DNA of 33,859 bases from assembly GCA_002762795.1 (NCBI GenBank), contig PCYA01000002.1:1-33859 (forward strand). Direction: 5' to 3'. Numbering within the stretch: position 1 is the stretch's first letter; the number at the start of each line of letters is the position of its first letter. The notes under the pieces were generated by a model that was not told the origin of the DNA, searched no databases, and saw nothing but the letters and a program-made list of their open reading frames with translations. Source of the DNA: Candidatus Woesearchaeota archaeon CG10_big_fil_rev_8_21_14_0_10_37_12 (GTDB taxonomy: Archaea > Nanobdellota > Nanobdellia > Woesearchaeales > ARS49). Shown piece after piece: positions 1-33,859 of this stretch. A program made the position numbers and the translations under genes.

Positions 1-100
1 ATTCCGAAGTCTTGCAGACTTCTCCATCCAAATTCGGTTTTCAGCTCTGTTCGCTTCGCTCACGAGGAAAACCAAACTTCTCTAAATCGCGATGTTAAGT
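1..100 (+). other. attC1 (partial, left half outside the window)
   Basis: The right half of an attC ends with L-type sequence TAAATCGC, the 2-nt step GA and R box GTTAAGT at 94-100, an exact GTTRRRY match. The first 41 bases are identical to 9624-9664 inside attC5 and include the small hairpin AAGTCTTGCAGACTT. Confidence 0.75.
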
Positions 101-157
101 GAAATTTTAGGTGCTTATTTATTTGCCCGCCCAAAGCGCGCTAAGAATCGTTAGATT

Positions 158-166
158 ATTAAATAA
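158..166 (+). promoter_or_regulatory. TATA box of cassette 1 gene
   Basis: ATTAAATAA is centred about 23 bp before the ATG at 185, the usual archaeal spacing for a leaderless or near-leaderless message. It lies inside the cassette, so the gene carries its own promoter. Confidence 0.5.
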
Positions 167-184
167 CAAAATTATTCATATTGT

Positions 185-748
185 ATGATAGAATACTTTA
201 CTTCATTTCCAGCAATCCTTCTTTACTCAATTCTTTTTGGAGTAACTATGAAATTGGCGGATTGCTTCAATGAACATGGTTTTAAATGGTTCAAAGGAGA
301 TGCAATTCTTTTTGGAGTCCTTTTTGGATTATTTGGCGGACTCCTAATATACAGTAATCAATTCCTGACAAATCTTTATTTAGCTTTACTTTTAGTAAAT
401 GTTTTACGTTTTAGAATTGATTACTTTAATCATGGAATTGCAGGAACCATTATGTTTCTATCATTCTTATTAGTTATGAATAATTTTGTATGGACACATT
501 TTCTTTATTTCTTTTTGACCTTTGCTATTTTTGGTTTGATGTTAAATGTAATTTTACCAAAAATAAAATCTGAGGGATTCATAAAGAAAATATTTGAATT
601 ACGATTCTTTTACTTTTTATTCACTTTACTTTTTTCAATTTATACTCAAGAATGGCTTGTTTTTATTTCAATGACATTATTTCAAACAAGCTATGATTTA
701 ACAGTTTATTTTTCTAAAAAAAGTAAAGCATATATTCTTGATGAATAA
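185..748 (+). CDS. Multi-pass membrane protein of unknown function (cassette 1)
   Basis: This 187-residue protein is almost entirely hydrophobic, with about five or six membrane segments. A loop with KLADCFNEHG near residues 23-32 and a basic stretch KIKSEGFIKKIFE near 127-139 separate them. I recognise no catalytic motif and no named family. The gene is the only one in its cassette, which ends in attC2. A TATA-like element 23 bp before the ATG supports this start and a leaderless message. The very AT-rich codon use fits the array rather than the GC-richer attC DNA around it. A transport or membrane-remodelling role is possible but unsupported. Confidence 0.8.
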   Translation: MIEYFTSFPAILLYSILFGVTMKLADCFNEHGFKWFKGDAILFGVLFGLFGGLLIYSNQFLTNLYLALLLVNVLRFRIDYFNHGIAGTIMFLSFLLVMNNFVWTHFLYFFLTFAIFGLMLNVILPKIKSEGFIKKIFELRFFYFLFTLLFSIYTQEWLVFISMTLFQTSYDLTVYFSKKSKAYILDE

Positions 749-844
749 ACGCGCGCTTTTCCCACCCTAATTTACTGCACCTAAAACTCAAAATTTCATA
801 GAAATTTTGGGGTCGTCTTGCAGACTTTCGCTTCGCTCACCCTC

Positions 845-926
845 ACTTAACAGCGATTAAAAAGAAAATCCTTGCAGGATTTTCCCAAATTTGCTTCGCA
901 AACTTTTTTTAATCGCGATGTTAATT
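845..926 (+). other. attC2 recombination site
   Basis: Left R box ACTTAAC (845-851, exact RYYYAAC) is followed by AGCGATTAAAAAG. The right side is the complement TTTTTTTAATCGC, then GA, then R box GTTAATT (920-926). The site is 82 bp. Internal hairpins are AATCCTTGCAGGATT and TTTGCTTCGCAAA. The left R box pairs perfectly over 10 bp with the right R box of attC1 (TCACTTAACA with TGTTAAGTGA) but imperfectly with its own right box. Confidence 0.82.
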
Positions 927-1001
927 GCAATTTGAGATTTGGGCTAAATTTGAATAGGGCAAGAATAATTTACTACTTATTAGTTACTATAAACCGAAAG
1001 G

Positions 1002-1009
1002 TTTATATA
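1002..1009 (+). promoter_or_regulatory. TATA box of cassette 2 gene
   Basis: TTTATATA preceded by purine-rich CCGAAAGG (BRE-like) lies about 29 bp before the ATG at 1035 and so decides that start over the upstream TTG. Confidence 0.55.
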
Positions 1010-1034
1010 GTAGTTGTTCTTTTATAATCTTAAG

Positions 1035-1307
1035 ATGGAAAGACCAAAAAATTATATGGAAAATCCCTACATTGGACCACAAGGTGAAACTTGCCATACT
1101 TTGGAAGCTCTTCGAGCTGCAGAAGCAGATTATAAAAGAAACTTTTTAACTTTTATTGGACCACAAGGTGAAACTTGCAGAACTCATGAAGCTTTAGATG
1201 CTGCAAGAGCAGAATATAATCGAAGATTTAATCAACCAATTGAAATACCTGTGGTAAATCTTAAAATTGATTTAACTCCAATAAAAGTTATGGATGATTT
1301 AAAATAA
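1035..1307 (+). CDS. Small protein with a duplicated IGPQGETC motif (cassette 2)
   Basis: This 90-residue soluble protein is built from two near-identical units. Each has the form IGPQGETC[HR]T.EAL.AA.A.Y.R.F (about residues 13-37 and 41-65), followed by a tail rich in Ile, Val and Asp. The ATG at 1035 is chosen over an upstream TTG at 1014 because the TATA box TTTATATA (1002-1009) leaves almost no leader before it. Each unit has one Cys, which could pair or bind metal. The Gly-turn-then-helix pattern resembles small repeat or peptide-binding folds, but I recognise no family. It is the sole gene of its cassette and may be unique to integrons. A T-rich tract right after the stop may end transcription. 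Confidence 0.7.
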   Translation: MERPKNYMENPYIGPQGETCHTLEALRAAEADYKRNFLTFIGPQGETCRTHEALDAARAEYNRRFNQPIEIPVVNLKIDLTPIKVMDDLK

Positions 1308-1427
1308 TTTTTTCTTCTTGCCCTTTATTCTTTTAATTAAAGGAACTTCGTTCTCGATGTAACGCCCAAATCTCAAACTTCTCCCTTCGGTCGACCACGC
1401 TGCGCTCTCAGCCTTCGGCTTCGGGGC

Positions 1428-1569
1428 AATTAACAGGAATTTAACGGAAAAATGCTCGGCTCGCATTTTTCCCAAATTTTGCTCACGAGGAAACCTCGCC
1501 AGCTCTGACTTCGTCGAGGACTCGGTTTCATCTCTGTTCGCAAAACTTCGTTAAATTCCGATGTTAGTT
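1428..1569 (+). other. attC3 recombination site
   Basis: Left box AATTAAC (1428-1434) with stem AGGAATTTAACG; right stem CGTTAAATTCC, step GA, right box GTTAGTT (1563-1569). At 142 bp it is longer than attC2, with extra internal hairpins such as AAATGCTCGGCTCGCATTT. The left side GCAATTAACA is the exact complement of TGTTAATTGC at the right end of attC2. Confidence 0.82.
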
Positions 1570-1650
1570 GCAATTGAGTTCTCGCTAAAAACGGGAAGGG
1601 GGCTTAGTGCTTCGCACAAATAGTCTCGGCTTCGCCTCGCAGAAAAACTT

Positions 1651-1719
1651 CTCTTAACCGACCAACGAAAACGGAAACCAAATTTTCTGCGGAAAATTCT
1701 GTCTAACAAGGGTTAAGAG
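1651..1719. repeat. Degenerate attC-like halves inside the left end of the R-M cassette
   Basis: CTTCTCTTAACC (1648-1659) resembles the right half of an attC, and TCTAACAAGGGTTAAGAG (1702-1719) resembles a left half (compare TTTAACAGCGATTAAGAG in attC5 and attC8). They form a 9-bp inverted repeat, CTCTTAACC/GGTTAAGAG, enclosing a small AATTTTC/GAAAATT hairpin. This may be the scar of a lost cassette. The rest of 1570-1820 holds only hairpins and cassette-end repeats. Confidence 0.4.
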
Positions 1720-1783
1720 ATTCGTTTCACTCACCCAAATTTTTCTATTTTATGGGGGGCTTTTAGTCCTGCGGATAGATAGT

Positions 1784-1800
1784 CTTTTTCTGCGAAAAAG
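1784..1800. repeat. Hairpin just downstream of the R-M operon
   Basis: CTTTTTCTGCGAAAAAG is a perfect 7-bp stem with a 3-nt loop, 21 bp past the operon's last stop codon (minus strand). It could help end or stabilise the message. There is no strong T-run after it, so a terminator role is only suggested. Confidence 0.3.
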
Positions 1801-1820
1801 AAGTTTTATTAGGGGCGTCT

Positions 1821-3500
1821 TTATTTCCCAGACAGTAAATCTTTAACTCTGCCCTTTATGTTCACTCTAATGGTAATCAATTTGTTTTTTGCATCGTCAG
1901 TTAAAAGTGCTGTGTGCATAAGTGCATCTCTAATTGGTTTATATTCTTTGGCATCTCGTGAGAGGCCAGGCTGTTTATTTGTATCCGTACTTTTATCTAC
2001 TAAATTTGCAAGATGATCCATTGACAAATAACTTGTTTCATTAGGAGCTTTTCTTATTTCTATATTGACATTACTTGCATTTTTATTTTGTGTTTCTTTT
2101 TCCTTCCATTTACCTATTTCAGTTTGAGCTTCGTTTGATAAGTTTATTTTCTTTTCCTGAATGTGTTTTCTAACTAAATTTTCTGAAATAAAACATTCCG
2201 CATAGGAGGAGAAATTAAGAGTAGCATAATTTCCAATTTCATCAACCCATCCTTCAACTTTCTTCTTTTCTGAGCCGGTTAATTCTTCAGGTTTATCAGT
2301 AGAAACTATAAAATCGTCAGAAACTGCATTAAATAATCCTATGGATGATCTATCTTTTTTTGACAATCTTTCATTTTCTGGATCCCCTTCTTGCCTGTTT
2401 TTTATTCTCCATTTATCCCAATCTTCAAGAATTTCACCAAGTTTTGTCCTAAGATTTTCTAAGAATTTTTTGTATTTATCATCATCTGCAACTATACCTT
2501 CTCTGCTACTAGTAAACCTGTCCTTTTCATCATCTAATCCATTTACATGTATTTGGCCATATAGATAACTAATAGCTATCCTATCCGTGGGAATGTGTTT
2601 CAGTATATCTCGTTCTCTTAATCTACCATTGACAAAAAGATCAACCCCTACTTTTTCATCAGTATTTGTTATTTTAAGATTTCGGGGTTTTTTAACAGAC
2701 GCAACAAATCCTTTGATATCTCCTTCCATAGTTAATTTTTTTTCTGGTTCTTTAAGTGTGCTAATCTTTTCTGTTATATATGGATCAACCAAACTATTTA
2801 TGTTCCATAAAAACTCTGTATTTTGAGCCAAATCATTTAAATCATTAAGAGTGATTTTCTCATTGTTAAGATGAATATTAAATGATCTATCCAACAGTGA
2901 AAATCTAAAGTATAAAGCGATTATCTTTTTAAGATGCTCAAGGCTGTTTTTCACACCCTCTTTGATATTTTCAAAGTAGATTATAGTCCCTTTCTCATGA
3001 TTTTCTATTTGCTTTCCAAAAAGTGTTAAGTCAAATTTTTCAAGAGGGTATTCAGATGGAATTAAATCTTCAGTTATGGCTCTATCTAATCCAGCATTGT
3101 CAATAATTCCCCCAATATATTCTCCGTTTTTTATTTTAGATATAACAGAAATTCTGTCTGAACATGATAGTAGGGCAAGTTTTCCAATACCTTTTCTTCC
3201 TATATACGGTCTCCCTTTTGCAGAAGTATGTTCGCCTTTCTTTCGTTTAGAGTATCCAATTTTTAGGAATTTATTTTGAAAATCATCAAAGGTCATACCA
3301 TCTCCATCGTCTTTTATTAGAAGAGTATTTTTCTCTTTGTCAATATAGATCCAAACATTGTTTGCATTTGCATCCCATGAATTAGATATTGCCTCTCCGA
3401 GAACAGTTGCAAAACTTCTGTATAAATTTCTTCCAAGATGATCTAGTACGCTTAGAGATATTGCGAAAGTAAATAGTTTTTTGTCTGTCATTTTAATCAT
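1821..3500 (-). CDS. GHKL (MORC/MutL-like) ATPase associated with restriction-modification
   Basis: This 559-residue protein has a GHKL ATPase domain at the N terminus: N box EAISNSWDANA (about 36-46), G1 motif DDGDGM (64-69) and G2 motif GRKGIGKLAL (101-110). These bind ATP in MutL, Hsp90, gyrase B and MORC proteins. MutL/MORC-like ATPases are known next to DNA methylases in prokaryotic restriction-modification loci, where they probably couple ATP-driven clamp closure to DNA cleavage or sensing. The C-terminal half is charged and I see no nuclease motif. The ATG at 3500 overlaps the methylase stop by 8 bp; a second ATG at 3491 is also possible. It is the last gene of the operon. Confidence 0.85.
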   Translation of the reverse strand: MIKMTDKKLFTFAISLSVLDHLGRNLYRSFATVLGEAISNSWDANANNVWIYIDKEKNTLLIKDDGDGMTFDDFQNKFLKIGYSKRKKGEHTSAKGRPYIGRKGIGKLALLSCSDRISVISKIKNGEYIGGIIDNAGLDRAITEDLIPSEYPLEKFDLTLFGKQIENHEKGTIIYFENIKEGVKNSLEHLKKIIALYFRFSLLDRSFNIHLNNEKITLNDLNDLAQNTEFLWNINSLVDPYITEKISTLKEPEKKLTMEGDIKGFVASVKKPRNLKITNTDEKVGVDLFVNGRLRERDILKHIPTDRIAISYLYGQIHVNGLDDEKDRFTSSREGIVADDDKYKKFLENLRTKLGEILEDWDKWRIKNRQEGDPENERLSKKDRSSIGLFNAVSDDFIVSTDKPEELTGSEKKKVEGWVDEIGNYATLNFSSYAECFISENLVRKHIQEKKINLSNEAQTEIGKWKEKETQNKNASNVNIEIRKAPNETSYLSMDHLANLVDKSTDTNKQPGLSRDAKEYKPIRDALMHTALLTDDAKNKLITIRVNIKGRVKDLLSGK

Positions 3501-4542
3501 TAATTCCTATGCCACTTTTAATACTTTTTCCAATAATTTTTCCTAATTCAACTGGAACTGCATTTCCTATGTGCCTTCCAATTATATTGAAAGAAATTTC
3601 ATCTTCATTTTCAAAAAACTGATAATTCTCAGGAAATGTTTGTAAGAGTGCACCCTCTCTAAGAGATATGGCTCTATTCTGTGTTGGATGCCCAAATCTC
3701 CCAGTACCATAACTAAAAAATTGTGTAGTGATTGTTGGAGCAGGATTATCCCATTTCATTCTTCCATATACTGCCTTGTAGGTCGCACCACCCTTTTTTT
3801 TATGACAATTCAATCTTAGATTTTCGTCCCAATCAAGCCATGTTCCACCTTGTTTTGATTGCATAATTCTTTTCTTATTTATACTGCTTAATCTCCAAGA
3901 TCGATGAAGTTTATCTTTTTTGTCAATTTTTCCATCTTTAATTCTTGGAAGATATTTAATTACGTCTCTTATTGTTACATAATCTTTTGGATTATGAGTT
4001 TCAGGAAGTAATTCTATCGAATTTTTCTTTGATGCAAGAAGCACTAATCTGATTCGCCTTTGAGGAATTCCATATTTTGGACAATTTACAACCTTGTAAA
4101 ATATGTGATACTTTTCTTTTTTTAGTCCTTCAATGAAATCTGTAAACACCTTATACTTTCTTATTTGAGGAACATTTTCCATCGAAACAAAGTCTGGTTT
4201 AGATTCTTTAATTAATCTTAAGAAGTGATACAAAAGACCCCACCTCTCATCTTGGTCACGATTTTTATTTTTTAAAGTGTGTTGTGAAAATGTTTGACAA
4301 GGAGCACAACCCACTAATAGTTTTATTGCGCCAGCAGGATATAATTTATTCAATTCTTTTCCAGTTATTTTAGAAACATCTTTCCCAATAAATTTTGAGT
4401 TATTATTTTTTTCATATGCATATTTACAAGAAGAATCGGAATCAATACCTGCAACAACTTCAATTCCTGATTTTTGAAGTCCATGAGTTAAACCCCCAAC
4501 TCCACAAAATAAATCAATTGCCACAATTTTTTTATTTTTCAC
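3493..4542 (-). CDS. DNA (cytosine-5-)-methyltransferase
   Basis: This protein transfers a methyl group from S-adenosylmethionine to C5 of cytosine in a specific DNA site. The motifs come in the normal order: motif I DLFCGVGG (about 10-17), motif IV CAPCQTFS with the catalytic Cys near 80, motif VI MENV (about 119), motif VIII PQRRIR (about 159) and motif X GNAVP near the C terminus. The target recognition region lies between VIII and X. I chose GTG at 4542 (349 aa): it follows a GAGGGC ribosome site and places motif I at the extreme N terminus, as is usual. The upstream ATG at 4665 lies inside the Res gene and would add unrelated sequence. The gene starts 14 bp after the Res stop and overlaps the ATPase. 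Confidence 0.9.
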   Translation of the reverse strand: MKNKKIVAIDLFCGVGGLTHGLQKSGIEVVAGIDSDSSCKYAYEKNNNSKFIGKDVSKITGKELNKLYPAGAIKLLVGCAPCQTFSQHTLKNKNRDQDERWGLLYHFLRLIKESKPDFVSMENVPQIRKYKVFTDFIEGLKKEKYHIFYKVVNCPKYGIPQRRIRLVLLASKKNSIELLPETHNPKDYVTIRDVIKYLPRIKDGKIDKKDKLHRSWRLSSINKKRIMQSKQGGTWLDWDENLRLNCHKKKGGATYKAVYGRMKWDNPAPTITTQFFSYGTGRFGHPTQNRAISLREGALLQTFPENYQFFENEDEISFNIIGRHIGNAVPVELGKIIGKSIKSGIGIND

Positions 4543-4556
4543 TTTTATGCCCTCGT

Positions 4557-6734
4557 CTATATCTCCAAAACTTTCCACTCTGAAAGATTGTTTGGGTTGT
4601 ATTCGTATTTTTCTTTGTCGTTGTATCTCCAACTTCCATGAGATTCTATGACGATTCCACCCCAAACTTTTTTATTTTTGTTTGCTTTGAGATATTTGTA
4701 TAATCCTTCTGCCCTTGCTCCTGCGTCTTTTGCAGTCATTCCGCCTTTAGTATCAAATAGACCAATCGTTCCATCTTTGAATTTAATAATAAAATCAACA
4801 TAAAATGCTCTTTCAATTCCGTTTTCATCTGTGTATGGAACTGCAAAATATTTTATTTCACTCTCGCCATTTTTGAACCACCAATCAACCTTTTTAGAAT
4901 TGTCCAACAATTCCATAAATAACTGCTCTGGCTGACTTGGTTTTTTAGTATAAAATGGCTTCATTATTGAGCTTGGGTGAGATTCTCTTTTGTATCTGCT
5001 ATTATAACTTACAATAACAGGAACTTCCCATTTTGGAACTTCTTTTTTCTCTCGTTTCTCGTTGATTTTTTCAACAACTCTATTTTTATATTCGTCTTTT
5101 GAAAGATTGATTATATCTACAAATGCCTGAACATTCTCCTTGCCTAAAACAATCCTCTGAACTCTTGGATCATACTTTTCAAGTTTGTATTTTTGCTTGA
5201 AAAAATTGTATATTGCAGTTTTCATTCTGTCGCTTGAATCTGCTGGAGCATAAGGAGAACAATTATCATAAATGAATTTATCAAATTTATTCTGTAATTC
5301 TAACTCGTTTAATTTAACTTCAATTTGTCCTTTTTGTTCAACATCTCCGATTTTATCAATATCTATAATTTTACCATCTGCCATAATTGGACTTACTATT
5401 TTTGATGCTTCAATAGTAATTTTTTTCTTTAAGTTTATTTTTTCAGCAATTTCTAAAAAGATTTTTCCAAACTCTCCGCTTAATCTTGTTCTTTCTCTTT
5501 GCCTTTTCAAGAAGATAGAGGGCAATTCTATATTTTTGTATGTTTCATTATCTCTTTTAGATTCATAGATTGTAACATAATCTTTTGCGTAATCTTCTGT
5601 AATTTCTATATTTGGAAGATTTGTAAAAACATAACCTTTATTCAATTCTTCCTCGTTGTAATAGGATAATTCGGGCATTCTCATAATTCTGCCTATTGTC
5701 TGAATTGTGAAAGTGAAACTTTTTGATTCTCTGAATATTACTAAAATTTGTGCTCTTGGACAATCCCAACCTAAAGCTATTGCTTGTTTGAAAACCAAAA
5801 CTTCTGCGTCATCGTCATTCTTTTCAATATTCGCAAGATTCTCGGTTTTTTCTTCTGAAAGCCATACTGCAAGTTTTCCGTTTTGTTCTGTTATACCTTG
5901 TTTTCTTAAAATCTCAATAACCTCATCTTTTTTGCTTATGAGATTTGCTTTGCTGTCTGGAAGTTGAACAAGAACAAGAGGATTAATGTTTGAGCCTTCT
6001 TTTTTGTAGAGCTTCTTTAATTCTTCTCTTTTCTTTAATGCTTCTTCTATGATTAAAGTATCAGAATCTTTTGTGCCTACTTTTTTGCCTAAAAATTCGG
6101 GATTAATTGAAATTTCAGATTTAATCATTTCTTCTGCTTTGACTTCTGATATCCCTATAACCTCTAATTCTCTTGCAATGTTTTTATGTTTGGGAGTGGC
6201 TGAAACTTCAATCGTAACTTTTGGCCCAATTGTTTCAATTAATTCTTTTGATTTATCCGAACTTGCTGTATGATGGCTTTCATCAATAATTAAAATTGTT
6301 TCTCTGCCTTCTTCTTTTGTATTTTGGATTATAGCGTTTAAGTTGTTGTCTTGCTCGTTTTCTCGAACATAAAGATTAATGTCTTTTTTGTTTATGCTGT
6401 GCCAGTTTATGAATAAAATTTCATTTTCTCCGATTTGTTTATCTTCTAAATCTTCAAAATAAGAGCATTGGATTAATCTATCATCTTCGTAATATTTCTC
6501 TAATTTTTCCTTGCTTTGTTCGTGTAACATTCTTACAGAAACCCAAACAAAAGAATATTTTTTGCCATTCTCTTTGACTAACTGCTTTAACATTTCAGAA
6601 ACCATAACAGTTTTACCGCTTCCTGTTGGAGCTTGAAATATTACTATTTCATTATCTGGCGTATCTAAAACATTTTGGACTTTCTTTTTCAGACTTTCTA
6701 CTGCCCTTTTTTGATAATCTCTTAATTCTATCAT
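4557..6734 (-). CDS. res: Type III-like restriction enzyme Res subunit (helicase-nuclease)
   Basis: This 725-residue protein combines a superfamily 2 helicase with a nuclease. Helicase signs are an N-terminal Q-motif-like LRDYQKRAV, Walker A APTGSGKT (35-42), DESHH (151-155), SATPK (178-182) and motif VI QTIGRIMRMPE (about 344-354). Near the C terminus YVDFIIKFKDGTIGLFDTKG (about 640-660) fits a PD-(D/E)xK nuclease core. Type III Res subunits work with Mod to translocate and cut unmethylated DNA. It is shorter than the roughly 900-1000 aa typical of EcoP-type Res. Its ATG overlaps the Mod stop by 4 bp (ATGA), so the two are translationally coupled. Confidence 0.9.
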   Translation of the reverse strand: MIELRDYQKRAVESLKKKVQNVLDTPDNEIVIFQAPTGSGKTVMVSEMLKQLVKENGKKYSFVWVSVRMLHEQSKEKLEKYYEDDRLIQCSYFEDLEDKQIGENEILFINWHSINKKDINLYVRENEQDNNLNAIIQNTKEEGRETILIIDESHHTASSDKSKELIETIGPKVTIEVSATPKHKNIARELEVIGISEVKAEEMIKSEISINPEFLGKKVGTKDSDTLIIEEALKKREELKKLYKKEGSNINPLVLVQLPDSKANLISKKDEVIEILRKQGITEQNGKLAVWLSEEKTENLANIEKNDDDAEVLVFKQAIALGWDCPRAQILVIFRESKSFTFTIQTIGRIMRMPELSYYNEEELNKGYVFTNLPNIEITEDYAKDYVTIYESKRDNETYKNIELPSIFLKRQRERTRLSGEFGKIFLEIAEKINLKKKITIEASKIVSPIMADGKIIDIDKIGDVEQKGQIEVKLNELELQNKFDKFIYDNCSPYAPADSSDRMKTAIYNFFKQKYKLEKYDPRVQRIVLGKENVQAFVDIINLSKDEYKNRVVEKINEKREKKEVPKWEVPVIVSYNSRYKRESHPSSIMKPFYTKKPSQPEQLFMELLDNSKKVDWWFKNGESEIKYFAVPYTDENGIERAFYVDFIIKFKDGTIGLFDTKGGMTAKDAGARAEGLYKYLKANKNKKVWGGIVIESHGSWRYNDKEKYEYNPNNLSEWKVLEI

Positions 6735-8443
6735 TTGAATATCCTCTTGTAAACATTTAGTATCACTGCTGGAATAGGCCTTAATTCTACATTTCCATTC
6801 ATGTCCTCAAATTCTTCTTCTCTTGCACTTTCATCAAGAGAGAAAACATAAACTACAAATTGTTTATTTAACTTTTTAACTTCTTTCTTGAATGGTTCAA
6901 TTCCATCATCATCGTAAATTATGCCTAAATGTTTATCTTGTGAATTTTTGAAGATTTTAAAATCTGTGCCTTTTTTGACTTCCTCAAAACATTCTTCTTT
7001 TAGGCAAAGCATTTCAGTAGATTTAGCAACCATCTTTCGCTTATTTTTGTCTGTTGGCTCTGCATCTATGAAGTCAGTTTTGAAATATTTTAATCCGCCA
7101 GGTCTATTGCTTACTAATTTGCCCTTTGATTCTTTTTCTATATTGTCAATAACTTTTTTTACACGAGGATAGCATATGTCGGTAGCAATTTTATGACCAT
7201 TACCATTATTACTCTCATTATTAGTGCATAAAATAAATTTTCTGTTACCTTTATCCTCTTTATTTAATTCTAATACTGCGTGGCCTGTCGTTCCTGAACC
7301 TGCCATAAAATCCAAAATTATACTTTTATCATCAGCAGAATGTTTGACGAGCTCCTTGATTAGTTTTTTTGGTTTCGGATAATTAAAAATTTGTTTACCC
7401 ATCAGCTCTCTAAGCTCTTTTGTAGCCGATTGATTTAGATCAGACTGCATAATTCTAATATCATGTTCTTCTTCATCACTAGAGATATCTTTTGCACTTA
7501 TAATAGATGCTTCAATCCATGTGGATAAAGGTTTAAAGTTTGAGCGCAAATCTTTTGCAAATCGTTTATATTGTGGCATTCCATTTTCCTTTTTTGGAAA
7601 TAGTACCTTTCCTTCTTTTATTTCATTAAGCATTCTTTTTTGTTCAAATCTCCAAACCCTATTCTGATTTGCTTTGTAGATTTTTTTGGTTATTGGATCC
7701 AAAATATCATAAAATAAATTAGGCCTCTCGTCTTTTGTCTTTCCACAAGTTAAATCTCCAGACGTCCATGGCCCCCTCGGGTCATTATCGGGGTTTTTAT
7801 AATTGGATAAATCTTTTTTAATCCCTTTTAATGTGGCTCTATCACTTTTTTTATAACAAAGTATATATTCATGGTCAGTAGAAACAAGATTTTTTGGGTC
7901 ATTTGCTCCGCTTCTTCTCTTCCAAACAAAAACTGAAATGAATTTATCTATACCAAAGATATCATCACAAAGTAATTTTAAGTTAGCGAATTCATTATCA
8001 TCTATAGAAATAAAAATCACACCAGAATATTTTAATAAATTCTTTGCTAATTTCAATCTCTTTTCCATAAAGGAAAGCCACTTACTATGTCTAAAACTAT
8101 CCTCTCCATCAACAAACCTATCGTTATACACAAAATCTTTATTTCCAGTATTATACGGTGGATCTATGTAGATAACATCAACTTTTCCTTTATGTGTATA
8201 ATTCAAAACAGAAAGAGCATGATAATTATCGCCCTCTATCAAAATATTAACTGGTTTTTTATCATCTGTCTTAATTTCTTTTTTTATATCTTCTTCCAAA
8301 ATGGGAAGCTTCTCTTTGCAGAGTGTAGCGACTCTTTCAGGTTTATCTTCCCAGACTATCCCGTATTTCTTTCTCTTTTCTAACTTCTTAATCTCTTTGA
8401 CTAATTCAGTTTTAGACCAATTATCATAATCTTTTTTAGCCAT
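6731..8443 (-). CDS. mod: Type III-like DNA methyltransferase Mod subunit (N6-adenine or N4-cytosine)
   Basis: This 570-residue beta-class amino-methyltransferase has the catalytic motif DPPYNTG at 94-100, followed later by the S-adenosylmethionine-binding motif FMAGSGTTG (about 378-386). The DPPY-before-FxGxG order is that of type III Mod. The N terminus has a charged helical stretch and an ILIEGDNYHAL motif. The variable target recognition segment sits roughly at 170-350. In type III systems Mod both methylates one strand and provides specificity for Res. It begins 3 bp after a ribbon-helix-helix gene and overlaps Res by 4 bp, in an operon on the strand opposite to the array. Confidence 0.92.
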   Translation of the reverse strand: MAKKDYDNWSKTELVKEIKKLEKRKKYGIVWEDKPERVATLCKEKLPILEEDIKKEIKTDDKKPVNILIEGDNYHALSVLNYTHKGKVDVIYIDPPYNTGNKDFVYNDRFVDGEDSFRHSKWLSFMEKRLKLAKNLLKYSGVIFISIDDNEFANLKLLCDDIFGIDKFISVFVWKRRSGANDPKNLVSTDHEYILCYKKSDRATLKGIKKDLSNYKNPDNDPRGPWTSGDLTCGKTKDERPNLFYDILDPITKKIYKANQNRVWRFEQKRMLNEIKEGKVLFPKKENGMPQYKRFAKDLRSNFKPLSTWIEASIISAKDISSDEEEHDIRIMQSDLNQSATKELRELMGKQIFNYPKPKKLIKELVKHSADDKSIILDFMAGSGTTGHAVLELNKEDKGNRKFILCTNNESNNGNGHKIATDICYPRVKKVIDNIEKESKGKLVSNRPGGLKYFKTDFIDAEPTDKNKRKMVAKSTEMLCLKEECFEEVKKGTDFKIFKNSQDKHLGIIYDDDGIEPFKKEVKKLNKQFVVYVFSLDESAREEEFEDMNGNVELRPIPAVILNVYKRIFK

Positions 8444-8446
8444 ATT

Positions 8447-8593
8447 CTAAACCTTAACCTTATCCTTTTTTAATTGTTCTTCTGCAAATATTTCAAATTG
8501 TCGAGATATAACTAATCCTTTCTTTTTGCAGTATTCTTTATAGGTATTATACAAATCTTCATCTACTTTCAAAGTAATGTTTTTGCTTCCCAT
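8447..8593 (-). CDS. 48-aa ribbon-helix-helix protein, likely regulator of the R-M operon
   Basis: This short protein starts with a beta strand, NITLKVDEDLY (5-15), followed by two helices, NTYKEYCKKK and SRQFEIFAEEQLKK, with GLVIS between them. This is the fold pattern of CopG/Arc-type ribbon-helix-helix DNA-binding proteins. It is the first gene after the operon promoter (TATA ATTTATAAAG, 8616-8625) and ends 3 bp before mod, so control of R-M expression, including its own, is a reasonable inference. Small controller proteins are common in R-M systems, although most known ones are helix-turn-helix. Its size makes it easy to miss. Confidence 0.75.
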   Translation of the reverse strand: MGSKNITLKVDEDLYNTYKEYCKKKGLVISRQFEIFAEEQLKKDKVKV

Positions 8594-8615
8594 AATAGAA
8601 TAAATGTTTGCACAG

Positions 8616-8625
8616 CTTTATAAAT
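8616..8625 (-). promoter_or_regulatory. TATA box of the R-M operon
   Basis: On the minus strand ATTTATAAAG lies about 28 bp before the ATG at 8593. It drives the five-gene operon against the direction of the array, so expression does not rely on an integron promoter. Confidence 0.6.
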
Positions 8626-8871
8626 ATTTCTAATCAGGCGCCCCTATAAGACTCCCGCCCTCGCTTTGCTCCCACCCATTATTTTAGAAAAAGAACCAAA
8701 AGTAAAAGCCCCCTCTATCTTCTTTTTTTAAGAAAAAAAGAAGCAAAAAAAATCGCCCCCTTCCCTAAAATATAGTCTGCTTCGCAGAAATTTATATGCG
8801 AGAACTCAACTTTAATTTTTTGCCTTCGGCATCGTTGCACTAAAAATTAAGTCCTCCAAGTATTCGGACGA

Positions 8872-8959
8872 AACTAACAGGCATTAACCGACTACGAAAC
8901 CTTGCAGGTTTCTCCGTCCAAATCGGCTTCGCCGACTTCGGTTAATGCCAATGTTATAT
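8872..8959 (+). other. attC4 recombination site
   Basis: Left box AACTAAC (8872-8878) with stem AGGCATTAACCGA; right stem TCGGTTAATGCC, step AA, right box GTTATAT (8953-8959). It is 88 bp with internal hairpins GAAACCTTGCAGGTTTC and TCGGCTTCGCCGA. Its left box pairs exactly (AACTAACA with TGTTAGTT) with the box at the start of the same cassette, 7.3 kb away. Confidence 0.8.
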
Positions 8960-8987
8960 TCAATATTATTTTGCCCCTTAACCGATA

Positions 8988-8997
8988 ATTTTATAAT
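8988..8997 (+). promoter_or_regulatory. TATA box of cassette 4 gene
   Basis: ATTTTATAAT is centred 27 bp before the ATG at 9020, which gives a leaderless message. Confidence 0.55.
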
Positions 8998-9019
8998 CAT
9001 TCAAATTTAACTAATACTT

Positions 9020-9535
9020 ATGACATCAAAATCCCTTATACTTGTAGATTTTGAAAAAGAATGGACTGATAAAAGTTCAGATTATTTTGTTGGTGATGTT
9101 TCCGAGTTAATTGAGAAAACCAATAAACTCATAGGTTATTGCAGAAAAAATGATTACAAAATAATCTTCACTACGCACATCGAAAAAGATTCAGATGAAG
9201 CATTTGCAGAAAATTCCGAAAATGTAGAAATCATTGATGAAATTAACAAACAAGATTCCGATGTGCTTATTAAGAAAAATAAAATCAGTCCATTCTTTAA
9301 AACCGATTTAGATAAGCATCTTGAGGGAATTGATGAAATTGTTATCGCTGGTATTTTGACCAATCTTTGTGTAAGAAGTTTAGCTCAAGATGCTTATGAT
9401 AGAGATTTCAAAATCACAATAATTAAAGATTGTTGTCGGGCTTTTGATATCGAAACGCATGAATTTACTCTCAAAGACTTGAAAGCTACAAGAGAAGAAA
9501 TTGAGTTCTTAAATTTGAATGAATTTGTTAAATGA
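9020..9535 (+). CDS. Isochorismatase-family cysteine hydrolase (cassette 4)
   Basis: This 171-residue protein has the isochorismatase/nicotinamidase fold. LILVDFEKEW places the triad Asp at 10, KKNKISPF places the Lys at about 86-88, and TNLCVRS places the nucleophile Cys at 117. These three residues hydrolyse amide or vinyl-ether bonds in nicotinamide, isochorismate and related small molecules. The EIVIAGILTNLCV strand-loop and the late ADAYDRDFKITIIKDCC-like segment are typical. The metal-site histidines of true nicotinamidases are not evident, so the substrate is open. It is a single-gene cassette with its own promoter. Small-molecule hydrolases are common integron cargo. Confidence 0.88.
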   Translation: MTSKSLILVDFEKEWTDKSSDYFVGDVSELIEKTNKLIGYCRKNDYKIIFTTHIEKDSDEAFAENSENVEIIDEINKQDSDVLIKKNKISPFFKTDLDKHLEGIDEIVIAGILTNLCVRSLAQDAYDRDFKITIIKDCCRAFDIETHEFTLKDLKATREEIEFLNLNEFVK

Positions 9536-9604
9536 ACGGGGCAAAAATAATACTCTGAAATTTCCCTTCGGGACGTTGCACTAAAATTCAATCATGGCGG
9601 GAGA

Positions 9605-9710
9605 GTTTAACAGCGATTAAGAGATTCCGAAGTCTTGCAGACTTCTCCATCCAAATTCGGTTTTGTGGGTTGCCTCAAAACCGAACTTCTCTTAATCGCA
9701 TATGTTATAC
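9605..9710 (+). other. attC5 recombination site
   Basis: Left box GTTTAAC (9605-9611) with stem AGCGATTAAGAG; right stem CTCTTAATCGC, then ATA and right box GTTATAC (9704-9710). It is 106 bp. Positions 9624-9664 are identical to 1-41 of attC1, so two cassettes in this array carry nearly the same attC core. Confidence 0.82.
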
Positions 9711-9737
9711 GCAATTGGCGGTCGTGTGTTGCGATAG

Positions 9738-9746
9738 TTTTATAAA
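9738..9746 (+). promoter_or_regulatory. TATA box of cassette 5 gene
   Basis: TTTTATAAA is centred 26 bp before the ATG at 9768, a textbook leaderless archaeal promoter. Confidence 0.6.
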
Positions 9747-9767
9747 TCAACTTACTACTGTTTTCTT

Positions 9768-9980
9768 ATGACTTTAATCAATACTGTTATTGGAATTGTT
9801 GTAATAATTGTTGGTTTTATTGGTATTCTTAAACCAGAGGTCTTGCTTAACTTGCAGCTTTCAGGTCAAAGAAAAATGTGGGGATTGAAGGTTAAGCCAA
9901 CAAAACAGAGTTACGCCACTATGAGAGTTGTTAGTGTTGTTTTTGTAATTATTGGAATCGTGGTTCTCTTTCTTTTCTAA
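9768..9980 (+). CDS. Small two-helix membrane protein (cassette 5)
   Basis: This 70-residue protein has a membrane helix at about 4-25 and another at about 52-69, linked by a basic loop with SGQRKMWGLKVKPTKQS. The N terminus is short and the C terminus ends in the membrane. I recognise no family. It is the only gene of a 441-bp cassette. The perfect 16-bp cassette repeat begins directly after the stop codon, and its own promoter gives a leaderless message at this ATG. Confidence 0.75.
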   Translation: MTLINTVIGIVVIIVGFIGILKPEVLLNLQLSGQRKMWGLKVKPTKQSYATMRVVSVVFVIIGIVVLFLF

Positions 9981-10043
9981 TAACACACGACCGCCAACTT
10001 TCTCGACTCTTTTAGAGTCTCGAACTTTCGCTTCGCGAAAGGT

Positions 10044-10151
10044 ACATAACAGCGGTTTTAAGCTTCGCTCCCGTTGGTCGCTTCGGGTCTCACTATCGTT
10101 CGACCAGATTTTTCTCTTCGAGAAAAACCTCATAAAATCGCGATGTTATGT
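10044..10151 (+). other. attC6 recombination site
   Basis: Left box ACATAAC (10044-10050) with stem AGCGGTTTTA; right stem TAAAATCGC, step GA, right box GTTATGT (10145-10151). In this site the two R boxes as now joined are exact complements. The arm between 10060 and 10125 contains further GC-rich hairpins. Length is 108 bp. Confidence 0.78.
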
Positions 10152-10193
10152 CTAATTGAAAAAAGGCAAATTTGTGGATGGGGCGTGGAAGAA

Positions 10194-10532
10194 CTAATAA
10201 TTAAACCTTTTTTCATATTCTTTGTGCGTAAACCATTCAAGAATAATATTCATAATCTTGATTTCATCACTTTCAATTGTATAAATAAGTCGCCATGCAT
10301 TTGGTAAATCATACTTCCAAAGGTTTGTAATGTTATATTTTTTGATGTACTCTTTTGGCCATTGTTGTTTCTTTATTTTAGTGCCACATGTTGGGTCTTT
10401 CTTAAGATCATCTGTTGCTCTGTCAATAAACTCATAAAGTTTCTTATCTTCAAATTTTCCTTGATTGAGAGAATCAAACTCTTGTTTGAGTTGAGGAGTA
10501 ATAAAAGCAACATAAATTTGTTTGTCATTCAT
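10194..10532 (-). CDS. RelE/ParE-fold toxin-like protein (cassette 6)
   Basis: This 112-residue protein ends with NAWRLIYTIESDEIKI and EWFTHKEYEKRF, the C-terminal signature of archaeal RelE-like cytotoxic translational repressors. The N-terminal half is the two-helix part, with FDSLNQGKFEDKKLYEFI. RelE-family toxins usually cleave mRNA on the ribosome; the activity here is inferred. The ATG at 10532 overlaps the upstream wHTH gene by 4 bp, so the two are coupled. Longer upstream reading is unlikely because it would run deep into that gene. Toxin-antitoxin cassettes are thought to stabilise integron arrays. Confidence 0.8.
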   Translation of the reverse strand: MNDKQIYVAFITPQLKQEFDSLNQGKFEDKKLYEFIDRATDDLKKDPTCGTKIKKQQWPKEYIKKYNITNLWKYDLPNAWRLIYTIESDEIKIMNIILEWFTHKEYEKRFNY

Positions 10533-10795
10533 TTGAGAACCAACTCTTCTCGTATTAATTTCTTTATTCTTTCTGGATTGTATATCCAAATGATGCATCC
10601 TTCTTTATCAATCATAATCTTGCCAGATTCTTCTAAATAATCAAGTATAACTTGAAATGTTTGGTACATCATTTTTTTAGGGAGTTTTTTCCAGAGTTGA
10701 TATTTTCCACATTCTTGACTATGTTTTTGTATCGTTCTCTCTACCATAAGGACTGATTCTAATGTTGGACTATGCAAAATTGTTGTTTGTTCCAT
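10529..10795 (-). CDS. Winged-helix DNA-binding protein, likely antitoxin or regulator (cassette 6)
   Basis: This 88-residue protein has a helix-rich region VERTIQKHSQECGKYQLWKK, a recognition-type segment KMMYQTFQVILDYLEESG, then the wing KIMIDKEGCIIWIYNPE. This resembles small archaeal winged-helix proteins. It precedes and overlaps the RelE-like gene, so an antitoxin or autorepressor role is inferred, although it lacks a long toxin-wrapping tail. The ATG at 10795 is preferred because ATATAAATAG (10821-10830, minus strand) lies about 30 bp upstream and the longer reading to 10900 would cross the promoter and the cassette repeat. Confidence 0.75.
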   Translation of the reverse strand: MEQTTILHSPTLESVLMVERTIQKHSQECGKYQLWKKLPKKMMYQTFQVILDYLEESGKIMIDKEGCIIWIYNPERIKKLIREELVLK

Positions 10796-10948
10796 ATTAT
10801 ATAACTGTATATAATAACTACTATTTATATTTTTTGCTTGCCACCCTTGATTCTTTTGCTTAATAGAACTTCGTTCTTGAAAGCAATTGCCCTTTTTCAA
10901 CTTCTCAGAACATAAACTTCGTTTATTGTTCCTCGACCCTAACGGAAG

Positions 10949-11093
10949 ACATAACGGCGGATAAAGAGTTCGGCAAATACTTCGTGTTTGCCTCTCCCAA
11001 ATTTTTTGTCATCTCTGAAAATCCTCGCACCTCTGCTACGTAAGGCTCGGATTTTCGAGGACAAAAAACTTTCCTTATCCGCGAATGTTAAAT
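10949..11093 (+). other. attC7 recombination site
   Basis: Left box ACATAAC (10949-10955) with stem GGCGGATAA; right stem TTATCCGC, then GA, AT and right box GTTAAAT (11087-11093). It is 145 bp with a long internal hairpin around TTTTGTC/GACAAAA and AAAATCC/GGATTTT. The left side GACATAAC is the exact complement of GTTATGTC at the start of the same cassette (attC6). Confidence 0.78.
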
Positions 11094-11110
11094 GAAATCA
11101 AGCCCTGTGT

Positions 11111-11365
11111 CTAGTATGCTTTGGAGCGTTCATCAATGTCTGTAATAGAAATTAGGTTTTTTTCGTAGTTTACGAAGTATTGTATTCTATAGTCTCCTAC
11201 TCGTACGCGGAAGACTTTTTCTTTTCGGTTTACTATTCTTTTGACATCTTTGGGAAATGGATCTATTGCAAGTTTTTCTATTCGTTCAACAAGTCTTTTT
11301 GCAAGTTCTTTTTCTGATTTTTTGAGAAATTTTTCAGCGTGTGTAGAGAAATCTAATGCAAACAT
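11111..11365 (-). CDS. RelE/ParE-family toxin (cassette 7)
   Basis: This 84-residue protein has the compact RelE fold pattern: two N-terminal helices (AEKFLKKSEKELAKRLVERIEKL), then strands with VFRVRVGDYRIQYFV and a C-terminal SITDIDERSKAY. The Arg-rich RVRVGDYR strand and final Tyr agree with catalytic or RNA-contact positions of RelE toxins. It begins 1 bp after its partner's stop codon. It differs from the RelE-like protein of cassette 6, so the array carries two unrelated toxin-antitoxin pairs. Confidence 0.88.
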   Translation of the reverse strand: MFALDFSTHAEKFLKKSEKELAKRLVERIEKLAIDPFPKDVKRIVNRKEKVFRVRVGDYRIQYFVNYEKNLISITDIDERSKAY

Positions 11366-11366
11366 A

Positions 11367-11570
11367 TTACAATCCTAATTCTTTTTTAAGATCTGCGAGT
11401 GGTTTTGTTTTTCCTGTTTTGATTTCTTCAAGACTTTGCTCAAAGCGTCTTTCTTCTTCAGTTGTTAGTATTGTATCTGGATCAAACATGTGTTTCTTTA
11501 TGAAAACAACGTTTTCTTTAAGTTCTTTGAGTTCATTGTAGAGTTTGTTTATTGTTATTGTTTCAACCAT
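11367..11570 (-). CDS. RelB-like antitoxin (cassette 7)
   Basis: This 67-residue protein is charged and helical, with an N-terminal ETITINKLYNELKELKENV segment and a C-terminal region LTTEEERRFEQSLEEIKTGKTKPL that resembles toxin-wrapping antitoxin tails. It lies directly upstream of the RelE gene. On the minus strand TTAAATAG (11593-11600) is 27 bp before the ATG at 11570, which gives a leaderless message. The antitoxin call comes mainly from its partner and size. Confidence 0.8.
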   Translation of the reverse strand: MVETITINKLYNELKELKENVVFIKKHMFDPDTILTTEEERRFEQSLEEIKTGKTKPLADLKKELGL

Positions 11571-11663
11571 AGATATATAGAAAATAAACGTCTATTTAAG
11601 ATTTACGGAAGGTCACAGGGCTTGACTCAAAATTCTTTCAGAATTTTGGTCCTAGCGGACTCA

Positions 11664-11970
11664 TTTAACAGCGATTAAGAGGTTCGCCAAAATGTCAGCT
11701 GTCGCCTCTTTTTGGCTCTCCCAAATAAAAATCCCAACCGCCCCAAGGAGCGGGGTACAAGAAAATTCTTTGAATTTTCTGTACAAGAAAAGCTTTGCTT
11801 TTCTTTGTATTTTTAAAGTTATGATACCCCCATCGATCGCAAGAAAAACAAGGACGAACCCAACCGCCCCAAGGAGCGGAGTATCATAACAAATGAAATC
11901 TTCATCTCGGGTCTCAGGGATGCCGAGCCCCGAGGAAAATTTCACTTCTCTTAATCGCGATGTGTTAAAC
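11664..11970 (+). other. attC8, enlarged by an insertion; distal end of the array
   Basis: Left box ATTTAAC (11664-11670) with stem AGCGATTAAGAG; right stem CTCTTAATCGC, step GATG and right box GTTAAAC (11964-11970). At 307 bp it is two to four times longer than the other sites because 11733-11890 holds repeat DNA. No further site follows, so it is probably the last attC. TCATTTAACA matches TGTTAAATGA at the start of cassette 7 perfectly. Confidence 0.75.
11733..11890. mobile_element. Repeat insertion inside attC8 (IS200/IS605-like palindromic remnant)
   Basis: A 25-bp unit occurs twice (11733-11757 and 11859-11883, one mismatch), each with the core CCGCCCCAAGGAGCGG. GTTATGATAC (11818-11827) is mirrored exactly by GTATCATAAC (11881-11890). 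Between them are hairpins AGAAAATTCTTTGAATTTTCT and AGAAAAGCTTTGCTTTTCT. On the minus strand the motif reads ATACCCC/ATACTCC-GCTCCTTGGGGCGG, reminiscent of the palindromic ends of IS200/IS605-type elements or palindrome-associated elements. No transposase is present. The weak reading frames across it look incidental. Confidence 0.5.
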
Positions 11971-12128
11971 TCAATCGCCCTTTTTCTCGTCGATAACTCA
12001 GTTAATAAAATTTATTTTTGTCTGCTATCGCAGAAATAATACAGAGATACCCCTTTTGTGTTAGCTTGACCCTTTTGGAGAGTTTTTTCAGGGCAAATAA
12101 TTTAAAAGGTGAAAACATATGTTCTGCT
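11971..12128. other. Boundary between the cassette array and chromosomal genes
   Basis: After the last R box there is no matching left half downstream, so the array ends here. The region contains a possible TATA box, TAATTTAAAAG near 12097-12107. It stays open in the frame of the next gene back to a TTG at 12018, but I see no reason to extend the gene that far. Confidence 0.45.
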
Positions 12129-13013
12129 ATGACTTTTGAACCTGGAAAGTGGCTTGATGGTCTTTTTGAAAAGCTTGGCTCTTCTGCAGGGAGAGATGGA
12201 ACTGGTAAAGAAGTGGAATTAAGTTCTGTTGTAGAGTTTGAGTTGCCTGAACGGCACAGTAAAGGAAGTGTCAAATTTTTCCAGCCTGTTTCTCTTGCTG
12301 AACTTGTTGAATCAGATGTTCCATACGTTCTTCCAGGTAATTTTGTTGGCGGTTTGGCTGACTTGTATAATTTGTGTGAAACAGGAAAATATCCTTGTTT
12401 GTTTCTTTTTGCAAAGACCAGTAACGGACTGAGATGGTTTAATTTAACAAATGATTTATCAGATCATGTTGCAAATAAAGTTCCTTTTTATTCTGCTAGT
12501 GGAAGAGAAGTAAAGTATGATTCTTTAAATAGTTCTGTGTATTTAGTCCAGGTGTCTCCTGAAGCAGAAGAAAAAGCTTTGGAAGCACAGTTAGATGCCA
12601 CGTGGAAACTAACGCGAAGAAGGCTTCCTGATATGTTTAAAGATGACTGTGAGTTAGATGCTGCTCGCAAAGTTATTCCGTTGAATGCTCTTGCTCGGGT
12701 AATTCTTCCGCACCCAGGACAAATACACTCATATTTAATTGATGTGGAAGAAAATCCAACTGTTAAAATAAAATACCTGCTCATTACAAAACATGGATTG
12801 ACAACATTTGTGCCAAGGTCAGCAGATGTGCGCGCTGTAAGAGAAGCATATTCTGATGCGTACAGAGCTCTCGATGAGACCATCTTTACGAATGATTCAT
12901 ATCTTTTCAATGATGTTCTTGACAGAATAAATCAGTCTGACCATTTTAAAGTTGTGTTTGAGCCTCGCGCAGGAAATCTGGTTGAAAGGCCTCTTGCAGA
13001 AGATTATGATTAA
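12129..13013 (+). CDS. Protein of unknown function, first gene outside the array
   Basis: This soluble protein is about 294 residues. I recognise no family, signal peptide or membrane helix. Notable stretches are an N-terminal KWLDGLFEKLG, a mid-protein VSPEAEEKALEAQLDATWKLTRRR helix and a C-terminal region of alternating strands. I placed the start at ATG 12129, about 27 bp after a TATA-like TAATTTAAAAG. An in-frame TTG at 12018 would add 37 residues, and an ATG at 12119 is out of frame. The higher GC and well-behaved codons suggest a chromosomal rather than a cassette gene. Confidence 0.65.
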   Translation: MTFEPGKWLDGLFEKLGSSAGRDGTGKEVELSSVVEFELPERHSKGSVKFFQPVSLAELVESDVPYVLPGNFVGGLADLYNLCETGKYPCLFLFAKTSNGLRWFNLTNDLSDHVANKVPFYSASGREVKYDSLNSSVYLVQVSPEAEEKALEAQLDATWKLTRRRLPDMFKDDCELDAARKVIPLNALARVILPHPGQIHSYLIDVEENPTVKIKYLLITKHGLTTFVPRSADVRAVREAYSDAYRALDETIFTNDSYLFNDVLDRINQSDHFKVVFEPRAGNLVERPLAEDYD

Positions 13014-13065
13014 TTCATTATGATCAATAGAAACATTTTTTAAAGCAGAGCATTCTCAATAAAAT

Positions 13066-14112
13066 ATGGTTTACTGGTCAGATGTATTGCGATATGAATT
13101 TTTAAATAACACTGTTCAGGAGTATTTTCTTGCATTACTTGTTCTTGTTTTTGGTGTTGGCATACTTAAATTGTTCAAATGTGTTGTTATTAATAGGCTT
13201 GAAACGTGGGCGAAAAGAACAAAAACTGATGTTGATGATTTAATCGTTAATGTTGTTGAGCGATTAGGAAGTCCATTTTATTGGATCGTTTCATTATGTT
13301 TTGCAGTACAGTTCATTAACATCCCTTTGTTGAACAAGATCGTGTATTATGCTGCATTAATCATCATTCCATTTTATATTGTGCTTTGCATTCAAGAAAT
13401 TATAACATATGGAACAAAAAAAATTGTTTCGAAACAAAAAAAAGATGATAATAGCATTGTTGAACTGTTAGGAAAAATAATCAAATGGGCGTTGTGGTTA
13501 ATTGCAATTTTATTAATTTTGGACAATCTAGGTTACAACATTTCTGCATTATTGGCCGGCCTTGGTGTTGGTGGCATCGCAATAGCATTCGCACTACAAA
13601 ATGTTCTTACTGATGTGTTTGCTTCATTTTCAATTTATCTTGATAAGCCGTTTCAAAAGGGAGATTTTATTGTTACAGGACAGGATTCGGGAACTGTTGA
13701 GCGTATTGGTATTAAGAGTACTAGAATTAGAACGTTGCAAGGGCAAGAGTTAGTTATTTCTAATAAAGAGTTGACTGAAAGCCGAGTTCATAATTATAAA
13801 AAAATGGAACAGCGCAGAATTGTATTTCAGTTTGGTGTAACCTACGAAACGCCAAATACTAAGTTGGAAAAAATTCCCAAGATCATAAAAGATATTTTTG
13901 GCAAGATTAAACTCGCAAAACTTGACAGAATACACTTTTTCCAATTTGCTGATTCGAGTTTGAATTTTGAAGTAGTTTATTTTCTTGACTCAAGCGACTA
14001 CACAAAGTATATGGATATCCAGCAAAAAATTAATTTAGCAATTAAGAAAGAGTTTGAAAAGGAAAAAATTGAAATGGCATATCCGACAAGAACAGTGTAC
14101 ATGAGGAAATAA
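13066..14112 (+). CDS. MscS-family mechanosensitive channel
   Basis: This 348-residue membrane protein has about five N-terminal helices followed by the conserved pore helix and beta domain of small-conductance mechanosensitive channels. Diagnostic parts are GLGVGGIAIAFALQN (pore-lining, about 165-180), then DKPFQKGDFI, GTVERIGIKSTRIRTLQGQ and ISNKEL. Such channels open under membrane tension and release solutes during osmotic downshock. A TATA-like TTTTTTAAAGC lies about 28 bp before the ATG. The stop codon overlaps the ATG of the following Nudix gene (TAATG). Confidence 0.93.
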   Translation: MVYWSDVLRYEFLNNTVQEYFLALLVLVFGVGILKLFKCVVINRLETWAKRTKTDVDDLIVNVVERLGSPFYWIVSLCFAVQFINIPLLNKIVYYAALIIIPFYIVLCIQEIITYGTKKIVSKQKKDDNSIVELLGKIIKWALWLIAILLILDNLGYNISALLAGLGVGGIAIAFALQNVLTDVFASFSIYLDKPFQKGDFIVTGQDSGTVERIGIKSTRIRTLQGQELVISNKELTESRVHNYKKMEQRRIVFQFGVTYETPNTKLEKIPKIIKDIFGKIKLAKLDRIHFFQFADSSLNFEVVYFLDSSDYTKYMDIQQKINLAIKKEFEKEKIEMAYPTRTVYMRK

Positions 14113-14513
14113 TGCCACACATGAAAACAATGGTTGCTGAGTACGCAATTATTCTGAATGAAAAGAATGAATTTTTAATGGTTAAATTGAAAAATCATAG
14201 CTGGCATTTCCCTGGCGGCAGATTAAATGAATGCGAAACTTCCATAACTGCTCTCAAAAGAGAAGTAAAAGAAGAAACAAATTTGGAAATAACAAATATT
14301 AATCCTATATTTACGCGTTGCTTCGATGAAGGAGAAAATCATAAGTACGGCGTGTTTTTCTCAGCAAGAGTTAAAGAACCATACACAGTTAAAATAAGTG
14401 ATGAACATAACGATTTTGCGTGGTTTAATAAAAATCAATTAAGTGAAATACACTTTTGGCAACCGTTTTATAAAGAACTTCTAGAGAGGTATTTCAAACA
14501 ACTCTCACAGTAA
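14112..14513 (+). CDS. Nudix hydrolase
   Basis: This 133-residue protein carries a full Nudix box from about Gly36: G-x5-E-x7-REVKEE, with REVKEE at 50-55 binding the divalent metal. Nudix enzymes hydrolyse nucleoside diphosphates linked to another moiety. The substrate cannot be read from this sequence; the ILNEKNEFLMVKLKNHSWHFPGG opening is like MutT/ADP-ribose-type members. It starts on the last base of the channel gene's stop codon and its 3' end overlaps the convergent pilin-like gene by 20 bp. Confidence 0.92.
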   Translation: MPHMKTMVAEYAIILNEKNEFLMVKLKNHSWHFPGGRLNECETSITALKREVKEETNLEITNINPIFTRCFDEGENHKYGVFFSARVKEPYTVKISDEHNDFAWFNKNQLSEIHFWQPFYKELLERYFKQLSQ

Positions 14514-15126
14514 CTTGATAAACCTTACCAGTATAAACTTCTGCAGGATTAAATTCGTCAGGTGTTCTCGGGCAGGGATGAGGAACTTCGTTGTTTGCTG
14601 TTAATGACGTATCATAAACACACACATTGAATGTGTAATCTCCGTTGGTTGTTGCTTTCCCTGATCCTATGTTGGGGTATGCGCGTATTCCTATTGGTAT
14701 GACTTGTTGTTGGTTTCTCATAATCATTCCTCCACGCATTGCAGTAAATCTTCCTAACCAGTTGTCTTGAATAAATTGCTCATCTGCTTCTATAGTTTGT
14801 CCGTCTGGAGTGTATGCTTTTGAAAAAACAATTCCTACACTGAATTGTCTTGGATCTCCTACGTTTCGTATGCCTAATCCAAATGAAACCCTTTTTCCTT
14901 TTGTTACTGTTTGTACTGAGATTGGTATTGCGACTAGTTTATTGCCAATGCGCAGTGAGTTAATGATTTGATCTTCTGTTTGCTTGTCAAGAACTGCTTG
15001 CAATTCTTCTGCTTCTCCAAACCAGTTTGTTAAATAATACAGCGATAAGGTAAACAAGATTATTCCAAGAATGAGCATGACAATCATGCTAATACTGATT
15101 TCAAAACCTTTTTTTGAGCGAATCAT
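14494..15126 (-). CDS. Type IV pilin-like secreted protein with class III signal peptide
   Basis: The 210-residue protein starts with a short basic leader RSKKG, then FEISISMIVMLILGIILFTLSLYYL. This fits an archaeal prepilin in which the peptidase would cut after Gly and the hydrophobic helix would form the filament core or a membrane anchor. The remainder is beta-rich with YTFNVCVYD and two Cys near the end. Its ATG overlaps the stop of the upstream lipoprotein gene by 4 bp (ATGA), so the two are coexpressed. It is a likely part of a surface filament or its accessory. The filament type is not certain. Confidence 0.75.
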   Translation of the reverse strand: MIRSKKGFEISISMIVMLILGIILFTLSLYYLTNWFGEAEELQAVLDKQTEDQIINSLRIGNKLVAIPISVQTVTKGKRVSFGLGIRNVGDPRQFSVGIVFSKAYTPDGQTIEADEQFIQDNWLGRFTAMRGGMIMRNQQQVIPIGIRAYPNIGSGKATTNGDYTFNVCVYDTSLTANNEVPHPCPRTPDEFNPAEVYTGKVYQVTVRVV

Positions 15127-16511
15127 TGTGGGTTGATAAATGTTATGTCTCCTAAACTTTTTTGGTATTGTCCTCTTTTTATTTCTCCGTTTTCTTGGTA
15201 GTTATACCAGATTGCTAAGGTAACTCGTCTTTCTTCTTCTGGAAAGTTTGTAGTGATGCTTCTGATAGTTACTGTGTTTACTGTTTGCGTTATTTGTGCG
15301 TTTGGTTGTGTTTCTGCAAGGAGTTGTTGTCCTTCTAATAATCTTATTGTTTCAATGACGATATTTCCAACAGCTTCGTCTTTTTCATAAATTGCAAAGC
15401 CAAATTCAAATGAATCTTGGAGTACGTTGAATGGTTGATTGAATCGGTAGTTGTTGTTTAGTCGCGCAGATCCTATTCTTCTGTCGTCAAAAATATTTTG
15501 TGCTTCTGTCTGAATATTTTGTTTGAGTATTGTTGTACACTTGTTTGTTTTACATGAGTAGTCAAGGTAGTCTCCTGCGCTTCCTTCGCAATAACCGCAA
15601 TCCTGTTCGCAGCTGCATTTGTTTTCATTTGCGTCGCAGATAAAGTTTCCGCAAGTATTTGGTATTGGTTCGTGCATGCAGAAGTTATTTGTTTGTGCAT
15701 TGCAGTAATCTCTTGTTCCTGAATTTTTATCATCGCAACTTGCTGGGCAAGGATATTCTACATCAGGGTTTACGTAAATAATTTTTTCGTTGTATCCATT
15801 TCTAAAGGTTTCTTGTTTTGGCGTTTTTGTACTTCCACGCAGAGTTGAATACTCATAATCAATGTTAATGATGATGTTGCTGAGTTCTCCTTCAACAAGA
15901 ACTGTTTGTAGTTCTAGGATTATCTGTTCTGTTATTTTGCTTCCTGCTCTCCAAAGTGGCTTATTTACTGGTTGTCTTGCAAGTATGATGGTTCTTCCGT
16001 CTTCGGTTTTTCCTATAAGTTCTAATGCAGTTATTTTAATGTCTGTATTTCTGCCACCTTCGCGTGCAAGAGTTACAGCAACATCAAACGTGTCTTTTTT
16101 TAGATTGAATGGTTGATTGTACACTGTTTCGATGCTGAATTTGTCTCCTGCCGAGCTTAATTCTTTTGCTGTTGCTACAGGTTTAACTTGTGATTGAATA
16201 ACGTCTTGAACGCACATATCTTCTATGCATTGTTGTGTTAAATATTTGCTTTGCGACACTTTTCCCGTGCATGGTTTACAGTCTTGTGCGCAAGTGCACC
16301 CATTTTCATCATTTGTTGTTTCGCAAATATCATTACCGCATTTGTTTGGCAGCGCTTCGTATTTGCAAAAATTATCTATACATGCCGCTTTGTATCCTTC
16401 TGTTGATTTTGCAGTACAATCTGCTGCTGTTTCACATTCTTTTGAACTGCATGAAGTAAGAATTAGGAGTAAACTGATCATTACAATAAATAATATGAAT
16501 TTACACCTCAT
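15123..16511 (-). CDS. Cys-rich secreted lipoprotein-like surface protein
   Basis: This 462-residue protein has a hydrophobic signal with the lipobox-like LLLILTSC at about 14-21. Two Cys-rich modules follow (GNDICETTNDENGCTCAQDC and a GNFICDANENKCSCEQDC-type repeat), each preceding a beta-rich domain of about 130 residues, so the protein is a tandem duplication. Spaced CGN.IC...C.C..DC modules are common in surface proteins of archaea. A TATA box on the minus strand (TTTATAAA, about 16535-16542) lies 25 bp before the ATG. It is followed and overlapped by the pilin-like gene, which suggests a joint surface complex. Confidence 0.75.
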   Translation of the reverse strand: MRCKFILFIVMISLLLILTSCSSKECETAADCTAKSTEGYKAACIDNFCKYEALPNKCGNDICETTNDENGCTCAQDCKPCTGKVSQSKYLTQQCIEDMCVQDVIQSQVKPVATAKELSSAGDKFSIETVYNQPFNLKKDTFDVAVTLAREGGRNTDIKITALELIGKTEDGRTIILARQPVNKPLWRAGSKITEQIILELQTVLVEGELSNIIINIDYEYSTLRGSTKTPKQETFRNGYNEKIIYVNPDVEYPCPASCDDKNSGTRDYCNAQTNNFCMHEPIPNTCGNFICDANENKCSCEQDCGYCEGSAGDYLDYSCKTNKCTTILKQNIQTEAQNIFDDRRIGSARLNNNYRFNQPFNVLQDSFEFGFAIYEKDEAVGNIVIETIRLLEGQQLLAETQPNAQITQTVNTVTIRSITTNFPEEERRVTLAIWYNYQENGEIKRGQYQKSLGDITFINPQ

Positions 16512-16544
16512 TTTAAGATTTATCTGGAAAAGAAGTTTATAAAT

Positions 16545-17108
16545 TTATGCTCTTAAACGCGAGAGATCTTCTGGAATTTGCACTGTTTGTCTGGTTCGTT
16601 CATAGCTTCGTCTGCAAATTCCTGCAAGTGAGCGATAAAGTTTTGCATCTTCGGAAAATTCGTAGCGGTCTCTGAAGTCAAAACCATCTGTTTCTTCTAT
16701 TGTTAGATAGCCTTTTGTGTTCATGAGCAAAAAGTCTATGTCTGGTTGGTCTGCAAAGTTTGGATCAATAATATTTGCATGATCCCAGTCAATGAAAATA
16801 GGATGCCCATCTGTTCTACGAATAACAATATTTTCAGGGTGTAAATCACCATGATCAATACATGCTGCTGCTAGTACTCCTAAATGAGTTCCTATTGTTC
16901 TGTAGATTCCTTTTAATACATCTGGTCTTACGTAAGGTCGCGCGTCGTCTAGAAGAATATTTAAACGTGCACCTTCCACTTCTTCTACTTCTATGTCCGC
17001 ATCATCCACGCTAAGAACCCGTGCAGTAATCCCTCTTCTACTGAACTCTTTAAAATAAGGTACTAAATGTGCGTCTTTGAGATGTTCGTATAGTTTCATA
17101 AGGATCAT
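16545..17108 (-). CDS. Small protein-kinase-like / aminoglycoside-phosphotransferase-like protein, N-lobe short or missing
   Basis: The 187-residue product has a kinase C-lobe: hinge EVEEVEGARL (about 40-49), catalytic HGDLHPENI (86-94) and metal-binding FIDWDH (105-110), as in Bud32, RIO and APH/choline kinase relatives. The Gly loop and ATP-binding Lys of the N-lobe are not in this reading. The same frame stays open upstream to about 17276 with no ATG, GTG or TTG, and would read FVLKEG and TLIKFN, so an unusual start or a frameshift could supply the missing lobe. Alternatively the upstream DNA is a structured RNA. ATG at 17099 is an alternative start. Confidence 0.65.
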   Translation of the reverse strand: MILMKLYEHLKDAHLVPYFKEFSRRGITARVLSVDDADIEVEEVEGARLNILLDDARPYVRPDVLKGIYRTIGTHLGVLAAACIDHGDLHPENIVIRRTDGHPIFIDWDHANIIDPNFADQPDIDFLLMNTKGYLTIEETDGFDFRDRYEFSEDAKLYRSLAGICRRSYERTRQTVQIPEDLSRLRA

Positions 17109-17255
17109 GACGCTCTGGCAGACCGAGCCATAGGGGGAGAGAAGAAAGCATCGGTGCTTCCCTGCCAGCGCGTTGAATTTGATTAAGGTAGGACGCGTAC
17201 CCTCTTTAAGAACAAACCACCATCCACGATGTTTTGTTCCTGGCCAGTAGTATAA
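17105..17255 (-). ncRNA. Candidate structured RNA or leader upstream of the kinase-like gene
   Basis: About 150 bp of GC-rich DNA (near 50%) stands out from its AT-rich surroundings. On the minus strand a strong BRE/TATA (AAACTTTTAAATA, about 17261-17273) would start transcription near 17240-17247. The RNA would fold into GAACAAA/TTTGTTC, GGTA/TACC and CGCTGGCAG/CTGCCAGAGCG stems, with an inner GAAGCA/TGCTTTC hairpin. I could not match it to RNase P RNA, SRP RNA or a riboswitch I know. The competing view is that it encodes an N-terminal extension of the kinase. The remaining 100 bp to 17362 holds only the promoter and AT-rich DNA. Confidence 0.4.
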
Positions 17256-17362
17256 TAAGAAAGTATTTAAAAGTTTTGGTCAATTTTTTATCAAAAAGGA
17301 AAAAATAGTTGTTTTTAGGGTGTTTTGAAGGGATTTAAAGAAGAAATTATCTAATTCATGAA

Positions 17363-17587
17363 TCATCTGACTCTTTCAAACTGCGTGATGATAACCCATG
17401 CAAATACGAGCATGACTATTGCTCCTGTGATGATGTACCAAATGCCTTCAGTATAGTCAACAGAAATGCAAACATAAACTCCCCAGCCCATTAATGCTGC
17501 GCCAATCCATAAGAATTTATCTAGCACTAATTTCATTATTTCAAATTCTTCGTGTCCTGCTAGTCTTCTTTTTATTGATTTTGCCAT
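17363..17587 (-). CDS. Small two-helix membrane protein
   Basis: This 74-residue protein has a basic N terminus (MAKSIKRRLAGHEEFEIMK) followed by two membrane helices at about 25-42 and 50-68 with a short loop DYTEGI between. No family is recognised. It starts 15 bp downstream of the pilin-like gene's stop and is probably cotranscribed with it. The basic cytoplasmic head suggests a small accessory of the neighbouring surface system, which is only a contextual guess. Confidence 0.75.
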   Translation of the reverse strand: MAKSIKRRLAGHEEFEIMKLVLDKFLWIGAALMGWGVYVCISVDYTEGIWYIITGAIVMLVFAWVIITQFERVR

Positions 17588-17602
17588 TTTCTGTTTTTTA
17601 TT

Positions 17603-18292
17603 TTATGCTACATCCACTATGAATTTTTTGCTTGCGTACAATGCATCTTCAAACGAGCTGAAGTCTGGATCGTCTGCACATGCTCTGTCATCAATTGCTT
17701 TGTAAACATTAACTTCCATTTCGTATGAATCTGATTTTAAACCTCTAACAAGCAATACCGCATCGTAGACGTCTCCATCATAATCTTTCAAGTCAAATTG
17801 TCCAAGTATTGTTCTGAACCAGTTTCGTTCTGGAGCAAGGTTTGATACAAAGCCATCGTTATCAAAATCATAACCGCCTACTGCAATGTTATTTAAAGTA
17901 TCTCTTGGATCACAATATGCGTCCGGTGTAAATGGTTGGATGCATTTAACTTCTACTCTGAAACAAACTCTATCTCTTCCTTCCTCGCGATTAGCTGCTG
18001 TGTTTCTAACACCAATAACAACTCCACTTGGTTTTCCTACGTTTACTTTGTCTGGTATTGAAAATACTAAGAGTTCTCCTCCTGAGCGTACTTGTTCTCG
18101 TAATTGTTCTCTGATTCCTGTGAGTTGTTGTTCTACTAAGGATGTTCCTGCTCCGAATTGTTTTTTGATGAATGATATTCCTAGACCAAGAACTGTGATT
18201 GCAATTATAAGCACAACAATTGCTGTGATGGATAATTCGAGAGCTCCTCGTTTGTTCCATTCTAAAGCACCAGTGTGCTTGTTAAACTTCAT
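17603..18292 (-). CDS. Type IV pilin-like secreted protein (second in cluster)
   Basis: This 229-residue protein has the leader EWNKRG followed by ALELSITAIVVLIIAITVLGLGISFI, a class III prepilin-type signal with likely cleavage after Gly. The mature part is beta-rich with VFSIPDKVNVGKPSGVVIGVRN, and its Cys residues could form disulfides. Start: an AGAGGTG ribosome site lies a few bases before the ATG, and a TATA (TATTTAAATA, about 18332-18341) lies about 40 bp further up. This leadered arrangement differs from the leaderless genes nearby. Its layout parallels the pilin-like protein at 14494-15126, so the two are likely components of one filament or surface system. Confidence 0.78.
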   Translation of the reverse strand: MKFNKHTGALEWNKRGALELSITAIVVLIIAITVLGLGISFIKKQFGAGTSLVEQQLTGIREQLREQVRSGGELLVFSIPDKVNVGKPSGVVIGVRNTAANREEGRDRVCFRVEVKCIQPFTPDAYCDPRDTLNNIAVGGYDFDNDGFVSNLAPERNWFRTILGQFDLKDYDGDVYDAVLLVRGLKSDSYEMEVNVYKAIDDRACADDPDFSSFEDALYASKKFIVDVA

Positions 18293-18354
18293 TTATGCAC
18301 CTCTTTATGTTGTTTGGAATGTAATGTTTGTATTTAAATATTGCTGTATTACTA

Positions 18355-18972
18355 TTAGTCTGTTACCACACCTTGCATAGTGTGTGCTTCACAATCACAA
18401 GTTGCAATGCCTTCTTTGCTTGTAAAGCTGCAATCTAACGTTGGTGTTGAAAATCGTCCATGAATGATGTAAAAGTATTCTCTTGAATATCCATATAAGT
18501 CCATGTTAAAGAATGTCAGTCGTTCTTTTTTTGGTACGCGAACAACGGTTTCTGCGCTTAAGCTAAGCATTGTTTCTGCTTCTTTTGATTGTAGTAGTGT
18601 TTCTCCTCTAGTTAAGTCCAGTGTGCCGAAGGTGGTTGTTCTTCCTACAATGAAATTCATGGTTTTGGTTTTTTCCACACCTTGTGTTGTGAAACTTGTT
18701 GATGTATCCATTGTTTGATATGCGAGTTGTCTGTATAAATCTCGTGCAATATCAGTACAAATTCCTGATGGAAAACTAAATGCTTCGACTCCCAAATAGT
18801 TTGTTGATACTTTGTGCAATGTGTGTGCGTACGTTTGCTGGTTTTCTTCTGTTGTGTGAATAATAGCATACCCGGTTAACCCTGTTGGACTAGATGTATC
18901 TAGGCCAATAAGAAGAAAAAATACAACTACTCCCAATGATAAGTATAAGCAAAATTGTCCTGCAAATTTCAT
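18355..18972 (-). CDS. Secreted or membrane-anchored protein of unknown function
   Basis: This 205-residue protein has an N-terminal hydrophobic helix (CLYLSLGVVVFFLLIGL, about 7-23), then a beta-rich extracellular domain with several Cys, ending in TSKEGIATCDCEAHTMQG. I chose ATG at 18972 because AGAGGT precedes it closely; the in-frame ATG at 18999 lies upstream of that ribosome site. A TATA-like TTTAAATAT lies near 19009. It resembles the surface proteins downstream in style but has no prepilin motif. Function unknown. Confidence 0.72.
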   Translation of the reverse strand: MKFAGQFCLYLSLGVVVFFLLIGLDTSSPTGLTGYAIIHTTEENQQTYAHTLHKVSTNYLGVEAFSFPSGICTDIARDLYRQLAYQTMDTSTSFTTQGVEKTKTMNFIVGRTTTFGTLDLTRGETLLQSKEAETMLSLSAETVVRVPKKERLTFFNMDLYGYSREYFYIIHGRFSTPTLDCSFTSKEGIATCDCEAHTMQGVVTD

Positions 18973-19140
18973 AAAAACCTCTTTTAAATCAGTTATCAAT
19001 TAAAAGATATTTAAAGCTTTTCCTAATAGTTAAGGAAGACGTAAGTACCGCATAAACATATTATATGTAGGAAATCCACATAAAGGACTCATTACTCTCT
19101 GGACTTCTAGTATGCTCAAGAATCACCACTATTCGTTATT

Positions 19141-19260
19141 GCAAAGTTCGCAGGACTTTGCACGGGGGTTTAATACCCCACCCTTTAGGGCGAACTTTGC
19201 AAGTAGAAAAACGCATGATAAAATACCCCTACTTTCAGGTCGGGGAATAGTGCGTTTTTC
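19141..19260. mobile_element. Pair of IS200/IS605-like palindromes (element remnant)
   Basis: Hairpin 1 has a perfect 11-bp stem GCAAAGTTCGC/GCGAACTTTGC (19141-19151 and 19190-19200) with a subterminal GGGG...ATACCCC and CCCTTTAGGG. Hairpin 2 has a perfect 10-bp stem GAAAAACGCA/TGCGTTTTTC (19206-19215 and 19251-19260) with ATACCCCTACTTTCAGGTCGGGG inside. The shared ATACCCC...CTTT.AGG core, spaced 50 bp, resembles subterminal palindromes of IS200/IS605 elements. No transposase or TnpB remains. Confidence 0.4.
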
Positions 19261-19350
19261 TTTATTTATTAATGGTTATTCTTGACATCTTCCAAACTTC
19301 AGCAAGCGATTTAAACCATGCATCATCATTGCCGCTTGCTAATGCTACAA

Positions 19351-19367
19351 AAGGTTTTTAAAACCTT
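19351..19367 (+). promoter_or_regulatory. Palindromic TATA-box region of zpr1
   Basis: AAGGTTTTTAAAACCTT is a perfect 8+1+8 palindrome centred 26 bp before the ATG at 19385, so the TATA box itself sits in the inverted repeat. A dimeric repressor covering it would block TBP binding. It could also simply be a symmetric TATA. Confidence 0.45.
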
Positions 19368-19384
19368 GTGAGCTAAATAACTGT

Positions 19385-19918
19385 ATGGCTGAGCAATCAC
19401 AATCACTATCAGGACAATTATGCCCAATGTGCGGCACAAAAAATCTGACATTAACCGAAGCAGAAAATGAAGTGCCTTATTTTGGCAAATTATTTTTATT
19501 CAGCATGACTTGCTCAAAATGCCATTACTACAAATCTGACGTTGAAGCAGCAGAGCAAAAAGAACCTGCACGATTCACATTTGAAGTTTCTGGCAAAGAT
19601 GACTTGAATGCGCGTATTGTAAGAAGCAGTGAAGGATTTGTAAAAATCCCTCACGTAGGAACAATAGAACCTGGTCCTGATGCAGAGGGTTTTGTTTCAA
19701 ATGTTGAAGGTTTGATTATGAGATTCAAAAAACAGATTGAAACATTGAGAGATAATGCTGAGGATGATGAAGATAAAAAGAAAGCCAAAAATCTTCTTAA
19801 GAAGCTGCAAAAAGTGTTGTGGGGAGATGAAAAACTGAAAATTATCATCGAGGATTCTACAGGTAATAGCGCAATTGTTTCTGAAAAAGCAAAACGTGAA
19901 GCGTTAAAGAAAAAATGA
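19385..19918 (+). CDS. zpr1: ZPR1-type zinc finger protein
   Basis: This 177-residue protein has a four-cysteine zinc ribbon, CPMC (13-16) and CSKC (43-46), spaced as in ZPR1 domains. The ZPR1 beta domain follows (RFTFEVSGKDDLNARIVRSSEG, VKIPHVGTIEPG) and then a helical charged tail. Archaeal ZPR1 proteins carry a single domain, where eukaryotic ZPR1 has two. In eukaryotes ZPR1 helps fold elongation factor eEF1A; the archaeal role is less clear. The message looks leaderless, and the stop overlaps the next gene by 4 bp. Confidence 0.88.
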   Translation: MAEQSQSLSGQLCPMCGTKNLTLTEAENEVPYFGKLFLFSMTCSKCHYYKSDVEAAEQKEPARFTFEVSGKDDLNARIVRSSEGFVKIPHVGTIEPGPDAEGFVSNVEGLIMRFKKQIETLRDNAEDDEDKKKAKNLLKKLQKVLWGDEKLKIIIEDSTGNSAIVSEKAKREALKKK

Positions 19919-20304
19919 AATTCAGCATCTCCCGTTGGCATTATTGGTGGGCATATCTGTTAATCATTGTTCTTGCATTGTTTGCGTTATGGTTTAATGA
20001 CAAAGCATATGATTTGCTTGCGTGGCTTGCAGGCACAATCACTATACTCTTGCTCTTATTTTTCGAATGGTTTGTCCGTTGTAATCAAATAAAAGTTGGA
20101 ACTGTGCACATTGAAATTAAACAAGGAAAAAAGAAAACAAAAATTAATTACAATGATATTTCTGATATTGAGCTGCGACAAACAAAGTTTCAGAAAATTC
20201 TGGGATTTGGAACGATTTGCTTTATTGCAAAACAACATTTTGAAGTTGAGAATGTTGAGCATGTGAATAAAGCAAAACGACAAATTGAAAAATATTTGAA
20301 ATAA
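19915..20304 (+). CDS. Two-helix membrane protein with PH-like domain
   Basis: This 129-residue protein has two membrane helices (about 8-24 and 30-50), then a cytoplasmic domain with IKVGTVHIEIKQGKKKTKINYNDI and RQIEKYL, which resembles bacterial PH-like (YdbS/bPH2-type) domains. It overlaps zpr1 by 4 bp, so the two are translationally coupled. Function unknown. Confidence 0.72.
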   Translation: MKFSISRWHYWWAYLLIIVLALFALWFNDKAYDLLAWLAGTITILLLLFFEWFVRCNQIKVGTVHIEIKQGKKKTKINYNDISDIELRQTKFQKILGFGTICFIAKQHFEVENVEHVNKAKRQIEKYLK

Positions 20305-20438
20305 ATTGCTGGCAGTCTTCAAAATCTTAAAACTAATAACTCGTGCAAAACGCAGAAGTGTGAATTGAGAGATAGGCTTTTACTGGTCGCAGCACCAAAT
20401 TCGCTATATTTTTATAACCCGAAAAGTACTGTGTGCAT
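20305..20438. promoter_or_regulatory. pgk promoter region
   Basis: ATTTTTATAA (20408-20417) is centred 26 bp before ATG 20439, so the pgk message is probably leaderless. This picks 20439 over the in-frame GTG at 20433. Nothing else is recognisable in this gap. Confidence 0.55.
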
Positions 20439-21590
20439 ATGAAATCAATTAAAGATGTGACTGTACAAGACAAACGCGTTCTTTTGCGAGCAGATCTAGA
20501 CATCCCTATTGAAAACGGAACAATTGTTGATGACACCCGCATAAAAGCAGCACTTGAAACCATCAAATACTTGCTTAAAAGAAAAGCAAAAGTGATTATT
20601 GCAGGACATTTAGGGCGGCCAGATGGAAAAATAAACGAAGATTTGCGCATGCTTCCAGTTGCAGCACGGTTATCAAGACTGCTGAAAAAACCAGTAAATT
20701 ATCAACTTGATTGCATTGGAAATTTTATCGAGCAAGCGAGCAGAGAATTAAACAACGGACAAATCATGCTTCTTGAAAACATCCGATTTCACAAAGAAGA
20801 AGAACAAAACAGCAAAGCATTCGCAAAAAAACTTGCTTCTCTCGCTGACATTTATGTGAATGATGCCTTTGCAACAAGCCACAGAAAACACGCAAGCATC
20901 GACGCGATAACATATTATTTGAAAGGTTATGCAGGATTACAATTTGAAAAAGAAGTAAAAACAATCAAAAGCATCTTGAAAAAACCAAAAAATCCCTACA
21001 TTGCAATTATCGGCGGAGTAAAAATAACAACAAAAATTGGAGCTATCAAAACCCTACTCAAAAAAGTTGACGCAATACTTCTCGGCGGAGCAATGATATT
21101 TGCATTCTACAAAGCACTAGGAAAAGAAATAGGAACAAGCATTTGTGATAAAGATAACGCAACGCTTGCAAAAACTTTGCTGAAACTTGGGAAGAAAAAA
21201 ATCATTTTGCCAACAGACATCATGATCAATACCGGAAAAACAGTTTCTGTGTACAACATACCCAAAAATGCGTCTGGATTGGATATTGGACCAGAAACAC
21301 AACAAACATACTCTGAAATAATCAAAAAAGCAAAAACTATCATCTGGAACGGACCAATGGGAAAATTTGAATACAAAAAATTCGAGAAAGGAACAAAAAC
21401 AATAGCGCAAGCAATTGCGAAAAGCAAAGCGACAAGTTTAGTTGGCGGCGGAAACACAGAAGAAGCCGTGAAGAAATTTGGATTAACAAACAAATATAAT
21501 CATGTAAGCACAGGCGGCGGAGCAATGCTAGAACTCATTGAAAAAGAAATGCTTGCAGGGATTAAAGCACTTGAAAGAAAAAACAGTTGA
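20439..21590 (+). CDS. pgk: Phosphoglycerate kinase
   Basis: This 383-residue enzyme interconverts 1,3-bisphosphoglycerate plus ADP and 3-phosphoglycerate plus ATP in glycolysis and gluconeogenesis. Family signs are LLRADLDIP (N-terminal substrate site), GHLGRPDGK, LLENIRFHKEEE, YVNDAFATSHRKHAS, GGVKITTKIGA, LLGGAM, WNGPMGKFE and STGGGAMLE. The substrate motif usually reads RxDxNxP, and here the Asn is Asp. The LLENIRFHKEEE and YVNDAFATSHR wording looks more like bacterial than classical euryarchaeal Pgk, so ancient transfer is possible. The gene stops 1 bp from the convergent coiled-coil gene. Confidence 0.96.
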   Translation: MKSIKDVTVQDKRVLLRADLDIPIENGTIVDDTRIKAALETIKYLLKRKAKVIIAGHLGRPDGKINEDLRMLPVAARLSRLLKKPVNYQLDCIGNFIEQASRELNNGQIMLLENIRFHKEEEQNSKAFAKKLASLADIYVNDAFATSHRKHASIDAITYYLKGYAGLQFEKEVKTIKSILKKPKNPYIAIIGGVKITTKIGAIKTLLKKVDAILLGGAMIFAFYKALGKEIGTSICDKDNATLAKTLLKLGKKKIILPTDIMINTGKTVSVYNIPKNASGLDIGPETQQTYSEIIKKAKTIIWNGPMGKFEYKKFEKGTKTIAQAIAKSKATSLVGGGNTEEAVKKFGLTNKYNHVSTGGGAMLELIEKEMLAGIKALERKNS

Positions 21591-21591
21591 T

Positions 21592-22773
21592 TTATTTCTC
21601 AACCAACACAATCCCCTGTTCTTTCAACGCAAAACGCAATTCTGCAAGCTGATCATCTTCAACAGGAATAACAAAATTTGCAATTCTTTTTTCCAATAAT
21701 TCTATTTCTTCTGCAATTTGTTTAGACTCATGAACTTTTTGCTCAAACGCTTTAATCACATCACGCTCTGCAATATTTTTGTGCACATCCGCCTCCAGTT
21801 TCTTTGCATTTGCGTATTTATGCACAAGTGGACCAAGATTTTCTTTTGTGAGCTCATTTAATTTTGCAAAAAGTTTATCAAACTCTTCACGCTTCACATC
21901 AATTTCCTGCTGTAAAATAGCATGCCTTACTTTTTCTGCCTGCTTAATGATCTTAAACGAAAAATCATTCACCAAAGCAGAAATAGCATCTTCACCATAT
22001 TCTGAAATAAGCGCGTCGTTTGTTTTGTGCGCATATTTCTTGAAAACACTTGACAATGGAGAAAACAACCCGCTGATTGCTTGTGCGGCAACACGCCGGT
22101 CATTAGCAGCAGTTACCAGTTCGTCCTTAACGGCTGCATACTCTGAACGTGCAGTTATGGCTTGTTTTTCTTTTTGAATCTGCTCCTGACTTTGATGCAG
22201 TTGGCGCAGTTTTTCATTCAATTCAGCAAACTCTTTTTCAGCACTCCTGCGATTTTCAACTGCAACATTTACGTTTTCAATAAACTTTTTGATCTCTTTG
22301 AAGTTTCCCACTTTTCTCTGCGCAGAAGATATTGTGTTTGTTTCGCTTTCAAAACCTGCAAGAATTAATTTGATCTCTCTCAAGTTATCACCAAAAAACT
22401 CTGACAAAATTGCAGAAGGCCTTGCATTCTGCTCAGCAAACTGCCTGAACAATCGCTGCAACTCATTAAAATCTTCTTCTGTTTTAGGAACAAATAAAGA
22501 ACTAGAAAATTGTTTTGTAACTCTTAAAAAATGCTCGCGATTACCAATCATAAAGTGCTTTGCGCGCTCAGGAATATTCGGATTATGCAACTCTGCATTT
22601 TCCAAATCACTCAAACTTTTTTGTAAACCTGCTTGAATATCTGGAAGACTTTCTTCTAAACGCAAAACAATATCTAAAAGCTCTTTTTCTTTTGCTGCTT
22701 TCTCTTCAGACAACCAGGAAACTACTTCATCAAACGACTTCTTTTTCGCAAATATTTTTTTAAACCATTGCAT
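21592..22773 (-). CDS. Coiled-coil protein of unknown function
   Basis: This 393-residue, highly charged helical protein is Glu/Lys/Ala/Leu-rich, with probable coiled coils at about 15-60, 160-215 (with RRSAEKEFAELNEKLRQL) and 275-365. There is no signal peptide or membrane helix. The N terminus MQWFKKIFAKKK is basic and amphipathic and could touch membranes. No family is recognised; a structural or cell-organisation role is a guess. It diverges from rnp4 across a 70-bp intergenic region with TTTAAA elements. Confidence 0.78.
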   Translation of the reverse strand: MQWFKKIFAKKKSFDEVVSWLSEEKAAKEKELLDIVLRLEESLPDIQAGLQKSLSDLENAELHNPNIPERAKHFMIGNREHFLRVTKQFSSSLFVPKTEEDFNELQRLFRQFAEQNARPSAILSEFFGDNLREIKLILAGFESETNTISSAQRKVGNFKEIKKFIENVNVAVENRRSAEKEFAELNEKLRQLHQSQEQIQKEKQAITARSEYAAVKDELVTAANDRRVAAQAISGLFSPLSSVFKKYAHKTNDALISEYGEDAISALVNDFSFKIIKQAEKVRHAILQQEIDVKREEFDKLFAKLNELTKENLGPLVHKYANAKKLEADVHKNIAERDVIKAFEQKVHESKQIAEEIELLEKRIANFVIPVEDDQLAELRFALKEQGIVLVEK

Positions 22774-22843
22774 ATGCCTAAAAACATAGAAAATGTTTAA
22801 ATAGTTTTGTACTCCTGAGTAGTATAATGAGGAGTGTAGCTAA
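22774..22843. promoter_or_regulatory. Divergent promoter region with ACTCCT/AGGAGT repeat
   Basis: A symmetric TATA, ATGTTTAAATAG, near 22792-22803 could serve both directions. ACTCCT (about 22811-22816) and AGGAGT (about 22831-22836) form an inverted repeat. The second arm also serves as a GAGGAG ribosome site 10 bp before the rnp4 ATG. Confidence 0.4.
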
Positions 22844-23143
22844 ATGGTAAAAGTTTCCATTAAAACCGCAAGGCAGCAAACAGCCAAATCACGAATTAAA
22901 ACCTTATTTGAAGAAGCAGAAAAAAGACAACAATACGCCAAAAGATATATTACGCTTGCCAGAAAGATTGCTCAAAAAAACAACGTTCGCATTCCTCTGG
23001 AATTACGCAGACGATTCTGCAAAAACTGCAACGCTTATTTAATACCTGGAAAAAACTGCAGAATACGCACATACAAACAAAAAGTTATTATACGCTGCCT
23101 TGAATGCCATACGATAAAAAGAATCCCTGTCAAAAAGAGGTGA
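22844..23143 (+). CDS. rnp4: Ribonuclease P protein component 4 (Rpp21/Rpr2)
   Basis: This 99-residue basic protein has two N-terminal helices (KTARQQTAKSRIKTLFEEAEKR and RQQYAKRYITLARKIAQKNN), then a zinc ribbon with Cys59, Cys62, Cys85 and Cys88. This is the architecture of archaeal Rpp21. It binds the RNase P RNA with Rpp29 and helps tRNA 5' maturation. Length and spacing match the family. A GAGGAG site precedes the ATG. The next gene starts 3 bp after the stop, and its ribosome site lies within the last codons. Confidence 0.92.
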   Translation: MVKVSIKTARQQTAKSRIKTLFEEAEKRQQYAKRYITLARKIAQKNNVRIPLELRRRFCKNCNAYLIPGKNCRIRTYKQKVIIRCLECHTIKRIPVKKR

Positions 23144-23146
23144 AAA

Positions 23147-23497
23147 ATGAAAAACCTTTGGTATCTGGCTGTTTTTCTGCTAGTCATAGGAATACTTGCA
23201 GGATTTTCAGGAATGCAAAACCCTACAGGAGCCCTTATTGCAAACATACCACCACGCTGGGATTACGCAACAAACGAATTTGTTGTGCAAGACAAACTTG
23301 AACTTGATCTTAACACTGCATTCTTTGACTCAGACAGCAGAGAACTCGCATACAGCGTTACACCAAGCCCAGGAATAACAGCAGGAATCCAAGGCAGCAC
23401 CCTTATTGTCATGCCTGAACAAAGCGGAACAATCAAAGTAACAGCAAGTGATGGAAGCTTATTGATGACAAAAGAATTGGTGATTGTGAAACAATAA
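23147..23497 (+). CDS. Secreted single-domain protein with cadherin/Ig-like fold
   Basis: This 116-residue protein has an N-terminal signal or anchor helix (LWYLAVFLLVIGILAGFSG), then one beta-sandwich domain with LELDLNTAFFDSDSRELAYSV and TIKVTASDGSLLMTKELVIV, as in bacterial/archaeal cadherin-like or putative Ig domains. The AAGAGGTGA ribosome site is formed by the last codons of rnp4, so the genes are cotranscribed. A surface role is likely. Confidence 0.75.
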   Translation: MKNLWYLAVFLLVIGILAGFSGMQNPTGALIANIPPRWDYATNEFVVQDKLELDLNTAFFDSDSRELAYSVTPSPGITAGIQGSTLIVMPEQSGTIKVTASDGSLLMTKELVIVKQ

Positions 23498-23503
23498 ACG
23501 ACG

Positions 23504-23842
23504 TCACTCAGCTAATGCACTATATTGAGTACGCTCTCTTCTTAAATAGAGTCTTTTTTCAATAGCACGCTTTCCATGAACAATTGGAAAAACAAGCGAT
23601 ACTGTAGCAGCAAAAATCATGCGCTCAAGATCTCCATTAAAAAATTCTTGACTTCCAACTAAACTATCTGATAGTTTATACATGCCAAAAAACAGTCCTG
23701 TATGAAAAACATAATTAACCGCTCCAGTAATTCCTTCAGCAACCAAAGGATTCTCTCTTCCCCCACACAACCCATATAGAGGTTTTAGTAAAAATCTATT
23801 CACCGGGTGATATCTCTCCATTATTGATCCTTCTCGCGCCAT
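23504..23842 (-). CDS. Small protein of unknown function with one or two hydrophobic segments
   Basis: The product is about 112 residues, with hydrophobic stretches at about 38-55 (VNYVFHTGLFFGMYKLS) and 70-85 (IFAATVSLVFPIV) and a basic C terminus. No family is recognised. I chose ATG 23842 because the minus-strand TATA (CTTATAATG, near 23866-23874) lies about 28 bp upstream; ATG 23863 falls too close to it, and ATG 23821 is also possible. It converges with the cadherin-like gene across 6 bp. Confidence 0.6.
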   Translation of the reverse strand: MAREGSIMERYHPVNRFLLKPLYGLCGGRENPLVAEGITGAVNYVFHTGLFFGMYKLSDSLVGSQEFFNGDLERMIFAATVSLVFPIVHGKRAIEKRLYLRRERTQYSALAE

Positions 23843-23895
23843 ATAAAAAATCATAAAAAACAAACATTATAAGTTTTTCTTTCTAAATTTCAGAA

Positions 23896-24210
23896 TTATT
23901 TCCCTTTCGTCAACTTCACGTGTTCTTTCTGCAACAATAGCGCATAGATAAACGTGCAAATTATGATAAGTTCAAAGAACCCATTAATATGTCTCGGAAT
24001 ATTAATCACGTCAACCATTCGCAAGATTGTTATTACTTCCTCTGCAATAAACACCAATACTGCAAAGAATAATAATTTCCAAGGCATCAAATAAACTCTT
24101 TTATCGCGGAGCGGAACAGTAAACAGTTTTACAAAAAGCCAAATAGCAATCACTACAAACAACAAATTATACCATGGTGCAACCTGCGTTAAGCTTTCTC
24201 CAAAACTCAT
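23896..24210 (-). CDS. Small three-helix membrane protein, paralogue of its neighbour
   Basis: This 104-residue protein has about three membrane helices. The core LLFFAVLVFIAEEVITIL resembles PLLIALILFAAEELIGSL in the adjacent gene, with the acidic pair EE inside a membrane segment conserved. It overlaps that gene by 4 bp (ATGA). The two look like a tandem duplication, possibly forming a heteromer. No family is recognised. Confidence 0.75.
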   Translation of the reverse strand: MSFGESLTQVAPWYNLLFVVIAIWLFVKLFTVPLRDKRVYLMPWKLLFFAVLVFIAEEVITILRMVDVINIPRHINGFFELIIICTFIYALLLQKEHVKLTKGK

Positions 24211-24521
24211 TCTCCATACCCTCTCGCAATATTAATTTGTTTAATCAAAGCTGCAATCAGAAAAATAAGAATAAAACTTGGTAGGACGTGCGTTAAACCA
24301 GGATACTGCCACACACCAAACACTTTCAAAGAACCAATAAGCTCTTCAGCAGCAAATAAGATTAATGCAATAAGCAAAGGTTTCCACGCTGCAAGATATT
24401 TTCTCTGCCTTGCAGACTCAAACAAAGTTAACGCAATAACACCTGCAACAATACTCAAAATAACTGCTGCAAGCGTCGCAATACCATAAATCCAATCATA
24501 TGGAGTTAATAACACAATCAT
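24207..24521 (-). CDS. Small three-helix membrane protein, first of a tandem pair
   Basis: This 104-residue protein has the same layout as the following gene: helix, short basic loop (ESARQRKYLAAWK), helix with an embedded AEEL, and a third helix. On the minus strand GCTTTAAAAACG (about 24567-24578) is a likely TATA, and AAGAGGT abuts the ATG. The third codon, GTG, is better spaced for that site and could be the true start. Confidence 0.75.
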   Translation of the reverse strand: MIVLLTPYDWIYGIATLAAVILSIVAGVIALTLFESARQRKYLAAWKPLLIALILFAAEELIGSLKVFGVWQYPGLTHVLPSFILIFLIAALIKQINIARGYGE

Positions 24522-24586
24522 ACCTCTTTTTTAATTCTGCTCTGTTCTCTACAATGACTATTTCGTTTTTAAAGCTTTCGTACGAT

Positions 24587-24628
24587 AAAAGCAGTTCTGC
24601 ATTCGCTGCGCTCATGAGAACTGTTTTA
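24587..24628. repeat. Hairpin in the intergenic region before the lipid operon
   Basis: AAAAGCAGTTCT is mirrored by AGAACTGTTTTA with one bulged base, enclosing TTCGCTGCGCTCAT. It sits between divergent promoters. Function is unknown. Confidence 0.35.
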
Positions 24629-24674
24629 CCAACAATGCGATACTCATTTAAAGCCTGCTAAAGTAACTGGCAAC

Positions 24675-25166
24675 ATGAACCTGCCAAACGCGCTCAGCAC
24701 ATTCAGAATTATTCTTGCACCATTTGCATACACTGCAGGATTTACCGGCCATGCAACTGCATTTATTACGCTATATGTTCTTGGCTGCATCAGCGACATA
24801 CTTGACGGTTATTTTGCAAGAAAATGGAAACAACACAGCAAACTGGGAAGCGCACTTGACACAATAGCAGACGTTTTGTTTTATCCCTCTGCACTCAGCA
24901 TTTTTGTTTTAGTTCCAGACATACCGCTCCTTATCTGGTACATCATTTTTGCAGAAATAGCACTTATGATACTTGCCTTGCTTGTTTCCTGGAAAAAGAA
25001 CAAATTAACAATGGACCATAGACTATCAGGAAAAGCAACAGCAACAATCACATTTATTTGTATCATCACATTTGTATTATACAATTATGTTTTTTGGCTT
25101 GCTTACTTATTAATAATCATATTTGCCTGGGCAATCATCGATAAAATACAGGTTTGCTTAAAATGA
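24675..25166 (+). CDS. CDP-alcohol phosphatidyltransferase-family enzyme
   Basis: This 163-residue membrane enzyme carries the full family motif D41-x2-D44-G-x2-A-R-x8-G58-x3-D62-x3-D66. It transfers a phospholipid moiety from a CDP-linked donor to an alcohol. With CarS in the same operon the donor is probably CDP-archaeol and the product an archaetidyl head-group lipid (for example glycerol phosphate, inositol phosphate or serine); which alcohol cannot be read. A TATA (CATTTAAAG, about 24645-24653) lies 26 bp before the ATG. The stop overlaps the next ATG (ATGA). Confidence 0.9.
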   Translation: MNLPNALSTFRIILAPFAYTAGFTGHATAFITLYVLGCISDILDGYFARKWKQHSKLGSALDTIADVLFYPSALSIFVLVPDIPLLIWYIIFAEIALMILALLVSWKKNKLTMDHRLSGKATATITFICIITFVLYNYVFWLAYLLIIIFAWAIIDKIQVCLK

Positions 25167-25768
25167 AACTTCTCAGCTTTAACCTCAATTACAACACACT
25201 ACAAAACCAAAATAAAATCTGCACGTTTATCAACAAAACAAATCCAGACATAGGATTTTTTCCTGAAAGCTTACCTAAATTTACAGAAAAATTTAACGAT
25301 AAATTCAACATTCACAGCTCATGCAAATATCATCCAACACTACATATTAAACCATTAACAAGAAACAGCAACTCTCTCATTTCAAAACAGGAAGGAACTG
25401 TCAATAATCATTTTTTGAAACATGGAATCAAAAAACTCGTGTTTGATTACTCTACAACAGACCTGCACTACTTATTTGTTCATTTGAGTTTAAATCCCCT
25501 GTGGAGAAAAGAGCAAATAAAAGAACTTGCGCAGTTAACTGATGAACACACAATCTTAGCAGGAGATTTTAACACCCTTTCACTCAGAGAATTGCAACCG
25601 TTCACCGAGAAAGGATATTTGCCGCTTATTCAACAGCCAACATTTCCTGTCTGGAAACCAATACTTCCTCTCGACAATGTGCTTGTTCCAGAAACAATAA
25701 CTGCAAAAGCGAAAATAATAAACACAAAATTATCAGACCACTTACCAATAATTGCGAGGATAAAATGA
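25163..25768 (+). CDS. Endonuclease/exonuclease/phosphatase-family hydrolase
   Basis: The 201-residue protein has EEP-superfamily marks: LLSFNLNYN with metal-contacting Asn7, FFPES with Glu35, a central VHLSLN, GDFN (134-137) and C-terminal SDHLP (about 191-195). EEP enzymes cut phosphodiester or phosphomonoester bonds in nucleic acids, inositol phosphates or lipids. Because it sits between two phospholipid genes with 4-bp overlaps at both ends, a phospholipid or head-group phosphate substrate is a fair inference. ATG 25163 is preferred to the in-frame TTG 25154, which would lie inside the previous gene. Confidence 0.85.
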   Translation: MKLLSFNLNYNTLQNQNKICTFINKTNPDIGFFPESLPKFTEKFNDKFNIHSSCKYHPTLHIKPLTRNSNSLISKQEGTVNNHFLKHGIKKLVFDYSTTDLHYLFVHLSLNPLWRKEQIKELAQLTDEHTILAGDFNTLSLRELQPFTEKGYLPLIQQPTFPVWKPILPLDNVLVPETITAKAKIINTKLSDHLPIIARIK

Positions 25769-26271
25769 TTATTCAGCTTTTACAATTTATTTACTTGATG
25801 ATCCCTGCATACGTTGCAAACATGACACCTGTCCTTGCACGAAAAATTCCCTGGACAACACCACTTGATTTAGGAATAACTTTCAGAGGGAAACGTGTTT
25901 TTGGAAGTCACAAAACATGGAGAGGGTTACTACTCGGAGTTTTAGCTGGAACAATAATTGGATTTTTATTTTCACAAATGTATTGGCCAATTTCTGTTAA
26001 CGCTGTTTATTGGAGTTTGCTTGCAAGCTTCGGCGCATTATTCGGAGATCTTGTCAAAAGTTTTTTCAAAAGACAACTGAACGTGAAGCCCGGCAAATCA
26101 TGGAAACCATTTGACCAATTAGACTTTGCAATCGGAGCAGTTATTTTTGGCAGCACACTATATTTTCCAGGATGGACTGTTGCGATATTCTTTGTTATAA
26201 TTAGTGCCGCATTTCATCCAGTTGTAAATTACAGCGCTTATTTGTTAAAAATACAAAAAGAGAAATCATAA
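25765..26271 (+). CDS. carS: CDP-archaeol synthase
   Basis: This 168-residue membrane protein transfers CMP from CTP to unsaturated archaetidic acid, the activated intermediate of archaeal ether lipids. CarS signs are YVANMTPVLARKIPWTTPLDLG, GKRVFGSHKTWRG, FGALFGDLVKSFFKR and GKSWKPFDQLDFAIGA. Length and helix pattern match the family. It closes a three-gene operon with 4-bp overlap and converges on the next gene with a 6-bp overlap. Confidence 0.95.
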   Translation: MIIQLLQFIYLMIPAYVANMTPVLARKIPWTTPLDLGITFRGKRVFGSHKTWRGLLLGVLAGTIIGFLFSQMYWPISVNAVYWSLLASFGALFGDLVKSFFKRQLNVKPGKSWKPFDQLDFAIGAVIFGSTLYFPGWTVAIFFVIISAAFHPVVNYSAYLLKIQKEKS

Positions 26272-26667
26272 ACTACCAAGCACTGCAAGCAACACATACA
26301 CAACTCCTAAGACAACCAACTCTTTCTTTTGTTCATACAACAATGTTCCTACAGGAATAAAATACACAAAAACTAACGGTTGAATTACACTAACTGTTGC
26401 TGGCAACGCCATAACTGGAATCAACAAAAAATTATCAAACGAAAAACGCCACAGTGCAGCGAGCAAAATAACACCAAGGATAACTGCCTGCCATGTAAAC
26501 TGCCAAAATAAAATTACAAAAATTGCAGAAAGCAAAACATGCTGAAGCAATCTGAAATATTTCTCCCCCTGCTTCAACTCCTCTTTTGTAAAATAAGCAA
26601 TAATAACACCTGCAAGCAAGCCAAAAACCGGAGCAATGGCTGAAAGAATTACACTTAATGTCCCCAT
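26266..26667 (-). CDS. Membrane protein of unknown function
   Basis: This 133-residue protein has four or five membrane helices, with the motif YFTKEELKQGEKYF between the first two. No family is recognised. It starts inside the end of the truncated dph2 gene (13-bp overlap), in the place where the rest of dph2 would be expected. That placement suggests a rearrangement joined them. It could also form an operon with the Dph2 fragment. Confidence 0.72.
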   Translation of the reverse strand: MGTLSVILSAIAPVFGLLAGVIIAYFTKEELKQGEKYFRLLQHVLLSAIFVILFWQFTWQAVILGVILLAALWRFSFDNFLLIPVMALPATVSVIQPLVFVYFIPVGTLLYEQKKELVVLGVVYVLLAVLGSL

Positions 26668-26915
26668 TCACTATGCCCCCACTGAACTAAAAGATCAACA
26701 CCTAAACGATTAACCTCAATCGGAAGATCACACGCTCCCCAACAACTGCCAAGCCAAATAATAACTTTTGCACCAGTATTTTTTTCTAATTGATCTGTTA
26801 TTTCTTTTGCCAACGGTCTGAGACCATCAGGTAATTGAATGCAGACTGTTTTTGCATTTTCTGCCTTGATTTTTTGCTCTACTTTGTCCAGTTCCAAATC
26901 GTATTTTTGTAACAT
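26655..26915 (-). pseudogene. dph2: Truncated dph2 (diphthamide synthesis), N-terminal domain only
   Basis: The 86-residue reading matches the start of archaeal Dph2: YDLELDKVEQKIK, CIQLPDGLRPLAKEI, then GSCWGACDL with an Fe-S ligand Cys at 58, and VDLLVQWGHS. Full Dph2 is about 330-350 residues with two more domains that supply the other cluster cysteines. Here it stops after HSEWGH, and a membrane-protein gene occupies the following DNA. The radical enzyme that builds diphthamide on EF2 could not work from this fragment alone, so it is a pseudogene or a split or repurposed domain. No good promoter is seen. Confidence 0.75.
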
Positions 26916-26991
26916 CGTAAACAGTTAGCAGTAAACAGTTTGTAGTACGCAGACAATCATATCTGTTAACTGTAAACTACCAACTAAAAAA
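26916..26991. repeat. Short GTAAACAGTT-type repeats
   Basis: GTAAACAGTT occurs twice in tandem-like spacing (26928-26937, and imperfectly at 26942-26951 as GTAGTACGCA context), with the related inverted CTGTTAACTGTAAAC at 26963-26977. The repeats may form a hairpin between the tRNA 3' end and dph2. Nothing else is recognised here. Confidence 0.3.
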
Positions 26992-27077
26992 CGCCCTTGG
27001 GCAGACTCGAACTGCCGACTTCATGGTACCTGCAAAAGCATAACAGCCATGCGCTCTACCGGCTGAGCTACAAGGGC
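26992..27077 (-). tRNA. tRNA-Asn (GUU) with a 13-nt intron after position 37
   Basis: The acceptor arm GCCCTTG/CAAGGGC is a perfect 7 bp. The D arm is GCTC-AGCCGGTA-GAGC, the anticodon stem CATGG/CCATG, the T arm GGCAG-TTCGAGT-CTGCC, and the discriminator is G. The anticodon loop reads CTGTTA, then 13 extra nt (27028-27040, containing TGCTTTTGCA), then A, which is the usual archaeal intron site between 37 and 38. Without it the tRNA is 73 nt. The CCA end is not encoded and a T6 run follows. The TATA box is CATTTAAAAAG (27103-27113, minus strand). Confidence 0.9.
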
Positions 27078-27175
27078 ATACAGAAAAAGAGTAAAATATG
27101 TGCTTTTTAAATGTTTTGCACAAATCCTTGCCGATACTTTTAAATAAACAACAACCATACAGTGATTTGAAAAAG

Positions 27176-27475
27176 ATGGTGTACAAAACAGGAATTTTAT
27201 TGCTTGGCTTTGTTGCATTAGTCGGAGCGGGAATACTCGTTATAAACTTTAACGAGCAACTAACAGGACAATATATTTCTTCAGGAGGAGGAAGTTGGTA
27301 TTACGGCGTGCAAATCGCACAAATGCAACCAGACGAAGCATGTACTTATGCTGGATATGTTCCTGTGACTCCTATCGCAGTCAAACGAAACGAGTACGGC
27401 ACCATACTCGCTGTTTGCCAAGACAATGGCAAAGAAGTTCTTGTACCAACAATACAAAGAATTTACGTGAAATAA
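27176..27475 (+). CDS. Small secreted or anchored protein
   Basis: The 99-residue protein has an N-terminal hydrophobic helix (TGILLLGFVALVGAGILVINF) and a short external domain with two Cys (DEACTYAGYVPVTP and AVCQDNGKEVLVPTIQRIY). I chose ATG 27176, 34 bp after the TATA CTTTTAAATA (27137-27146). The in-frame ATG at 27098 lies upstream of that promoter and overlaps the tRNA promoter. It resembles the small surface protein at 23147 in style. Function unknown. Confidence 0.7.
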   Translation: MVYKTGILLLGFVALVGAGILVINFNEQLTGQYISSGGGSWYYGVQIAQMQPDEACTYAGYVPVTPIAVKRNEYGTILAVCQDNGKEVLVPTIQRIYVK

Positions 27476-27528
27476 TTGTTTTGTTTTAAACCAACATCTT
27501 TAAATATAATTCCTTCTTAAACTTGATT

Positions 27529-27538
27529 GGAAAAGGGG
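27529..27538 (+). promoter_or_regulatory. Ribosome-site-like leader motif GGAAAAGGGG of the large surface protein
   Basis: The motif lies 7 bp before the GTG start. The same decamer with the same 7-bp spacing precedes the TTG start of the paralogue at 32258. The upstream TATA is CTTTAAATATAA (27498-27509), so these genes have a leader of about 20 nt rather than none. Confidence 0.55.
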
Positions 27539-27545
27539 TAAGATA

Positions 27546-30500
27546 GTGAAAAAAATAGCTTTACAAATATTTATTTTTGTTTTTGCAACAATTATGTTCC
27601 TGCCACTAGTGAATGGACAACTTATTGAGAACATAAGTAGTTGCTTAAGCTATACAAATGAATCAACAACATACAACTTAATTGATGATATTGCAACTAC
27701 TGGAGATTGTTTTATTATCACTAACAACAGTGTCATCATAAACGGCAACGGGTTCAGCATCTTCGGCAACAACGGGAGCAGTGGAGTGCGCATTGACAGT
27801 GTTACTAATATAACTATCAGAAACTTTGGAAACATCAGCAATTTCACCATAGGAATCAATGCCACTAATGCTCACAACAGCACATTAACAAATAACAACA
27901 TATCAAGCACTGCAGGAAGTACAATATCCCTTACCAACACAAACCTAACAAACATCACTGGCAACAATTTAACAAGCATCCCTCAACTTGCTATTTCTTT
28001 CACTAACTCCAGCTTAAACAGAATAAGCCAGAACAACCTAAGCACGACACTCAACCCAAACATTTTATTGGAAACAAACTCAAATAACAACACACTTAAT
28101 GAAAACAACGGAACGGCAACACTTGGAGGAAGCATCATCCAAATAGAATTCTCAGCAAACAACACTGCAGTTAACAATACCCTCACTGCCAACAGCGGCT
28201 CAGGAATACGCCTTGGAGGAGGGACTGAAAACACATTTATCAACAATACTGCAACAAGCACGTCGTCAAGCGTTGTTTCCTTGCAAGCAAACTCTTCAAA
28301 CAATGTTTTTGTTTACGGTAACTTCACTGCAAATGGTGCTTCTTCAACTACTGTCAGCATCTCAGGATTTAATGAAAACAACACGTTTGCCAATATCACA
28401 ATCAAAGCAGCAAACGACTGGTTAACTACTGGAACTGGCGGAAACAATAGTTTAACCAATGTAACATTTCTTAACAATAATGGAAGTATACGATTTAACG
28501 GAACAATCAACTTGTCCACAAGCATATCAGTAACAGGTGATTACTTGAACATCACTGAAAATCTTGCATTCATTAATACAAGCAACCTCACTGACTTCAA
28601 TACTACTGCGCAAATAACCATCAATACTGTAAACAGATCCTCAAATAATAAAACATCGCTTGTAGATTTTAACGATGATAGCATCTTTGAATTATGCGAT
28701 AGTACAAATTGTACAGAAGTACAAGACAATGAAATATACATCTTTAATGTAACTCGTTTTACAACTTATTCTGTTGCAGCTGCCTGCGGCAACATCACAG
28801 GAAATACCACGCTTACCATTAACTTAAGCACAACCGGTGCTTGTTTTAATATCAGCGCGCACAATGTTGTATTAGATGGCAATGGATTTAGCATTACTGG
28901 CAGCGGAATAGGAACAGGAATTCTGAACGCTGAAGGATATGATAACATCACCATCAAGAGTTTTTCAGGAATAGCCAACTACAGCACAGGAATTCTTGCA
29001 CTTAACATGACTGATTCAACCATAGACAACAATACGTTAAACAACATATCTGTTTCAGCAATATCTCTTACGTCTGTAAATAATACCAACACAACGAACA
29101 ACATCATCAATGTAAGCGGCAGTGGTTTTTCAGAAGATTCAACATCCAACAATAACATCATAACAGACAATAATATAACTGCCAGCAGCAACCCTGCAAT
29201 CATCCTTGCTGGATCTACCCACACCATAACAGAAAACAATATTACCAGTACAGGCAGCACACCTCTTTTCTTAAATGGCGTAACAAACAACAATATCGAT
29301 AACAACAACATTACTGCCACTAGCAACTCTGTGGCAGTTTCCGTATTAAACACAAACAACACCAACATCACAAACAACAGAATAAACTCCGGAGGAACAG
29401 CAATCAGCTTGACCACAACAAGTACACAAAGTAACAACAACCGCTTTCTCAACAATAACCTTACAAATGCTAGCACATCTGGTATATTGATTGCCAGCGG
29501 ACAAAACAATACCTTCACAAACATCACCATTCAAACAAACCAAACCTGGATAAACACTGATTGGGACAGCAACCAAAATAACATCACAAACATAACATTC
29601 CAGAATGGAAGCAACAGCATAAACATATTTAGAAACTCCACAATACCTAACGCGACAAATATCAGCACAAGCAACCTCAACATAACAAACACTCTTGCAT
29701 TCTTAAATTCAACAAACCTCAGTTTTCTGAATCAAAGTGCAATCATCACACTAACAAACATTACTGCGAACCCTGCTGCAATATTCATCAATGAAGATAC
29801 TGGAATTTTTTCATCATGCAACACGCCCAACTGCCAACAACTTAGCTTCACCGGAACAACGTTTATTTTTAACGTCACCGGATTTACCACATACACTGTA
29901 GCAACAGGCTGCGGCGTTGTTAACACAAGCATAACCCTTTCTTTTAACAGTACTGCAAACGGAACCTGCTTCAATATTAATGCAAGCAATATCATCATTG
30001 ATGGAAACAGCACAACAATTACTGGTAACAGAACAGGAGATGGTATCTTCATAAACGGATTCAGCAATGTTACAATCAGAAACTTCGCAAACATCAGCAA
30101 CTTTACGTTTGGAATAAACTCAACAAACGCAGCTAACAACACCATCACCAACAACACCATAAGCGGAAACACTGACAGAGGAATACGACTCGTAACACCA
30201 TCAAACAACACAATCACAAGCAACACCATCACCAACAACAGCCAATTTGGAATAAGCATTACCATCTCAGCACAGCACACAATAAGCAACAACAACATAC
30301 ACAACAACACTGGAAACGGTCTGTTCCTCGTCGCAGTATCAAACAGCACTATAAACAACAATACTATTGCGAACAACACCAATAATGGATTACTTTTGAC
30401 GACATCATCAAACAACAACACAATCACCAACAACACAATCACAAATAATACCCAACAAGGAATTTTACTCACATCATCATCCAATAACAATATCACAAAC

Positions 30501-31694
30501 AACACTATCACTGCAAATTCAACAGACGGAATCAGCTTCACAACATCAAGCAACAACACACTTACAGGAAACACATTTACTATTACTAACGGCTCAGACA
30601 TTACAATAACAACATCTAACGGAACATACTTGTTAAATCAAACAAACATTGCAGGATTCAACATCACTCAATCCACATTCATATACGAAACAGGAAATGG
30701 AAGCATCAACTACACAACAACACTAGAACAAAATCTCACAAATTTCAGCGCGGCAGTAGACATAACAAACAACAACATATTTGTTAACTCAACAAACGCA
30801 ACAGGACTTAATGCAAGCGCAACACTAACTCTATTTAACACAAGCTCACTAAACCTCACCAACAGAGCACCATACAGAAACGGCGCGTTTTGTTCCACAA
30901 GTATTTGTACTGAACTCACAGACGCAGACACTTACATCTTCAACGTCACACAATTCACCAACTACTCAGTTGGAGAAACCCCTGTTACAGCAACTACAAC
31001 AGGCGGAGGAAGTGGAGGAGTCAGAGGATTAAGCACCCCAACACAATTAAGCCAACAAACACCAAACGCAACACTGCCAGAATTTGAAATAATAAACCCA
31101 CCTGTTTGCGTTGAAAACTGGCAATGCAACGATTGGAATACTTGTTCTAACGGAAAACAAACACGAACTTGTCAAGACACAAATGATTGCAGAACAACAA
31201 CCTACAAACCACACGAAGAACAAACGTGCACAATACAACCACCAACAACCACTTGCACTGAAAACTGGCAATGTACTGAATGGAACGAATGTGCAGATGA
31301 CAAACAAACAAGAATTTGCAACGATATTAACGCCTGCGGAACAAACAACAACAAACCAGAAGAAACAAAAACATGTGCGCGCCTTGAATTAGGAGCAAAC
31401 AAACTAGCAGGACTAATCTCCTTAGCGATCTTGCTATTCATAGTAATTGCATTAATCACCCTTCACATCAAACACAGAAAAACAACATTTAACATTCCAC
31501 AATCTACGATGTTAAGCAGGCCAGAACGAACTAAAAAACCATTCTCAATCAAATCACTGTTCCAGAAAACCCCTCAAAAAGAAGACCTTAGTCAGCTAAA
31601 CCAAGATCTTGCCAAAATTCATGCCTTAAACGAAAAATTAAGCAAAGATTTAAAGAGAAAAAAGAACAAAAACCCGCCAAAGAAATACTACTAA
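27546..31694 (+). CDS. Giant beta-helix surface protein with two TSP1-like repeats and C-terminal anchor
   Basis: The 1382-residue protein begins with a signal peptide (about 1-25). Three repeated modules of right-handed parallel beta-helix type follow (NosD/PbH1-like N-x-I/T ladders such as NNTITNNTISGN), each ending in FNVT.FT.YSV near residues 400, 774 and 1132. After a Gly/Ser linker there are two thrombospondin-like repeats (ENWQCNDWNTCSNGKQTRTC and ENWQCTEWNECADDKQTRIC, about 1187-1278), then a membrane helix (about 1287-1307) and a basic, charged cytoplasmic tail. NxS/T sequons are extremely dense, so heavy N-glycosylation is likely. It starts at GTG after GGAAAAGGGG. Probable role: adhesion or cell-cell contact. 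Confidence 0.9.
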   Translation: MKKIALQIFIFVFATIMFLPLVNGQLIENISSCLSYTNESTTYNLIDDIATTGDCFIITNNSVIINGNGFSIFGNNGSSGVRIDSVTNITIRNFGNISNFTIGINATNAHNSTLTNNNISSTAGSTISLTNTNLTNITGNNLTSIPQLAISFTNSSLNRISQNNLSTTLNPNILLETNSNNNTLNENNGTATLGGSIIQIEFSANNTAVNNTLTANSGSGIRLGGGTENTFINNTATSTSSSVVSLQANSSNNVFVYGNFTANGASSTTVSISGFNENNTFANITIKAANDWLTTGTGGNNSLTNVTFLNNNGSIRFNGTINLSTSISVTGDYLNITENLAFINTSNLTDFNTTAQITINTVNRSSNNKTSLVDFNDDSIFELCDSTNCTEVQDNEIYIFNVTRFTTYSVAAACGNITGNTTLTINLSTTGACFNISAHNVVLDGNGFSITGSGIGTGILNAEGYDNITIKSFSGIANYSTGILALNMTDSTIDNNTLNNISVSAISLTSVNNTNTTNNIINVSGSGFSEDSTSNNNIITDNNITASSNPAIILAGSTHTITENNITSTGSTPLFLNGVTNNNIDNNNITATSNSVAVSVLNTNNTNITNNRINSGGTAISLTTTSTQSNNNRFLNNNLTNASTSGILIASGQNNTFTNITIQTNQTWINTDWDSNQNNITNITFQNGSNSINIFRNSTIPNATNISTSNLNITNTLAFLNSTNLSFLNQSAIITLTNITANPAAIFINEDTGIFSSCNTPNCQQLSFTGTTFIFNVTGFTTYTVATGCGVVNTSITLSFNSTANGTCFNINASNIIIDGNSTTITGNRTGDGIFINGFSNVTIRNFANISNFTFGINSTNAANNTITNNTISGNTDRGIRLVTPSNNTITSNTITNNSQFGISITISAQHTISNNNIHNNTGNGLFLVAVSNSTINNNTIANNTNNGLLLTTSSNNNTITNNTITNNTQQGILLTSSSNNNITNNTITANSTDGISFTTSSNNTLTGNTFTITNGSDITITTSNGTYLLNQTNIAGFNITQSTFIYETGNGSINYTTTLEQNLTNFSAAVDITNNNIFVNSTNATGLNASATLTLFNTSSLNLTNRAPYRNGAFCSTSICTELTDADTYIFNVTQFTNYSVGETPVTATTTGGGSGGVRGLSTPTQLSQQTPNATLPEFEIINPPVCVENWQCNDWNTCSNGKQTRTCQDTNDCRTTTYKPHEEQTCTIQPPTTTCTENWQCTEWNECADDKQTRICNDINACGTNNNKPEETKTCARLELGANKLAGLISLAILLFIVIALITLHIKHRKTTFNIPQSTMLSRPERTKKPFSIKSLFQKTPQKEDLSQLNQDLAKIHALNEKLSKDLKRKKNKNPPKKYY

Positions 31695-31727
31695 GAGACC
31701 AAAAAATCTCGAAGGAACATTTAGTCC

Positions 31728-32123
31728 CTATTTCAACACGTTTTGTCTTCCCATACGAACAGCATGTACCTCTTCGGCTGCCGCTAAATTTTCTTCAAGC
31801 ATATTGTATCCGCCTCTATTTTTGCGAGCAAAATGATATGCTCCTATAAGTCTGATTTCTCTTTCTTCTAACTCCGCAACCCTATCATCAATCGCTCTGT
31901 ATTCATCAGAAAAAGGATTTTCTCTACGCAAGCATGCTAAATTATCAAGCAAACTCTCTCGCCTCAGCCTTACAAGCTCCCTTTCATGCAATCTTTGCTG
32001 ATTTGCCTGCCAATACCCTTCATTATCCAGTTGTGCACTTTGCAAAGCCCTTGCTGTTCCATAAACAGATAACGCCCCAACTAATGCAACAATACCAATA
32101 ACAGGTTTTCTCCATCGCTCCAT
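31728..32123 (-). CDS. Membrane-anchored helical protein of unknown function
   Basis: This 131-residue protein has a basic N terminus MERWRKP, a membrane helix VIGIVALVGALSVYGTA, and a long charged helical region (QQRLHERELVRLRRESLL, DDRVAELEEREIRLI). ATG 32123 is chosen because TATA GTTTATAAG (32146-32154, minus strand) is 27 bp upstream, which implies a leaderless message. It sits on the opposite strand between the two giant surface genes. Relation to them is unknown. Confidence 0.68.
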   Translation of the reverse strand: MERWRKPVIGIVALVGALSVYGTARALQSAQLDNEGYWQANQQRLHERELVRLRRESLLDNLACLRRENPFSDEYRAIDDRVAELEEREIRLIGAYHFARKNRGGYNMLEENLAAAEEVHAVRMGRQNVLK

Positions 32124-32240
32124 TAGGTAATCAAAAAAATAGAACCTTATAAACTTTACTTTTTTACCACAACAAAGTGATATTAAACCATAAAAAATCG
32201 AAAGATACATTTAAATAGCAAACTATCCCGAAATTCACAA

Positions 32241-32250
32241 GGAAAAGGGG
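32241..32250 (+). promoter_or_regulatory. Ribosome-site-like leader motif GGAAAAGGGG of the second surface protein
   Basis: This decamer and its 7-bp spacing match the motif at 27529-27538. The TATA is CATTTAAATAG (32208-32218), about 25 bp before the expected transcript start. The motif decides the TTG start at 32258. Confidence 0.55.
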
Positions 32251-32257
32251 CAATAAT

Positions 32258-33859
32258 TTGAAAAACAAATTAGTCAACATTACACTACTGATCGCATTAC
32301 TTATTTTCATTGCGCTAAATGCAAAAACCGTTGCTGCACAAACCATAATTAGTTCTTGCCCATTCAACATAACCTCATCAGGAGAATACATTGTCAGCCA
32401 AAACCTTGACCCAGGAGGAGGAGACTGTATAAGAATAACCGCAAATGACGTTAACCTTACTGGAAACGGATCCAGCTTAAACAATGACAACACAGGAGCA
32501 GGAATTAACGCAACAACTGCTTGTAACAACTTAATAATCCGAGACTTTTCAAATATAGATGCATTTAGCGTTGGCGTACGGCTTGACTCTTGTGAAGACT
32601 CACTAATCACAAACAACAGCTTAAACGGAAACCCCCTCGCACTTCTCATGATATCAGCCCACAACAGCAACATCACGCAAAGCACCATCACATCAGGAGG
32701 ATCAATACACACCAACGTAACCACATCTAACAACGTATTATTTGATCAAAACCAACTTTCAAACGGACAACAAATAGTTATTGACTCTTCTGACAATTTA
32801 ACCATACAACACAGCAGCCAACTCGGTCCTCTGGAACTCAACGCCACAACAAACAGCACATTCACAAACAATTCAATGCAAACTACAAACGACCCCCCAG
32901 CAATCATACTCAACTCCTCAAGCACAGACAACAACTTTTTCAACAATTCCATGAACGTAAACAGAGATTGGATACAAACAATATCCTCAAGCACAGGAAA
33001 CAACTTCACCAACACAACATTCACAACCAATGACGGAAGCATCAACATAATAGGAAACGCAACAATACTTGATAATATTTTAATAAACAAATCTCATTTA
33101 AACGTGTCAAGCAACAATGCCTTCCTCAACTCTACCAATTTAAGCTTTTTTAATCAAAGCGCAATTATTTCATTTTCACCAACGCGAACCCTGAATTCCC
33201 GACCTATCGTAGACTTTGAAGACGACGGAACATTTGAAGACTGCTCAGAAGCACAATGCACTGACTTAGTGATTGTTGGTAGCAACTATCAGTTCAACGT
33301 CACCAGCTTCACAACATACCAAGGCAATGAGAGCATTGCGAACGCAACACAATGCGGATACGTTAACGAAGACGTAACCGTAACAGACGACATATCTGCT
33401 GGAGGAACCTGTTACACCATCAACGCAAGCAACGCGATAATAGACATAAATGGATTTACCATCACAGGAACAGGCAGTGGGAACTTTGTGGATAATACTG
33501 GCGGATTCGATAATATAACAATAAGAAACGGTGGGCTTGTCAGCAGCTTCACCACTACTGTAAACACCCAAAACACTGATCCTGTAAACGAATTGCACGT
33601 AACTAATACCAGCTTCACAAGCTCAGGAAACTTTGAACTCAAAACAGTCAGCAACTTTACTTTCATCAACAACACAATCAATTCAAACTCCATATCGTTC
33701 AACATACAAGATAACTCAAACAACATAACTATTGCAAACAGCACATTAAGAGAAACCGGACTGAACGTTCAAAACATTGCAAATTTCTACCTAATCAATA
33801 ACACCATTAATGGGACTTCAAGTTTTACAAATATGAACAACAGTTTGATTGACCAGAAC
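32258..33859 (+). CDS. Second beta-helix surface protein (partial, runs off the window)
   Basis: There are 534 residues before the window edge and the frame is still open. It starts at TTG with a signal peptide (NKLVNITLLIALLIFIALNA). A module like those of the 1382-aa paralogue follows: an opening CPFNITSSGEYIVSQNL, NITGN-type ladders, VDFEDDGTFEDCSEAQCTDL, and the module end FNVTSFTTYQG near residue 350. A second module then opens with CGYVNEDVTVTDDISAGGTC. Asn, Ser and Thr dominate, with many NxS/T sequons. The two genes probably arose by duplication. Confidence 0.88.
   Translation, partial: MKNKLVNITLLIALLIFIALNAKTVAAQTIISSCPFNITSSGEYIVSQNLDPGGGDCIRITANDVNLTGNGSSLNNDNTGAGINATTACNNLIIRDFSNIDAFSVGVRLDSCEDSLITNNSLNGNPLALLMISAHNSNITQSTITSGGSIHTNVTTSNNVLFDQNQLSNGQQIVIDSSDNLTIQHSSQLGPLELNATTNSTFTNNSMQTTNDPPAIILNSSSTDNNFFNNSMNVNRDWIQTISSSTGNNFTNTTFTTNDGSINIIGNATILDNILINKSHLNVSSNNAFLNSTNLSFFNQSAIISFSPTRTLNSRPIVDFEDDGTFEDCSEAQCTDLVIVGSNYQFNVTSFTTYQGNESIANATQCGYVNEDVTVTDDISAGGTCYTINASNAIIDINGFTITGTGSGNFVDNTGGFDNITIRNGGLVSSFTTTVNTQNTDPVNELHVTNTSFTSSGNFELKTVSNFTFINNTINSNSISFNIQDNSNNITIANSTLRETGLNVQNIANFYLINNTINGTSSFTNMNNSLIDQN

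Follow-up and report, generated by a model that had tools for sequence, protein, structure and literature searches.

The GC-rich block at 17109-17246 (minus strand) was tentatively read as the transcribed, hairpin-rich 5' leader RNA of the mRNA of a gained kinase gene, with a probability of about 0.42. Its composition, promoter strength and spacing, the lack of start and Shine-Dalgarno signals, the inverted repeat and the insertion context were computed directly. Counted for this reading were the tied-strongest promoter, the start-less site behind it, the low codon score of the 3' half, the inverted repeat and the position of hairpin 1. Counted against it were the coding-like 5' half, the weak fold of the whole block and a block homologue that was not found.

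The window is the whole stretch of DNA analyzed, namely the entire 33,859-base contig (G000:C18) of its own genome (G000; 1.35 Mb, 1,351,557 bases, 19 contigs). The archaeal character of this genome was judged from rRNA matching archaeal models, from CarS-like and ZPR1 genes and from the promoter type. Promoter, GC and codon statistics were taken from the window plus 35 stretches, together 716,160 of 1,351,557 bases (53% of G000). ORFs of at least 130 aa, picked by length, stood in for genes, and codon frequencies were taken from 578 long ORFs of G000. Of 212 ATG genes whose upstream DNA is free, the 67 with a TATA-like box at the leaderless position served to train the promoter matrix. This first matrix took in genes of the window; a retrained matrix (62 of 203 genes) leaves the window out. 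The promoter and the RNA start predicted from it were located as follows.

17262..17280, minus strand: BRE/TATA promoter ACCAAAACTTTTAAATACT, TATA start at 17271, located with the genome-trained matrix
17240..17243, minus strand: predicted 5' end of the transcript, placed by the TATA-to-start spacing of leaderless genes, at the letters CCAGGA

The first-pass annotation had proposed a BRE/TATA promoter for the block, and this was borne out. ACCAAAACTTTTAAATACT scored 16.1 bits with the genome-trained matrix (95th percentile of the training set, 14.0) and topped all sites of at least 13 bits found in 716 kb under the first matrix. With training free of the window it scored 15.9 bits, joint best in 716 kb with a site at position 4308 of L077. 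The latter, equally strong, appears antisense to a gene, so a high score by itself does not prove that a promoter is used.

In about one third of the genes with free upstream DNA the TATA-to-ATG spacing is sharply set at 28-31 nt, from which many messages of G000 are judged to be probably leaderless. The TATA start lay at this distance upstream of the ATG in 57 of the 67 training genes, and ATG, GTG or TTG stood at +26 to +33 in 22 of 29 sites of at least 14 bits. At the kinase promoter none of the three codons was found at +26 to +33, where CCAGGA stands instead, nor 28-31 nt after the TATA start as a leaderless mRNA would have it. The kinase ATG (17108) itself has no TATA at the leaderless spacing and no Shine-Dalgarno sequence. 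Lack of both is common (82 of 203 ATG genes), and leadered genes behind strong promoters do exist in G000.

Three further strong promoters of G000 were seen to lack a start codon at the usual position, none with an Rfam match downstream at the gathering threshold. At L106:1769-1925 (plus strand, G000:C19) a 14.2-bit promoter is followed by an RNA-like, hairpin-rich stretch, a candidate ncRNA. At L091:10701-10900 (plus strand, G000:C3) a 14.1-bit promoter and a gene that by eye reads as an AbrB/PhoU-type regulator are separated by about 150 nt able to form hairpins; a structured leader or an ncRNA is possible there. At L073:14646-14800 (plus strand, G000:C6) a 14.6-bit promoter has RNA-like sequence downstream.

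The kinase frame and its flanking genes were laid out as follows.

16545..17108, minus strand: orphan kinase-like ORF, 187 aa from its ATG, with HGDLHPEN and FIDWD motifs
16545..17279, minus strand: open extension of the same frame without a start codon, 244 aa by translation, bounded by TGA at 17282-17280
15126-16511: 462-aa gene, homologues in the family
17366-17587: membrane-type ORF of 74 aa, homologues in the family
17606-18292: pilin-like gene, homologues in the family

The pilin-like and 462-aa genes have homologues in 23 of 26 genomes each, G000 included. Twelve loci of the 462-aa gene were opened, the G000 locus included. In five relatives the 74-aa ORF directly precedes the 462-aa gene, with gaps, measured up to where the alignment of the 462-aa gene begins, of 45 (G017), 147 (G002), 296 (G012), 51 (G021) and 11 nt (G020). 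The same gap is about 73 nt in G019 and 851 nt in G000, where it is occupied by the promoter, the block and the kinase. In G013, G023, G010 and G004 the stretch examined did not show the arrangement. No counterpart of the kinase protein was found in the family beyond a weak kinase match. Since the gap is 851 nt against 11-296 nt in the five relatives, promoter, block and kinase are best seen, on gene order, as one cassette gained in the G000 lineage; it seems to have been inserted where gene order is otherwise conserved. Loss of the cassette in all relatives is the less likely alternative. Upstream of the 462-aa gene G007 (L126, G007:C8) carries a different long ORF, by eye a nucleotide-sugar dehydrogenase, which suggests that the spot takes up different genes per lineage. 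The gap before the 462-aa gene in G002 (L128, G002:C90) holds a GC-rich branched hairpin of -63 kcal/mol over 113 nt. Its likeness to the block was ruled out, as 345 of 500 shuffles scored as well.

A GC-rich block in an AT-rich region had been reported from the letters, and this was confirmed, with 52.9% GC over 17109-17246 against 37% for the genome. The 3' half (17109-17177) reaches 60.9% and the 5' half 44.9%. GC as high as that of the block was found in 0.17% of 3623 gene stretches of 138 nt, and as high as that of the 3' half in 0.05% of 7541 gene stretches of 69 nt. The range first given, 17105-17275, contains the real GC block and mixes the promoter with it; the transcribed part would begin only at about 17243-17240. 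A scan of the 716,160 bases returned 36 regions with a 66-nt window of at least 60% GC. Twenty of these are tRNA or 5S genes or sit in the rRNA operon or no more than 2 kb away from it, 11 lie inside long ORFs and 5, the kinase block included, are unexplained. The GC signature is therefore informative and not specific. Elsewhere in the window a second GC-rich intergenic stretch (1361-1429, and about 1340-1780) carries many short inverted repeats by eye.

Codon use was scored in the kinase frame; a gene-like part and a short ORF were located as follows.

17178..17246, minus strand: gene-like 5' part WPGTKHRGWWFVLKEGTRPTLIK, possible kinase beta2/beta3, by codon use in the kinase frame
17105..17131, minus strand: 8-codon upstream ORF MARSARAS, its TGA overlapping the kinase ATG as ATGA

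The C-lobe of the kinase scored 0.30, which is gene-like. The 5' part scored 0.244 (gene mean 0.251), a value reached or exceeded by 0.2% of wrong-frame gene stretches, 1.6% of rRNA 69-mers, 5.8% of intergenic 69-mers and 0.075% of shuffles. The 3' half (17177-17109) scored -0.49, as low as 0.07% of 7541 gene stretches and reached by none of 14 GC-matched gene stretches. GC by codon position was 57/48/78% in this half against 57/36/26% in the C-lobe. Two compensating frameshifts (frame 2 at 17190-17090) were favored by codon use only at a switch cost of up to 8 bits and were not adopted. MARSARAS may have arisen by chance or may serve as a coupling leader peptide.

Folding of the block gave the following elements.

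17208..17241, minus strand: hairpin 1, 8 bp plus 4 bp around a 2x2 internal loop, from the fold of 17107-17243
17185..17203, minus strand: hairpin 2, small, predicted from the fold only
17110..17173, minus strand: hairpin 3, a GC-rich inverted repeat of 12 nt (17110-17121 / 17162-17173), 11 of 12 complementary

The claim of several stems stood in part. The 12-nt inverted repeat is clearly beyond chance; the fold of 17100-17255 was no better than that of shuffled sequence (z -0.87, 40 of 200 shuffles as good; opposite strand z -0.25). Folding from the predicted 5' end (17243-17107) gave a borderline z of -1.97, with 8 of 200 shuffles as good. Hairpin 1 starts 2 nt past the predicted 5' end, and 17200-17246 alone gave z -2.40. 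Hairpin 3 has a 40-nt loop and stops 1 nt short of the kinase AUG, and its ends nearly coincide with those of the GC-rich segment (17105-17177). The segment that holds it (17109-17178) folded with z -2.33; z of -2.3 or lower also occurred in 2.8% of random and 5.0% of GC-rich gene 70-mers. The inverted repeat, of a length chosen post hoc, was matched once when the segment was shuffled 3000 times and never in 600 shuffles of the full 137 nt. A comparable repeat was carried by 9 of 4398 gene 70-mers (2 of 398 GC-rich, 7 of 4000 random) and by 39 of 3201 intergenic 70-mers, and is thus rarer in genes than between them. It is not a general mark of RNA, since none of 134 rRNA 70-mers carried one. 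No T-run of at least 5 was found in the first 330 nt of the predicted transcript.

Rfam 15 was searched with the window at gathering thresholds and with the block at E <= 10, and returned matches at chance level only. A tRNA and tmRNA search of the block returned none. A misplaced RNase P RNA was ruled out by RNase P at G000:C14. Archaeal C/D box sRNAs are defined by a C box (RTGATGA) and a D box (CTGA), and in archaeal H/ACA sRNAs an ACA stands directly 3' of a hairpin. Over its first 330 nt the predicted transcript contains neither box. No ACA lies directly 3' of a stem; two (17237 and 17232) fall within hairpin 1, and the others occur only from 17085 on. DNA searches for the block in 96 relatives gave short weak matches only, mostly at its AT-rich promoter end. 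A covariance model built from the block alone (two near-identical rows) matched 1 of 144 genomes, G000 itself, and nothing else credible in 716 kb. No block homologue was found in GTDB and viral contigs, phages or plasmids; translated searches, whose exact-peptide-word part detects close relatives only, likewise gave none. Phage and plasmid searches at DNA and protein level gave no match.

The kinase ORF matched PF01636 over its C-lobe (28.2 bits, cut-off 23.2), and this match together with the HGDLxPxN and DxD-type motifs places it with the kinase-fold C-lobes. Against TIGR03724 it scored 30.6 bits from profile position 59 (cut-off 125 bits). Bud32 itself was ruled out, the true Bud32 of G000 (223 bits) lying at G000:C9. 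Protein searches matched 4 of 96, 30 of 352 and 12 of 371 genomes, G000 counted each time. The kinase matches that were opened proved to be other kinases (Bud32, RIO and ABC1-like by reading), none of which aligns with the block.

The choice previously offered, an unknown RNA or an N-lobe with a non-canonical start, tips toward RNA because a strong promoter without a leaderless start codon leads into a palindromic, codon-unlike 3' half; the coding-like 5' half pulls the other way. In the leader reading the very strong archaeal promoter would start RNA at about 17242. The leader would be about 134 nt long (17243-17109, minus strand) and continue into the kinase, as is expected with no leaderless start codon and no T-run between block and kinase. 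Its terminal 64-nt stem-loop would stand against an AUG (17108) with no Shine-Dalgarno sequence, and ribosome entry may be held down or gated. Transcription, co-transcription with the kinase and a regulatory effect on translation are what we infer from these features. Hardest to square with this reading is that a protein begun at AUG 17108 would lack the ATP-binding N-lobe with its glycine loop and beta3 lysine; the 187-aa kinase begins within the region that holds the N-lobe in other kinases. Two ways round this would be translation of the upstream frame from an unrecognised start, or a gene damaged by a small palindrome.

A reading in which the block is coding sequence for the kinase N-lobe, with a protein of about 233 aa translated from a leaderless 5' end or an unrecognised start codon, was judged unlikely. 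The frame had been described as open through the block without a usual start codon. It is indeed open from 17279, past the predicted 5' end, has no in-frame ATG, GTG or TTG down to 17108, and takes in the CCA at position -28. An open frame alone is weak evidence, since dinucleotide shuffling also left the frame open in 17% of cases for the block and in 6% for the whole extension. The gene-like 5' half speaks for coding, and a loose glycine-loop/VAIK (lysine) pattern, drawn up post hoc, matches GTKHRGWWFVLKEGTRPTLIK and was also given for WPGTKHRGWWFVLKEGTRPTLIK; its frequency was 0.4% in open shuffles, 0.5% in random protein 46-mers and 0.05% in open wrong-frame 46-mers. A kinase C-lobe also needs an N-lobe, and two PADLOC PD-T4-6 models aligned residue 85 of the extended protein to profile position 86 (best match E 0.0011, 16.7 bits, from a model without a stated cut-off). 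PD-T4-6 carries an N-terminal kinase-like domain according to PMC11514479. AlphaFold2, run on the single sequence of the 233-aa frame, placed a strand-strand-helix upstream at very low confidence (pLDDT 34). Yet near the predicted 5' end there is no CTG, ATT or ATA in frame either, and the first in-frame CTG falls at residue 27, past the possible lysine. Read in this frame, the 3' half ranks with the least gene-like stretches, and an alpha-C glutamate is not evident by eye. The extension moved the family scores from 28.2 to 27.6 bits (PF01636) and from 19.5 to 18.8 bits (Kdo), without gain. Among the 352 and 371 genomes no match other than the window itself aligned upstream of residue 56 of 233. 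The particular form in which the N-lobe is translated by position from the very 5' end without AUG, GUG or UUG, its second half doubling as a stem-loop, is very improbable.

Damage to a transferred kinase gene, its N-lobe broken by a palindromic (MITE- or REP-like) insert of 64-66 bp and its start codon lost, with only promoter and C-lobe left over, is rather unlikely. In its favor, the inverted repeat (17110-17173) fills the GC-rich segment (17105-17177) almost from end to end, codon use in one frame is gene-like on both flanks and not within, and the cassette lies at a spot where relatives differ. With 22 codons removed, the distance from the beta3 lysine to beta4, counted by eye, nears that of Ser/Thr kinases, but the RIO kinase of G000 has an equally long stretch by the same kind of count. 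Against it, no second copy of the palindrome was found in the 53% sample, a search of the whole genome gave weak further matches only, and there is no clear target duplication. The C-lobe motifs are intact, codon use there is normal, and by eye at least two changes would be needed for ATG, GTG or TTG at the expected start. A separate small RNA gene that chances to precede the kinase is improbable to a further degree. The strong start-less promoter and the high GC fit it, as do the start-less promoters at L106 and L091 that lead into RNA-like sequence. A TATA of at least 8 bits lay 30-39 nt before the mature 5' end in 10 of 13 RNA genes checked (all but tRNA-Ser, -Leu and -Ala). Against it, the block is followed by no terminator-like T-run and has no Rfam match, C/D boxes or ACA just 3' of a stem, and its covariance model found no homologue.

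Should the leader reading hold, it would show that a gene newly acquired by a small archaeal genome can bring an exceptionally strong promoter with it, and a structured leader instead of the usual leaderless start. Should the N-lobe be translated, leaderless archaeal messages would call for revised rules on start codons. The general weight of either is limited by the single orphan locus.

According to PMC4983044, archaea differ widely in the fraction of their transcripts that is leaderless. Like Haloferax volcanii as described there, G000 probably has many leaderless genes, judged from TATA-to-ATG spacing; as a difference, the kinase transcript would carry a leader of about 134 nt with no Shine-Dalgarno sequence before its AUG. 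The kinase differs from Bud32 in falling below the 125-bit cut-off, in a putative N-lobe and in a true Bud32 elsewhere in the genome (223 bits). It resembles the small kinases of the Bud32/APH type (TIGR03724, PF01636) in a C-lobe with HGDLxPEN and DWD motifs at 28-31 bits. A GC screen of Pyrococcus abyssi, an AT-rich archaeon, picked out 73 GC-rich stretches between genes, of which 51 were known ncRNA genes (PMC3124441). Unlike the P. abyssi ncRNAs of that screen, the block lacks conservation and a terminator before the next gene and has an open coding frame. Like them, it is GC-rich, lies between genes and has a BRE/TATA upstream, as is often so there.
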